A program made the position numbers and the translations under genes. The notes beneath the pieces are model-generated. The model saw only the letters and a program-made list of their open reading frames with translations, ran no database searches and was not told the DNA's origin. Source: Neoscytalidium dimidiatum (Eukaryota > Ascomycota > Dothideomycetes > Botryosphaeriales > Botryosphaeriaceae). Taken from it: a stretch of DNA of 64,000 nucleotides. Of the stretch, positions 1-64,000 are shown in pieces. The DNA lies in the NCBI GenBank assembly GCA_037367355.1, contig CM074698.1, forward strand, positions 2,232,001-2,296,000, read 5' to 3'. Within the stretch, counting starts at the first letter, position 1, and each line of letters opens with the position of its first letter.

Positions 1-73
1 CTACCAGACCCATACCGTGTCGCTAACCCGAAAGCAGAGTGCTGATATGCACAAATGCCGGGCGCATGAGAGC

Positions 74-1134
74 TCACAAGTTCGTCAGATAGTCCTCAAC
101 CTCCTGCGGGCTAAGCTTCCGGAACCTGGGGCCTCTGGCACCCTCCACGCCCTCATATCCAAGCAGGCGATCCTCCGGCGGACCTACGATACCTGCTAAT
201 GGTTAACAGTTTATCTCCGCGCAAGCGGGAATAGCACTTACCAATCTCCACAGTGTCGCCATTCATTTCTCCTTCAATAGTCTCCTTCAGCGTAAGCAGA
301 GCGATGTGGATGGCATCTTCCAACTCTAAGCCCTCAGTATAACGCTTCTCCAAGAATGTCTTCGCACTAGTCGCGCTCTTGCCGATCGCAGTAGCTTTCC
401 ACGGAAAATAACTGCCGCTGGGGTCGACCTGGTACAGACTGGGGCCACCCTTCAAGATACCGCCAGTCTTACCAGCCACCTTTTTCTTCTCCTCATCCTT
501 ATCGCCGGTGCTGGAGTCTACTTCGGGCTCGATGCCTTCATCCCAGCCTGCAATAAGCAAGCTAACACCGTACGGCCGCACACCACCAGACTGAGTGGCC
601 TCCTGCATAACACGGGCAACATCCTGCACCAATATCCTCGTGGGAGGGTACTCGTTGTAGATGCGCTTGTAGCCAGTGTGCGAGACCTTGCGTGCCTTGT
701 CCACAAGGATGCGGTAGTCGGGGCCCATGCCTGAGTAGACCATGCCAATGTCAGGCGTTATAAGGCTGATTTTCGACGAGGACTGGGCATCGATGAGCGG
801 GGAGGACGACTTCTTCTCGGTGGCTAGCACGATGCCGTTTGTCGCTGAGTTTCACATTAGTATGACCTATTTAGCTCAGTGGTTCACGATGGATGCTCGT
901 ACCCTTAATACCTAACGATGTAACACCTTGGTTGACAGCATTGAGAGCATACTCTATCACCGTGGTCAGCATACTTCATGTCTGGAAGGGCCTTCCTAAC
1001 TTCTAAGGAGCCTTACCAATCTGCACGAGCTTTCCGCTAAAGGATATGTTAGTATGATGGTAGCCTTGGCTTTGGGTGGGTTGTATTTACCTGGGCGAGA
1101 AGGTGGTGAGCGAGAACGAGTAACGATCCGCCAT
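74..1134 (-). CDS. PRE8: 20S proteasome subunit alpha-2
   Basis: Alpha-ring subunit of the 20S proteasome core, the main ATP-linked protease of nucleus and cytosol. Five exons can be joined in phase: 1134-1091, 1036-1017, 953-903, 844-242 and 192-74, giving 278 aa. The N-terminus starts [20 protein letters not shown] and runs into [10 protein letters not shown], the proteasome A signature that gates the pore. The body contains [15 protein letters not shown] and [13 protein letters not shown], both typical of alpha-2. A lysine/acid-rich insertion near residues 150-165 makes it longer than the usual 250 aa or so. Alpha subunits are non-catalytic. The start is fixed by the family N-terminus. It is divergently transcribed from the RING-CH gene. 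Identification is very secure; the two smallest exons rest on splice consensus and phase. Confidence 0.95.
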
Positions 1135-1688
1135 ATTGGACTCGCTGTGGAGGTAGAGAGATTGAGGCGGAGAAGGTTCGGAGGGAGAAAAACACCGGCT
1201 GCAAGCGGTGTGGAGAGGATGGCGGAGAGATGGAAGGCGGCGATGTATGAAGCTGGTGTTGGAGCTTGGAGCTGTAGGCAAGCTCGCATTACGCGGTTGG
1301 ACGCTCGCGCCGACACAAGTGCCAAGACTCAGCTCACGTGCGAAGCGGACGTTCGGCAAGCGCCACAAAATTGAAGAGGCCACGACGGGCTTTTTCTTCT
1401 GGCGACTTCTCTGCCTTCTCCCAAGCCTCAGCGCACTCATTTAAGGGACTCAGCCGCCCATGATGAGCATGGCGATGCAGCTGCGCCAAGCTGTCCGCCG
1501 TTCACCCGCATCTTTATCATCATTGCTGTGCACTTAACCATTTCTCTTCCAGGCACCACTGATCTTTTCCGAACAAAGCCTCTGGCCGCTAAACACAACA
1601 CTTAGGTCTACAGTACACACCTTCTGCCTTTGTTAAGGCTTCGTTGTACACTCTCTGCCCAGCTGCAAACTCCTCAATCCTTCCGACG
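1135..1688. promoter_or_regulatory. Shared upstream region of PRE8 and the RING-CH gene
   Basis: 554 bp between two divergent start codons. Open frames here lack family resemblance and overlap one another, so I read it as promoter and 5' UTR for both genes. I see no recognisable element that I can name. Confidence 0.5.
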
Positions 1689-2811
1689 ATGGCGTCGAGT
1701 GGATTCCAGGCAGCACCAGGCTGGCGCTGGCCGGATGAGTTTCCGCGATCAGCCGAAGGTCCCACCAGCACAGCGCCCACCGACGATTCTCAAGCTCACC
1801 AACGTGCAAAACCAACCAGTTCATCAAGTATGCCAGGATGGTACGAGCCTGATGAGGAAGTGCGGCATCCGAATGCAACCGCCCAACCTGCAGGAGCAGA
1901 GAACAGGAAGAGCAGGCGGAACCGCTTTTATGGCCCCCGGACTTGTCGCATCTGCCTTGAAACAGTCCTGCCAACTTTTAACCAGCCTTCTGAAAACCTT
2001 CCCTCGATGTTCCAATCTGAACCGAACGTAACGTACGAATCGGAAGAGGGCCGACTCATCAGCCCGTGCAAATGCAAGGGATCATCCCGTTACGTACACG
2101 AAGGCTGCCTCCAATCGTGGCGCCACGCTGATCCTTCGTACGGGAGACGGAATTACTGGCAATGCCCAACTTGCGGATTTCGCTACCGCCTTGAGCGTAT
2201 GGCATGGGGTCGCTTTATCAGCAGCGCCGCTGCTCAAACATTTTTGACCATTGGCATTTTTTTGCTAGCGACCTTCATTCTGGGTTTCATTGCCGACCCA
2301 ATCATCAACCTTTACCTCGACCCGGTTGGGACTGTCATCCCGCTGCGCGGTGATCCGCATGGCTATGACTACTTAGCTTACGAAGAAGACGAGCCCGAGG
2401 GGTGGTCATTCCACTTCCTCAAAGGTTTCGCATCTCTTGGTTTGTTAGGTTTCCTTAAGTTCTTTTTCACTAGTCCCATCCGCTTCTTCCGGATTGGTGG
2501 TGGGGGCTTGGGAGGATCAGGACGAGGCAATACTGGTCGCGACAGGCTGGCGAACATCAGCTGGGTTGTCGTCGTGATCGGTATTGCCACCTTCATTTAC
2601 GTAAGTAAACCGCTGCGGACACAGGATCCTCAAAGTTGACCATAGCCAGGGCGTTTGGAAAGCCGTTCGCGCTTGGGCTCGTCGAACGCTTGAAAAGGCG
2701 GGTGAGCGTGTTATGGATGTGCAGGGTGATGATGATGATGAGGATGAAGACAACAGCTCGGATCCATCAGCCAACAACCACGACGCGCCTCATGGACAGT
2801 CGTCCAACTAA
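1689..2811 (+). CDS. RING-CH (RINGv) membrane E3 ubiquitin ligase
   Basis: Probable membrane-bound E3 ubiquitin ligase of the RING-variant (MARCH-like) class. Exons 1689-2600 and 2650-2811, joined across a 49-nt GTAAGT...CAG intron, give 357 aa. The C4HC3 zinc ligands are visible from about residue 85: CRIC, then CKCKGSSRYVHEGC, then CPTC. A roughly 40-residue acidic insertion separates the first pair from the second, longer than usual. Two or more hydrophobic segments follow (FLTIGIFLLATFILGFIAD and WVVVVIGIATFIY), then a glycine-rich link and an acidic tail. The start is the first ATG in frame; the same frame is open a little further upstream but without another ATG. Substrate unknown. Related fungal proteins sit in the ER or endosome membrane, which is inference here. 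Confidence 0.85.
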
Positions 2812-3461
2812 TCGGACAATGATATCTCCATGCCGAAATGTTCAGTTTACCAACCCGCACACCTTTGAGTTGACACGTCGCCCTTTCCAGCTTCGTTGGT
2901 TTTGGGTTTCAATGTCGTGCCGATCGAGTCTGTGTGCGAAAATTGAAACGTCTCTCGAGTATACGCCCAGGACTTTGACGTCTTGTCTCAGCTTGGGTAC
3001 CGAAAGGCACCGTCACTCCTCCGCTTCCAACCCTGCTCTCATTTCGTAGCGGAGTTGCTTGAGGTTAGGTGGCACATCACGTGCATTGGTGCCGCTATCA
3101 TGTATTTCTATTTTGAATCATATCTACTAAACTTTCCTTTCTCGCTCATGCGTGCTACTTAATTGCCTCTTGAGCGTTCGATCTGCATATGGAGTGGTCG
3201 TCCAGCGAAATTGCGAGCCATGACGTTCAAATAGTCATTTCACATCCGTATGCCACTCGTTCTGTTGCTCATGCAAGCTTCGCTCTCCAACGTGTCTCTT
3301 GACCCCGTTCCTTCTACATTTGCAATTTAGCGTGATGCACGGACCACAGTAGGGAAGATCTTCCATTTGTCCACGCTCTTCTTTATTCTACGCCTCTACT
3401 TTATAAACCTGTCATTTGCGCAAGCCGCCTCTTTCGCGACTCGATCTTCAACTCTCGCAGC
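2812..3461. other. Intergenic, no gene seen
   Basis: 650 bp. It holds the 3' end of the RING-CH gene and the promoter of the next gene. The final 60 bp before the next ATG are pyrimidine-rich, as usual in fungal 5' leaders. No coding frame with family resemblance. Confidence 0.5.
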
Positions 3462-5988
3462 ATGGACCACTCAACCTTTTCAGCCATTGCCTCTAACAGC
3501 CTGGATTCGTGTTCTTCCGTGGGCACCTCACCTGGCCCGCGAGAGACGCACGACACTATGAATCCGCTTCCGCCTCCCTACCATCGGGCCACGTCGTCAG
3601 TCTACTCGAGAACTCAGGACCATGAAACCTCATCTACGTACTGGTCCACTGAAGCGCCGCCCTCCATGCCCACCAACCCTGATCTTGCAGAGCTTGACAG
3701 GCGCTCTGCTTCAGAGAGCGCCTTCCGCGAGGAGCATGACGAGATTGATGCTATGATGAAAGACATGGCGACCGATGATGAGGAGTGTGCCGATGAAACA
3801 ACTCTGAATGACTTACTAATTGACGTGCCTCACTCTCCCACCACGCCAGCGAGCGTCAAGAGCCCACGCCAGCGCGATCTTAGTGAGCGCACTTTCGTGG
3901 ATGCTCTTCGCACGGATTCTGCTACTTCCGGTCTCATCAAAGCAATTGTCCGTGTTTGTTGGGTGGACAATATGCAGCAGCGTCTGGTTCAGGCCGCCGT
4001 TTTGATCCACAGGGACCTCCGCGGCTGTTTTCACACTCAGGTTTTCACCCACAACACGGCTCGACGCGCTACGGAAATCATCACGTCGATCAATGAGGTT
4101 CTGAATAGCTGGCAAGCACGCATGGTGCCCCTACAGAAAGCTATTGAATCCATTGATGTCAACAGAGATACTCCAAATTTGATGAACATCCACAAAGAGG
4201 ACCACGGCGAGGCGATGAAGAGATTCAAGATGATGCTAGTGTAAGGACAATCTCACACTTCACATTAATGAGTCATTGATAACACACAGGCCGATCCCGA
4301 CCGAGCTCGGTGCAGAATGTAATGCGAAGATTGTCAAGCTGATGAAACAACTTTTCGATGATGAGGTCCGCCTGCCGTTTGAGCGCATGATTGCTTCGCA
4401 AGAAACGGTCCATCCGGCCGAGGCTACGGCTCGAAGCTACCTTGTAGTCCTGGATGACCGCTTTGTCGAGGTGGACAGCGTGGCTGAACAGTTACGTTTA
4501 TCCACAAACATGAAGTGGGACCATTGGAACAAGATGAGCGAGCAGATCGCAGAACAAGCTGCATTCCTGAACTCTAACACCCCTGCAGCATTGACTATCC
4601 GTGCGAAGGATGCAATCAGTCGCATACTCCATAACAGCTTGGGTCGTTCAGATACAAAGCGAAAGGGCATACCACGCACAAGTGACGGACGCATTCTGAT
4701 ATCCTCTCCTGTTGCAGCCGATCGTCCACAACCGCGCGAAGCTAGCGTCCGTAACACCAGGATTGATATCCCACTTCATCCCCTAGACGCTGCTCCACCT
4801 AACTTCGTTCCTCCTGACGAAGCTTTCGCGCAACTGCTGCCAGCTTCCGCGCCGTCGCCGTCGAGCAGCGAAGGGGACAACCATAAGAACAATTCGCCTG
4901 GAATCTTTACGCCTCACACGCAATTCACCCCTCATCATATTATTGCCAGCATCGCTGGCTCGGCTAATATGCAAGATGCCACACCCAGTACTCGCCACAG
5001 CGACACGCCCACCATGTCGGATGCACTACTTCAGAGCGAGTGCAACAGCGAGCAGGATAACCCTTTCACTCAATGGGAAAGCCTGCCATACATTCCAATC
5101 AATGGTCTCGAGTATTTTCACAATCATCTGAATGCACCGTACATACATGAGACTACTTCGGATGGGCTGTTGGGCGTTCGTAGCTCGGTGTCGCCGCCTG
5201 GCCAAAGGTCCCTGTCTTCTAAATCTGCTTCCGATTCCGAAGGGGACCATTCAATGATCGTCGATGGGGCCGCTTATTATGATATGCTGAAGAGCTTCTA
5301 TGAGATGGATCCGGAGAGGCCGAACCGGAGCGATGATCCGGAGTTGTATGCGTTGTGGTACCGGTCGATGGCTCTACGCAGCCTTGAAGGTGGTCCTGCT
5401 CCCGAGCTGTGTGAGCTCTTGGGCCCGGCAGAGGCAATGGAAGTGGTTCAGCGGGCTTTCGGGCCGGCGTTACAGAGGCAGAGGTCACTAATTCGGCGGC
5501 GCGAACGTGAGGAAATGCGCCGGCAGCGCGCTGAGTTGGACGATCTGGACGCGGAGCTCCGCTTAGCGGTCTTAGAGCAGAAGGAAGAGCGAGATAAAGG
5601 CTCTGCAGGCCGTGAGAAGAGGGCACTGAGAGAGAGTATGACCATCTTGGATTCCGAGTACGACAACCAGGGAGACCTTTTTGAAAACTCGAGCGTCATA
5701 TCAAAGGCCCTTACTTTCCCCAGTTACCACCAGGAGGGGCCTGAGGATGGAGAAAGCGCCTGCGATACTAGGGGAATCTTGAAAAGGGAATTCGTTTTCC
5801 CGCCTCGCGATCAAGAGAGCAACATGCAGCCTGAGCGTCATGACCCGACCATTGGCCCCATAGGCCATGGAGAAATGGTCTTACAGGAGAGGAGCAACTC
5901 AGCACAGTCATTCTATGACGACGATGACGGTGACGACGATGATGAGTTCTATGACACGGACGACGAGGAACCATGGAGAAGGATTTAA
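3462..5988 (+). CDS. Large acidic protein of unknown function
   Basis: Two exons, 3462-4240 and 4290-5988, joined over a 49-nt intron (GTAAGG...ACACAG), give 825 aa. I do not recognise the family. Residues 1-140 are Ser/Pro-rich and likely disordered. Residues 145-400 look folded and helical, with regular hydrophobic spacing around FVDALRTDSATSGLIKAIVR and WVDNMQQRLVQAAVLIHRDL. After that comes a long disordered stretch. Near residues 640-700 there is a strongly charged helix rich in Arg/Glu (REREEMRRQRAELDDLDAEL), likely a coiled coil. The last 20 residues are an Asp/Glu run. No signal peptide or membrane segment. The start is the first ATG with a clean context. Codon use matches its neighbours, so it is probably a real conserved fungal gene. 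Confidence 0.75.
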
Positions 5989-6686
5989 GAGAGAGAGAGT
6001 AGTTGACCATGCTCCTGTGAGATTCAGGATCACGGCAAGGTGGGGTTGTGGTATTTGGTAAGTCGATCTAACACCCCATTGGCTGTGGAAAGAACGATAC
6101 TTTGATATGATGTACAGAAACAAGCACTCTAACCCTCTCATTACTGAACTTCTGCTAACGACTGCAACTCCGACGTGATACGATTCACCTCCAGCTGGGT
6201 GGCAGCCAATCAGATTTTATCATAGCGGACGAGCACCAATGATGCGCTACCGGCACTGATCTTTGCTTCTAGATCTTTGTTCGTCCTATCCTGGACGGCC
6301 TCACGACATTGTTTTCTGTTTTCTCCCACGAACATCAAATTGATAGTCACTCATTTTTCATGCAGCCATTAACGGCTCTGCTTTTTGCGATAGTGACCCT
6401 GCACTGGATCTGCTTTTCCTAAAGGGAGGGAGAGGGGGGGGTGGGTGATTTCCTTTTCAAATCGGGACTAGCCTGAACTTAGACCCTCTTAGTACCGGTT
6501 AACCTTAGGGACAAACTGGAGGAGAGGCATTCAGACCGATCAGATAGTGGCCGGTGGTTAATTATTGATTCCCTTCTCTCGGTAATCTCTCGTGTGCTGC
6601 CCGTAAATCCAATCACAATGTCACTTCGTTCATGTATGTTGTTATGAGCAAGAAAGTATCCTTCCAATTCCAGCTTCTGGATAACT
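5989..6686. other. Intergenic between convergent genes
   Basis: 698 bp between the stop codons of two convergent genes, so it should hold two terminators and 3' UTRs. A short G-rich run sits at 6423-6445. No gene seen. Confidence 0.5.
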
Positions 6687-8229
6687 TCAACCTTTGATCT
6701 TTGCCCCCTTTCCCTGTTCTCCTCCACCTCCTTCCTCTAAACCTCTAATCTTCTCGTCTCTCTCTTTCAACTCCCGCATCAGACCCGCCCGCTCCTCCAC
6801 CCACTCCCGCCTCTCCCGCCGCCGTTCGTTCAATTCTTCCGCCTGCGAGTAGATGCGGTCCCGCAGCGCCACCAGCTGCCGCTGGAACGCGAGCCGGTCC
6901 TCCATCCGCTCGCAGTTGCGCGCCGCCTCGGCCATCAGGTCGGGCGCGCCCCACTCGTGCTCGCTGTCTTCCCTCCTTCCTTCCGCGTCCGTTACCACCG
7001 TTCCGTTCGCGTGGCTCGTCGCCTCCTTCGACGACGACGGCGACGACGACGAGGGGATGGAATTACTGTGGAAAATGCTCGGCACGCGCGGCGCCGGCGC
7101 GGACGGCCGACGGGCGTTGTGGACGCCGCTGCTCGAGGAGGGAGGGGAGGAGGAGGAGGAGGAGGAGGAGGAGGAGAAGGAGAAGGGGGAGTAGGCGCTA
7201 TAGCCGTTCGTGGTGGTCATGATGGGCGAGGATGATTGGTGTCGGTGTTGCTGCTGCTGCTGCTGTTGTTGTTGTTGTTGCATCCGCGTCCGCTCGAGCT
7301 CCATCGCCAGCCGGTGCTGCTGCGCCCGCGCGGTCGCGAGCGCGCTCTCGAGGTCGTTGATGCGGCGCAGCGCCGTGTCGTGCGTCATGGGCGTCGTTTT
7401 GGACGAGGGGAGCGGGTGCTTGTCGGAGCTGGCGCGCGGGCGGGTCGGCGAGGAGTATTTGTCGGCGGTTGTGGATGATGATGATGTTCTCGTTGTTGTT
7501 GTCGATGCGATGGTCGATGCGGTGGAGGCGATCGAAGCGGAGCGGGAGGGGGATGTGGTTGTAGTGGTGTTGGTGGAGGGCCTGGAGGGGAGTTTAGTTT
7601 GCGTTGCAGCGGCTTGCATGGTGGCTAGGGCGCGTTGTTGGGCGGCGTGCGAGAAGTGTCGGATTGGTGGTGGTGGGCGCGGTGGGTATGAACTCGGGTG
7701 GCTGGCGTAGCGAATGTGTTTGACTGGAGGGCGGCCGATGGCGATCGTTGATGGAGAAGTCGAATATGATGCGGAGGAAGAGATGGAGGATTTGGAAGCG
7801 GTGTTATTTGTGATGCTGCCAGTGGTTGTGGAGCCGTTGTGAGACGAGGATGAGTCGCCTGAGGGGAAGTTTGCTAGTCAGAGCGGGATCAGGTGAACAG
7901 TTCTCAGGCTGAGACTTGTTGGATATAAGGGCGGAGAACGGAAATAAGTGATGCTCAGGCGTCTAGATTGAATTCAAATGGAAAGGGCCAAAGGCCAAGA
8001 TTGTGTAGGGGTGTCTGGTTATCTCGGGACGGGGAGGCGGGAATGGGATGAGATTGTGGAGGGGATGGGGAGTCGGGAAGGTTCTTTAGAGACGAGGCTG
8101 CAGGCATGCACATGCAAGACAGCTCGAACGGGAGATGGACCCCGGACTCGCATCATCATCGCTCTCGGGTCAGCAGCCGAAACAGCAAACGTACATACCT
8201 GGGCTGGGGCGCTTATCGTGGCCAAACAT
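6687..8229 (-). CDS. Polyglutamine and coiled-coil protein, unknown
   Basis: Unrecognised protein of 405 aa. The main frame 7873-6687 stays open upstream of its first ATG until a good acceptor (GACTAG). An exon at 8229-8199 (MFGHDKRPSP, then donor GTATGT) fits in phase, so I place the start there. The intron of about 325 nt is long for this genome and is the weakest point; the internal ATG at 7619 would give a 310-aa protein. Most of the protein is low complexity: Ser/Thr-rich N-terminus, an 11-residue polyQ run from CAG/CAA codons (plus strand about 7250-7280), polySer runs. Two charged helices, around residues 160-200 and the last 90 residues (RRRERREWVEERAGLMRELK), look like coiled coils. 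Possibly a cytoskeletal or scaffold protein, but nothing proves that. Confidence 0.7.
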
Positions 8230-8839
8230 GATGGGAGGGTGTGTTCGCGTCAGCGCTCATGAATCGAGCGGGGCGGCGCAACGGTTTGCAGCGGGCAACA
8301 ATGGGTGCTTCTTTTCTTTTCCTCTCGGCGCGGGAGTCTTGTGCCTATGTACCAATTGGCGGGGAGCTCGGCGGCGACCGTCGTCGGGGCGCAGGCAATG
8401 CCAGGGACGCCTGCTGGACCCTGGATTTCGGGCAGCTCAAGCCAAGCAGCCCGATGACGTCGCCGCGGGGATCATCGCGACAGAATCTCCACATCCAGCC
8501 CCAAGCAAGCGAGCGAGCAAGCCTGATCAACCGCATGGGCCATGCGTCGCCCCGACGCTGTCCCGCCGCTGCTGCCAGGCACCAGCAAAACCGATCCCAG
8601 ATGCGCCCCAGTCCAGCCTACAACACCATATCGCAGAAGCGGTGAGTGTCCAAATGTTGCTGCCTGACTGCTGCCCGTCGTTAAAGCCTCGCGCGCCTGT
8701 CACCCTCGTCGCGCTGAGCTGACAGCCGCCGCGTGACTGCGTGCCGCCTCTCGCGTCGCAGCCGGCCCTCCGCGCGCCAATCCGCCTGAGACCGTGAGCC
8801 AACTTTTTGCCATCCACCATCCCGAAAACGAACACAAAC
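8230..8839. promoter_or_regulatory. Divergent promoter, polyQ protein / Hsp70-like gene
   Basis: 610 bp between two divergent start codons, GC-rich, with overlapping uninformative open frames on both strands. Read as a shared promoter. No named element seen. Confidence 0.45.
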
Positions 8840-11473
8840 ATGAGCTCCAGCAAGCTGAGCGCCTTGCCCCTGCGCCCGTCCAATCAGTCCGCCTCACAGC
8901 CACAGCCGACTTCAGCCTCATCACCCGCTGCCCGGCCAGATGACAAGTCATCCAAGCCTGCTAGCAGTAGCATCACAACAAACACGCCGAGCACGCCGTC
9001 CGCGGTGAACAGTGCTCCTACTCCCGCCACACCGGGCCGCCTGATCGTGGGCGTTGACTTCGGCACCACGTATTCTGGGTACGTATTTCTTTTCTCGACC
9101 ACTGTCCCAAAACGTGGTCAATCGCCACCCAATCCCAGTCCAGTCGAGCTGACCGCCTGACCCAGTGTAGCCGCATGTTACAGCGGTACCCCCGACGACG
9201 TTGATATCATTAAATCGTGAGTCCACCAAAACTCTCAACCGTCGTCGCCCCGGCGCTCTTGGCTTGCCTCGGAAATTTGTTGTCTTTTGTTTCTTCTTTC
9301 GGGAAATCGTCTGCTGTGTCTCTCCCCATGACAGCAGACGCCATTCTGTCTCACGCGCGTATTTCTGATTCATGAAGATGGCCAGGTGGCAATGGCATCA
9401 CTTCCGACAAAGTCCCAACCGAGATCGGCTACGAAGTACCGCCGAGCACAACAACACCATCATCGACAACTGAGAGCTTGAGCCTCAGCAGAAGTGACCT
9501 CGCAGAAGAAAATTCGCCAGATATAAAGATCAAATGGGGTTTCCAGTTGGGCCCGTCGGACGCGCGTCTTCGTTGCATCAAACTCTTCCTCGACCGAGGA
9601 CAGAAGCTGCCGCATTTCGTCTCGCCCCTCGATACCGCGGTTCAGCTGCGTAAGTCCGGCAAGACCGTCATGGATTCGGTCGCCGACTATCTCACGCTGA
9701 TCCGCACGCATACGATCGAGACGTTGACGAGGCGCCATGGGGAGGCTTTCATGGCCGCTACACCGACTCAATTCGTGCTCACCGTGCCCGCTGTATGGAC
9801 CGATGCCGCTAAGGATGCGACGCTCAAGGCGGCCGAAAGGGCAGGCATGGGCAGTAGGGACAGCGGTGATCTCAAACTGATCTCAGAGCCTGAGGCTGCG
9901 GCTGTGTATACGTTGAAGGCTATTCAGCCAAATCATTTGAGTGTCGGTGATAACTTCATAGTCTGCGATGCAGGTAAGTTCTTGTATGCAAGCCTCCTGG
10001 CCGGCGCTTGTACCAGTAGACATGAGTTGTGCCAAGTGCGTGGCGAGTGTCACCATCCCTCCACCGTTCTCGTTGAGAACCAGAATTTCTATTTTCAGAT
10101 TGAAAGCAAAAACACAATTGCTTCTGAGAACTTGATCATTCATTTGGGGTGAATAACTCATTGTTCATGAGTCGAGACAGCGGCTCAGATGGGACGTCTA
10201 AACACCAGACGAAGATGGCAGCCTTATCCCTCCTCGACTTCAGTTCTATCTAACACACAACGTGCATCACAGGCGGCGGCACCGTCGATCTCATCGCCTA
10301 CAAGATCACCCAGCTCTCTCCGCTGCTTGTCGAAGAGTCGGCCATCGGCACCGGCGGCCTCTGCGGCTCCGCCTTCCTCAACTACCGCTTCGAAGACCAC
10401 ATCAAATCGCGCCTCGGCGAGCAGCGCTACAACGAGATGCGCACCGGCCGCAAGCGCAAGACGTGGAGCGTCGCCCTCAAGCACTTCGAGGAGTGCGTCA
10501 AGCGCAACTTCAACCCGGACGACTGCGCGGAGATCAACGTCCCCTTCCCGGGCCTGCCGGACGACGAAGAGGCGGGGCTGGATTGCGGGTTCTTGACTAT
10601 GAGCGCGGAGCAGGTGAAAGGCATCTTCGAGCCCGTGGTAAAAGACGTGGTGGAGCTGGTGGACGGGCAGGTGAGAGAGTTGAGGGCGAAGGGCGAGAAG
10701 GTGAGTGGGGTCGTTCTCGTGGGCGGGTTCGGCCAGAGCGACTATTTGTATCGGCGTTTGAAAGGACATTTTAACGAGAGCGCGCCACCGCCACCGTACG
10801 AGGAGCGCCCGACGCACAGGGTTGCGGTGGAGGGTGCCCAGGCGAATGAGGCGGTGCAGGTCATGCATCCGATGTACGCGTGGACGGCGGTCGTGCGGGG
10901 TGCGGTGTTAAGAGGGCTGGAGGGGAGTATGGTGGTTAGTCGGCGGAGCAGGTGGTGGTATGGGACGAGCTATGCGACGGTGTTCGAAGAGGGAAAACAT
11001 GCCGTGGGCGAGCGGTATTGGAGTCCGCTGTGGGAGAGGTGGATGGTGAGTGATCGCATGCAATGGCATATCAAAAAGGTAACCATCCCAAAACTCTTCT
11101 TAAGTAAACCAAACACTAATGAGGGCTTTCTTTCAAACAGGGCGAACAAATATCCGACGCAAAGCCCATATCCTTCCACTACACCCGCAACTTCCGCCCC
11201 AACCAGTCTCTGATCGTCGAGGATGACCTGATTGCTTGCGATTGGGATGAGGCGCCAGACTCTTTGCGGAAGGGTCTCGTCACTGTTTGCACGCTACGGA
11301 CGGATCTGAGTAAGGTTCCGAAGAGCCTTTTTACGCGGTTGACGACGAGTAAAGGCGTGGAGTTTGAAAATTTAGATTTCTCTCTGGATATGAGGGTGGA
11401 AAGCGCGGGCCTGGTTTTTGAGCTGTGTGTGGATGGTGTGGGGTACGGCAAGGTGGAGGCGAAATTTCATTGA
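8840..11473 (+). CDS. Hsp70-like actin-fold ATPase (HSPA12-type)
   Basis: Divergent Hsp70-family ATPase of the kind expanded in filamentous fungi. Exons 8840-9078, 9166-9216, 9378-9973, 10273-11078 and 11141-11473 join in phase to 674 aa. Nucleotide-binding motifs are clear: phosphate-1 loop VGVDFGTTYSGVA near residue 72, phosphate-2 loop DAGGGTVDLIAYKI near residue 293, and the adenosine motif VVLVGGFGQSDYLYRR near 455. A Ser/Pro/Thr-rich tail of about 65 residues precedes the ATPase fold. The C-terminal part is short compared with canonical Hsp70 and has no obvious substrate-binding domain or EEVD end, so folding activity should not be assumed. Members of this group are often called actin-like ATPase domain proteins; their role in fungi is largely unknown. 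Confidence 0.85.
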
Positions 11474-11839
11474 CAAAGTAAAGGAGGAAGATATGTGACC
11501 GGGTGGGGGTCGCGAGGGGGCTTGGGAAAATACTTAGTGGAGCAATACATATATACATATGTTCACCGTGTGGTCTGCTCAATATGGCTCGTCCCGCTGT
11601 CAGCCTATGAGCGCTTGGTTCTTGTCTTTCGTAAGCGTGGGCGTCCTTGTCGAGCTGAGTGGTTATTCAGTTGTTGGAGATGTTACTTGTGCGGAAGACT
11701 TAGGCTGTGGTTATACCAATCCATCCAACCCAACATTTAGGTCCCGATGTTGAAAATTCTTCACAGGCCATTCGAAAGTCCCTTTGCCATCCGGTCCACC
11801 AAGCACATGCCGCATCCACTAGAAGCGAGTAACACGGTA
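11474..11839. other. Short intergenic stretch
   Basis: 366 bp between the Hsp70-like gene and a decayed SDR. No gene seen. Confidence 0.4.
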
Positions 11840-12520
11840 CGGTCCAGAAATTTAAAGACATGCAGTTCCCTCCACAAGCCTGGATGGTCTGGCCGGTAAT
11901 CCACCTGCTCGCCGGCTCCACGAGCTTCGCCGCCGCGAGCGCGATGTCCCCAGGCGTGCCGAGCCTATGCTCCACTGGCGTCGTTGCCTTGAGGATCTCG
12001 ACTGCCCTGCTCGGAGCAAGGCCTTGTCATGGGCACTCACATCGGTGCCCGTGAGGCCCGAGCCGCTGTTGACGGTGCGGCCGGGGCTGCGCAGGTGCGG
12101 CAGCACCGCCTGCGTGGCGAAGACGACGCCGCGGACGTTCACGTTGACGAGGTCCGCGGTGATGTCGCCCCAGCGGGGCGGCGTGCACGATGCCCGCGTT
12201 GTTGATGAGGATGTCGATCGAGTTGCCCGAAGGCGGTCGTCGTCGTCGCGGCGACGACTTTCTGCGGCGCGGCGAGTTTCGCGTAGGTCGGCCTGGATCT
12301 TGACGGCGTGGGAGCCGTTGTTGAGGCTGGCGAACTTGGAGACGATTCCGTCCGCGTGCGTCTCGCTGCTGGGTGATACGAAGGTGATGGCTACTTGCGG
12401 TATTGTTAGATTCCTGGGTGACTTCTCACTTCGATGTGCGTGTTGCTTACGCTTGCGCCGATGCCCCGCGACCTTCCTGTCACAATTGCATCCTTATGCA
12501 ATAAGGTCAAAGGGTTGTCG
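11840..12520 (-). pseudogene. Short-chain dehydrogenase pseudogene lacking the active site
   Basis: Remains of an NAD(P)-dependent SDR read on the minus strand in several frames. Recognisable pieces in order: a cofactor loop VTGRSRGIGAS near 12480, followed by a plausible intron; VAITFVSPSS; an ILINNAGIVHAAPLG piece near 12200; VRGVVFATQAVLPHLRSPGR near 12110; and TPVEHRLGTPGDIA with TGQTIQACGG at 11975-11870. Frame changes lie near 12270, at a four-base TCGA duplication near 12225 and at an extra G near 12180. Between SGLTGTD (about 12050) and VEILKATTPVEHRLG (about 11990) roughly 50 residues are missing. That gap is where the catalytic YxxxK should be. It cannot code an active enzyme. Confidence 0.75.
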
Positions 12521-13475
12521 GGGTAGAGGACGTCATCTTGCGTGATGTCTTTCCCGTGAAATGTGTGGTAGATAGAGATCCACGGTCGATGGCTTGCTGA
12601 TTGCCATTCCCAACCAGATTGCCTTTACATAGATACATATGATCTTTGCGTTGCGACGAACGAGACCATTGAGAAGGCAATGGCATACTGCACAACTCCG
12701 CCATCCTGCTCGTGGAATTGCTATTTATTTAATGCTGGGTGCCGACTTTACGTGATACCCGGATATCCAGCGATCTACTGGCTGAAACAGTTGAACTAAC
12801 GGAGACGGCTAATCATGCCTGGGATGCACAGATGATGCCAGAAGAATGGATATGTTACCGCTGCGTTCAACCAAGGTTTCTAAGAGTAGCAGTCTGACAA
12901 GATGATCCTGTTTCATCATCGGAGGTTATTTCTTAGTAATAACATTAAAGAAAATACAGATATTATACACGAGCTCCTCAGATCATTCGAGTCATCTCAC
13001 ACAGCTTGGCTTCAGACAGTGTCGCTTAACAAGTGGCTGGTCGGGGTTGGAGTAGTATCCGATACTCTCCACCAAGCATGTGAGTCTAAGCTGGAAGTCG
13101 TAAATGATATGGGGGACTCCAGATGAACCCTCCGGCGCCCATTGCTTCGATCAGAGCAAAAGCAGAGCCCAGGGGTTAAGCGGTCTGCATCTAATACATA
13201 GCGGACAAAAGAAGCGGTTAAGCTTGAATGCGATGTCAATACGTGTTCTAATACTGATTCATACACACAGTCGGCCGCCGTAAGCCAGAGCTAAACCCAA
13301 TGTATTCTCGGCAAGCTAAACGTTCTCGGTATCATTAGCCGCCAAGATTAGCCAAGTCCGCACGAGCCGGCAATCCCCGCTAATTGCAGCTGTGTTGTGA
13401 TTATATATCTCCGATTCGAAGTACTGCAACGTCATCGTCGTCAAGCTTCTCCGGGAGCTACTCGGAAGACGGAAG
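12521..13475. other. Gene-free stretch beside pseudogene
   Basis: About 950 bp, more AT-rich than the flanking genes. Only short open frames without family resemblance. Probably old intergenic or decayed DNA. Confidence 0.4.
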
Positions 13476-15450
13476 ATGAAAATACGCCAGACAAATGTGT
13501 GCCACACCTGCCGTTCCCGAAAGCTCGCGGTAAGTCGCTCCAACCTTGGCCGCGACTGCTTGACCCCTTCTCTCATCACACAGCCCTCGGATTGACCAAA
13601 TCTCAAGTGCGATGGGAAGCGGCCCGCTTGCTTCCAATACGTTGCCAAGGGGCGCAGTTGCGCTGGGTACAGACACGACTTCATCTTCGTTAGCCAGGCC
13701 CCGGCAAGCGGCGGGCCCCCGACACCGTTCCGCCATTCCAAGCAGATCTCGCGTGAGGCTACGAAACGTAATCCTCCCCCATCCAGACAGGACATCGTGG
13801 GGAGCGTCCCGCCGGTTTCTGTGTCGGACCTGCAACCGTCTACATGCGAGCTTGTCGTTCAACTGCTCAAGAACGAATACGAACCTGAGTCGAAGTTTCT
13901 CTCGTCATCCTCCCTGTCGTACGCTCCTGAAGACTGCGTCTGTGGGATGTGGCCAAACATTTTTATTAGACTATCTTGTTCAGCAAACTTTAACACCGTG
14001 GTAAATACCGTTTTGACAGCTATCGGCACAACCATCCTCAGTAGAGCGCCTCATCGGAAGTTCTCAGAGCATCAACGAATTCATATACGGATTTCGACGC
14101 TCCAACTTGTGGCTAAAAAATTAAAGCTTTTCGATAGGTCTTTTAGCCCAGAGCTTAGCGTTGCAGTTATGGCACTGGCTTTTACAGAGTTAAGTTTAGA
14201 ACATCATATCGATGGGCTGATACCAACCTCTTAAAGATGATTTCTTCAACATTTCCGAAGGCATGGACGATGCATGCCAGAGGCGTTGCAGGATTGCTCC
14301 ATATATTCGGCCCCGAGAACTTCGTGTCCGGAGAGAATCACGAGGTCTTCATTGCATGCAGGGCCATGCTAGTGAGTCAGCTAGATTTACTTTTCGCTGA
14401 GTTGGATAGGTCTGAGCTCGTCAGCTGCTGCAAATTCTCACCCTTTCTCCTTTCCAGAATTACCAGGCATTAGTCAACCGCAAGACTACTTTTATTGCAT
14501 CCCGCAGATGGCAGGAAATACCCTTCTCGATCAATCCATCGTCTGAAATGCACCAGCTCTTCAGTGTCGTCGCTCACCTTCCCTCCCTTCTCGAACAACT
14601 CGACCATCTCAACGTAAACGCCGCTGGTCCAGCTCTCCTCCCCGCAGCAACCGAGCTCAGCAAACGCTTTATCAATACCTTCTGCGTTTTGGAGAAGTGG
14701 AGAAAGGACTTCTTTCTCCAACATAAATGTGCCGCACCGCTGTATTGGCATACCAGGGAACCACTCACGACGTCGCTCAGGGCCTCCTCCTCCTTCCCAC
14801 CAAACTCATCATCCACCCCCACCAGCACTAACAAGCACAATCCGCGTAGATGCGTCATCCGGTTCCCAACAATTCTCACCGCCACCGTGCTTACGCATGC
14901 CTGGTGCTTCCGTATCATCCTCCTCTCTTCCATCCTCTCCCTCAACACTTTTCTACTCTTACCCTCACTATCTCATCCCCACCAATACTTATCCTCCATT
15001 CCAGTTCCACAAAAATTTTCTATCCCACTCACCCTTCTTTTTAAAGATGATAATACTGATGGCGACGACGACCTCACCATCTCCAATACCACCACAACTC
15101 CGGCGAGCACCATCCGTGTCATCATCCTCCGCACCGCCGATCGCATCTGCCGGAGCATGCCCTACCACCTGCAGCCCGGAACCAGGTTCTACGGGCTGAG
15201 CGCAGCAGCTTTTCCGCTGAAAGCAGCGCACGATGCCTTTCTGTCGCTATCATCCCGCTCCTCCTCCTCGCCTTCCTCCGCCTCACCCCATACTACCATG
15301 GAAGACGCCGAGTTGGCAAAAGCGTGCGAGGAGGAGGACAATGAGGAGGTAACAAGTATACGGCAACGGGCAAAGGAAGGTATGGAGCGGTGCGGTGAAT
15401 TCATGCAGGAGATGGCCGAGCGGGGGTATCCAATTCACGACCTCGTTTGA
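13476..15450 (+). CDS. Zn2Cys6 transcription factor with altered zinc cluster
   Basis: Fungal binuclear-zinc-cluster regulator. Exon 1 (13476-13529) codes CHTCRSRKLA; a 78-nt intron leads to an exon at 13608 coding CDGKRPACFQY and GRSC. The cluster should read C-x2-C-x6-C-x6-C-x2-C-x6-C, but the fifth cysteine is Tyr (TAC at 13638-13640). The middle carries AWTMHARGVAGLLH, shared with a family of fungal-specific regulators, and the C-terminal part (14458-15450) is long and open. A third intron, 14372-14457 (GTGAGT...CCAG), fits in phase. Between about 14190 and 14237 the frame changes without a convincing intron: either a missed intron or a frameshift. Together with the lost cysteine this suggests a decaying gene, though the rest looks well kept. 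Confidence 0.65.
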
Positions 15451-16320
15451 AGGCGTCGGGTTAGATTACGGCGTCCAGCAAGCACAATTGCATGCAGTAA
15501 AGTCACAAGTCCGCTTCAGTACTAATCTATGGTCGTCACCGCATCGTACAGCTACCTTGGCATACGTGGGCGATGACTGATGAGGGCTTTGAGAACCAGC
15601 GTTTCCCCGCGGTGCTTGGCATCCTCTGAGATATTTGATTTTGTGAATATTTAGGCCATGTAATAACAAAAATAGGACGATTAGGAAGACCAATTAATGG
15701 AGCGTATGCTAAAGGATTTGAGGGTCCCTGATATTTAGCATTCTTAAAGAGATGCCTGAGGTAGGTTGAGCGATGGACAAAGGTGCACAGGGCGTACCTG
15801 CGCGGACTGTCTCCAGGAGGTCCTCATGCGTTCATACACGCCACTAGTCCCATTGATACACTTCGACTAACAATAGCATCAGTAGCTACGCAACGCGAAA
15901 TGTGCTGTGCATGCTGTCAGCATTCAGCCTTGCACTGAGTTGGCCGAGTGGAGAGAACTCGCTAGCTAGTGAGCGATAGGCGTAATAAATTGGGATATAT
16001 GCCAGCGCTGTTCCCATTCGTGTAATTTCGAATATGGGTTTTTAATATCGTCACACAAATTGATTGCGTATACTTATCGAAAATCCCTTTTTTGTCGTTT
16101 CCAATGCCCTAAAGTTAACATACTTACTAGAGGCTTTGCTGTTCTGAAAATATCAATCGTCATTTAAGGTTATTTAAATGGATGAATGAAAGAGGCCACG
16201 CAGTGACTTCGCAAAACCACGTTCTTAGGCTTTCAGAATGCTCTGCACTTGGGGTGTTATGGGTGTCCAGATTTACGTCAATCCATCAGACACTCAAGCA
16301 TACAGTTGGCCCACCACTGG
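15451..16320. other. Gene-free AT-rich stretch
   Basis: 870 bp with many AT-rich segments (for example 16000-16180) and no coding frame that I can support. Lies between two damaged genes. Confidence 0.4.
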
Positions 16321-17110
16321 CTACTCAACATCATCATTCGAGAATGAATAGTGCCCTACACCTCCACCACCACCACCATCTTCTCCTCCTTCTGCCGCAT
16401 CGCTGCTTACAACACCCCACCGCACCGGCAACAAGTCCGACGCTCCCTCCGGCACATGGCACGCCGCTACAATAGCCATACTGCAGCTCCCAGCCAGCGG
16501 TATTCCCACCCTCAAGCGCTTCCGCCTCAACGCAAGCGCCAGCACCATCATCAGCGTGAGGAGTATCCCCAGTAGCCACAGGTGGTGATGACGGGTCGCC
16601 ACGTGTCTTCTCGAGGTCGTTCAGGTTCGCAGGGTTCCCGACGGCGTCTCTGCCCTCGATCTGGGAACGTGAATACGATCAACAAGGGCACGCATAGTGC
16701 ATACGGCACCTGCAGGAAGCAGGTCGAGCGCTACTTGCCCTGCGGACCGGAGACGCGGAGACCGCGAGCGCGAAGCGGGACCATTCTGTTGGAGCAAAAC
16801 CTCGTATGCATCTATATTCGTTGTTGTTTTCGTTCGAAGTCTTCGCGCGAGTAGAGGCACATTCCCTTTGTAATTTCATCCGGAGTGCTTATGAAATATG
16901 AAGCTGCATCTCCAACGGTAATCATGGGGCTGTCTACGGTGATAAATATGATAGCGGCCACCTTGATGAAGTTGAATACGATGAGCACAACGAGAAGATT
17001 GAGTCCCAAATCGAGGCTGCATTGAGCTTCTACTTTCTCGCTCAAGCAATGGTCGACTTCGATCTCATATACGGAAGGTCATCTACTTCCTCTTTCCAAG
17101 CTCCGTCAAT
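16321..17110 (-). pseudogene. DUF6536-type membrane protein pseudogene
   Basis: Two widely separated pieces of one fungal multi-pass membrane protein family are kept on the minus strand. The upstream piece (17045-16812) codes CLSEKVEAQCSL, a hydrophobic helix NLLVVLIVFNFIKVAAIIFI, then TVGDAASYF and GMCLYSRE, matching the first part of the family. The downstream piece (16602-16321) codes a hydrophobic helix, GIPLAGSCSMAIVAACH and RWGVV, then GHYSFSNDDVE, matching its C-terminus. The middle (about 16620-16810) lies in another frame and is much too short, so several membrane helices are missing. Family members are normally over 600 aa. The DUF number is from memory of the motif set and should be checked. 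Confidence 0.65.
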
Positions 17111-18002
17111 GCAGAGTAACGGAACTTCCTCAGTTGAAATGTCGTAATTTTATTTCTGAGAACACATCCAGAAGAACCAACTGGACACACCAGAAGTGAT
17201 TACTAGCATTAAACCCATATCGTAGCCAATGATTAAGTAGAGAGAAGAGTTTGCAAAGCTGACCGGATCTAGGTGCTCAGTACGAACTTAGGAACCGAAG
17301 AGGCACACTCGGTTAGCGCTTTATGTGTTATGAAGGTGGGTCATTGACTTCTTGCCTTGAGCTCGAACCCTCCATGGAATAGCGCGAGACCGAGAGGGTC
17401 TAGATCGGAGAAAACCTAGAAACTGTTAAGCCGGGAGAGGCCGCCTGTGTTTAAAGCTTTCCAGCAAGCCAATCCTCCTGATTAGCTAAGCTCTGGCGCA
17501 CTGGTAATCTTGGCCAGCTGTTAATTAGTAGTAGCGTGGGGCCTTAAAGGTCTCAAACAGGCCGAGCTTCATTTGGGTATCTGGAACGGACGCCACAGTC
17601 AGCATCTTGAATCCGATTGGGGGCTGCGCAACGTGAAGTTTGATAGCTCAAGTAAAGCAAGTGGCCGAAGAGTTTACCTTTGATTTCGAATCTCGAGGTT
17701 GTTTACAAGCACCCACCCTCGTGAATTAAGGTCTGGAAAGTTGAAGTAGTCGTACTGACATACATCATGTATCTTGCACAACGTCAGACCCGGATGGCTG
17801 CTTCGACTGTCCAAACAAACTGTACTGCGAGTTGAAAGACGGCTTCTTCAACCCGACGTGTGAGGAGCGTAGTAGTTGAATACCCTGTACACTGTTTACT
17901 TTCAAAGTCATTTAGGCGCAGATCATCCAGAATGCGGTTCGGGGCTACGGAACGAAAATCAATGAGTGGCAACTTTTTACCGCCTCCATATGCTTGCATC
18001 TT
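17111..18002. other. Gene-free stretch downstream of methyltransferase
   Basis: About 890 bp with no supportable gene. It must contain the 3' end of the minus-strand methyltransferase. Confidence 0.4.
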
Positions 18003-19712
18003 CTACTCTTCCTCTTCTTCCAGCTTTTGACCGTAGGCTACATACCTGTATGGCTTTGTTAGTGATCGCAGGGAAGAGGAATGATTCATGAGCTGGTATA
18101 TCGCAAGCACTTACAAGGTGTAGTACGAGTGAACCTTGTTACTCTTGATTTCTTGCGTCACTTTCGCATTGAATACCTGAACCTCCTCAAGCTTCCATCC
18201 CAACACCGAAGTCAAGAGACGATAAGAGAATGCTTCCATGCCTTCGAGGTACTGCAGCGTATTGACGGTTCCAATTTCTTTCTGTTTGATCAATCAGCTC
18301 CTATTTCCATTCAATCCATCTTGGTGCGTACCATCTTCTTATCCTTGGGCCAAGTACCCAAAGGAATCTTAAAAGTGTGAATATGAATATTGATGAAACC
18401 GGCATCTTTCAGCACTCTTTCAAATAGCAATCCACTGTGTAGCTCTTTGCCCATTTTAGCGCAACCCTCTGCAATAGTCTCGCAGAACTGGCTCAGGTAC
18501 GAATCAGGCTTGAGTGTTCCATCATCAGATTTGAAGTGCGCATCAAATCCTTGAAGTCTGTAGGTTACTAATAAGCATGAGGCCCATCTATGATAGTGTC
18601 CGGTAGCGCATACTCTACCCAGCCGCCAGGCCTTGTCTTGCTGAACATGTTCTTGACCAATGCAGGCCAGTCAGAGATGGCGCCATCCAGATATCGGGCG
18701 AAGATGAAGTCGAAGGGCTTGCTGTGGGTCCAAGGTGCTTCGAGATCGTCGACCTCGAATTTGACGTTGGGTGGCTGTGAACACGGTCAGGTAATCTGGC
18801 TTGTGGTAGAAGAATTGCGTTGAGATACAGACCACCCACGCCGGTTGCACGGGGCTCAGATCGTTGCCGAGAAACTGTTTCCGATAAACATTACTAAGCC
18901 TCAAAAGATATCAGATTGAAGCTTCACCTCTGTTTCTGGGAACTGATCGCCTGTTCAGACGCCATCAGTGTCATGTCAATGCACATCAAGGTCTGATCAT
19001 AGTTCCGTACCCATTTCAATTGCCCAGATTCCCTGAACCATATTAGTTGACCTTTTTTAGAGCAGCCAAGGCAACGCTTACAGTTCCACACCCTGCATCC
19101 AAGACACGCCTCAATTTCTCCCTTTTGATGGGCGCAAAGTAGCGCTTGCCATCCGTGACAATTTTGAGAAGGTGATGCATCAGGTCAAGGCGATCTTGCT
19201 CTTCCTGCGTATATTAACTCCAGATAGATGAACATGGTTCCAGACGAGAAGCTAACCTCATCGTTGGGCATGAAATAAGAGCCGTCTTTGTAAGCATGGT
19301 ATCGGCGCCCGTGCTCGACGGGGTACGCAGTCACGCTGGATGTTAGGGATTGCGAGTACGCGGATCTGAATACCTTAGTATTGAGATTCTGCGTGATTTC
19401 AAGGTAGATAGACGTACAGCTCTTCATCAACACTGCCAACAGCAGAGTCCGAGTCGAGCTGCAGAGCCCTTCTAATCAGAGTGTGGCTCTTTCATAAATG
19501 TGTTCGTGTTGGGATAAGGTAAGTGTCAAGTAATTAATGGTAATTGAGTCCGCTGAAGAGACTTTATTGATTATACAAATTGCCGACGAGGATTAGGGGG
19601 CCCGATGGGCGGGAAACGAGGCTTAAGGGCTGACACGTACCCCTGTATCAACCTCAATGTTCTGCAGGCCTTCAGCCTGGGTCACAGTCGTCTGTTCATC
19701 TGGGTTACACAT
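18003..19712 (-). CDS. LaeA-like SAM-dependent methyltransferase
   Basis: Class I SAM methyltransferase of the fungal LaeA-like group; LaeA itself is a global regulator of secondary metabolism, but most relatives are uncharacterised. Eleven exons join in phase to 332 aa: 19712-19641, 19458-19418, 19335-19257, 19204-19082, 19032-19011, 18950-18928, 18874-18833, 18774-18614, 18557-18332, 18281-18115 and 18045-18003. Motif I, VLDAGCGTGIWAIEMG, is split over exons 4-6, two of which are only 22 and 23 nt. Later motifs: GNDLSPVQPAWVPPNVKF, PFDFIFARYLDG, KPGGW-type loop RPGGWVE and the C-terminal VAYGQK. The N-terminus has the DSDSAVG and HGRRYHAYKDG segments typical of the group. Apparent stops in single frames are all explained by introns, so the gene looks intact. 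It lies about 5 kb from the RiPP cluster; a link is speculative. Confidence 0.85.
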
Positions 19713-20300
19713 AGCGATTCGGTAGGGAGCTGTAGGGCTGAAGCGCAAGTGAAGAAAGGTACATAAGCAGCGGCTAAGGCGTCACTGTGGCGGCGGGACG
19801 GGACGTGTTTTTGAATAGCGGAGCCGTGCGTTACCGCGTGGAAATACCTTACTGTTCAGGAATGTCATACGCGGTCAAAGTGCGGCGTGAATGTGGCACA
19901 GCGTTGATCATCGGGAAGTGATTGATTGAACAACCCATGCTTCTCCACACACCCCACTTGTCCGCGGCGCTTGACTGCTGAACCGAGCTAGTGTGCACAA
20001 GGGGGTAAGCAATACCAAGAGCTGATATATGCGAGTATAGCGGATGAATCCGCATGAATGAATTTGCATCGTAGGGAACGGTCGCGGATAAGGGAAAATT
20101 CCGGGACGATATACTTTCGTGGGGCCGACTGTCATGCAACCCATCGAGCAAGCCTCGGCCAACTGTCCGAAGAGTCCCGGCTCATTGGAAACACCAGAAC
20201 CTAACAGAAACTCGACAGCAAAAGAACACCCAAAATAACGAGTCCGACCTAATCTCGAGCGCAACCCACATATCAAGACACAAACTTCCAACACCACCCC
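19713..20300. other. Intergenic
   Basis: 588 bp: promoter of the methyltransferase and terminator of the glycosyltransferase. No gene seen. Confidence 0.45.
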
Positions 20301-23215
20301 TCAAGCTCTTCCCTTCCCTTTAACCACCCTCTCCCACGCCCTCAACACCTCCTCCTCATCCACCCCCATCGCACCCTCCCTCGTCCCAGCCAACATCCAC
20401 TCCCCCTCCAACCACCTCCTCCCCTCGACACCCCTCCTCACCTCCCCCCTCACCGCTGCCCTAACGCTCCTACAAACCCCCAACCCGGGATATGCCAGCA
20501 CGCCCACCACCCCAGCGCCCGTCTTCATGCCCAAGCTCACGACCCCCTTCCCCAGCCCCTTCGCCACGCCGCGCGCTCCCTCCTCCCTCTTCCCGCGCCA
20601 CGTCTCGGTGAAGATGTCGCCGAACCCCTCCGCCACGCCGTGCGCGAACGTGCGCCCCGCGACCGCGAACCCGGAGCGTATGTCCGTCACGTGCCCGTGC
20701 GAGCGCATCGGGGCGTAGAAGCGCGGCACCGCCCGCATGCCTTCGGTGGCCGCGAGCGGGATGTCGACCAGGATGCCGCGCGTGCCGGTGAGGAAGAAGC
20801 GGCCGAGGGAGGCGGCGGACGCGGTGGCCATGGCGGTGGCGGTCGAGTGTTTGGCGGGTGGTGGGGAGGGAGTGCTTGGAGGAGCTGTGGTTGGCGGTGG
20901 GGAAGAGCTGGTTTTGGAGAGTGTTGGGGACGAAGAGCGCGGGGTGTCGGGTGGCGGGGTTGTTGCGGGCGGGGTGTGTGCGGTGGTGGGACGGAGGTCG
21001 ACGGTCGTGCTCGAGACGCTTTTCGTGGAAAGGGCGGATGGTCGTGCGGCGTCGAGGCTTGTTGCAGAGGTGGGAATGTCCTGAAGAGAGGCGGCGGAGG
21101 ACGTTGGCGTAGAGGCTGCCTGGACGGATCGCGAGCGGGAGCGTTTGTATTCTTTGATCGGCTTGAGGAAGACGCCCGAGGCAGCGTCTGCCATGTCCAC
21201 AGCTGTCGAGACTGATGCGGAAGACACCGCTGTTAGAGGATCCCAGCGGCGGTTGTCGATGTACAGTGGCTTTGTCTTGTGCCTGCACCTCATCGTTCAG
21301 CATGTGGAAGGAGGACGAAACAAGGCGTTGCGGCTTCCACTTACATCTTGAGATTCTTCCGATTCACCTTTCCACTTTCTGCCAGAATACCAGCGGCTGC
21401 TTTCGATAGCTTAATCGACCTTTTTCCGTCTCTGCACTTCCACACTGCTGGTCTATCCGGAAGAATGTCGCAGTTGAGGTCCTTCGGAAGATGTGTGTGA
21501 AATGACTGAACGGCAGCTTTGACTCCTGATTCCTTCCTCATCTTGTCCGCTATCTGCCTGGCATTCTCGTTTGCTTGTGTTGTAAGACAGAATGATATGG
21601 CATCTGTAAGCTTCTCTGACGTAAGGTGGCGAAAGGGTATAGGCCTCGGCCCTGCGCCATTGCTTGCGACCATATGACCCCAGAATGGTTGGCTGTTCTG
21701 AATTAGTCTTTCCAGTTAATTCCACTTGTTGATTCAATCAGGCTCAACTCACTCTCCAAAGAACGGTACTATGGCAGTCGGCTTCCCGTTAAGCAATCCA
21801 CAGGCTGTAGTGCCGGCACCTCCATGATGGACAACTGCAGCCACATATTTAAACAGCCACTCATGTGGGCAGTCTCCGAGGAAGAATACGTTTGAATCTG
21901 AAGATACCTCTTCTCCAAGCTTACTCCAGCCCCGTGAGACGATTGCTCGTACCCCAGTAGATTTTACAGCATCTAAGAGTGTGGTGGTGGTTTTCTCTGG
22001 ATCGTCAATTACAATACTGCCGAAGCCGATGTACACTGGCGGTGGACCGGAGGCGAGGAACTTTTCAAGTTCCGGCGGAGGCTCGTATCGTGGTGGGTCA
22101 CGAAAAAAGAAGCCGCAGACGTCTACTTTTTTCAGCAAGAAATACACCCGAGAGATAAAGGCTTTGACTGACCTATGTGTTGTGGCCAATCCGACGGTTT
22201 TGCAACCAAAGCAGGAGACCAGCAGTATGTAAATGGTACATTACATGCCTCTGCAAGTCTCGGTCCTTCAGTTGCTGGGACTGCCTCCAGTTCCAAGGTG
22301 TGTCTCCTCCAGTGATTGATGATGTCGCCTAATCTATGTGAAAGGGTTAGGCAGATCCGACACGATGCATATCTGTACAATTAACATACCCTTGCCAAGT
22401 AAGAAACTCCACGATGCCGTATGAAACGTAATTTGCTATCCTCATATCCGTCCCGTCAGAGTACTTCAAGTTCGCGAGTGGGTGCGGGAACGCCCTGGTA
22501 CTGCTCCATGGCATCGTGAACATCAAGTGGAGCGGAATCCCCAATGCTTGTGCGCAGTGTATATGCGCAAAGCTAGGTGGATTGGCAATGATTGCGTCAG
22601 CAACAAATGGATCATTCGACTTCGTATCCGGCTCGATGCACGATTTCCAGCATCCTTCTAGCATCTCCGCAATGATTTCTCGCTTCCGTTGGACCTCGCC
22701 AGCACGGAGGCTCTTCAGATTTGGTATCAGGCCTGGATTCTTGACGATGAACGCCATCAGCTCGGCAGGGTCACCGCCAATGGGATAGAACTCTAGGCCG
22801 GACGAGCGCACGAAGTCTTCGAAAACGTCGTGCGTTGCTAGCCGCACGCGATGACCGTGCTTCTGTAACTCGTTCCCGAGCGCAACGAATGGCTGTACAT
22901 CTCCTCTGCTCCCGACCACTTGTATGACTATGTTGAGCTTAACAGAACATGGGCGGGGAGGCAACGGTGGCGGAGGTTCTGAGTCTTCGTCGTCTGGGTC
23001 ATTGGGCATGAGCCTCGCGAGCGTCCTGCCCAGCTTGGATTCGACATCGACTGTAATGCGCCCATCGTCTGGAAGCAAGTGAGTATCCCGTACTGTAGGC
23101 TGTGTGAAGACATCATACCGGTTACATTGGTGCTGTCAAGTATGGGGTCTCCGGAGGCGACCACTTCACTGTACGGGGGAGGGCTGCTGAAGTCGAAGGT
23201 GCTGCTGCTGGCCAT
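20301..23215 (-). CDS. UDP-glucosyltransferase, sterol-glucosyltransferase-like
   Basis: GT1-family glycosyltransferase resembling sterol 3-beta-glucosyltransferases (ATG26 class) but without a GRAM/PH membrane-targeting part. Six exons join in phase: 23215-23119, 23068-22390, 22333-22173, 22125-21753, 21692-21345 and 21282-20301, giving 879 aa. The N-terminal acceptor domain starts [20 protein letters not shown] near residue 85. The donor-binding domain has [13 protein letters not shown] and the sugar-nucleotide motif [19 protein letters not shown], then [15 protein letters not shown]-terminal extension of about 300 residues ([19 protein letters not shown], then glycine/alanine-rich helices) is typical of this fungal subgroup. 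Likely transfers glucose from UDP-glucose to a sterol or other lipid; the acceptor cannot be read from the sequence. Confidence 0.88.
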
Positions 23216-23726
23216 GACGAAAGGGAAGAATTGTCCAAGAAAGCCATTCTGGGACCCTGATACTATTTAAAATGCTAAATGCCGAATGACCGTGCCCTTA
23301 GTCCTGCGACGTGCCTGAATCAACGAAATGGGTAATTTTACGTATAGGTGGAGGTTTTACGTATTCCAGATACGAGCACGAACAAGCCGCTGGTCTCTGT
23401 TAAAGCGCTACTCATCCGACAGCTCTCCTTAACTTCAAATTTTCTTCAGTCACTCTCTTCTCCTTTTCCTTCTGGCCCACTATTACCCCAGGCAGATCGC
23501 TTATTTTAAGCGTCAGTATTGACCACAAGATAGGCTTGTTTGGTCCAAGCGACAGCAGACACACCCTTCGTTCGCCTACATCAACCGTATATCCAACACC
23601 ACACCATCGTACGTCCTGTCAGCAAACCCTTCTCACTTTCAAGGCGAATTGGGTCCCTGACACTGTTCGCGTAGACGTTTTCTCGATTTCGAACCCCAGC
23701 CCACCACCACCACCACCACCACCATC
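23216..23726. promoter_or_regulatory. Divergent promoter region
   Basis: 511 bp between the divergent starts of the glucosyltransferase and the four-helix membrane protein. A (CCA)n run lies just before the plus-strand ATG (about 23700-23722). No named element. Confidence 0.45.
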
Positions 23727-24278
23727 ATGCCTCCCACCCGCACCCACCGCGCCGCCACCACCATGCTCGACCAATACTGGCAGCCAACCGGCATCTGCGG
23801 CCTCATCGCGCGCACCGCACTACGCACCTCGCAATTCGTCTTCGCCGCCATCGCCGCCGGCCTGTACGCGCCGGACCTGAGCAACGGTGGGCCGACCAAC
23901 TGGATATACGCCGAGGTGGCCGCGGGCCTGTCGATGGTCACGTGCGCCATCCACTGCTTCGCGACGGTGACGAACGTCGCGTGGTGCGTGTGGGACTTCG
24001 TCGTCTGCGTGCTGTGGGCCGCCGCGTTCGGCGTGTTCGGATCGACGTTCATCGGGACGGGGGAGGCGGGGAGCGAGGACTGGAACGTTACGGGGAACGT
24101 GGAGAGGATGCGGGTCGCGGTCGGGATAGATGCTGTGTGCATGCTGCTGTGGTTTGCGACGGCCGTGATGGGGTGTGCGTGGTGCTGTCGGGCGAGGAGG
24201 GTGAGGAGGAAGTCGGATAAGTTGCTGGAGGGCGGCAGCGAGGATGAGGGGAGGGACGTGGAGATGGGTGGACGGTAG
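23727..24278 (+). CDS. Four-helix MARVEL-like membrane protein
   Basis: Intronless gene, 183 aa. Four hydrophobic segments at about residues 33-53 (TSQFVFAAIAAGLYAPD), 67-88 (VAAGLSMVTCAIHCFATVTN), 91-112 (WCVWDFVVCVLWAAAFGVFG) and 134-155 (IDAVCMLLWFATAVMGCAWC), then a basic stop-transfer and an acidic tail. This topology is that of fungal MARVEL-domain proteins, which organise plasma-membrane microdomains. The ATG follows an ACCATC context. The exact family is inferred from topology only. Confidence 0.75.
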   Translation: MPPTRTHRAATTMLDQYWQPTGICGLIARTALRTSQFVFAAIAAGLYAPDLSNGGPTNWIYAEVAAGLSMVTCAIHCFATVTNVAWCVWDFVVCVLWAAAFGVFGSTFIGTGEAGSEDWNVTGNVERMRVAVGIDAVCMLLWFATAVMGCAWCCRARRVRRKSDKLLEGGSEDEGRDVEMGGR

Positions 24279-24494
24279 AGGGCATATTGTTCATGTGTGA
24301 TGCGGTGATTCTGTGAAGGCATGGCGAGTGATGGGATGGATGTGGTGTTCGAGTCTCTCGGTGAGAAACTGAAGGTCAAACAGGCACTTTAATTTAGAAG
24401 GTTGTTTTGGTTGCGCTCATTGTACAAATATCAGAGTTTTCTTAGTTACATGTTCAGTCTATTCGGAAATCAAAATTGAAGAGTGCCGGCTCAA

Positions 24495-25437
24495 TTAGCT
24501 CCAAGTGCTGTTGTATAGCCTGACTTGATCCTCTTGATACTTCATGAGATTTTCCCATTTGATGCATTTGTGGACCTAAGTACTGGTCAGTCACGTACAT
24601 CTGTCTAGTCCCGTACAAACGAACTTACAACTCCCCATCCTAGGTTGTCTTTAGTATACTCTTCCGGAGATCCTGGAGGCGAGTCCGGCTCGAGGACCAT
24701 ATAGTCGGCGCACATGATGCTTAGACGGAGGTACTCAAAACAGTGTTCGACATGCGTGATCCAATCCTCATCAATCGGGGTCTTTGCCAGAGGATCGAAT
24801 GTGCCAGCCTCGTATACTAGCATATTATAGCGTTTGCGGATCACGTTCGCACAATGTAGCTGGTGCAAGTTACTGAGAACGTAGAAGTCCTTGCTCAACG
24901 GCTGCGCTGATGGGGGCCCAGGATTGAATATGAAGAATGGCGCATGAATACCTGGGTCTTTGAGACCCTCATAGTTGTCATGGTCCGGAACATAGATTGA
25001 GTCCGAGCCTGAAAAAACTGTGAGTACCCATATACATACACACGGCTCGGCGGCTTACCTTCAGTAATGCGAGCCCAGTTCTTTGCTGCTTCTTTCGAAG
25101 GGCCCATGAACTCTGGATAAGGGATGAATGGCACATCATGGCGTTCACTGAACAACTCAATGGGTAGAGGGGTGACCGGATTTAGCCCGAAACTGGACAT
25201 TGTTGGCTCCTGCCCTCGACACCAATACCCTATGACAACTCCTGAGCTGAGGAGTAGCAGGGCTAAAGAGCTGAAGAAGAATGCTCTCCGAGGTTCGAAG
25301 ATTTTCCGAGGGGCTGGATACACAAACTCCTCCGCCTCGTAGCCCCCTGCCTTGAGAAGATGGTCTCCCCCCTCTTGGGATTCTCCATCCTGGTCCCGAT
25401 AGGGTTTCTTGTTTTCGAAGAATCTGCTAAGAGCCAT
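24495..25437 (-). CDS. UstYa-family oxidase 1 (DUF3328), RiPP cluster
   Basis: UstYa-family membrane oxidases make the side-chain cross-links of dikaritin RiPPs such as ustiloxin and asperipin. Exons 25437-25059, 25008-24629 and 24575-24495 join in phase to 279 aa. One transmembrane helix lies near residues 45-65 (FFFSSLALLLLSSGVVIGYW). The two HxxHC motifs that define the family are present: HQLHC in FYVLSNLHQLHCANVIRKR and HVEHC in HVEHCFEYLRLSIMCAD. The last exon carries the usual HKCIKW ending. The frame is open for a few codons upstream, but the ATG at 25437 has the right distance to the helix. Divergent from UstYa-2 with a 707-bp shared promoter. Substrate is presumably the repeat precursor at 31669, by context. 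Confidence 0.9.
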
Positions 25438-26144
25438 AATGAAGGAATAATGCACCGAATGAGTGCTGAGTCTACGGACTGCGACGCAACAGCGGACTTC
25501 TGCCAGGCTAAAAGGATTATTTCGGAGAATGGACAAATTGTCCCTGATCGTTTCGGTCCTTCTATTTTGCTACTATGTCCTTTTTTGTCGGCCATTTTAA
25601 GGCCACTGTAGATGATACGAGCGGTGAAGAGACCGCTCGGTGCTTTCAAGGGGCGGTGTCGAGGATAAGACAGCTTGTGTCCCTGGCGTCTCTTACTGTC
25701 TCCGCCAAGACAGTGACTATTTCGGAGGGGATAATAACGGGCAAAGCTGACGATTCATCAGTCCGATGAGACGAGTCAGGTAAGGTCCGTGTTTTGACAC
25801 GTACTGCAGGGGGCTCACGGTCCGAGAGCTTATCAAGACGTAAGTATTCCAGTAGTCTGGTAAGCTGTTCGGCGTTTTGCTTGAGGCTGCTGAGCGACAG
25901 GGTCTCGCCAGCTGGCTTTCATTCCGTTGCAATGACGCCACATGAGGCACAAAATATGTAATTCACCGAGCAGATCGTATTGTAGCCAGTCCACGGCGGG
26001 CCTTGCTTCAATCGTCTCCATAATGCCACCTGTTCTCCGAGGCTCAGGAAAGAATTGGACTCTTCAGAACCCAGGGAGCTTTATTCTGATCCGAAATACA
26101 ATCATTCTTTTTGAATTTCAAGGTCTCGCAACAACTTTGCAAAT
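25438..26144. promoter_or_regulatory. Divergent promoter of UstYa-1 and UstYa-2
   Basis: 707 bp between divergent starts. A perfect 8-bp inverted repeat with a 6-bp spacer lies at 25618-25639 (CGAGCGGT, gaagag, ACCGCTCG); it contains CGG-N8-CCG at 25622-25635, the form bound by many Zn2Cys6 dimers. The decamer TATTTCGGAG occurs twice in the same orientation, at 25518 and 25718, exactly 200 bp apart. Function is inference. Confidence 0.5.
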
Positions 26145-27017
26145 ATGTTTGCTGGACTAAAGGAATACAACAAGCTCCCCCGCAACGAAACCGAAAGTGA
26201 AGGTGAAGAGCCGCCCAGGTGGCAATCCAAACCTCCGCCGCGCTGGCCATACGCTTTGATTATCTTATTTGGCCTTGGATGGATATTCACTGCGGCTTAT
26301 GCGTACAAGAATCGACCCATCGACAACGGACCGCTTCACGTATATCACAATACTCCGATTCCGAAGGAGGTCTTCCAGCCTGTGAAGAAAATCTTCATGC
26401 CAGATGAGAGGTTCATTGGAGACAGTCCAGAAGTCGATGCTGCATGGGACGGTCTGGTAGCAGGTATGAGGTTGTAGAATTCATTGTACGTGTGATTCTG
26501 ACGCGATGTTTAGCGCACGATGCTGTATGGATTGAGAACCCGCAGCAATATGGATTCGACGAAGGCATCGTAGCACCCTTCGATCATCCCAACACTCCAG
26601 ATCCTAAGCCTCAGGACTTTTACGTCATTTCCCTGTTGCATCAGCTCCATTGTTTGAGTAAGTAAACGTGGGCAACATTACACCTGTGTTCCTACTAAGA
26701 TCCGTACAGACATGGTCCGATTTCAGTATTATCAGGAAAGGAGAATGGAAGATACCTCCAAACAGAAAGATGCCGAGATGTGGCAGCTTCACGTTGACCA
26801 CTGCTGGGAGTACTTGCGGCAAGCCATCTCGTGCGGAGGAGACCTGGTCATCGAAGGCAACAGTCCTATCAAAGTTGGAAAAGGGCACGCTACTTCAGTG
26901 ACTGGCTGGGGAGTTGAGCATGACTGTATCAACATCGAGCTGTTGTGGAAGTTTCAGATTGAGCAGGAGGCGAAGTACAATCTCACCTGGCAACACCCGT
27001 CACCTATTGGGCCATAG
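26145..27017 (+). CDS. UstYa-family oxidase 2 (DUF3328), RiPP cluster
   Basis: Second UstYa-type oxidase. Exons 26145-26463, 26514-26657 and 26710-27017 join in phase to 256 aa. A cytosolic tail of about 35 residues is followed by one membrane helix (YALIILFGLGWIFTAAYAY). Both family motifs are present: HQLHC just before the second intron, followed after splicing by NMVRFQYYQE, and HVDHC in HVDHCWEYLRQAISCGGD. The C-terminus has VTGWGVEHDCINIELLW, where UstYa proteins usually have GxGxxHxCRD. The first intron falls right after the segment MPDERFIGDSPEVDAAWDGL, typical of this family. Probably a copper- or metal-dependent oxidase domain facing the lumen; the chemistry on this precursor is unknown. 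Confidence 0.9.
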
Positions 27018-27052
27018 GCTCGCTCTGCGGTCCCTGGACTGCTAGATACATT

Positions 27053-27688
27053 TCAATCCAATCCATACAACCTGAGATCAGCATCCATCCCCGGTGAGGT
27101 CCAAACAGCTCCTTTTATGCCTCCGAACTGTTTCAATGGCTTGATCCCCCTGTCTTCAAATCCCAATCTGCGGAAAACACCCTTCGATGCTTCATTGCTG
27201 GGATCGAAGAGCCCAAAAACGGCATGCACACCCAGATCTCCACGAGCATGCTTGAGGAGAGCACGAGCGGCTTCAGTCGCATATCCTTTCCTCGTGTACT
27301 TGGGAAGTATTGCGAAGCCGAGGTCCGGCGCTGTGAATGAGTCGGGACCGTCACCTTTCGTGAGAGACACCGTGCCGATTGGCTCACATTGCGCAAGACC
27401 ATCGCTGGCAAGTGGCCCCGTGCCTGCATGTTGGGGCTTGAGGCTGACTAGGTAGGTGCCGTATCCGTTGCGCCAGTGCTCTTGTCTGAAACGGCCCGAA
27501 ATGCGCTCGCGCGCTGCCTCACGAGTAACGATAGAGGTCGGTTTGCCACCAATGGAAGAAATGAACTCGGGTGTGTTGTAGAGCTGAACGAGAAAATCAC
27601 AATGTTGATCATTTTCGGGTAGGAAATGAGAAATAATGAGGCGCTCGGTTTCGAGATGGAAATTAGGGTCCAACGAATCCTTTCTCAT
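27053..27688 (-). CDS. GNAT-family N-acetyltransferase
   Basis: Intronless, 211 aa. It begins with the LETERLIISHF segment typical of RimJ/RimL-like GNAT enzymes and has the acetyl-CoA pyrophosphate loop in YTRKGYATEAARALL near residue 135 (R-x-x-G-x-A). Downstream, DPSNEASKGVFRRLGFEDRG is the classic motif B region. It transfers an acetyl group from acetyl-CoA to an amine on a peptide or small molecule; the substrate is unknown. It lies tail-to-tail with UstYa-2, only 35 bp between stops, inside the UstYa group. A tailoring role in the RiPP pathway (N-terminal or Lys acetylation of the cleaved core) is attractive, because the repeat has Lys, but it is inference. Confidence 0.85.
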   Translation of the reverse strand: MRKDSLDPNFHLETERLIISHFLPENDQHCDFLVQLYNTPEFISSIGGKPTSIVTREAARERISGRFRQEHWRNGYGTYLVSLKPQHAGTGPLASDGLAQCEPIGTVSLTKGDGPDSFTAPDLGFAILPKYTRKGYATEAARALLKHARGDLGVHAVFGLFDPSNEASKGVFRRLGFEDRGIKPLKQFGGIKGAVWTSPGMDADLRLYGLD

Positions 27689-27934
27689 CTTTGCTAGCCG
27701 TACGGCCTCAGAGAACAGAGGACATGAGACTGTTCAGAAGAGTGCTGCCTTTTCTGAATTTAAAGGGGCAACATGCAAGGTCCTGACTTGCGGGATTCGT
27801 TCCGCAAACTTAAATCAAGATTCTGAGCCTAAATCCTATCTCATGCACGCAAGACACAAGAACAGTGCGATTGCCAATAGGATGTGTCAATTCCAATATC
27901 CGAAAGTATCATCTTCTAAGAGACCGAAGCATAA

Positions 27935-28878
27935 CTAATCGTGGTGACCGTCGTTCTTGCCCTCCTCATCCTCAATATCTGTCCCAACGTGGTTCCTATG
28001 ACCCGGAGTGTGAGTCACCTTTCCTGCAGTGTATCCAGATCCCTTGATCTTATCAGAGCGGTGCTGGTAGCCCCAGTTGAAGATGTTATCGAAATTCCGG
28101 CATTTGTGGGTGGCGCCCATGCCGTTGATGCCAGCTTCGGTGAGCGGCTCAAAGGTAACATCACCATTGCATTGAATAGCCTGGCGAATATAATCAAGGC
28201 AGTGATCCCGGTGATATCCAACTTCTTCCTGAGGCATGTCCTTGACTTGTTCAGGATAGTAGGCAAAACGGAGGAAGTTCAGGCAGTGTAGCTGGTGGAA
28301 CATGGAGATTCCATATACCTTGTGAGTCTCCTTATTGTTAGGAGCTGGCAAGGACGGTGGAAGGTTCTCGGTTAGTTTGTTTGGGATCTCAATTATCCCA
28401 TCTCCAGCTTGTGTGTTGTTAGCGGTGCTCGAGTTTGATACTTCGGAGTAAACTTACGAGGGGATAGCCTCATCCACATCTCATCCGTTTTGTTCGAAGG
28501 GGGCCCGCCCATGTATGCATGCGGCTGAAAGACCACATCGACATCGTATAACACTTTTCCAGTTAGAGGAATCAATGAAGGGCAATTAGGAGAACGCGTA
28601 CAGTCTGGTTCAAATTCATCTTTCTTTCTGCAGGTGAAACCCTTGAGGCGATAATTGACGTGGCCCCATACAGAGACACCAGCAAGGAAGAACACAAGGT
28701 TAAGTACCAACGCCATGTTGCGCCAATTCATCAGCCGGTGTCGGGCGTTGAAGTTCTTCTGGTTTTCCTCAGCAAGGAGGAAGGCTTTGTCGCTCGCGGA
28801 GAGCCCATGCTCTTCCGAAGTGCGGGAGGAGGAAGGAGAGGATGAAGAAGAACGTACGGCGTCCTTGAATTTCATCAT
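27935..28878 (-). CDS. UstYa-family oxidase 3 (DUF3328), RiPP cluster
   Basis: Third UstYa-type oxidase. Exons 28878-28458 and 28407-27935 give 297 aa; the acceptor (ACACAAG) was chosen by phase and by a CTAAC branch point 12 nt upstream. The cytosolic part is Ser-rich, followed by one membrane helix (NMALVLNLVFFLAGVSVWG). Both motifs are clear: HQLHC in GISMFHQLHCLNFLRFAYY and HRDHC in HRDHCLDYIRQAIQCNGD, followed by GMGATHKCRNF, the usual UstYa ending. A hydrophilic His/Asp/Glu tail is extra. It differs strongly from UstYa-1 and UstYa-2, so the three are not recent tandem copies. Divergent from the dioxygenase gene with 558 bp between starts. Confidence 0.9.
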
Positions 28879-29436
28879 ATCGGAGCAGGCGAAAAATGAT
28901 AAATTGATGAAATGAAAGTGATAGACTGGATTTTACCCGTTGAGTGCGGTTGGCTCGAAGGACAGAAATACCCAGAAATGGTTGACGCCACGAAGACCAC
29001 TTCTTGCCGGTCACCTCTCCGGGTACTTGTAAGATCGTCGTCACTGTCGCTATTCCTAAATGAGAAAGTCATGATGGTGCGGTAAGGCTACCCAGGCCGC
29101 CAATGATTTGCATGGTGGGCGCGTCAAACAAGACGCCGAGCTTCGCCGCCATGGGGCGACCCGCTCCGAACAGCGACCTAGGCGCAAACTAACACGACTC
29201 GTGCTCGACTTCATGTCTTCGAGAAACAAACCTACTTTAGCGCCACAGGTGGCGACCAATAACATGAACAATGGTAACTCAAACTCAAAATTATCACCGC
29301 TATTTGTAGGCCGAGTCGACGATAAAGGCCGATGCCAACAAATACGAGGCCCGTCCGTTGACCCCAATCTGTCCACATCACACATTGCACTGTTTCTTTT
29401 CCACTCTCACAAGATTGCCTTCAGTAACAACACAAC
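28879..29436. promoter_or_regulatory. Divergent promoter of UstYa-3 and dioxygenase
   Basis: 558 bp between divergent starts. One CGG-N8-CCG element at 29008-29021 (CGG, tcacctct, CCG), the same spacing as in the UstYa-1/UstYa-2 promoter. One such match per 500-700 bp is not far above chance, so this is only a candidate site. Confidence 0.45.
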
Positions 29437-30430
29437 ATGACGGCCCAGAAGACAACTGCGTCCAAAGGCGAGCCTGCGAAGACTCCGCGGAACAAAGTGT
29501 TCCCCCTTTCAACTGCTGCACTCATCGTTCCTCTCCTTGCCTATGGTATTTTCAAAGCGCAAAGCGTTGATGTTGCGCACCTGCTGAAGTCAGGACCAAA
29601 TATGGCCCCAAGTAATGGTTCACAGATCCATTCTCTCAATGGGTCACTGGCTCAGACTAGCATTGCCAACATCGACTTTGCTGGCATGCGCGAAGAGTAC
29701 GCTGGTGCTTGTCCGAAACATCAGTACGAGACGCACATTTTCTCTACGGATCCCCTGATTATTTACGTTGAGAACTATCTCCGCTGGGAAGAAACTCAGT
29801 ACCTGCTTAACCTGGCGTAAGAATTCAGTTTCCGAATGTTTGAAGATGGGGCTGACAATAAAGTATAGCGTGCCTTACTACATGAGGTCGCCCGTATCCA
29901 AAGGTTACAATTTGGATGCTTATGACCTCGAAATTCGTTCATCTATGAGCGCGGTGGTACCCAACGACCCCGTTGTCTCATGTATCGAGAAACGATCAGT
30001 TGAGTTCCAGGGATACATGCCTGTCTCGCATCTCGAGGACATCCAAGTTGTCAAGTATGAAGTGGGAGAGCAATTCAGGCCGCACTTCGATTGGTTTTCT
30101 GGCATGAGGAACCCTCGACTTTCCACATTCTTCGTCTATCTGGCTTGCGACGATTGCCTGGGTGGAAGCACGCAATTTCCAGATTATACGGGAAAATTCC
30201 CCGCCAAATGGTGCGAGTTCGTGGACTGTGATCACGAATACGACGACGACATCGGCGGAGTAGGGTTCAAACCAATCACGGGCAATGCCGTCTTCTGGTT
30301 GAACCTGTATCCGAATGGAACTGGGCACCCTGGGGTCTGGCACGCTGGTATGCCAGTCAAGCAAGGCAGAAAGATTGGGCTAAACATTTTCACGAGGAGG
30401 GATCCGATGACTCCAGGTGACACTAGCTAA
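29437..30430 (+). CDS. Prolyl-4-hydroxylase-like 2OG-Fe(II) dioxygenase
   Basis: Membrane-anchored 2-oxoglutarate/iron dioxygenase of the P4H-alpha type. Exons 29437-29816 and 29869-30430 join in phase to 313 aa. A hydrophobic helix near residues 24-41 (FPLSTAALIVPLLAYGIF) should anchor it in the ER. The iron site is visible: His and Asp in QFRPHFDWF, the distal His in GVWHAGMPV, and the Lys that binds 2-oxoglutarate in GRKIGLNIFTRR. Several cysteines (CDDC, WCEFVDCDH) are usual for fungal members. It would hydroxylate proline or another residue in proteins of the secretory pathway. Each precursor repeat has one Pro just before the AYVW core, so it could be a substrate, but that is inference. 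It may also be a neighbour without a role. Confidence 0.87.
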
Positions 30431-31418
30431 TCACTTGTTCGTTGGGAACTCTTGGTCGGCTTGTGGGCCAACAACTTGCTGTTGAATCGCGATATGGAAA
30501 TTTGTACACTAGATTAGAGTCTAGAACGTGGGTCCAGATGCACTGATTCAGAGCACCATTGAAGTGAACCGTGAATTGCCACATAAACTTGGAGTCTCGG
30601 CCTTTCCTTAGTCAAGGACAAGACTGGAGGACCAACAAATTTACCGGTAGTAATTGCACCGGCTAGATATTTGATATCCAATGGCATCCCCTTCCCTAAG
30701 CGTAGTGGACACTTAGTTGGTTTCACTTCGTCTAGCTCCTGACAAAAACATTACCTAAAGGGGAAACACGATGCTCTTCGGGGATATGAGAATGAATCAG
30801 CTTTGACACGTGGACTCGGTATTCCCCACGAACTGCCCAAGCGCAAGGCCGACCAGTCCGCGGCCCTTGTCAACGGACTCGCCCGTGTCGAGGTTTGCAG
30901 GTGCCATGTTCGAGTCGAGGACTCTGCAGCACTTCAGCCGAGAGGGTCATTGCATCAAGCCGAAACAAAACCTAAAAACCAGAGCGCACTGCCTAGGGCC
31001 TCTAGATATGGGTGGCCTTTTCAGGCATGACATCCGCCTATGGAGCCCCAACTATAGCTGATGTCATCGTCGCCCGCACAACTGCCTATCAACACTTTGC
31101 ACCTACTACGCCGCTGTCGCCGCTGTTGCCGCTCATCTCGGTGTTTCTCGTGCACGACCAACCTGAGGGCCTAAGGCCCCATGCGGCTATCCCTCTACGC
31201 GAAGCTGGAATCTCACCGCTGGCGCTGGTGCGGCTCTGGCGCCCGTATACACGACTTCACGATGGAAGGCCTCAGGAGCACAAGCCCACGGTTCTCGCTT
31301 CGCCAGCTTGGTGTCCACCGTAGCAACGGAAGTCCAGAGCAGGATGGAGGCAGATCGTCAACTCGAGGCCCGCCATGGCCGGTGAAGGAGTCGACGACTC
31401 TGTCCTCGACGGAGTTGG
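30431..31418. other. Upstream region of the RiPP precursor
   Basis: About 990 bp between the dioxygenase and the TATA box of the precursor gene. No gene seen. A CGG-N11-CCG arrangement occurs near 30643-30659; spacing differs from the elements in the other cluster promoters. Confidence 0.4.
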
Positions 31419-31424
31419 TATAAA
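31419..31424 (+). promoter_or_regulatory. TATA box of RiPP precursor gene
   Basis: TATAAA in the context GGTATAAAGAGG, about 245 bp before the precursor ATG. Strong TATA boxes mark highly induced genes, fitting a secreted precursor. A 5' UTR intron is likely at 31563-31627 (GTAGGT, then CTAAC and CTTCTTCCCAG), ending 41 nt before the ATG. Confidence 0.55.
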
Positions 31425-31668
31425 GAGGACCAACACTTCGATGTTCGGAAATCATCACCAACAACGATCACTTCTCCGACAACAGCAATCGCAACCACTT
31501 CTATCTCACTTACCCGAGCTCGCTCGCTCTTCGACTCAAAACACTCTCACGCACTTCCAACCGTAGGTCCCGGCCGCAACACCTGACCACCACCGCCAAA
31601 CCGCATCACTAACAGCCTTCTTCCCAGACCACAACCAAGCCCCAAAAAAACAACCCAAACCAGCCAAA

Positions 31669-33552
31669 ATGAAGCTCACCGCCGCCACCGCCGCCGCCAT
31701 CCTCGCCTTCCCCTACGTCGCCAACGCCGCCGCCATCGACAAGGGCGCCATGGGCAAGGCCGTCGTCCCCAAGCGCGCCGCCCAACCCCAGGACGCCGAG
31801 CCCGCCTACGTGTGGGCCTCGAAGGGCGCCAAGCGCGATGCCGCCCCCCAGGACGCCGAACCCGCGTACGTCTGGGCTTCCAAGGGCGCGAAGGCCCGCC
31901 GCGACGCCGAAGCTCAGGAGGACGCCGAGCCCGCCTACGTGTGGGCCTCGAAGGGCGCCAAGCGCGATGCCGCCCCCCAGGACGCCGAACCCGCGTACGT
32001 CTGGGCTTCCAAGGGCGCGAAGGCCCGCCGCGACGCCGAAGCTCAGGACGCCGAGCCGGCCTACGTGTGGGCCAGCAAGGGCGCGAAGAGGGAGGCTGCG
32101 CCGCAGGACGCGGAGCCCGCGTACGTCTGGGCCAGCAAGGGCGCGAAGGCGAAGCGCGATGCCGACGCTGCCCCTCAAGACGCGGAGCCTGCCTACGTCT
32201 GGGCCTCCAAGGGCGCGAAGCGCGATGCCGGCGCCGCCCCCCAGGACGCCGAACCCGCCTACGTTTGGGCCTCCAAGGGAGCGAAGAGGGACGCCGACGC
32301 AGAGCCTCAAGATGCCGAGCCGGCGTACGTCTGGGCCTCCAAGGGCGCGAAGGCCCGCCGCGGCGCGGAGCCCCAGGACGCGGAGCCTGCTTATGTGTGG
32401 GCCAGCAAGGGTGCTAAGCGCGATGCTCAGGATGCCGAGCCGGCTTATGTTTGGGCTTCGAAGGGTGCCAAGCGCGATGCCAGCGCAGAGCCTCAGGACG
32501 CGGAGCCGGCGTACGTTTGGGCCTCCAAGGAAGCGAAGCGCGACGCCAACGCCGATGCTCAGGACGCGGAGCCTGCCTACGTTTGGGCGTCGAAGGGAGC
32601 GAAGCGCGACGCCCAGGATGCCGAACCCGCGTACGTTTGGGCTTCCAAGGGAGCGAAGAGGGATGCCCAGGACGTAGAGCCCGCTTACGTCTGGGCTTCC
32701 AAGGGAGCGAAGCGCGATGCTCAAGATGCCGAACCCGCATACGTGTGGGCCTCTAAGGGTGCAAAGCGTGACGCTCAGGATGCCGAACCGGCCTATGTCT
32801 GGGCCAGCAAAGGCGCGAAGCGCGACGCCCAGGACGCAGAGCCCGCTTACGTCTGGGCTTCCAAGGGAGCAAAGCGTGACGCTCAAGACGCTGAGCCGGC
32901 CTACGTCTGGGCCTCGAAGGGCGCAAAGGCCAAGCGTGACGCTGAAGCCGACCCCCAGGACGCTGAGCCGGCCTACGTGTGGGCATCAAAGGGCGCCAAG
33001 CGCGACGCTCAGGACGCCGAACCCGCCTACGTGTGGGCCAGCAAAGGCGCGAAGCGCGACGCCGACCCGCAGGATGCTGAGCCTGCTTACGTCTGGGCCT
33101 CTAAGGGAGCCAAGCGCGACGCTGAACCTCAAGACGCGGAGCCAGCCTACGTCTGGGCCTCGAAAGGAGCCAAGCGTGACGCTGAACCCCAGGACGCAGA
33201 GCCTGCCTACGTCTGGGCTTCCAAGGGCGCCAAGCGCGATGCCTCTCCTCAGGACGCCGAGCCTGCTTATGTGTGGGCCTCGAAGGGTGCGAAGCGCGAT
33301 GCTGAGGCTCAGGACGCGGAGCCGGCATATGTTTGGGCTAGCAAGGGCGCGAAGCGTGACGCGGAGCCCCAGGATGCCGAGCCCGCGTATGTGTGGGCTT
33401 CCAAGGGAGCTAAGAGGGATGCTGAGCCTCAGGATGCAGAGCCTGCCTATGTGTGGGCCAGCAAGGGTGCGAAGCGCGAGGCTGAGCCCGGGCTCAAGGC
33501 TGGGCTCAAGGATGGTGGCCGCAAGGGTGATGGTCCGACTGAGGATAACTAA
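31669..33552 (+). CDS. Dikaritin-type RiPP precursor with 28 repeats
   Basis: Intronless, 627 aa. Residues 1-20 form a clear signal peptide (MKLTAATAAAILAFPYVANA). After a short spacer ending in KR come 28 tandem repeats of about 20 aa. The unit is DAEPAYVWASKGAK followed by R, ARR or AKR and a short acidic spacer such as DAQ, DAEPQ or DADAEPQ. The segment AYVWASK is identical in all 28. The exceptions nearby are one DVEP (repeat 15) and one SKEAK (repeat 12). The tail is GLK-rich without repeats. Each unit ends in KR or RR, so Kex2 would release 28 copies; DA/EA spacers could be trimmed by a dipeptidyl peptidase. This is the layout of UstA/PhomA-type precursors, and three UstYa genes lie within 8 kb. 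The core is inferred to lie in AYVWASKGA. Confidence 0.9.
   Translation: MKLTAATAAAILAFPYVANAAAIDKGAMGKAVVPKRAAQPQDAEPAYVWASKGAKRDAAPQDAEPAYVWASKGAKARRDAEAQEDAEPAYVWASKGAKRDAAPQDAEPAYVWASKGAKARRDAEAQDAEPAYVWASKGAKREAAPQDAEPAYVWASKGAKAKRDADAAPQDAEPAYVWASKGAKRDAGAAPQDAEPAYVWASKGAKRDADAEPQDAEPAYVWASKGAKARRGAEPQDAEPAYVWASKGAKRDAQDAEPAYVWASKGAKRDASAEPQDAEPAYVWASKEAKRDANADAQDAEPAYVWASKGAKRDAQDAEPAYVWASKGAKRDAQDVEPAYVWASKGAKRDAQDAEPAYVWASKGAKRDAQDAEPAYVWASKGAKRDAQDAEPAYVWASKGAKRDAQDAEPAYVWASKGAKAKRDAEADPQDAEPAYVWASKGAKRDAQDAEPAYVWASKGAKRDADPQDAEPAYVWASKGAKRDAEPQDAEPAYVWASKGAKRDAEPQDAEPAYVWASKGAKRDASPQDAEPAYVWASKGAKRDAEAQDAEPAYVWASKGAKRDAEPQDAEPAYVWASKGAKRDAEPQDAEPAYVWASKGAKREAEPGLKAGLKDGGRKGDGPTEDN
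31792..33480 (+). repeat. Tandem repeat array coding the RiPP core peptides
   Basis: 28 units of mostly 54-72 bp. Positions 31792-31917 (two units, 126 bp) are identical to 31921-32046, so the first four units arose by a recent two-unit duplication. Elsewhere the same amino acids are written with many different synonymous codons (TAC/TAT, GTG/GTC/GTT). Confidence 0.9.
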
Positions 33553-34443
33553 GCTTTTTCAAAGCATTTGCTACACACCTTCCTTCAAGAGTAGATTTCA
33601 TTTGATAGATTAGATGGAGTTTTCGGTTGGATTCGGGAAGGCTTATGCCTTTGTATTTAGCAAACAATAACAGAGAACTCCTCTTAAATATGTTTAGAAC
33701 GAACGTGACAAGTAACTGCAAACAGGGGGAGAAGTACGGCCGAATGAACTTACTTACAAACTTAGAAACCAGCCGCTTCCTACACTGAAGTTTACTAATG
33801 CCAAAGTTCTCTCTTATGTTTAGGAGAAGCTGCTGAAGAGAAGATACTAACACCATGTTCAATGCTCAGCAGACAGATTTTTGCGACATAAAAGTGGAGA
33901 CTTTTGGAGTCTTACGGAGTTGTTTTAGCATACTTGACCTGGCGCCTTAATACATCCGAGTGTGCCAAGTCCAGCGCTCGGTTTGCCCGAAATGGAACAC
34001 CGGAAGGTGGGACTTTCATAGAACGGGAACACTACTTCTTCGGGCTATGCATGCTGGGAGGGAAGATAAGAGCATCATTATTGGTGAAGGCGGGTTGCTA
34101 GGTAAGACGAAGCGGACACAACCTCGGATAATCGTACGTTTGGTAACGGATTGGGAAATCCGTACGCGACCTCAGCGACCTGAAGACATAAAGTTGTTAG
34201 TAGTATAAGTTTTCCTTGACGTCAGCGCACATGCACCGATGAGCTACTTGTTTTCTGTTCCTTTTTTCTTCCTTTTCTCTACATTTTTTTTCTTTTTTTT
34301 TTTTGGCGGGAATTGTGGAAAATTACATTGCTAGTCTTCTATTTCGATGCGGCCGAATGGGCCGCGGATATATCCTTAAATGATGGCAGGATACTCACCC
34401 GCTCAACTATCATCACCTCATCACTCATGGCGGCTCGCGTCAT
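33553..34443. other. Intergenic between convergent genes
   Basis: 891 bp between the precursor stop and the stop of the minus-strand dehydrogenase. T-rich tracts at 34260-34305 could serve as polyadenylation context. No gene seen. Confidence 0.45.
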
Positions 34444-35659
34444 CTATGCGCGCTTGCCGAAGACCTTGTCGTAACCAACCAACGTGAACCGAAAGCGCAC
34501 ATTGTCATTCTTGTAGACGCGCTCGACAGCCTGTTTGCAGCCCTCCTCAGAAATATCGATTGTCTCAACCCAGCTCTTGACGTTTTGCTTAGCAGCGAGA
34601 TCCAACATCTCTATCATCTCAGGGCGGTTGCCAATGTGGGAGGCGCCCATGAAGCAGCCATTGGGAGCAAAGGCCTGAGCCTGAATCTGGGGGAGCGGGT
34701 TGTCGGGGAAGCCGACCATGTGGAAGGTGCCGTTAACCTTAAGGGTGCTGAAGTAGTCGGGGAGGTTGAACTTGTCCGTGGCATCGGCAGTATTGATTAT
34801 GAAGTCGAAAGTGAACTTCCAAGGTTCAGCCCAGTTCTTCTCTTTAGTCACGATGAAGTCTTTGGCGCCCAGCTTGAGAGCGTCCTCCTTCTTGTTGGGG
34901 CTGTGAGAGATTGCGTAGACCTCAGCTCCGAGAGCCTTCGCGAAGAGGATACCGAAGTGGCCAAGACCGCCGCTGCAAATTGTTTAGCTTTCGGCGCAAA
35001 TGCGGCCGAGGATGATACAGAACACTCACATTCCAACAATGCCGATCTTCTTGCCAGGACCAGCTCCTAGCCTCTTGAGAGGGCTGAAGACGGTCAAACC
35101 AGCGCACAGCATGGGGGCAGCCAAGCTGGTCTCAAGCTCGTCGGGGATCTTGAATGTGAAGTATTCGTGCGCGCGAACATGGCTGGAGTAGCCACCCATG
35201 GAGATGGTTCCATCCGGATAGGGCGCGCCATAGGTGTCAATGGAGTTCGGGCAGTAGTTTTCCTGGTCGGCCTTGCAGTTGCCGCAGGTCAAATCGGCAC
35301 TGATCTGGGCACCAACACCGACACGATCTCCGACCTTGATGGTGGTCACATCCTTGCCGACCTTCACGGCCTTGCCAATGATCTCGTGGCCAACACAGAG
35401 CGGGAGAGGAATATCGGAGCCCCAGCCACCGGTGATGGTATGGACGTCGCTGGCGCAAACACCGCAGGCGTCAATGGCAACGTCGACATCGCGGTCACCG
35501 AAAGGCTTGAGCTTAAACTGTTGGAATGAGGGGCAGTCAGCGAAGGTGGGGCTTCGGCGGGAACGTGAAGCGAGGGCGGCCGACCTCTTGCTTGGTGAAC
35601 TTGCTCCAGTTCTTGATGTCAGTGACGCAGAAACCCTCGGCAGTCTCGGGATAAGGCAT
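34444..35659 (-). CDS. NADP-dependent zinc alcohol dehydrogenase (ADH6/7-like)
   Basis: Medium-chain dehydrogenase/reductase of the cinnamyl-alcohol type. Exons 35659-35585, 35517-35030 and 34972-34444 join in phase to 363 aa, normal length. The catalytic zinc site is seen in IDACGVCASDVHTITG (Cys) and CVGHEIIG (His-Glu). The structural zinc loop has CGNCKADQENYC. The Rossmann motif is GIVGIGGLGHFGILFAKAL, split by intron 2. Such enzymes reduce a wide range of aromatic and aliphatic aldehydes with NADPH in the cytosol. It lies convergent to the RiPP precursor and head-to-head with a second dehydrogenase. A part in the RiPP pathway is possible but unproven; it looks like a general detoxifying enzyme. 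Confidence 0.9.
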
Positions 35660-36920
35660 GATTGCGGCTGTGGACAAGAAGCTGGCTAGAAGTTGAGCGA
35701 GAGTGGACTGTGAGGTGGGAAATTAGGAAATGATGTCGCGGGGCGGAAGAAATGGAGGGGGAGGGGCTTTAATACAGCCGGCACGCGGCAGGCGTCAGTG
35801 ATATCATGCCGGTCGCGCCAATTGAACCGATGCATGAAATGTGTGGGCTGGAGCGAGCCTGTGAGCCCGTACCAATCGCGATCCTAGACAATGGGTTTCC
35901 TGGATGCGCATCATAGATCGGTTTCCTGGCTGGGAGATTTGACCCGCAGCGGCGCCGACTTCCGACTCCGCGGCCGACCCTTATCCCAACATTGATCCAC
36001 AAGAACAACTTGATGGAGAGCTCACTCCTCCACTGCTGCTGCTGCGACTCGTGTCGCGGCGGTGGAGCTCTGGCAGTAGTTGCGGGCTCAGCAAAAAAGT
36101 GTCGAGCAGCCCCGCGGGAGACGTCATTTTGCCACCAATCACAACGGCATCCGCGCCGTCGCTGCGTGGCTGCTCTGGAAACAAACCCCGCGCACCGCTG
36201 CCACTGCTCCGGCTAGCGCGGTTGCTGCGTGCTGCGTGCTCAGACGGTCTGGCTCGCTCGGCTCACTTGTCCGTCCCAGCGCCGGGCCGTTGTCGCAGCT
36301 TACGGCTTTTGAAGTCCGATAATGGAGGGGGCTTACGGGCAAGCAGGCCGAAGACAAGCGGCAGCTCTGACGGCGTCGCGCTGTGTGCTGCCCCGCGTTC
36401 GGCTCACTTTCCACCGCAGGGACCCCACGTCGACATCGCTGCAATCTTGGCCAGACTCCCATCTGGCCATCCCAAGCGCGCCAATCAGGTGCGCACCTCT
36501 CCGGCGCGGAAAAGGACGACCTCCGCGATGCGTTCTCCAGGTCGCGCGCCCCTGCTCGGCTTCCGTCCAAAGCCCCGCCCCGCGGCGTCACGCGCCACCG
36601 TCTTGGGCTCTGTGTCGTGACAGCCTCCCCTCCCTGTCTTCCCCAGATTATCTCCCCAAATCGGCATACCGAAGGATTGCGGGGTGATCCGCCCGCAAAC
36701 TCCCTTTGGGAATCCCGTCTTCCGATAGCTTGCTTTCCCTTCGCGATGTCTCCGGCAACTACGTTGACGCCGTCATGCCCAAACGCGGGGAACCACACGG
36801 AGTTCCTCTTGGTATAAAAGCACCCGCGCGACCTCCCGCGGTGCGGATGTGGGGTGGCATTGCCAGATCATTCGCCAGGCGAGGACTATGCTCGAAAAAC
36901 TCAAGAGCCTAGCCACCAGA
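35660..36920. promoter_or_regulatory. Divergent promoter of two alcohol dehydrogenases
   Basis: 1.26 kb, GC-rich at 36040-36640, with long overlapping open frames on both strands that show no family resemblance and are best read as composition artefacts. A TATAAAAG box lies near 36813, about 105 bp before the plus-strand start, followed by a short upstream ATG frame starting at 36847. Confidence 0.5.
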
Positions 36921-38272
36921 ATGGGTTCAAACGCCGACAAGACCATGAAGGCCGTGCGCTTCCACGGCCAGCGCGATCTCAGGCTGGAGGATATTCCAGA
37001 GCCAAATGTAGGAAAGGGTCAGGTCAAGGTCAGTCGGGCCTTGTGTCTCCTGCTGGCATTCCGGCGAGATGCTGACTTTACAACTTACACAGCTGAAGCC
37101 AGCCTGGGTCGGCATCTGCGGGAGTGGTATGGCGCCTCATCCGTCCTCGGCTGTGTTGCACAGCATTTTCCCTCCGCCTTCCCACCAATGCCAGCACCGC
37201 CACTGAAGACGCGTCCTGCATGCTGCTCGTGCTTTGCCGACTGACCATTGACAGACTTGCACGAATATCTCGGCGGCGCAAGCATCTGCCCCACTACCCC
37301 TCATCCAATCACCGGCGAGACCGTCCCTGTCACCTTTGGCCACGAGTTCAGTGGGGTGGTCGAAGAAATTGGCGAAGGGGTTACCGACTTCAAGGTCGGG
37401 GATCGCGTCTGCGTGCAGCCTATCATTTATGACGGGGACTGCGGCGCCTGCACTGAGGGATTGATCAACTGCTGCTACAAGAATGGCTTCATCGGCCTGA
37501 GTGGCTGGGGCGGAGGTCTCGCCGAACATATCGTTACGCCCCAGTCGTGCCTGTACAAACTGCCCGAAAACGTGTCGCTCGAAATCGGCGGTAGGCATCA
37601 GCATTTCCCGAACGCGCGGCCACTCAGCCACGAGGATCTAACAAGCAGATAGCTCTCATCGAACCCTTGGCTGTCGGTTGGCACGCTGTGAACATCTCAC
37701 CATTCAAGCCCGACAGCTCCGTACTCATCCTCGGCGGCGGACCAATAGGGCTCTCGGTGATCCAAGCCCTACGTGCTCGCGGCGCCAGTAAGATCATCGT
37801 CTCCGAAGTCTCTCCTCGCCGAAAACAGTTCGCAAAACAGTTCGGTGCCCACTACGTACTCGACCCTACCAAGGATGATATCCCGGCAAGATGTCGCGAG
37901 CTCTGTGAGAACCAAGGCGTCCACGTCGTGTATGACTGTGCCGGTGTACAAGCGGGCTTGGATGCGGCTGTGCAAGCAGTGCGCGCCAGGGGTACTATCG
38001 TCAATATCGCCATTTGGGAAAAACGCTGCAGTATCTTCCCTAATGACTTTTGCTTCAAGGAGCGGTCTTACATCGGCGTTGCCACTTACCAGGCCGGTGA
38101 CTTCCAAGCTGTTCTGGACGCCATCAGTGAAGGTAGACTGAAGCCACAGGACATGATCACGAAGAGGATCGAGTTGAATGAAGTCGAGGCAGAGGGTTTC
38201 AAGACCCTGATCGAGGACAAGGATAACCAGGTGAAAGTCTTGGTGAAGGCAAACCATCTAGATGTGAACTGA
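36921..38272 (+). CDS. 2,3-butanediol dehydrogenase-like zinc dehydrogenase
   Basis: Medium-chain zinc dehydrogenase of the butanediol/sorbitol dehydrogenase group. Exons 36921-37028, 37093-37126, 37255-37590 and 37653-38272 join in phase to 365 aa. The N-terminus reads MKAVRFHGQRDLRLEDIPEP after a short extension. The catalytic zinc Cys is in VGICGSDLHEYL and GHEFSG supplies His-Glu; CGACTEGLINCC is the structural zinc loop. The cofactor loop is LILGGGPIGLSVIQ, followed by a Ser-Glu (VSEVSPRR), pointing to NAD rather than NADP. It oxidises vicinal diols or reduces acetoin-type ketones in the cytosol. An in-frame ATG at 36888 could add 11 residues. Earlier intron ends were chosen by phase, the last one (CAGATAG) being the least canonical. 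Confidence 0.87.
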
Positions 38273-39964
38273 TCCTGAAAGGCTGCCAAGAAGCGTGACG
38301 AGCGTAAGTGGCGAATCCCCTAACATTCGATTCTGTTCTCCGCTGTATGATTCTACAAATTGTATATCAGAGAGAGGGGATCATATCCCCCGTACGTCAA
38401 GTCTATATCAATATACTTCTTACCGCAAAGAAACTATTTCCGTACTTTCATCTTTCTCACTGTGTAGTCTCCGGCTTTCGACGTCCCGCGGTTTGACTGA
38501 ATGGCACAATGAACCCGTACGATCTGCTGAACCGAAACTAATTTAGTGCTGCGGATTTCGATCTCTGTGACGTAAAAACAAATTGGATGGAAAGACATCC
38601 GGTCTAAAGACTCGGGAGAAACAGCAGCGGCTTTGTGCCGTGCGGGCCGATTGCTCCATGATGTGCGCCCATCGGCTGGGAACTTGCTTGGGGAGGTTGT
38701 AGCTGGAGTTTGGAACATGTCGAGCCGCGTATGGACGGCCTCGCTCTAGTGTCAGGCTATGCCGCAACACTAACGGCCTTGATGATTTGCGCCAGATGAT
38801 CGTTGCCTTAGCTTCGTGACGTTATGAGGACTGGATCCTTTTTTTTTTTTTTTTTCCTTTTAGATGGACTTCTTTGTTTTGTTCATTAACGACTGTAAGT
38901 GGCTCTAGATTATATCCGCAGCGCTTATACGAGGGTAAAGCCCCATCGTTCTTTTGCAAGTCAAGTTGCGGGTCTGCAATTGATCTTTCTGGAAGAGTTC
39001 CCGCAGAGCAAAGCCAACTCTAGTCAGCCAGGTCAAGTTTTTAACCGCGGGCCAATGTCGTCAAGCAGGACTGAAGCGAAATGAGTGCCGAACCGTCTCT
39101 GTACATCCCGCGCGAATCAAGACGACAACGTACCCATGCAGCCCTAGCGAGGGCGGGCCGCCGAACGGGGTAAAACAGGGAATTTGCTGGGCGGGAGATG
39201 GGCGACAAGGGGAAGCTGCAGAGCGCGTTGTACAGTCGCGTCATCGCAAGATCATGATCGCAGCGGCAGGTCACTTCAGCGACAAAAGATGGATGGACGG
39301 GTGTCTGGTTGACAGGCGTAACGCAAACCAAAAGGCGAGATGGTAGCGACGCCACGGTTTCCCGAGGAGTGTTCGGATTGCGCAGTTGCTGTGACGTCGG
39401 ACGTTGATTGCGCTCGGTTTCGGGGTCCAGGCGCAGCTGAAGGTTCTGCGCCAGGCAAATTGCAGGCAAAGCGAGGTTGGCAGACTTCCTCGGCGAACTC
39501 AGGCTAAGAGCTGCTGCCAATGGTCTTTGTCGGAGTCGCCCTCGTCGATGGCGATGCCGCGAAAACTGCTGCGCGCACACAGCCTTGATCGAGGCCATCG
39601 CAGCTGAAGCGCCACAGTGGCTCAGCAAGCTAGACCAAAGGCGGCTTTGCGCGTGATGGGGCCTGGCTCCCGGTGCTCCACATGACGTCTTGCCTGCGGC
39701 GATCACCACACCAGCCTGGAGAGCGCAGCGACACAAATTGTGGACTGCCCTGGTCGCGCCTGTAACTGATCGCTGCGTCATTTTGTGCCCTGTCACACAT
39801 TTAACCTCCCAGACCCTCCCGCCCGTCCTCCTGGCTTGGCTATTTGCTGCCACGCATACCAGAGCTAAACCCAGCCTCCCGCCGGAGCACACTTCGCCCT
39901 CGCCGAACTCGCACCCTTTCATCTGCAACATCACCTCCTCGCCGCTGCGCGCAACACCATCGCC
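38273..39964. other. Long gene-free stretch
   Basis: 1.69 kb. A poly-T tract lies at about 38849-38866. A minus-strand open frame of 297 codons (39934-39041) has Cys/Arg-rich, patternless content and I reject it. The last few hundred bases are the promoter of the next gene. Confidence 0.45.
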
Positions 39965-40908
39965 ATGGGTTTCTTCGGTCGCCTCCTCGGGACTGTCCCG
40001 TACATGCTGTGCTTCTGCTGTGCGGCCATCATTCTGGGCTTTTACTCATACTTCCTGGCCGTGCAATCCGACCGCGACCGCACCATCCCCAATTGGCAGA
40101 AGGCCGTTGAGGGCATATCGGGCGTTGCAGTCCTGTACACCATCCTTGCCATTGTTCTCACGCCGTGCCTCGGTGGCATTCGCATTCTCGCCTTCCTCGG
40201 AATGATTCTGGATGTCGCTTTCGCCGGCGGTTTCATTGCCATCGCCGTTCTGACTCGGGATGGTGCTGACAGCTGCAGCGGCATTGTCGATACCCCTCTT
40301 GGTCGCGGTAACGCCGACACTGGCGAGGGTTTCGGCGATAATGGCTTTGGGACTGGCAATGGCGAGCAGGTCACCTACCAGGCTCGCTATGGTACTGTGT
40401 GTCGCTACAACAAGGCTTGCTTTGCTGTATCGATCATTGGAGTGTAAGTGTAATTACTCTCTAATATGTCCCGTCAATTGTGCTCACATAATGCCGTAGT
40501 TTCCTCTTTCTCTTCGCTGCTGTCTGCCAATTCTGGTTCGCTCGCCGCCACCAGAAGGAGAAGCGCTACGGCCCTTCGCCTGCCAACAACTACACCTCTG
40601 GCAGTGGCAGGCGTGGTGCTTTCTGGAAGCGTAACCGTAGGGGCACTGTCGACAACGGTGACTCCGAGCTTGGCGCCTACGGCGCTGGTGCTCCCGCCGC
40701 GAGCGCGGTTGGCGGACCCAACGTCGATACCAGGCCCAGCCATGAGACGGCCTACACTGGCTCGACTGTTGCTGGTAACTCCACCAGATACGACGCCTAC
40801 AAGCCGGACTCTGGCTACAACGGAAGCTACGCTGCGCCCACCAATGGAGCCATCACCAACACTTCCAACCCATATGGCTACGAGAAGACGAACCCGCACA
40901 ACTTTTAA
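39965..40908 (+). CDS. MARVEL-type four-helix membrane protein
   Basis: Exons 39965-40443 and 40500-40908 join in phase to 295 aa. Four hydrophobic helices: residues 10-33 (VPYMLCFCCAAIILGFYSYF), 45-68 (GISGVAVLYTILAIVLTPCL), 72-95 (ILAFLGMILDVAFAGGFIAI) and 152-178 (ACFAVSIIGVFLFLFAAVCQ), the last spanning the intron. The loop between helices 3 and 4 is long, Gly/Asn-rich and has cysteines (SCSG, VCRYNKACFA) that may form disulphides. A hydrophilic cytosolic tail of about 110 residues rich in Gly/Ser/Tyr/Asn follows. Typical of fungal MARVEL proteins linked to eisosome or membrane-domain organisation; no specific name is justified. Confidence 0.8.
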
Positions 40909-41745
40909 GTTGCTTTTGACGAAGAGAGTAGAATGAGTTGATCGCAGAGAAGAGCCTGTTGATGACTGTTGTCGGTCGTCATGGAGACTCGGAATTCCTT
41001 ACGCGAAACCTGCAGCCGTGTAACTAGGTTGCACGGTCCGCCTACCTACATTCTTGATTGTGTTACGAAAATCACTGGATACCACTGCTCGGCGCTAAAT
41101 GTTATGATTGAAAAGCGCGCAGCTTTATATGAGACAGTGCCTACGGGCGCAGATGAAGGAGCAGTACCTAATGACATTACTATGAGGCGGAAACGAATGG
41201 GGATTGTTAATGATGTCGGAATAGTCCATTGCACCCAATGAGAATTTCTTTTTCAGAATGCATTCGCTATCAGTAAATGCTGTGTGGTATTGACTCTCCT
41301 CGACGGTGCATGAAAGGGAAACTACTTTCCCCTGAACCCATATCTGCCCACGCAGTCTCCGCAGCGGCCACTAGTGATGTACCCATCCGTATCCACCATG
41401 ATGACTACGCATGACCAGTTAGGCGTGCTGTTGCGGTGTGCGTCTTGTCTTCCTTTTCCCCGTGCGCGCGACGACGATCCCCTCTGGCTAGCCCACACAA
41501 CAGCATTTTTCTTCCCTGAACAGCATGTCTGGGCCCCACCAGTTCGCACCGCCACAACCGTGACCTGACTTAAGCATGCTTTTCCTCCACCAAGTCGTCG
41601 TGCTTTCCACTCGCATGCACGCATCTTCTGATTTCGTTTCTTAATACCCGTCTGACCGGTTGTTCGGTGATGCGGTCCCCGGATCCAGCGTCCTGCAGCA
41701 AAATGGTTTTCCCTTTTCCGCCCTTCCCTCGACGCTGGCCTCCCA
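40909..41745. other. Intergenic between convergent genes
   Basis: 837 bp between two stop codons (MARVEL protein and CENP-S). No gene seen; open frames are short and patternless. Confidence 0.45.
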
Positions 41746-42324
41746 TCATCCGCCCCTCCCTCTCCCCCTTCCTCGCCCTCGACCACCGGCACCTCTCGCC
41801 GCTCCTCCCCGCCCTCCTCCTCCTCCTCCTCCTCTACCCCGACCCGTCGCCCCGGCACTCCTGGCTTCGGTCGTCCCACGTTCAGCGCGGTACTCGTCGA
41901 CGAATTGGCGCAGCAGGGCCTCCAAGCCATCGTTGCGGCGCGCCAGCAGCAGGACGTCGGACGTGTTGACTTGGGTGCGGCCGGCGTGGCGGGCGAAGGT
42001 GGAGAGGTCACGGGAGGCGGATGCTGATGGGTTGCAGATGTGTCAATTCGCCAATAGATAACGGCGGTGCGAGGTTTTAGCGGGTTTAGGAGGGGAACTT
42101 CGTTTGTTACCTATCTGCGTCCAGACCAGCTCGGTCAGCGCGCCGATGAATTGCGGCGTCGCGTTGTGATCTTTGAGCTGACATTGCTGGTCTACGAACT
42201 GGCCGATGCTGTACCAGAGGGCGGATTTGAGGCGCTATGGGCGGTCAGTGCGTCTGGACCGAGAGGGTCGGGGGCATTCGCTGAGCGTTACCTCCTCCTT
42301 CTGTGCTGCGTCGTCGTCGGCCAT
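41746..42324 (-). CDS. MHF1: CENP-S / MHF1 histone-fold protein
   Basis: Histone-fold subunit that pairs with CENP-X (MHF2); the complex works with the FANCM/Mph1 helicase in fork repair and at the kinetochore. Exons 42324-42292, 42234-42111 and 42023-41746 join in phase to 144 aa. The histone fold is clear: ALWYSIGQFVDQQC, then TPQFIGALTELVWTQI, then DLSTFARHAGRTQVNTSDVL and LLARRNDGLEALLRQFVDEY. After the fold the protein ends in a 30-residue Arg-Gly-rich tail (GRGRGGGGGGRGG and onward), which is unusual for this family and suggests nucleic-acid binding. Small, easily missed gene. Divergent from PGA2, 325 bp apart. Confidence 0.85.
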
Positions 42325-42649
42325 GGTCTTGGTGTTGAAGTCTGAGCCGGCAACGCGGTTGCGGACGACAGGTAGAGCGGGAAGACGCGACGGGGCGCGT
42401 CCTGGTGGAATGTGCGGAGCAGCAGGGGTGGGGCGCGTCGCCGAACCGTGCCCGTTGCTTGGCCGGTTCTCGCCCCACACGCTACTCGGGAGCTGGAGCT
42501 GGACCAGAGAGAGAGAAAGCTGCCCGCCTTGCCTACGAGAGATTGCAATTTCAAAACGACAGAGCACCGGGTCACCGTAAGTAGGGAGGGTGCGCAGCTT
42601 CTCACACCATCTTCCGGATCTGACGGCCTGTGAAGAAACGACAGTCGCG
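42325..42649. promoter_or_regulatory. Compact divergent promoter MHF1 / PGA2
   Basis: 325 bp between two divergent housekeeping-type starts, GC-rich, no TATA box seen. Confidence 0.5.
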
Positions 42650-43191
42650 ATGGCGGCGCAGCAGCACGATGGCAGCCCGCAGCCTTCGGACATTCTCTCG
42701 CTGCTCTCCACCTGGGGCAACAACTTCACGACTCAGACCTCGAAGGCCGTGCGTTTACCCTCTCCACTTGCTGACGATGAGGCCCGCCGCTAACGACCGC
42801 CCAGTTCAGCCAGATGCGCACTCAGGACTACATACGGCTCGTCGTTATCATCGGCGGCTACTGTCTGCTGCGGCCTTATTTGATGAAGCTGGGCGCCTAT
42901 CTGCAAAGGAAACAGCACGCATCCGACTCGAAGTTAAGCGCAGACGATGACACAACTGCCGGTGCGAAGCTGACAGCCAATGACCTGCGCGGACGCAAGA
43001 ACCAGCCCAAGATCAAGATACCAGGCGTGGACAGCGGCAGCGAGGACGAGGACAAGAATGATTGGGGCCGCGCTGCCAGGCTACGCCAACGCAAGTTCGT
43101 TCGGCAAATGTTGGAGGTGCATGAGCAGAAGCTGCACGAGCAGGCCGAGGCCGACAGCGATAAAGACATCGAGGAGTTTTTGGTTGACTGA
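42650..43191 (+). CDS. PGA2: PGA2-like ER membrane trafficking protein
   Basis: Small ER membrane protein; in yeast Pga2 is essential and needed for processing of Gas1 and alkaline phosphatase. Exons 42650-42748 and 42805-43191 join in phase to 161 aa. One membrane helix at about residues 43-60 (YIRLVVIIGGYCLLRPYLMK) is followed by a charged region with GRKNQPKIKIPGVDSGSEDE and DWGRAARLRQRKFVRQMLE, then an acidic end EEFLVD. This order matches the family. The start has a good context. Function in this fungus is by family only. Confidence 0.82.
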
Positions 43192-43893
43192 ACTAACCCT
43201 ACACGTGAGATTTTTTTTTTTCCTTTCCTGCATCCAGGTGGCGTACGGAGTATGGACGCAACAGGAACGAATGAGGTGGCGGGGAGGCATTTGGATCCTT
43301 GAAAGGGTTTTGGCGTCTGACGCTGGACAAGTCTTTAACACGATCGCGATCCCACGTCATCTGTGAGTAAAGCAATACCCAAGTTTTCTTTCTTTGATAC
43401 AGTAGTCGTCCTCCCCCAGCCACACGATTGTTGTAGAGCCGCATCGTCTTCTCATCGTCGCGTTCTGGGCGAAGGCAGGGAGAGCATTCCTGGATCAAAA
43501 AAAGAGCAAGGAATGTATCCCTTTCACCTCATATCTGCAGGGACCGTACCACCGCCACCTAAGACACCTGCGGATGACCGACATCTTCTGACAGGTCGCG
43601 ACAAAAATGCAATGCTCTGGCCAGAAGAGGCCGCGGCCACTGTGGCTAAGCCTGCCCTTGGCACCTTCGTCCTACTCTTCTCCGACGCAACTGACCATAT
43701 TGTTTCCTGCGTGTGAATTCCATTACGTGCAGGTGCCTCCGTGCAGGATGGTGACCGACTGATGCTTCCCTTGCTGTCGTTCCCTTAAGACCTGCATCTC
43801 TTCTGTCCGCCACCGCGAATTCCCGCTCCTCGTCCAGGTCTCCCCATCACGTTCGTTCTATGGTTGCGTTTGCTTTTTTCCAGAATTGCCATC
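43192..43893. other. Intergenic
   Basis: 702 bp between PGA2 and the LPMO gene. A T-run at 43210-43220 lies in the 3' region of PGA2. No gene seen. Confidence 0.45.
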
Positions 43894-46007
43894 ATGACCC
43901 TCACGACAACCACCACCATTCCAAGCCTTCGATCGCTACTACTAACGACACTATGTACAAGCTCGCTATTTTCTTATGTCCATGCCCACATGGCAATGGG
44001 GAACCCAAAACCATGGGATGACCCTACTGCTGCCAACGCCGCAGACCGAAACTATGACATCAAGTCCCCCTTGAAATCAGACGGCTCCGACTTTCCGTGC
44101 AAAGGCCTGGAGCAGGCACAAGGCAGCGTCCCTGCTAGTGCAACTTACAAAGCTGGTCAAATCTACAACACGACGATACAGGGCAGTGCAAATCACAACG
44201 GGGGATCTTGCCAGCTATCCCTCTCCTACGACAACGGCAAGACATGGAAGGTCATCAAGAGCATGATCGGTGGCTGCCCAGGCCAGGGTACCAGTAGCTA
44301 CGATTTCACGATCCCAATGACAGCGCCGTCTGGCACGGCGTTGTTCGCTTGGACGTGGATCAACCACACCGGTAACCGCGAATTCTACATGAACTGCGCG
44401 GTTGTCAACATTGAAGGCCAGAGCGATGGCAATCTGTGCATGCTCCCCAATCTCTACGTCGCCGACCTCGAAGGCATCAACAGCTGTGTCTCCCCCGAAG
44501 GCAAAGACACCGTGTTTCCCCATCCCGGTTCAGACGTCGTGTATGCGAACGGCATGAGCGCATCCTCTCCCGTGACTGGCAGCAACAATTGCGAAATTCC
44601 GGCACCGGGTTGCTCGGATTCGGGATCCTCTGGCTCTTCGCAGTCGAATATTCCGTTAAGTTCCAGCGCGGCAAAAGAGCCCATGAGCTCAGCATCAGTA
44701 AGTCGAGACGGCGCAGGCGCCCAAGGCAGCGGCATCGCGCAGGTCGAGATCGCCGCCTACTCCGCCAGTCCGGAGTTCACCAGTGCCGTGGAAGCCTACA
44801 TCGCTTCCGTCCTGGGTGCCAGCGCAGCAGCAGCAACAGGCGCCGAGGGTGCTGCCCTCACGTCCATGATCGAGAGTTACATCAGTTCCGTGTTGGCGGC
44901 CGGTACCACAGCGCCGCCTCCCACTCCACCCAGCTTCCCTACAGAAGTCGGCAGCACCGTCGCCCCCACCGGCTCCATTGAGACCCCGAGCATCACGGCA
45001 ACCTTCTCCGCAACCAGCACCCTGACGTCCACCGGCACCATCACGCCCAACGCCACAGCCACTGAAAGTGACACCCTCCTCATCAACTCTTTCATCCAGT
45101 CCATCCTGAGCGCCACGCCGGTCCCCAGCGTCAACGTGACCAATAACACCCTCTCATCCAACTGGACCGCGCCCCTCAGCATCCCTCCTTTCCTGCTCAA
45201 CATCTTCGGTGAAGCCAACGTCCAGAGAGTCGACAAGACCGGCATTGCAGTGGACAGCTCGACGAGCTGCCCGCCCCGGCCGGTCGTCACGCAGGTCACG
45301 ACAGCCCCTCCGCCAGCCACAACGTGCGTCGCGCCGGTCGTGGCGTGCGATTGCGCGTACGGGGACTACTGCAGCCCAGTGAACGAATGCACGACGCGGT
45401 GCGCGGGCGCGGGAGCTCCGTCGAGCAGTCTGTGGACGACGGTCGTCGTGAGCAGTGGTAAGTCCGAATCCTCCCCATCCTTCCCCATCCCTCCCCCTTC
45501 ATCCGTCAACGCCATCCCCGCCGCCCGTGCTAACGAAAACTGACAGACGCCCCCTACCCATCCGGCCCGCCCTCCCCCCACCCCCCTTACGTCTCCGACC
45601 CCAACACGCCGCCCTACCTCCCCTGCACCCCCGGCGCCTTCCTCTGCCGCTCGCCCTCGTCCTTCTTCACCTGCGACCAGCCCGCTCCGGCCGCGCTATC
45701 CGCCCTCGCGACGAACGGCTGGGCCTGGGGCTGGGAGCGGCCCGTCGCGGACGGCATGACGTGCCTGCCGTTCGAGCGGGTGACGAGCGGCGGGGAGTAC
45801 GGCGCGAAAGGGGGCGGTAGTAGTAGCACGCGGGACGATCGGTACGTGCGGGCGCGGCCGAATGGGGAGTGCTGGAAGGACGGGGAGGTGAGGTGCGTGG
45901 ATGGGGGGAAGGGGTTTTGGGTGTGCGATCAGGGCGGGTGGGTGGACATGGGAGCCGTGGCGGAGGGGACGGCGTGCGTGGGGGGTGGGATTGTGAGGAG
46001 TGGTTGA
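43894..46007 (+). CDS. AA11-type lytic polysaccharide monooxygenase
   Basis: Secreted copper enzyme that oxidatively cleaves chitin-like polysaccharides. Exons 43894-45457 and 45547-46007 give 674 aa. Signal peptide 1-31 ends VHA, leaving His32 (HMAMGNPKPW) as the mature N-terminus, the first ligand of the copper His-brace. The second His lies in SANHNGGSCQLSLSYD and the axial Tyr in NREFYMNCAVVNIEG. SPLKSDGSDFPCKG is characteristic of AA11. After about residue 235 comes a roughly 280-residue Ser/Thr/Pro-rich, probably glycosylated linker, then a Cys-rich C-terminal domain (CTPGAFLCRSPSSFFTCDQ, CWKDGEVRCVDG, FWVCDQGGW), possibly chitin-binding (X278-like). The chosen ATG gives the best signal peptide. 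Natural role may be attack on crustacean/insect/fungal chitin or remodelling of its own wall. Confidence 0.85.
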
Positions 46008-46889
46008 GCTGCTGTTGATTGTGGCTAGAGTTTTTTTTTTTTTTTTTTGTTTCTCCAACAGTCGCGCCGATCGCTGCGCGTCTGCCTCTCTTTCTTGCTT
46101 CGGCGCATCTCTATCCTCTCTTTTTGATCTTTCTCGGAGGTGCTCGGCCCGTGGGTAGTCACGATCTCTGCCTCTTTTCCTTTGTATCGGGCATCGGCGG
46201 GAAGTTTTGGCGTCGCGTCCCGCAGGGGCGCTTGCACACACATACGGATTACCGTTCCAACCTTTTCCAATTTCTTTTATTATAGGGGGGATTGGCAAGC
46301 ACGCTGCTAGTTCTCTCATGTCTCGAATCTTACAGTCCCTCAGATACGAAATTGAAGGCACTTCTTGATACTCCTTACGAGAAAGGGCGGGGGCGATGTA
46401 CCATGAAGCAGGCACATGAGAATGACCTGAGAATCATTAGCGTTCCCTAATTAACCCAGTTATCTTAGACGCTTACATTCTGACTCATCAAATAGCCACT
46501 ACTGATGATGTAGGCTTCTGACACAGTAGTTGCTCAGAGCCGCGCTACCGCTTCCGGCATAACGTGGCGAATGAGCTATTGACCAATCAACACTTGCCTG
46601 ACTTTGCTGGCCACGCGATGTCCAGGCAGACGCGTTTCCTGTGCGGTTTCTTGCAAGAACTTCATCCTTTGCCTCGTTTCTTGCCTGAGCAAGACAACAA
46701 TTCATCCGATGATGCAGCCATGCGCTCCACCGAATACCAACACCGCACTGCGATGGAAGTAAAGCAGCCCAGCATATGCCAGTTTGACACGCTGACCTGT
46801 CCGACCATTAATATCACAAGAACCTGGTCTTATCTTGTCCACTTGATAACGGCCGACACTCCAAGATATCTCACAAAGAGCTCGGACTT
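46008..46889. other. Intergenic
   Basis: About 880 bp with a poly-T tract at 46031-46048. No supportable gene. Confidence 0.45.
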
Positions 46890-47734
46890 TTGGATGCCTT
46901 GCCCTTGGAACTCCTTCAAACTGTGCTGGCCAACCTCGACATTCGTACTCTTACGGACTTTCGGAGAGGGAATCGACGATGCTTGCAGGTAGTGGATAGC
47001 ATCCCTCAGTACAAAATCATCATCAATCTCACACCAAATACTCTTCGTCGAATTCTCAGCATCGGACCGGGCCGGTAGATCAGCTGTGAGGCCCTCTAAA
47101 ATACTTTCTGCACCGCCGCATGCGAAACCTGCGGTGATTTGGGCGTCTACATCTATCTCCTCACATGCAAGCGTGTTTGCTTTCTCTGCCTCAGCAACCG
47201 CAAGGAGTACCTTGCGCTTTCTTACTGTGTTGCCGCCCGTTAATTTGGCATTACTCGTCGAGTATCAGAAACAATATTCCCGGAGTATATTCCCCGAATG
47301 AATTGAAATGCCGGCGACGGCTTCGCTTGGTCGATCATACGGCTGCTCGTCAGGCAGGAATCAACTTACACGGGTCAATCAGCGAGATGCAAAAATTTGT
47401 TTCGGACATGGCAGCCCAACTTCGAAAAAGATTATAAGAGGCCAGAGCCTCTAAAGCGGCTCTTGAAGGACGCAATGCAGGCCATGCACCAATAGAAAAC
47501 CCCCATGATGGCCTATCTGGTAGCCCGTTACGCTTCGTGGCATTTGTTCAGGTACCAGTTTTCGATCGCAAGACTCAGAACATAGAAATCGGTTCTTATT
47601 GCATAGGCTGCCAGAGAACACACGATGGCTGGCGGCAGCACTGGAGGCGCAGATTTGCAAGAGCAACGTTTGGCGAGCATTTGGAGCAATGCGGTCCTAT
47701 TCGGGATGGGCAACACCAAGCCGACCTGATATAG
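46890..47734 (+). pseudogene. F-box protein pseudogene with RIP-like stops
   Basis: Substrate adaptor of SCF ubiquitin ligases, now broken. The F-box is visible from 46890 (LDALPLELLQTVLANLDIRT, then NRRCLQVVDSIPQYK). The same frame continues through a TAG (47076), a TAA (47097) and a TAA (47241), yet between them codes family sequence such as CETCGDLGVYIYLLTCKRVC. Then the frame shifts near 47290 to CRRRLRLVDHTAARQAGINL, passes another TAA (47435), and goes on to PVFDRKTQNIEIGSYCIGCQ and GEHLEQCGPIRDGQHQ. TGG-to-TAG and CAA-to-TAA are the changes expected from C-to-T at CpA (repeat-induced point mutation), but the original codons are inferred. Confidence 0.8.
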
Positions 47735-47929
47735 AGCCGAGATGGAGACAGAACAGCTGCTACGTACTTGTAGAATTGTTACAGATTAATCTTTCAGTTG
47801 AAGACGTATAAAACATGAGTCGAGAATGGGGGACTAAATACATCCGTCATCTGCGCCGGCAGTGTCAGCCGGTAAGGCTCTCAAACAACCCTGAATCCAA
47901 ACTCGCTATCGCTGTTTCTCCAACCGATA

Positions 47930-49636
47930 TTACAGGTGGACGGGCAGCTCAAGAACACCAATATCCTTTCTCGGCGGGCTCCATTTCAGATCTTTTTCGT
48001 CAACAGCGAGCCTCAACCCCGGCACCTTGGTGACGAGCGCCTTAAACACCTCTTCCAGCTCGGCTCGAGCAAGCCACTCGGCAATGCACCGGTGAGCGCC
48101 GAATCCGAATCCAAGCGCAGCCTCTGCGCCCCGCTTGCGGTGCATGTCGAACACGTCAGGGTTGGGGAATATGTCCTCATCGCGGTTGCCAGACTGGTTG
48201 GCGCAGATGACGCCCTCGCCGGCCTTGACGATCTGGAAGGAGTCCCACATTAGCCTACCGATGCACCATGTGAATGGCAAAAACTGGCCTTTTCACCCCA
48301 CCGCACATCGACTTTGGCTACGCGACGGAGCGCCATTGCTGATCCGGTATGAAAGCGACAGAGTTCCTCCACGAACGCAGGGGCCAGACCAGATGGATCA
48401 GCACGAAGGTCGTCAAGTTGATTGGGATGGTGGAAGAGTTCCAGAATGCCCTGCGGTGATTCGTGAGAAAGGAGACTCTGCGCTCATAAAAGGTCAGACT
48501 TACCAGATTTATCATGTTTACCATGGTGGCATTTCCGGCAACGAGGAGCAGGAAAGCAATTTGGACAACATCCGACTTCACCAGGTGCCCAGGCTTGAGC
48601 TATGTGCAAGTAGAGGTTAGTCCCGAAACATGGAATACTATACGAGCCTCTTACCTCGTTCTTGACAAGATGGCTAATGAGATCATCCTCCAGCCTTTCC
48701 ATCCTCTTGTCCACTAACTCACCCATGTAGTTCAGGAGCTCTCTGTATGGTTACAGTTAGCTGTATCTGATGCCTTGAAAGCTTTTATAGAGTAAGGAAA
48801 ATCCTACTTGTTGGCATTTGACGCCTCTAAAGCCGTTGCGCTGCCGTTGCTACGAATCGCATTCTGCTTGGTCAAGAACTCCAGATCCTCAAATGGAACA
48901 CCCAGAATACGGTAGATAGTCTGCCGCATTCGTCAGTTTTTGCGATCTTTGCACATTCTAGATGATTGAGCTACACCCACATAAGAGGGAACAGGCAACG
49001 AAAACTTCTCTACCAAATCGATAGGCTGGCCATCGTACTTCTTCACCATATCGTTAAGCAGACTATTCACCGTCTCCCTAATCTGCGGGCGTAACGTCTC
49101 AATATGCTCGTATGTGAACAGCTCGGCGATCATTCCTCTGAAAGGTTGCCAATGTCAAGACGTTGTCTGTCCGCCCGGCTCACGATTGACTCACCTCTGG
49201 TGGCCATGCGCGGGTGGATCCATATCCACAAACGTCGGCCTGTTCTTCGCCGCTTCTTTGCCTCCTGCGCTCATCTCCGGGAAGCCCGGGCGCGTTCGCT
49301 CCTGAAGCCCCTCTTGTCAGGCCATATACAGAAGAAGCGTCGGGCTGGAAGCTCGCGGCGACTCGGAAGGACCGTCGCTCACCTTGGAGAACCGCTCGTC
49401 GGTGACCACGGACACGATGTCCTTGTACTTGACAAGCAACCACGGCCGGCTCCCATCCCAGAGCTCGACGCGGCTGATTGGGTCCGAGGCGCGCAGCTGC
49501 GCGTACTCGGCTGGCGGCTCCACACCGCGTGGGCGAGCGAAGGGGAATTTGGGCGGTGCTGTGAACCATGAGAACTCTTGCTTCCTCTAAACGGAAGACA
49601 GAAAAAGGAATTCACACCGGCAGAGACAGAAGGCAT
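47930..49636 (-). CDS. Nitric oxide reductase cytochrome P450 (P450nor, CYP55)
   Basis: Soluble fungal P450 that reduces NO to N2O directly with NAD(P)H. Nine exons join in phase to about 415 aa: 49636-49628, 49586-49383, 49301-49195, 49137-48981, 48920-48808, 48742-48655, 48599-48504, 48450-48302 and 48254-47930. Family blocks: RPRGVEPPAEYAQLRASDP, RTRPGFPEMSAGGKEAAKNR, TFVDMDPPAHGHQRGMIAEL, YRILGVPFEDLEFLTKQNAI, the I-helix block LLLVAGNATMVNMINL, EELCRFHTGSA, and the heme loop GFGFGAHRCIAEWLARAEL. The 9-nt first exon with a 41-nt intron is weak; the true N-terminus may differ. The intron before the last exon (GTGGGG...GGTAG) is also a choice between options. No membrane anchor, as expected for CYP55. 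Lies next to a pseudogene but looks intact. Confidence 0.82.
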
Positions 49637-52351
49637 TGCGCGTGGAGCTCTGCAAGATTATTCGGAACTCCTTGGTAAGATGTCAGATGATTGGCTAAGT
49701 GGATCGTGCGATCACTGTTCGGATGCGGGAGATCGCCACGTCGTCCCAGACTTCTTAAATACCCTCCCATCTTTTGCTGTCCGCGGAGAAGCTTTCATTC
49801 TCGATTACACATGTATCCGCGGAGAAATGGTGTGCATTGGAGAGCATCGCAGGCAGTGTGACGCAAAGTGGTCAGACGTTGATACTTAGCTCGCGACGAG
49901 CCGGGTCCGGAGAACTCCGGCATGTGTCACGAAAAGACCACACGAAGACCTGGAACATGCTCATAGACAACTGACGAGCACTACTCGGATTCTAAACGGA
50001 AATTTCCGTGGCAATCGAGAAATTGTTACTCATGTCCTCTCATTGCGTTGCAGGAGCTGGGTTTTGCAAATGTTAGGTCATTGACTCTGTTCCTATTGGC
50101 CAGCACGCCATACATACTGTAGCGGAACTTGCTCCGCGGGAGAAAAGCTGCACTTCTTGTTCTCTCACGCAATATACAGACCTTTTAGACCGGTCTTTTT
50201 CCGACCTGCTGTTCATGGGCGCACCCGGGAGGAACCGCGCATTATGCCTCTTCTCATTCAGCCAACAATACTAGAGCAATAAAGTCAAATAATTTGTATG
50301 AAGCTGGCTATAGTAGGATTAAATCAAGGCCACTAGCCAGCACTGCAATAGCTGCAGCGTCGTACTTTTTCACTTCGACGGCTATTTATGGTGGATAGCT
50401 CCTCTTTTCACCTTTGGTACGCAGTAAACTCAACCAGCCTCTCACATATTTCCTTCTCATACAGTTCCTCAAGTTATTGTCTTACCACTGATGTAAAGCG
50501 CAGATCATAGAGAACCAACCAATGAACATCCAGCCCTAGCAGCGTTTGGCAACCCTTACAAGTAACTTTGTCTTGCAATATCTTTATGAATGAATTACGC
50601 AGTGCTAGATACCTATTATTTCCTGCATTCTTACATTGGGATGCTTAAGCAGAACGGTTAAATAACAGATCGCGAAAGCTAGCCCGACGGTCTTGAGAAA
50701 TTTTTGGCCGGGCTGATTTCAAAACCGTTCAATTCCACCAAGCTGCTTCTTGTACTTCAGCCTAATGATTTTCTTAGTACTTTGCCTCATTAAAAATTAC
50801 TGAAATTTGAAGACTAACCACCCACCCCATGCTTGAAGGAGAGATTGAGACGCACAATAGCCCATGGAGATCTTCCTGTAGCGTGTGGTGGCACATTACT
50901 TTGGCAGTTCATCCATAAGATAAAGCCCCGAAAGGACACTCGATACGAAATATCACCAAAATTCCAGATATTCAGCTCCTTCAAGCTAGCAAAGATGCCA
51001 GATACGAGTGACTTGCACATTCCCGTGGACAACTTGCCGAACATCCCATCTTCGACTTCCCAATCTCCGACCCCAGTGACAGGCGCCTCGCACCATCGCT
51101 GATATCCACGCTCACGCCCTCTCCCATCAAGCGGCTGGAACGAAGCCCGCATCCGGTGCAACCGGGCAGATTGCCACACCCACTTTTACCAGTAACAATC
51201 AAAGCCCAGCTACCAGACGTGAACCTGGCTTGGAGCGCACGAGCCGCATCGACCGCCTCAACCTACGCAGCTGCGCACAAACACGTACGAGGCGACGTCC
51301 GCCGCGTTCGACGCCCCCGTCGTCATCGTCGCCGCCAAGCTCGCGCATTCCCCTTTCGAGATCCCGCAGCTCGACGCTGAGATGCGGCCGCACGGCGAAG
51401 GCAGATGGCGAAGGCATCGGCCTCGCGATCGAGCGCGTCGCGGTGCGCGCGCTGTGCCGCTGGACGCTCGCGCGGCTGCGGGATACGGATGGGTAGGGAA
51501 GGGCTGCAGCAGAGAGGAATATTGCGGAGTGCATCCTGATTGCGAGGTGAACAATGGGAAAATGGGCGACAGTTTGTTCGCACGTCGGTTCGAAACCTTG
51601 AGCTCTTTTGTTCCGTACTTATAATCAATGGGGAATGTATTGATACAGCGGTTATGGAATCAGTATACTAAAAATTCGACACGTAGAATCTTGCAGCTGA
51701 TTAGATACTTGTGGATGGATGGAGAAGCAATAATTGCTGAAATGATATCGGTTGCATAGTGCCATTGTTGCAGCGACACCGACCTCAATGACCTCATCCA
51801 TATCTGTGCCGGACAGTCTTCGTAAAAAAAAAAAAAGAAAAAAAAGACCTGTGCTCAATGTGTTCAGTCAGAGTGCTCATCAATAACTTAGACAAGCCTG
51901 ACCTTTCTACAGCTGGAGCTCGAAATTCCCCAAGGCAGCAAAGCGGCACGGCATGGTGCTGTGGGGCGGGCTTGCGGCGCAGCGACGCAGCGGGGCGAGA
52001 AACAAGAACGAGTCAGTGGATAAAGGACTCTAAAACAAATATACCAAAAAGAAAAAAAAATGTCCGTAATTATGAAAACTTTTTTCCCTACTCCAGCGTG
52101 ATAGTTTCGAATTCATCTTCGCGCAGTATATTTGAATGTCGAGCCGAATAGCGGTTGCACCCCTGCTGCCTGCTAAGTCCTGTGCAGCATTATACAGCGT
52201 GACCGATAGCCGCCTAGTGTTGATCCCAACCCCACCACAAAATTTACTTTGCCGACCTCCCACTTTACGTTAACGTCGAGTAGACTACCATTAGTGCACA
52301 ACACCGACTCACTCTGTCTATCATCTACCGCGGAAAAAAAGGGGGGGAGTC
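49637..52351. other. Gene-poor 2.7-kb stretch with a possible gene remnant
   Basis: Positions 50000-50830 are AT-rich with no coding frame. At 51285-51500 two plus-strand frames code family-like text (TYEATSAAFDAPVVIVAAKL, then in another frame EGIGLAIERVAVRALCRWTL), suggesting the end of a frameshifted gene of unknown type. A-runs lie at 51823-51845 and near 52050. No intact gene seen. Confidence 0.45.
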
Positions 52352-54657
52352 ATGCTTTGCGATGTCTGCACCCGCATGCTCACAGGCGGAATGGAACGCC
52401 GGAAGCTTGACGTGTACCTATTCGCCTACCCGCACCACTCCAGAACGGGAGCCTTAAGGATGTCGCAGGAGCTGGGCTGCTCAATCTGTGTTCCGCTTGC
52501 CGACGCAATACAGCAAGAGATCGATATCTCGCAAGATCAGGATTATTCAATAATGCCAAACCTGACACGGATTTGGACAGAAGACTCCGGCTACCGTCTG
52601 GATTTCGTATGGAAGGAGGATAGGGATATCCAGACGTTTGTACTGTGGCCAGCCGACGAAATATTGAAGCATATTGGTAGGGTTTCACTGCCTGTCGTAA
52701 AAAAAAAAAATTAATTTAATGATCGGCAGCAGATTCCGATGAACAGGAGCCTGAGAAATCAAATTTCGGCAAGCTCCAGACGAACCCAATCCTAGGGGCA
52801 GCAAGGGAATGGCTGTCACGATGTAATTGTGCAAGATTCTGGGAGAAGGAAAAGACCGCGTTGTTCTATCCCAGACGGCTCCTCAGCCTCGAGAACGTAA
52901 GGAAGGCCGTCGAAACGCAGGGCGGACACGAAAGTCGATATCCGATGGAAGCGAATCTTGAAAATTGCAAAGTCAGGTTGATTGAGAGTCAGGATCTCGA
53001 TCTGTATGCACTCGAGCATAACAAATACGTCACGTTAAGCCATTGTTGGGGACATCCCGGCAACGTCAGACATCAACTGAGGCTCACTAAAGACACCGAA
53101 GAGGAGCTACAACAGGACGGAATTGAGCTGGGAGTTTTCCCGAAGACCTTTCGAGATGCGATCCTGTTTGCTTCCCATCTGGAGGGAGTTGGATACATTT
53201 GGATCGATTCCCTTTGTATAAAGCAAAGAATGGGCTCAACCAACTGGGATAGAGCCGCTGAAAGTGACTGGCTCGAGCAGTCACGCGCCATGGATAAGGT
53301 TTACGGCGAATCCTATTTGAATATCTCCGCTACATCCGCTGGAGATGCACGAGGTGGCCTTTTCCTCCGGCATCAGCCCAAACATAGTTGGGATGATCTG
53401 ATAAGTATCAACCTGGAACTTGCCGGTGGTCCACAGAGCTCCGGGGAAGATGAATCCCTAAATTCGCAGCACACCTTTCTTGGCCATCTTTCTAGTCGAG
53501 AACCACAGGACTCCAACTCCTCCAAGAAATGGAAGCTCATCGACGTCTCATTCTGGGATAATTTTGACCGCGCTCCCGTCCACCAGCGCGGATGGGTGGT
53601 GCAAGAGAGATTTTTATCCCCCCGAGTGATGCATTTCTGCCCCAAACAAGTTGTCTGGGAATGTTCCGAGTTCGACTGTATCGAGGGGCACCCACAAGGG
53701 ATCCCAGTTTTTCAGACTCGAGACACAGAAATTGTACGCAGGAGCGGTTTCAAAAGAGACATTCTCGCGAATATTGGCCCAAATCTCCAAGTATCCAGCG
53801 TGGTTGATCCGCAAGACACAATTGAGGATGGAGATCAGTCTCTCCTTCCCTTTTTACGGCTTTGGACAGACACAGTGGAGGTGTATTCCCAGACGAAGGT
53901 CACCATGTCCAGAGACAAGTTGATTGCGCTCTCTGGAATCGCGACATGGTTCAGCACGCATGCACCCACTGCGTTTATCTCCAGTATGCATGACCACTAC
54001 AGTTCCGGTTACATCGCGGGAATGTGGCAAACGTATCTTGAACATCAGCTCTTATGGCGTGTGGACGACGTCTTCAAAGACGGTATTTTCGAGAATCATT
54101 CTAAGCGTGCTGTGGATAGGGCCCCGTCATTCTCCTGGGCAAGTATAGATGCGCCGCAAGGCATAATTCATGGCGAGGACATGGAAAATCTCTCAAGGGA
54201 GCTGTTATTCAAAGTCGTGTCTTGCTCTGTCGACTTGATAGACGAAGAGAACGGATACGGTCTGGTCAGAGAAGGCAGAGGACATGTTGAGCTCAAGATA
54301 CAGTATTTGAAGAAGGTTAAATTGCGGATGCTGGAGTCTTCTTGCACCTCACTGTGGGGCTGGACTTTGATCGACGATGAACCGTCTGACCAAGAACACG
54401 TGGATATCTACCGTGATGCACCTGAGTCTGACCTCGATATTTTCTCCGAAAGCGTGCAAACATACTGCGTACCGGCTGCATGGGAAAACGGAGGAGAATC
54501 TCGCTATCTTGTCTGCTTCCTTCTGAGACTTGAAAGTGGAACAGAGAGCTCTCTGAAGTTCAGGCGAATTGGCCTGACTAAGCTGCCGCGCGACAGCGAA
54601 GATATTCCCAACGCTTTGCTAAAGGAACAAGTCGAACAGACTATATTTATCATTTAG
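52352..54657 (+). CDS. HET-domain protein
   Basis: Heterokaryon-incompatibility domain protein; such proteins trigger cell death on fusion of unlike fungal strains. Exons 52352-52676 and 52730-54657 join in phase to 750 aa. The N-terminus has a CDVC...C type start (LCDVCTRML, LGCSICVPL). The HET domain starts near residue 208: YVTLSHCWGHPGN, then LGVFPKTFRDAILFASHLEG, then YIWIDSLCIKQ, then AMDKVYGESYLNISATSAGD and GGLF. Downstream are RGWVVQERFLSPRVMHF and DRAPSFSWASIDAPQG, usual for large HET proteins. A run of 12 A lies in the intron. The gene looks intact. It neighbours a STAND-type ankyrin gene, consistent with a self/nonself recognition patch. Confidence 0.9.
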
Positions 54658-54944
54658 ATTTAGTTGCCGACTGTTCTCATGATGCACATTCTTAGTGCAG
54701 TAAACGATCTTTACAGCTTGTCATGTAGGAAGAAATTTAACGTGGCTTTTCGTATTGATAATTTACTATAGATGATGGAGATGTTAAAATCAATGCGCCG
54801 AAAACTATCTGTATCCTCCTGGATAAGGAACGAAAGAATAATCGTGAAGGAGAGGATAGTGCCAGATAGGTGTTAAAACGACCTTCTCCCAAAGCATCCT
54901 TTGATAGCACGAGGAGGCCCCAGGCATGAACTCATGACGCTTCT

Positions 54945-57594
54945 TCAGTCGAAAACGTTTAACCTTATGAGTGCAAGGTGTCCCCAAGAGTCCCGTGCTT
55001 CCTGGGTCATAATATTTGATGCCCAATTCAAAGCCTCCTCTGGAGTGTTCAAAAACCCGTCTTGCCAGAGTTTGTATGCTGCCCACCTCCTGAGACTCAA
55101 TCTCTCCCGAGACCAATTCAGGACTGAATTGCTTCTGTCGAGGTCATGTTCCAAGTTCGTGCATGACCCCAGCTCAACATAATTACTGCAAGTACACCCA
55201 TCGGAATGGATACACATGCACCGGTGGGATGTGAATTCTCCAAGGAAAGTGGAGCAGAACACATCGAACGGAAAGCGAAAACGACGACCGTGCTCCGCGT
55301 GACCACAGAGTTCACAGGGTCTGTCATTATTCCAGCTCTCTCCCGCTACAGCGTGTCCTGACCTAATTTCCGGCTCATGCGGGTCGCCCAAGCTTTCCTC
55401 AACACGCCAAATCTCTGGGGTGGGAGTAGAGGAGGCGGCATCCTCTTCATGTAAAACCTCTTCAATGACCATTGCAGCTCGAGTCAAAGACCGGCACCAG
55501 AGGACCCATGCTCCAGGGAATAATGCGTCATTTGAAGACCTCCATAGCCCTGAGCCACCATTGAGCTTGGCTCCCGATAGGATGAGGTCTGCAATGAGCT
55601 CAACAAGACCATCGGTCGTATGTATCACTAGTGGAGACATATAACAACTAGCAAGTCGTCGAATCACGCAGTCGAGAATTCCTTCACCCAAGTCGTCCTC
55701 CGCTGTCACTTTTGCGCCCGCCTCGATAAAAGTTCTGAGTACTTTGATCAAGTCTTCGTGCGGAGTGTGATAAGCAGCGAACATCAGGGGGGTCTGTCCC
55801 TCTGCGCCGGCCTCTTCTCAGTTGCAGTGATTGATTAGATATTTCAATATGTCGAAATCGATCCGGACATACTTCAAGGAGAAGATGTAGTAAATTATGA
55901 GAGAGCCTTCAAGCTCTACGTATGGGTTCAACTTAGTTCGACGGTATCTGTACACAATGTAGTCGTCCAGTTGGCCATCAACCGATAACAGCCGGAGTGC
56001 TTGAAGCGCTTCTTGCCCCCGAGGGTAAGCGGGCCCAAAGGCGACACTGCTGGAAAGAAAACAAGTGAGAGCGGAGTGACCAGAACTTGAGAAGTTAGCA
56101 GATACAATAATCTTCTGAAAGGGGATCATTGATTTACTTAGTACACGCTGTGAGATCAGCGCCTTCGGATAGTAGTAGCTGGCACATTTCCAAATTGAAG
56201 AATTTGATCGCGTACTATAGATCATTAGCAGCATTTCGGACTGTTGTAGTGAAGACCTACGAAAAGAAGAGAATATCCATATTCGTCACGGTCACGTGGA
56301 GAGAACTGCCCTCTAGACAACATGGTTTTCACTTCAGAGACATCTCCAGCGCGAATAGCTTCAAGTACATGAGATTCTCGAGGAACCACTCCGAAAGTAG
56401 AGAGTATTGGCGGGTACTGTAAACTCAAATCCATCGGCCCAATGAATGATGCAGCTACGCCGTTGATGCCGAAGTTGTTTGGTTTTGGAACGAACAGGAA
56501 ACGAAATCCCGAGGTACGTGCCCCGAGTGAATCATTGCTGGAAGCAGAAGGTACTGTCACGATGAAATGGAAACGTCCAGCCGAGGTCTTGCTGAAGACC
56601 TCAAGGTTGTCTCCCGGAGACCAAGCCTCTAATTGGTGCAGCATATCTCCGCTTGAGATAATTCGCCGTCCATAAACCGCATTTTGGTATCGGCGTTGTG
56701 TGGATAATGATTGGAAAGGCCGCCTGTGACCTCGCGGGGGTGTTCTACCCTGACTCTGGAGCTCCACTTCCTGTGACGCCAGCTTATGAGATCCGCTGAG
56801 GAGCAACCTAAGCCCGGACCGCATCCAGTCACTCTGAGATTTGGGTCCCTTGTCGAATAAATCGTCAATCATCGGTCCAAACTGGCGATATAACACCTCA
56901 AGAGCTGTGGCCGCTTGTCTCGCTGATCCGCTCTGTACGACGAGTAGTGTGTCCATCTGCGTTGTGATTGCTGCTCTGGCTTGGTCCAGATGCGCATGCA
57001 ATCGGTTCTCGGCATTTTCAATGGATGCAGCCAAGTCCACATTTGCTCGTGTTTGCATATTTATTCCGTAGTCGATTGAACTCTTTATGGTAAGATCATT
57101 ATTCCTGAGGCCAGTTAGCGGGGTTCAAGCCTTAAACGGAGAGTTTATATGTACCGTCCGACAAGGATCAAAGCGCTATTCGCTTGGCTGATATAACAGT
57201 CAAGGCGGGAAGAGATGCATCTTATCTCCCTCTGTTTGAGGGTATGTCTCATTCTTCTCCAAATCTTTCTGACCGAAGGTTCTGACTCCTGTATAGGCGC
57301 TTCCAGCTTGCTGTGAAGCTCTTGCAGATCCTTCACGCTTTGTTGTAACATGTTGCGCATGAGCCGAAAGGCATTCTGGTTTTGTTCGAAGAGCCTGGAT
57401 CCAGAGTAGGCAAGTTCAAGATTCTGCAGCTGGCGCATGACAGACTCGAACTGGGCCACTTGACCGTGGATTCTGAGGATTTCGTTGCGGGCGCCCCGCA
57501 TCGTGGAGATCAGGCTGTCGATTTCCCGAGCTGCCTTGATGGCGACGCCGACCAGGCTGACGGCCGCCGCTACAGTTGAGAAAGGGTCGCCCAT
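54945..57594 (-). CDS. STAND-like N-terminal and ankyrin protein, probably broken
   Basis: The first 60 residues (MGDPFSTVAAAVSLVGVAIK onward) match the helical N-terminal domain of fungal STAND/NLR-like proteins (PF17111-type, from memory). Exons 57594-57155, 57104-56261, 56214-56147 and 56049-54945 join in phase to 819 codons. The middle is long and helical, followed by ankyrin-like units (SHVLEAIRAGDVSEVKTML, ILKYLINHCN, GQTPLMFAAYHTPHEDLIKV). No NACHT or NB-ARC loop is seen. The C-terminal part is Cys-rich (CELCGHAEHG, CMCIHSDGCTC). At 55818-55820 a TGA interrupts an ankyrin unit in frame. An alternative 57-nt intron (GTCCGG...GAAGAG) could remove it, but that would cut the repeat. Probably a nonsense allele of a nonself-recognition gene. 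Confidence 0.65.
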
Positions 57595-58380
57595 GATTCC
57601 GTCGTGCACTCGAGCGTAGAAGTGGCAACCGAAAGGCTTTGCAGGTGGATGGATCTGGCTCAAGAATGGCATGGGCGGGGTGCCTGGGTTGATAAGGAAA
57701 GACGAGACTCTCAGCCTCGTCTTACTTCGATGCATCGCCTCGCGAGGCTGTAGCGTGGCTATGCATGCATGCATGTGGTAGGTGGAAGAATACGATTGGT
57801 GGAGTGCATTCATGCAGCATGTGTATTCAATGAACAGTTCGATCAGACCGAACGCGACGCTGTACTTTGCAGCCTGGCATTACAATGCTTATTTGGATAG
57901 CAGGCCAATTTGGGGTTGCTTTTTAATAAATCTCTCTCAGGTGGCTGGCTCTACTTTAATCAAGTAGCATAGGCTTGGTGTGAAAATATTAGGGTAAAGG
58001 GGGCAAAAAACCTGGGGGAAGTATGTGCATTGTATCTGGCATCCACAAGGGCGCGATCACAACACCCGGCGTCCCTTACGAACGGCCGCATTGGCCGAGC
58101 TCTTCCTGCACCTGGACGGTTTATTTCCTGTCATTCACGCATGATCACTTAAGCCTCAATTTTGATTTTTCTCATTTAAAGGTGCCGGAATCCTTGTGGG
58201 TCTACGCTTGGGCATCCCTTCCTACTACCGCACTTTCGCCACTTCAGCCTCAGGCAGGCACTTGGGCCTCCCCTCTGCAATCCTACCACATCAAACCGAG
58301 CACCTCCAATTCCTGTCTTCAAGCTAGCCTTTTACAGAACAGCAGATACGAGTACTCCCAGTCATAGCAATGTCAGCCTT
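57595..58380. other. Intergenic
   Basis: 786 bp upstream of the ankyrin gene and downstream of DCL2. No gene seen. Confidence 0.45.
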
Positions 58381-61300
58381 CTATATACCATCTGCATCCT
58401 TCATCACCACATCCGCCGGTCCGAACTCCGCTCCAACCACTGCTTGTTCAATATAATCCTCCTCGTCATCATCCTCATCGTCATCCTCGTCATCCTCGTC
58501 GTCATCCTCGTCCTCATCCTCCTCCTCCCCTTCCAAACCAGCCCCATCCACCTCCTCATCCTCATCCGCACCACCCGAACCAATCCCCTCACCCATCCCC
58601 CTCCACCTCCTCCCCTCCGCCAACAAAGTCAGCACCGCCCGATCCGCCGCCTCGGTCTCGGCATCGACCCTGCTCTTCCCCTCGACCCAATCGCCCACCC
58701 ACCGCTCCCCGACGCGCACCCTACACCTCACGACCGCGTCCGCCCTCCCCCCCTCCTCGTCGTCGTCCGCCCGCGCCCACCCCACCTTCTCCGCCCCGGC
58801 CAGCCGTCCCAACAGCGTCTTCGGATGCAAACACTCGACCCCGTCCCTCAGAAACCTCTCCAGCACCCCGACCAGCCCCAGCCTCTCGAGAAACGCCTCG
58901 CACTCGCCCAACCCGTCCCCGTCCCCGTCCCCACCTCCGATCCCGCCCTCCCCGACCGTCGTCGAATCCACGAAAATCGCGCCCAACACCGCCTCGACGA
59001 TGTCCGAGAAGAACTTCTCGGCCCCGATCCGCGCGAACAGGCGCCACGGGTACCGCCGCTCCGTCCGCAGCGCGCGCCACACCCGCTCCCTCAGCTCGTC
59101 GTGCCGCGCGGCGGCGGCGTCCGCCGCGGCGTGGATGCCGGGCGCGGAGTGGCGCATGAAGTGCCACAGGGCTCTGCGGGCGGGGGCGGCGGGGACGGCG
59201 GTCGGTTCGCCGAGCAGGGAGGGGCTGGTGGTGGCGGGCGGTTGTGCCGCGGCATGTTGCTGGGAGAAGACGACGTCGGTGCGGGGCTCGTGGATGCAGG
59301 CGTCCATGCAGAGGAAGGCGAGGAAGGAGGCGTTGACGATGGAGGCGCGGATGGCGTGCATGGTGAAGTGGGGGAGCTCGTCCGGGGCGTGGCCGCGGGG
59401 AGGAGGGGTGGCCGGGGGGCGGTCGTTGTGGGCGGGTTTGCGGTACGCGTAGAGGCGGCGGCTGACGAGGTGGTCGAGCACGGCGTCGCCGAGGTATTCG
59501 AGGCGTTGGTAGGAGGAGGTGGCGTCCTCGCGGTAGGAGGTGAAGGAGGGGTGGGTCAGGGCTTCGAGGAGGAGGTATTTGTTTTTGAAGGTGTAGCCGA
59601 TCAGCTCTTCGACCCGTTCGAGGTGGATGCGTGGAGCGGAGGCGTGCTCTTCGGCGGCGTGATTAACCAGGATTCGTCTGGATTCCTCTATAGGGCACCA
59701 GGGGAGTTTTGGTAGAAGGGTGGCAATGCAGGTGTGTGCTTTGGGCATGCCTCCTTCGATGTAGGCCGCTCCGATGAGAGATTCCACGACATCAGCCAGG
59801 GTCTTGGTGGACAATGGTCGTGTCTCAGGGAGTGCGACGGATGCTACAGCAAGGATGTCACGGACATAGCGCGGGCGCCATTTAGCACCAGTGAAAGCCT
59901 TTGTGATGATGAACTTGTCGAGGCCTACGCTGCGTGATGCTTTCGCCAGAGAACCATTGGAGACTACGCGATCCTTTTTCTCGGTGAGGTAACTCTCTGG
60001 CCAGTGTAGATGTTGCGCCATCAGCTGCACTGCTGTACTGAACTTGAGGATGCAGTCGCCGAGGAATTCCAATCTTTGGTAATCGTATTCGTTCGTCGAC
60101 GATGCGGTGATGGCACGGAGGACCATCTCGTGATTAGCAAAGTGTACAGCCTTGACAGCAGTGTCGCAAAGTTCTTGTACAATCATGAAAAGCTCGAAAC
60201 GATGCAGTATAGACGGCATGAATGCCGCGAACAGCGAATAAGAAGCCGGCGACCTGTCGATGAGAAAGTCCTCTGCTGGGGCCATATACTCCTTCGAGTA
60301 CATGGCATTTCGCGTGATGTCCCGTATGTGATGCAAGAAGTCCCGCCGTTTTGGGAACGCCGAGAAGACGATGTGGACAGCAGGCTGCTTCGCCTCTTGC
60401 GGCTGTTCGCTGGCTGACATATCCACGTCAACAGTTCGAAAATCACGGAACATCAGGAGATGGCCTTCGATACCCTTTTGACGGACTATGCCGATTGTCG
60501 GGTTAAGACCTGCTTTGATATCTGCGTAGACGTCGAGTGCTGGTCTGCTACCATCGTCAAAAGTTCCCAGATGGTCTCCTCCATGGGCTGATCCACCGTA
60601 AGAAGCTATAAGAAACAGGAAGTCATGTCTCACATCGGTCATACGTGAGCCGAAAACAGAGTGAAGGAGGACCCGGGTGGAACGTTGAAACTTATCCACT
60701 TCGGCTTCGCTCAGGTTTAATGTGCCCATTGGCTCACTTGTCAGAGCATACCTGTGGTTTTCATTCCAGTAGAGAAGAAAATCAGGAATTTGGAGAGTTG
60801 GCTGAGGTAGTAAGAGTACCAAAGATATGGTCTGCTCATGAAGAGATAGGGATAATTTGGTCTTGTACCAAAGCACGGGTGTTCCCGTAGTGCCCAGAGA
60901 TCTCGCTACCGCAAGCCAGGGGTCGAGACGAGGAGCGACTTGAAGCATTGAGGGCCTTTTGTCAATGACCCCGAAGTCAGGACCATCGTCTGCATCACTC
61001 AGCAAGGGCAGAAGGTTGTCGTTCACCAAGCCCGCTTTGTGAAGGGCAACATATGCCTGGAAGGCTGCATCCTTCCTGGCTGCTCTCTCCGTCAACCAAG
61101 CTCTCGAGCCTCGGTGTTGGCGTATCTTCGCATTGATGGATATTGGGAGAGTGACAGTAGCGGTGATCCAGTCATTCTCATCTATCCCAAAGGAGAAACG
61201 AGGCCGCAGATCCACATGTTGTCCACCACCAAGAATGGCGCAAAAGTGGTAGAGGTGTTGCATTGAATTGTCAAGCGTGAGCAGCGCCCTAATGAGGTTA

Positions 61301-63185
61301 GTGAAGGCAACTTCCAAGTGATTGAAGACACGCACCCAGTACTCTCGCAGCGGTAGAATGCATCGCCTTCTTCCTCGAGCTCTTCACGCTCCTCAGCTGC
61401 TTGAACTTGGCGCAAGTCATTGAGGTAGGCCTCTTTCATTTGCTCCTCGAGGTCTAGCCACTTGTCCGGAGACTTGGCCAACGAGGACTCCTCAGGCAGC
61501 ATGATAACGAATTTTGAATCTTGTTTTCTTGCACGGCCGCGACGCTGGATGAAGGATTTCAGGTTCTTGGGCGGCTCGTAGCAAATCACGATGTGGCAAT
61601 TTGATACGTCGATTCCTTCCTCAAGAACGCTAGTGGCCACGATCAGATTCTTCTTGCCGGCGCGGAAGTCGTCAAGCGTCTGTTGCTGGTGTTTCACTTC
61701 TACCAGGTCACCTATTCCGAGATGGGACTTCCGGTGAACAGTCATAGAGGTCCCAACAAAGGTTCCAACATTGAACAAATGCCGAAGCTCGGGATGATTG
61801 GACAAGACGTGGTCCATGGCAGCCACAGTAGCGCGCTGCTCGACGAAGATTATTCCAGTGAAGTCTTTCTTCCACTCTGACAACAGGAGATCGATCAGAT
61901 ATTGCATCTTGGGAGATAGATTCTGATGCACTACGTCGTCCTCGCTTATGGGGGGAGATGCAGCAACGTGTGATAGCATTCTATGGAGCTTAGTGCCTTC
62001 CTCTTCAGACCAGTCTAGAAGCATGTGGCTAGAGTTGGCTAAGAATGCGTCAAATCTTGCAATGCAGCTCCGAATGTAGAACTCGGTGGCGGCTCCGCCG
62101 ATTTCGTTGTAGATGCCCCATGCTCTCGAGTAGACTTTCTTCAGCTGCTCATGGATGTAGGTCTTCCTATTGGTCAAAAACTTTTCGAGCTGCCGTAAGA
62201 TGTCAGCTTTGTTTTCGTCAGCAGCCTCGGCCGCTTTCTGCTGCAGACTCAAGACATGCGGATCCTCCCGGATATCGTATGCAAAATAGGCAGCGGCTAA
62301 GGTCCTGAGAATAGGAGGGCCACTGTATGGGTCCAAGGAGCGATTGGGGTACTTGAGCTGCACGAGTTCTGGTCTATGTGTGAAGCGAAGTAGCTCAGTA
62401 CGATTGACCTTTGGGGTTTTGGCGATTGCATTTAGACTGCGCTCGATAAGTTCCAGGCCTTCTGCCTTCCCGCTCACGACGGGGCTGGCAGTTAGACCAA
62501 GAATTTTGGGGAGAGACTCGAGGCAGCCGTTGAGCAGGAGCGGGTGGTAGAATCGTTGCATAATGGCGCTGGCTGGATGGTTTCCGCGACACATGTGAGC
62601 CTCGTCGAAAATGAGAAGGGCGATCCTGGCCAGCTTCACGAAGCCGTGGGTAAGAGCGTCCAGCAGAATGGCAGGCGTGGAGACGACGACCCGGACATTC
62701 TCGAGTACAGCATCCCAGATAGCCTGGTCGGTCCATCGGTCGACATTGTCGTTGCCGCTAAGAAAGCGGAGCTCGTAGGCGGGCAGGTGTTTCTCGAAGA
62801 GGCATGATTGCTGTTGGCATAGCGTGACGGTTGGGGCAACAAACCAGACTAGCTAATCCTGACGTCAAAAGATAATCGACTTTGACTTTGGACAAAAGGA
62901 AGGAGTGAGCGCACCTGGTCCGGGCCGCAGCTCTCGAGCTCAGCCTGAGTTCGGGATATAGCGCTGGGGAGGTCAGTGTGGGCCGGAGTGCACAGGGCGC
63001 AAGGTCATACACGTGGGTCTTTCCGCTGCCCGTGTCCATCTGTCAGGCCAATGAGCATGGAACACGCCAGGTTGTGATATATGACGTACAGCAACGATGA
63101 TGTTCTGCTTCAAGCTCTCCTCTACCATCTCAGCCTGATAAGACCGGAGGCGGAAAAAGCCGGCATCCTCAGCGACCGAGCCCAT
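58381..63185 (-). CDS. DCL2: Dicer-like protein 2
   Basis: RNA-silencing nuclease that cuts double-stranded RNA into small RNAs, the main antiviral and transposon Dicer in fungi. Exons 63185-63090, 63039-63011, 62963-62915, 62852-61336 and 61288-58381 join in phase to 1532 aa. Helicase: Walker A in MDTGSGKTH (residues 33-41), DEAH at about 141, GLTASPV, and the C-terminal helicase motif QRRGRARKQD. A dimerisation-type segment follows. RNase IIIa has YQRLEFLGDCILKFSTAVQL and RNase IIIb has YQRLEYLGDAVLDHLV with distal FSDIVEAVLGAIFVD, so both catalytic Glu/Asp sets look present. A dsRNA-binding-like segment (HPKTLLGRLAGAEK, then AETEAADRAVLTLL) is near the end. The C-terminus is an acidic run of about 50 residues. 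The ATG at 63185 was chosen because family homology begins there; the frame is open upstream. Confidence 0.92.
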
Positions 63186-64000
63186 TCTTTGTGTAGCGAG
63201 GGCGAGGTCGACAAAGCACTGGGTGTGAGATTGGTCTTGCTGGGATTGTAAGGTTGTGAGGTTAAGGCATGGAGTTTGACGATGTTGCGGCGTCGGTGAG
63301 AAGACGGGACAAACTGCGGTCGAACAGAGCGGCTGGCAAGCCGCAGGGGCAAGCAAGCGACCTGCAGCTCACCCAAAGCGAAGTGTCCTCCACTGCGATG
63401 CATTCTGCGCTGCAGGTGCGCAGCAGTCAGTTAGATGTCAGAGATAGACTTGCAAGGGACGGGACGGAACGATCTACACACAAAACGGGCAGAATCACAC
63501 TGAACCCCGCGAACGGAACCGGTCACGTGCTGAGAGGGGTGATCTCCGCACCGCCACGACGCCATGAAGCTTCTTTCAATTTAGGCCTCGTTTACGCAGA
63601 GTCAGGTCGCCTTTCCGCAGCGCTAGAAGCCCCTTAAGGCCATGCATGCTGCGTACACATCTCGGCCACGACTGACTCTCTTTTCGCCGCAGCAGCCATG
63701 CGCATGAATTCAGTCCAGACCTACTTTGGCGACCGCAGCGGCCCTGCGCACGGCAGACCTCGCCGCTACAAACCGCGTTTCCGGCTTGGCACGAGATTTG
63801 CAAGGAGCTGACGGCCGCCATCCTTGCCGCGCCCCGGCCATGCGCCACACTCCAGCTTGCGCAACCCCCAGAAGCAGCGACAGAGCCACGCGGCCCACGC
63901 CATGTCATCTAAGGCCCCGCGCCAGGAAAACCTTCGCTCACGCCCTGACTCGACTTGCGCCATTCGCGCAATCGCAACCTTAAAACTCTGGTTCACCCCT
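63186..64000. other. DCL2 upstream region, window end
   Basis: 815 bp. Overlapping short open frames on both strands with no family resemblance. Read as promoter of DCL2 and beyond. Confidence 0.4.

Follow-up and report, generated by a model that had tools for sequence, protein, structure and literature searches.

In the fungus Neoscytalidium dimidiatum, a secreted repeat protein with a Tyr-Val-Trp core is encoded within a few kilobases of several putative peptide-modifying enzymes, which raises the question of what peptide this locus produces and whether its Tyr and Trp become bonded. The window, i.e. the whole stretch of DNA analysed (64,000 nucleotides), holds a cluster of six genes: the precursor, three UstYa (DUF3328) genes termed U1 to U3, a GNAT and a prolyl-4-hydroxylase-like (P4H-like) enzyme (Table 1). 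U1-U3 are all located upstream of the precursor, each starting or ending at most 7.2 kb away from it. A preliminary description had read the locus as a RiPP cluster of the UstYa type, its core being Tyr-Val-Trp, and the domains, motifs and precursor support it: the precursor with its 28 Kex2-spaced YVW units is encoded where it had been placed, the three UstYa-type genes, with two HxxHC motifs each, all score above the PF11807 cut-off, and the GNAT and the 2OG dioxygenase are both present. The lack of nearby tyrosinase and S41 peptidase genes was likewise confirmed. None of the 21 PF00264 matches of the genome lies on the contig of the window cluster (C4) or on that of a second copy described below (C3), and of the three PF03572 matches of the genome, the one on the contig of the window is 1.2 Mb away. 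No P450 or methyltransferase was found among 40 Pfam-scanned sequences, a selection of 36 window stretches and four spliced models, and Rfam gave no match within the window.

Table 1. Features of the six-gene cluster (window coordinates; percentages are identities to the C3 copy).
Feature	Length (aa)	Position	Strand	Introns	Evidence
U1, UstYa	279	24495..25437	-	25058-25009, 24628-24576	HQLHC...HVEHC; PF11807 E 5.7e-22; C3 60.4%
U2, UstYa	256	26145..27017	+	26464-26513, 26658-26709	HQLHC...HVDHC; PF11807 E 5e-32; C3 63.2%
GNAT acetyltransferase	211	27053..27688	-		PF13302 E 1.1e-21; C3 62.9%
U3, UstYa	281 (two-intron model; a one-intron model of 297 aa is also possible)	27935..28878	-	28601-28554, 28457-28408	HQLHC...HRDHC; PF11807 E 2.5e-31; C3 66.3%
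P4H-like 2OG-Fe(II) oxygenase	313	29437..30430	+	29817-29868	PF13640 E 1.7e-7; C3 61.5%
RiPP precursor	627	31669..33552	+		ORF, hydropathy, trimming test, C3 paralog

The precursor starts with a signal-like hydrophobic segment, as judged by hydropathy, followed by the 28 units, which are built around PAYVWASKGA. Between KR/RR sites, 27 of them read AYVWASKGAK and one AYVWASKEAK. The nine-codon core PAYVWAS.G occurs in 25 DNA versions and only two protein versions; this, together with the recurrence of the six-gene set in the genome, indicates that the cluster and its repeats are not due to chance. The only Pfam match of the precursor, HHV-1_VABD (E 1.6e-7), was rejected as a low-complexity artefact, no single stretch passing on its own. 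When eight intergenic regions from both clusters were searched for a shared promoter word of 8-12 bases, none stood out: words common to two stretches slightly exceed a Markov null (186 vs 152 at 9 bases), and those common to three or more do not.

All six genes recur on C3 in identical order and orientation, the five enzymes displaying 60-66% identity between copies. The flanks do not match: beyond the 24.5-33.6 kb interval, similarity is limited to an HSP70-like match and a further match of 31 amino acids. It is from this comparison that the cluster limits and the conservation of PAYVWAS are drawn. The C3 precursor contains 11 units, the eleventh being degenerate and devoid of Tyr, while Tyr and Trp are kept in the other ten; YVWAS is thus found in 28/28 window units and 10/11 C3 units. 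For four enzyme pairs, pS reaches 0.81-0.82 (saturated) vs a pN of 0.24-0.28. A recent duplication within the Botryosphaeriaceae was considered and set aside: the U1 tree (16 of 30 U1-like matches) rejects a single Botryosphaeriaceae clade with p-AU 0.014, while the U3 tree (17 of 56 U3-like matches) does not clearly do so with p-AU 0.064, both tests having been chosen after the trees were seen. The window copy is placed near Sordariales in the U1 tree and near Sphaerulina in the U3 tree. As these placements differ, the two copies may have originated by old duplication or by transfer. The 86 UstYa homolog matches divide into 30 U1-like and 56 U3-like, and none has U2 as its best match; the whole six-gene set is therefore so far known from this genome alone.

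Each of the three UstYa proteins possesses one N-terminal hydrophobic segment, and the paired motif HxxHC(x)nHxxHC is intact in all six UstYa proteins of the two clusters. No convincing match to a solved UstYa structure was obtained, by sequence or by profile. In the structure modelled for the U1 ortholog from Neofusicoccum ribis (moderate confidence, mean pLDDT 62.5), each HxxHC lies in a separate helix. The P4H-like enzyme has an N-terminal hydrophobic segment similar to those of the UstYa proteins; its best solved relative is the prolyl-4 hydroxylase 2jij (E 1.2e-15), its HFD and distal His are conserved in the alignment with the C3 copy, and its relatives in the genome are that copy and one protein at 43%. 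The GNAT exhibits no strongly hydrophobic segment, and its matches elsewhere in the genome are limited to two pieces of the C3 copy. The GNAT thus carries neither signal nor anchor, yet its presumed substrate is secreted, and the core proper offers no Pro to the P4H-like enzyme; both observations speak against the pathway proposed below.

Trimming of the repeats was predicted with three rules: Kex2 cleavage after KR/RR, Ste13 removal of XA/XP dipeptides, and Kex1 removal of C-terminal basic residues. Kex2 cleavage and basic residue removal leave 18 products of the window precursor, reduced to five by the XA/XP rule; 26 of the 28 units then begin with QDAEP, and nearly a single peptide results, QDAEPAYVWASKGA, whose linear form has a computed [M+H]+ of 1492.707. 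Loss of 2H would bring this value to 1490.691, -2H+O to 1506.686 and -2H+acetyl to 1532.702. Applied one residue out of frame, the rule leaves 16 products, and shuffled spacers give 18.9 on average, none of 2000 shuffles reaching five. With the C3 precursor, eight products become five, against eight out of frame and a mean of 9.2 in shuffles (0/2000); the predicted main peptide is AEAAPAYVWASAG, with a computed [M+H]+ of 1263.600, or 1261.585 after loss of 2H. Trimming up to Tyr would leave, for the window precursor, YVWASKGA (881.452, or 879.436 after loss of 2H). In the genome, the kexin P-domain was matched once, and DPP-IV gave two strong matches. An even number of residues precedes Tyr in 27/28 window and 9/10 C3 YVW units. 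This parity was discarded as evidence for a mature peptide starting at Tyr: the XA/XP rule accounts for it, with a constant remainder before Tyr.

On these grounds, the locus is best read as a UstYa-type RiPP cluster (a dikaritin in the broad sense) of a new subtype, with a repeat precursor, nearby UstYa genes and paired HxxHC motifs. Taken as a whole, the six-gene pathway outlined here, deduced from sequence, is probable. Kex2 would cut the precursor after KR/RR, a Ste13-like dipeptidyl peptidase would strip the XA/XP dipeptides, and Kex1 would take off the C-terminal basic residues, yielding mostly the two peptides given above, one for each copy. The Tyr-Val-Trp part would be oxidised by the UstYa copper enzymes in the lumen of the secretory pathway, most likely with formation of a ring that involves Tyr. 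The P4H-like enzyme may hydroxylate one residue, for which the invariant Pro before Ala-Tyr is the first candidate. In ustiloxin biosynthesis, the methyltransferase UstM acts on the N-terminus; here, the GNAT would take its place and acetylate the peptide N-terminus at a late stage. Acetylation of Lys is less likely, since this residue is absent from the C3 core. The end product would be a small secreted peptide.

Whether the oxidation joins Tyr to Trp is a separate matter. Judged from the sequences, such a cross-link is plausible, at somewhat less than an even chance, and a different UstYa reaction has a similar likelihood. In that case, which comes close to an even chance, the same cluster would form no Tyr-Trp bond, its UstYa enzymes hydroxylating, desaturating or halogenating the peptide, or forming a ring between Tyr and a different position, for example Val, Ser or a beta-carbon. 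DUF3328 proteins are also implicated in desaturation, and the presence of three UstYa genes makes several reactions likely. The available text of PMC12435403 implicates DUF3328 proteins in halogenation and hydroxylation besides macrocyclisation, and a single UstYa-type enzyme links Tyr side chains to beta-carbons through ethers in asperipin-2a (PMC6514808); the family rule invoked in the preliminary description, by which Tyr is joined to the residue two places on, does not hold in view of both. Against this alternative stands the conservation of Tyr and Trp in all window units and ten of the C3 units, although it does not single out Trp, as the residues around them (P, A, V, A and S) are conserved as well.

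Two further explanations were considered. The core of ascomycete alpha-pheromones contains Cys/Trp, and it is conceivable, if improbable, that the repeats are linear secreted signalling peptides of this kind and that the enzymes encoded nearby act on something else. When 5.8 billion proteins were searched twice, with about 8000 best word-sharing candidates scored each time, no precursor homolog from other species was returned; the sole relative, retrieved in one search and not in the other, has CLWHGQGCW repeats and is, by its appearance, presumably an alpha-pheromone precursor. The YVW[G/A][G/S] core is also ranked among predicted signalling peptides in the available part of PMC6339444. Conversely, the same five enzymes, three of them UstYa, accompany the precursor in both copies, both precursors lack Cys, and KEPs with a pheromone or mating-factor annotation have no DUF3328 neighbours, with three exceptions (PMC7329392). 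A cluster of the ordinary ustiloxin/phomopsin type, separated from its tyrosinase, is very improbable. The UstYa genes and the precursor layout are of that kind, and tyrosinase genes are present on other contigs; however, YVW replaces the YxI core in all window units and in ten of the eleven C3 units, neither C3 nor C4 has a tyrosinase match, no S41 peptidase is near, and a tyrosinase at C7:2570-2586k is accompanied by two UstYa genes and by another precursor, one with AVQYWD repeats.

The signal-bearing precursor, the Kex2-spaced Tyr cores and the UstYa-family enzymes are shared with ustiloxin and phomopsin, whose cores are YAIG, YVIG and YVIP, which need a tyrosinase and, for ustiloxin, involve a methyltransferase where the window cluster has a GNAT; the P4H-like enzyme of the window cluster is a further difference. 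The ustiloxin precursor is thought to yield 13-14-mers first (PMC6514808). Asperipin-2a also combines a UstYa-type enzyme and a Tyr core without tyrosinase, but its four genes comprise a single UstYa gene, a reductase and a transporter, without GNAT or P4H, and its core is FYYTGY (PMC6514808). In the lichen 'Clan R2' clusters, a UstYa-type gene adjoins GNAT genes; these are multi-copy, no repeat precursor was found, and P4H is not mentioned in the available part of PMC12048977. Finally, the paired HxxHC motifs recall those of a cyclochlorotine hydroxylase, CctR, whose substrate is not known to be a RiPP. According to the available text of PMC12435403, CctR acts on cyclochlorotine, carries the motif HxxHC(x)nHxxHC as well as a membrane helix, has each HxxHC in its own helix as in the N. 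ribis model, and was shown to hold a two-copper centre.

The cluster had been called undescribed, which is too strong for the core and for part of the enzymes: U1-like and U3-like proteins occur across many ascomycetes, and YVW[G/A][G/S] was listed in 2019 as motif 4, a conserved secreted-peptide core of Kex2-processed repeat proteins, in the available part of PMC6339444. YVWAS is an exact fit to it, and KR sites and XA/XP dipeptides are common to both; that text presents a predicted secreted peptide and describes no enzymes, UstYa neighbours or modification. No paper tying this core to these enzymes was found in the literature, and the link looks new. UstYa-linked repeat precursors amount to 1758 of 7878 KEPs (PMC7329392), and few of their products are known. 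The present case connects a conserved but orphan motif of secreted peptides with a defined set of five enzymes, in two diverged copies with an identical core, and since exact peptide masses are predicted, the model is directly testable. We tentatively propose a peptide that is acetylated at its N-terminus, hydroxylated, and bonded between its Tyr and Trp side chains by copper UstYa enzymes without a tyrosinase, the same subtype perhaps lying behind the orphan YVW[G/A][G/S] peptides of other ascomycetes. Should Tyr and Trp indeed be joined, the known reactions of copper UstYa enzymes would be extended by a new type of linkage.

The preliminary description of a RiPP cluster with a Tyr-Val-Trp core was right, and the case is stronger than first reported: six genes lie together in the window, and the same set occurs again on C3, another contig of this 43.76-Mb genome. 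They encode three UstYa-family (DUF3328, PF11807) proteins, U1 to U3, a GNAT acetyltransferase, a prolyl-4-hydroxylase-like 2OG-Fe(II) oxygenase (P4H) and a Kex2-spaced repeat precursor. Introns were assigned from splicing rules and from similarity with the C3 genes rather than from RNA, and a one-intron model of U3 is a possible alternative. The precursor holds 28 YVW units, 27 of them containing AYVWASKGAK, and both HxxHC motifs are present in U1-U3 and their three paralogs. The dikaritin-type assignment holds in the broad sense of UstYa genes beside a repeat precursor.

Features of the window and of related loci (bare positions are those of the window)
Feature	Contig	Position	Strand
Window	C4	2232001-2296000	
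Six-gene cluster: U1 (-), U2 (+), GNAT (-), U3 (-), P4H (+), precursor (+)	window	24495-33552	
Enzyme genes of the cluster	window	24495-30430	
HET (heterokaryon incompatibility) domain protein	window	52723-54657	+
Dicer-like gene (helicase, Dicer dimerisation, RNase III domains)	window	58381-62852	-
Precursor of the second copy	C3	2247.7k	
DRKVIAAPESLPDSDAILPYKEKR-type Kex2-repeat precursor	C3	about 1441.0-1441.7k (2543-3211 of extracted stretch)	-
UstYa gene near it	C3	1443545-1443903	
RiPP-like cluster with tyrosinase	C7	2570117-2585547	
AVQYWD-type repeat precursor	C7	2576731-2577426	-

A genome search with the window precursor returned a single relative, the C3 precursor of 262 aa, in which 10 units read AYVWASAG and an eleventh, degenerate, lacks Tyr. 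At its locus the order and orientation of all six genes match those of the window. Protein identities between the copies are 60.4% (U1), 63.2% (U2), 66.3% (U3), 61.5% (P4H) and 62.9% (GNAT). When every window ORF of at least 60 aa was compared with 69.8 kb of C3, only two matches fell beyond 24.5-33.6 kb, one HSP70-like and one of 31 aa; the duplicated unit is therefore the six genes, GNAT and P4H included. In the genome search GNAT matched nothing besides the two cluster copies, and P4H had one further match, at 43%. The genome also holds a different RiPP-like cluster, with a tyrosinase, two UstYa loci and its own repeat precursor, and a third Kex2-repeat precursor of seven units like DRKVIAAPESLPDSDAILPYKEKR.

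Between the copies, the four enzyme pairs computed differ by 0.81-0.82 at silent sites, which is saturation, and by 0.24-0.28 at amino-acid sites. The nine-codon core of the window precursor exists in 25 DNA versions across 28 units and in two protein versions; that of C3, in 10 and one. Mean pairwise pS between core units is 0.66 (window) and 0.71 (C3), with mean pN of 0.046 and 0.056, which must be owed mostly to serine codons, because TCN and AGY both code serine and the method counts them as amino-acid steps. P-A-Y-V-W-A-S is common to both precursors, as is the following G, one unit excepted. Third-position GC is 0.53-0.60 in the window enzymes versus 0.83-0.95 in the C3 copy. Together with the grouping of window U1 with Sordariales, this gap makes either transfer or an old duplication possible.

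A profile built from U1-U3 and their paralogs matched 86 proteins, fragments among them, of which 80 carry two HxxHC motifs; by best match 30 are U1-like, 56 U3-like and none U2-like. In nine species the longest contig listed for a U1-like protein equals in length that listed for a U3-like one, a weak hint that both lie on one contig, since five of these contigs are longer than 2 Mb. In three of the nine, the gene numbers of the pair are three apart, as for U1 and U3 here: N. ribis (SLS56_011128/011125), Macrophomina (MPH_00046/00049) and Penicillium vulpinum (N7479_001344/001347, its U1-like protein being distant at 41%). In trees built from 22 selected matches of each type, window U1 groups with N. 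ribis (100/100) and C3 U1 with Lasiodiplodia (99/99); window U3 groups with N. parvum and N. ribis (99/94), and C3 U3 with Lasiodiplodia, Macrophomina and a second N. ribis gene (88/97). From these groupings the fungus probably belongs to the Botryosphaeriaceae, close to Neofusicoccum. The Neofusicoccum parvum U3 ortholog reads LQDHC instead of HRDHC at its second motif and may have lost one copper-binding His.

The core itself is not new: YVW[G/A][G/S] is already in print as a conserved core of Kex2-processed repeat proteins (KEPs), the listed motifs occurring in at least four species (PMC6339444). In the literature searched, largely without subscription papers, the string YVWASK was not found, nor YVWAS in papers matching four YVW strings, nor, in the accessible portions, a statement tying YVW cores to UstYa, GNAT and P4H genes. 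A survey counted 7878 KEPs, 1758 with DUF3328 neighbours (PMC7329392), and its figures or supplements may include the YVW type. Clusters of DUF3328 and GNAT are described in lichens (PMC12048977) and nine dikaritin clusters in Venturia (PMC9632046); the excerpts of a Botryosphaeriaceae genome paper (PMC8336260) do not mention RiPP clusters or ustiloxin among the terms searched. A three-DUF3328 gene group is up-regulated in Sordaria protoperithecia (PMC3472292), and the Sordaria U1 relative SMACR_07667 is numbered differently, so no link is claimed.

Trimming was computed as a Kex2 cut, removal of C-terminal basic residues, and removal of XA/XP dipeptides from the N-terminal side, as stripped by Ste13 (PMC6339444). 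The first two steps leave 18 distinct products from the 28 window units, and the XA/XP rule reduces them to five: 20 of QDAEPAYVWASKGA, 5 of QDAEPAYVWASKGA+KA and three single variants. Shifted by one residue, the rule leaves 16, and shuffled spacer residues give a mean of 18.9, with five reached in 0/2000, a control that overstates independence as the units are related by duplication. For C3, eight products become five, with AEAAPAYVWASAG in 6/10, versus eight out of frame and 9.2 in shuffles (0/2000, with the same overstatement). A search of the genome for such proteases gave a single kexin P-domain match and, for DPP-IV, two strong ones. The ustiloxin precursor is thought to yield 13-14-mers first, trimmed later by unknown proteases (PMC6514808); by this analogy, the final ends of the product may differ from those that the rules predict.

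CctR, from the UstYa family, is a dicopper enzyme that relies on HxxHC(x)nHxxHC (PMC12435403). In the structure predicted for the U1 ortholog from N. ribis, with a mean pLDDT of 62.5, helix 167-186 carries the motif at 170-174 and helix 199-220 the one at 207-211; taken in blocks of ten residues, the scores are 75-81 from 171 to 220 and 57 for the block that ends at 170. The residues joined are not readable from sequence, and the Tyr-Trp bond proposed earlier is a fair but tentative prediction. By simple hydropathy, each UstYa protein and P4H has one N-terminal hydrophobic segment, and GNAT has none of that strength; hence the secretory lumen would be the site of oxidation, and acetylation would happen late or in another place.
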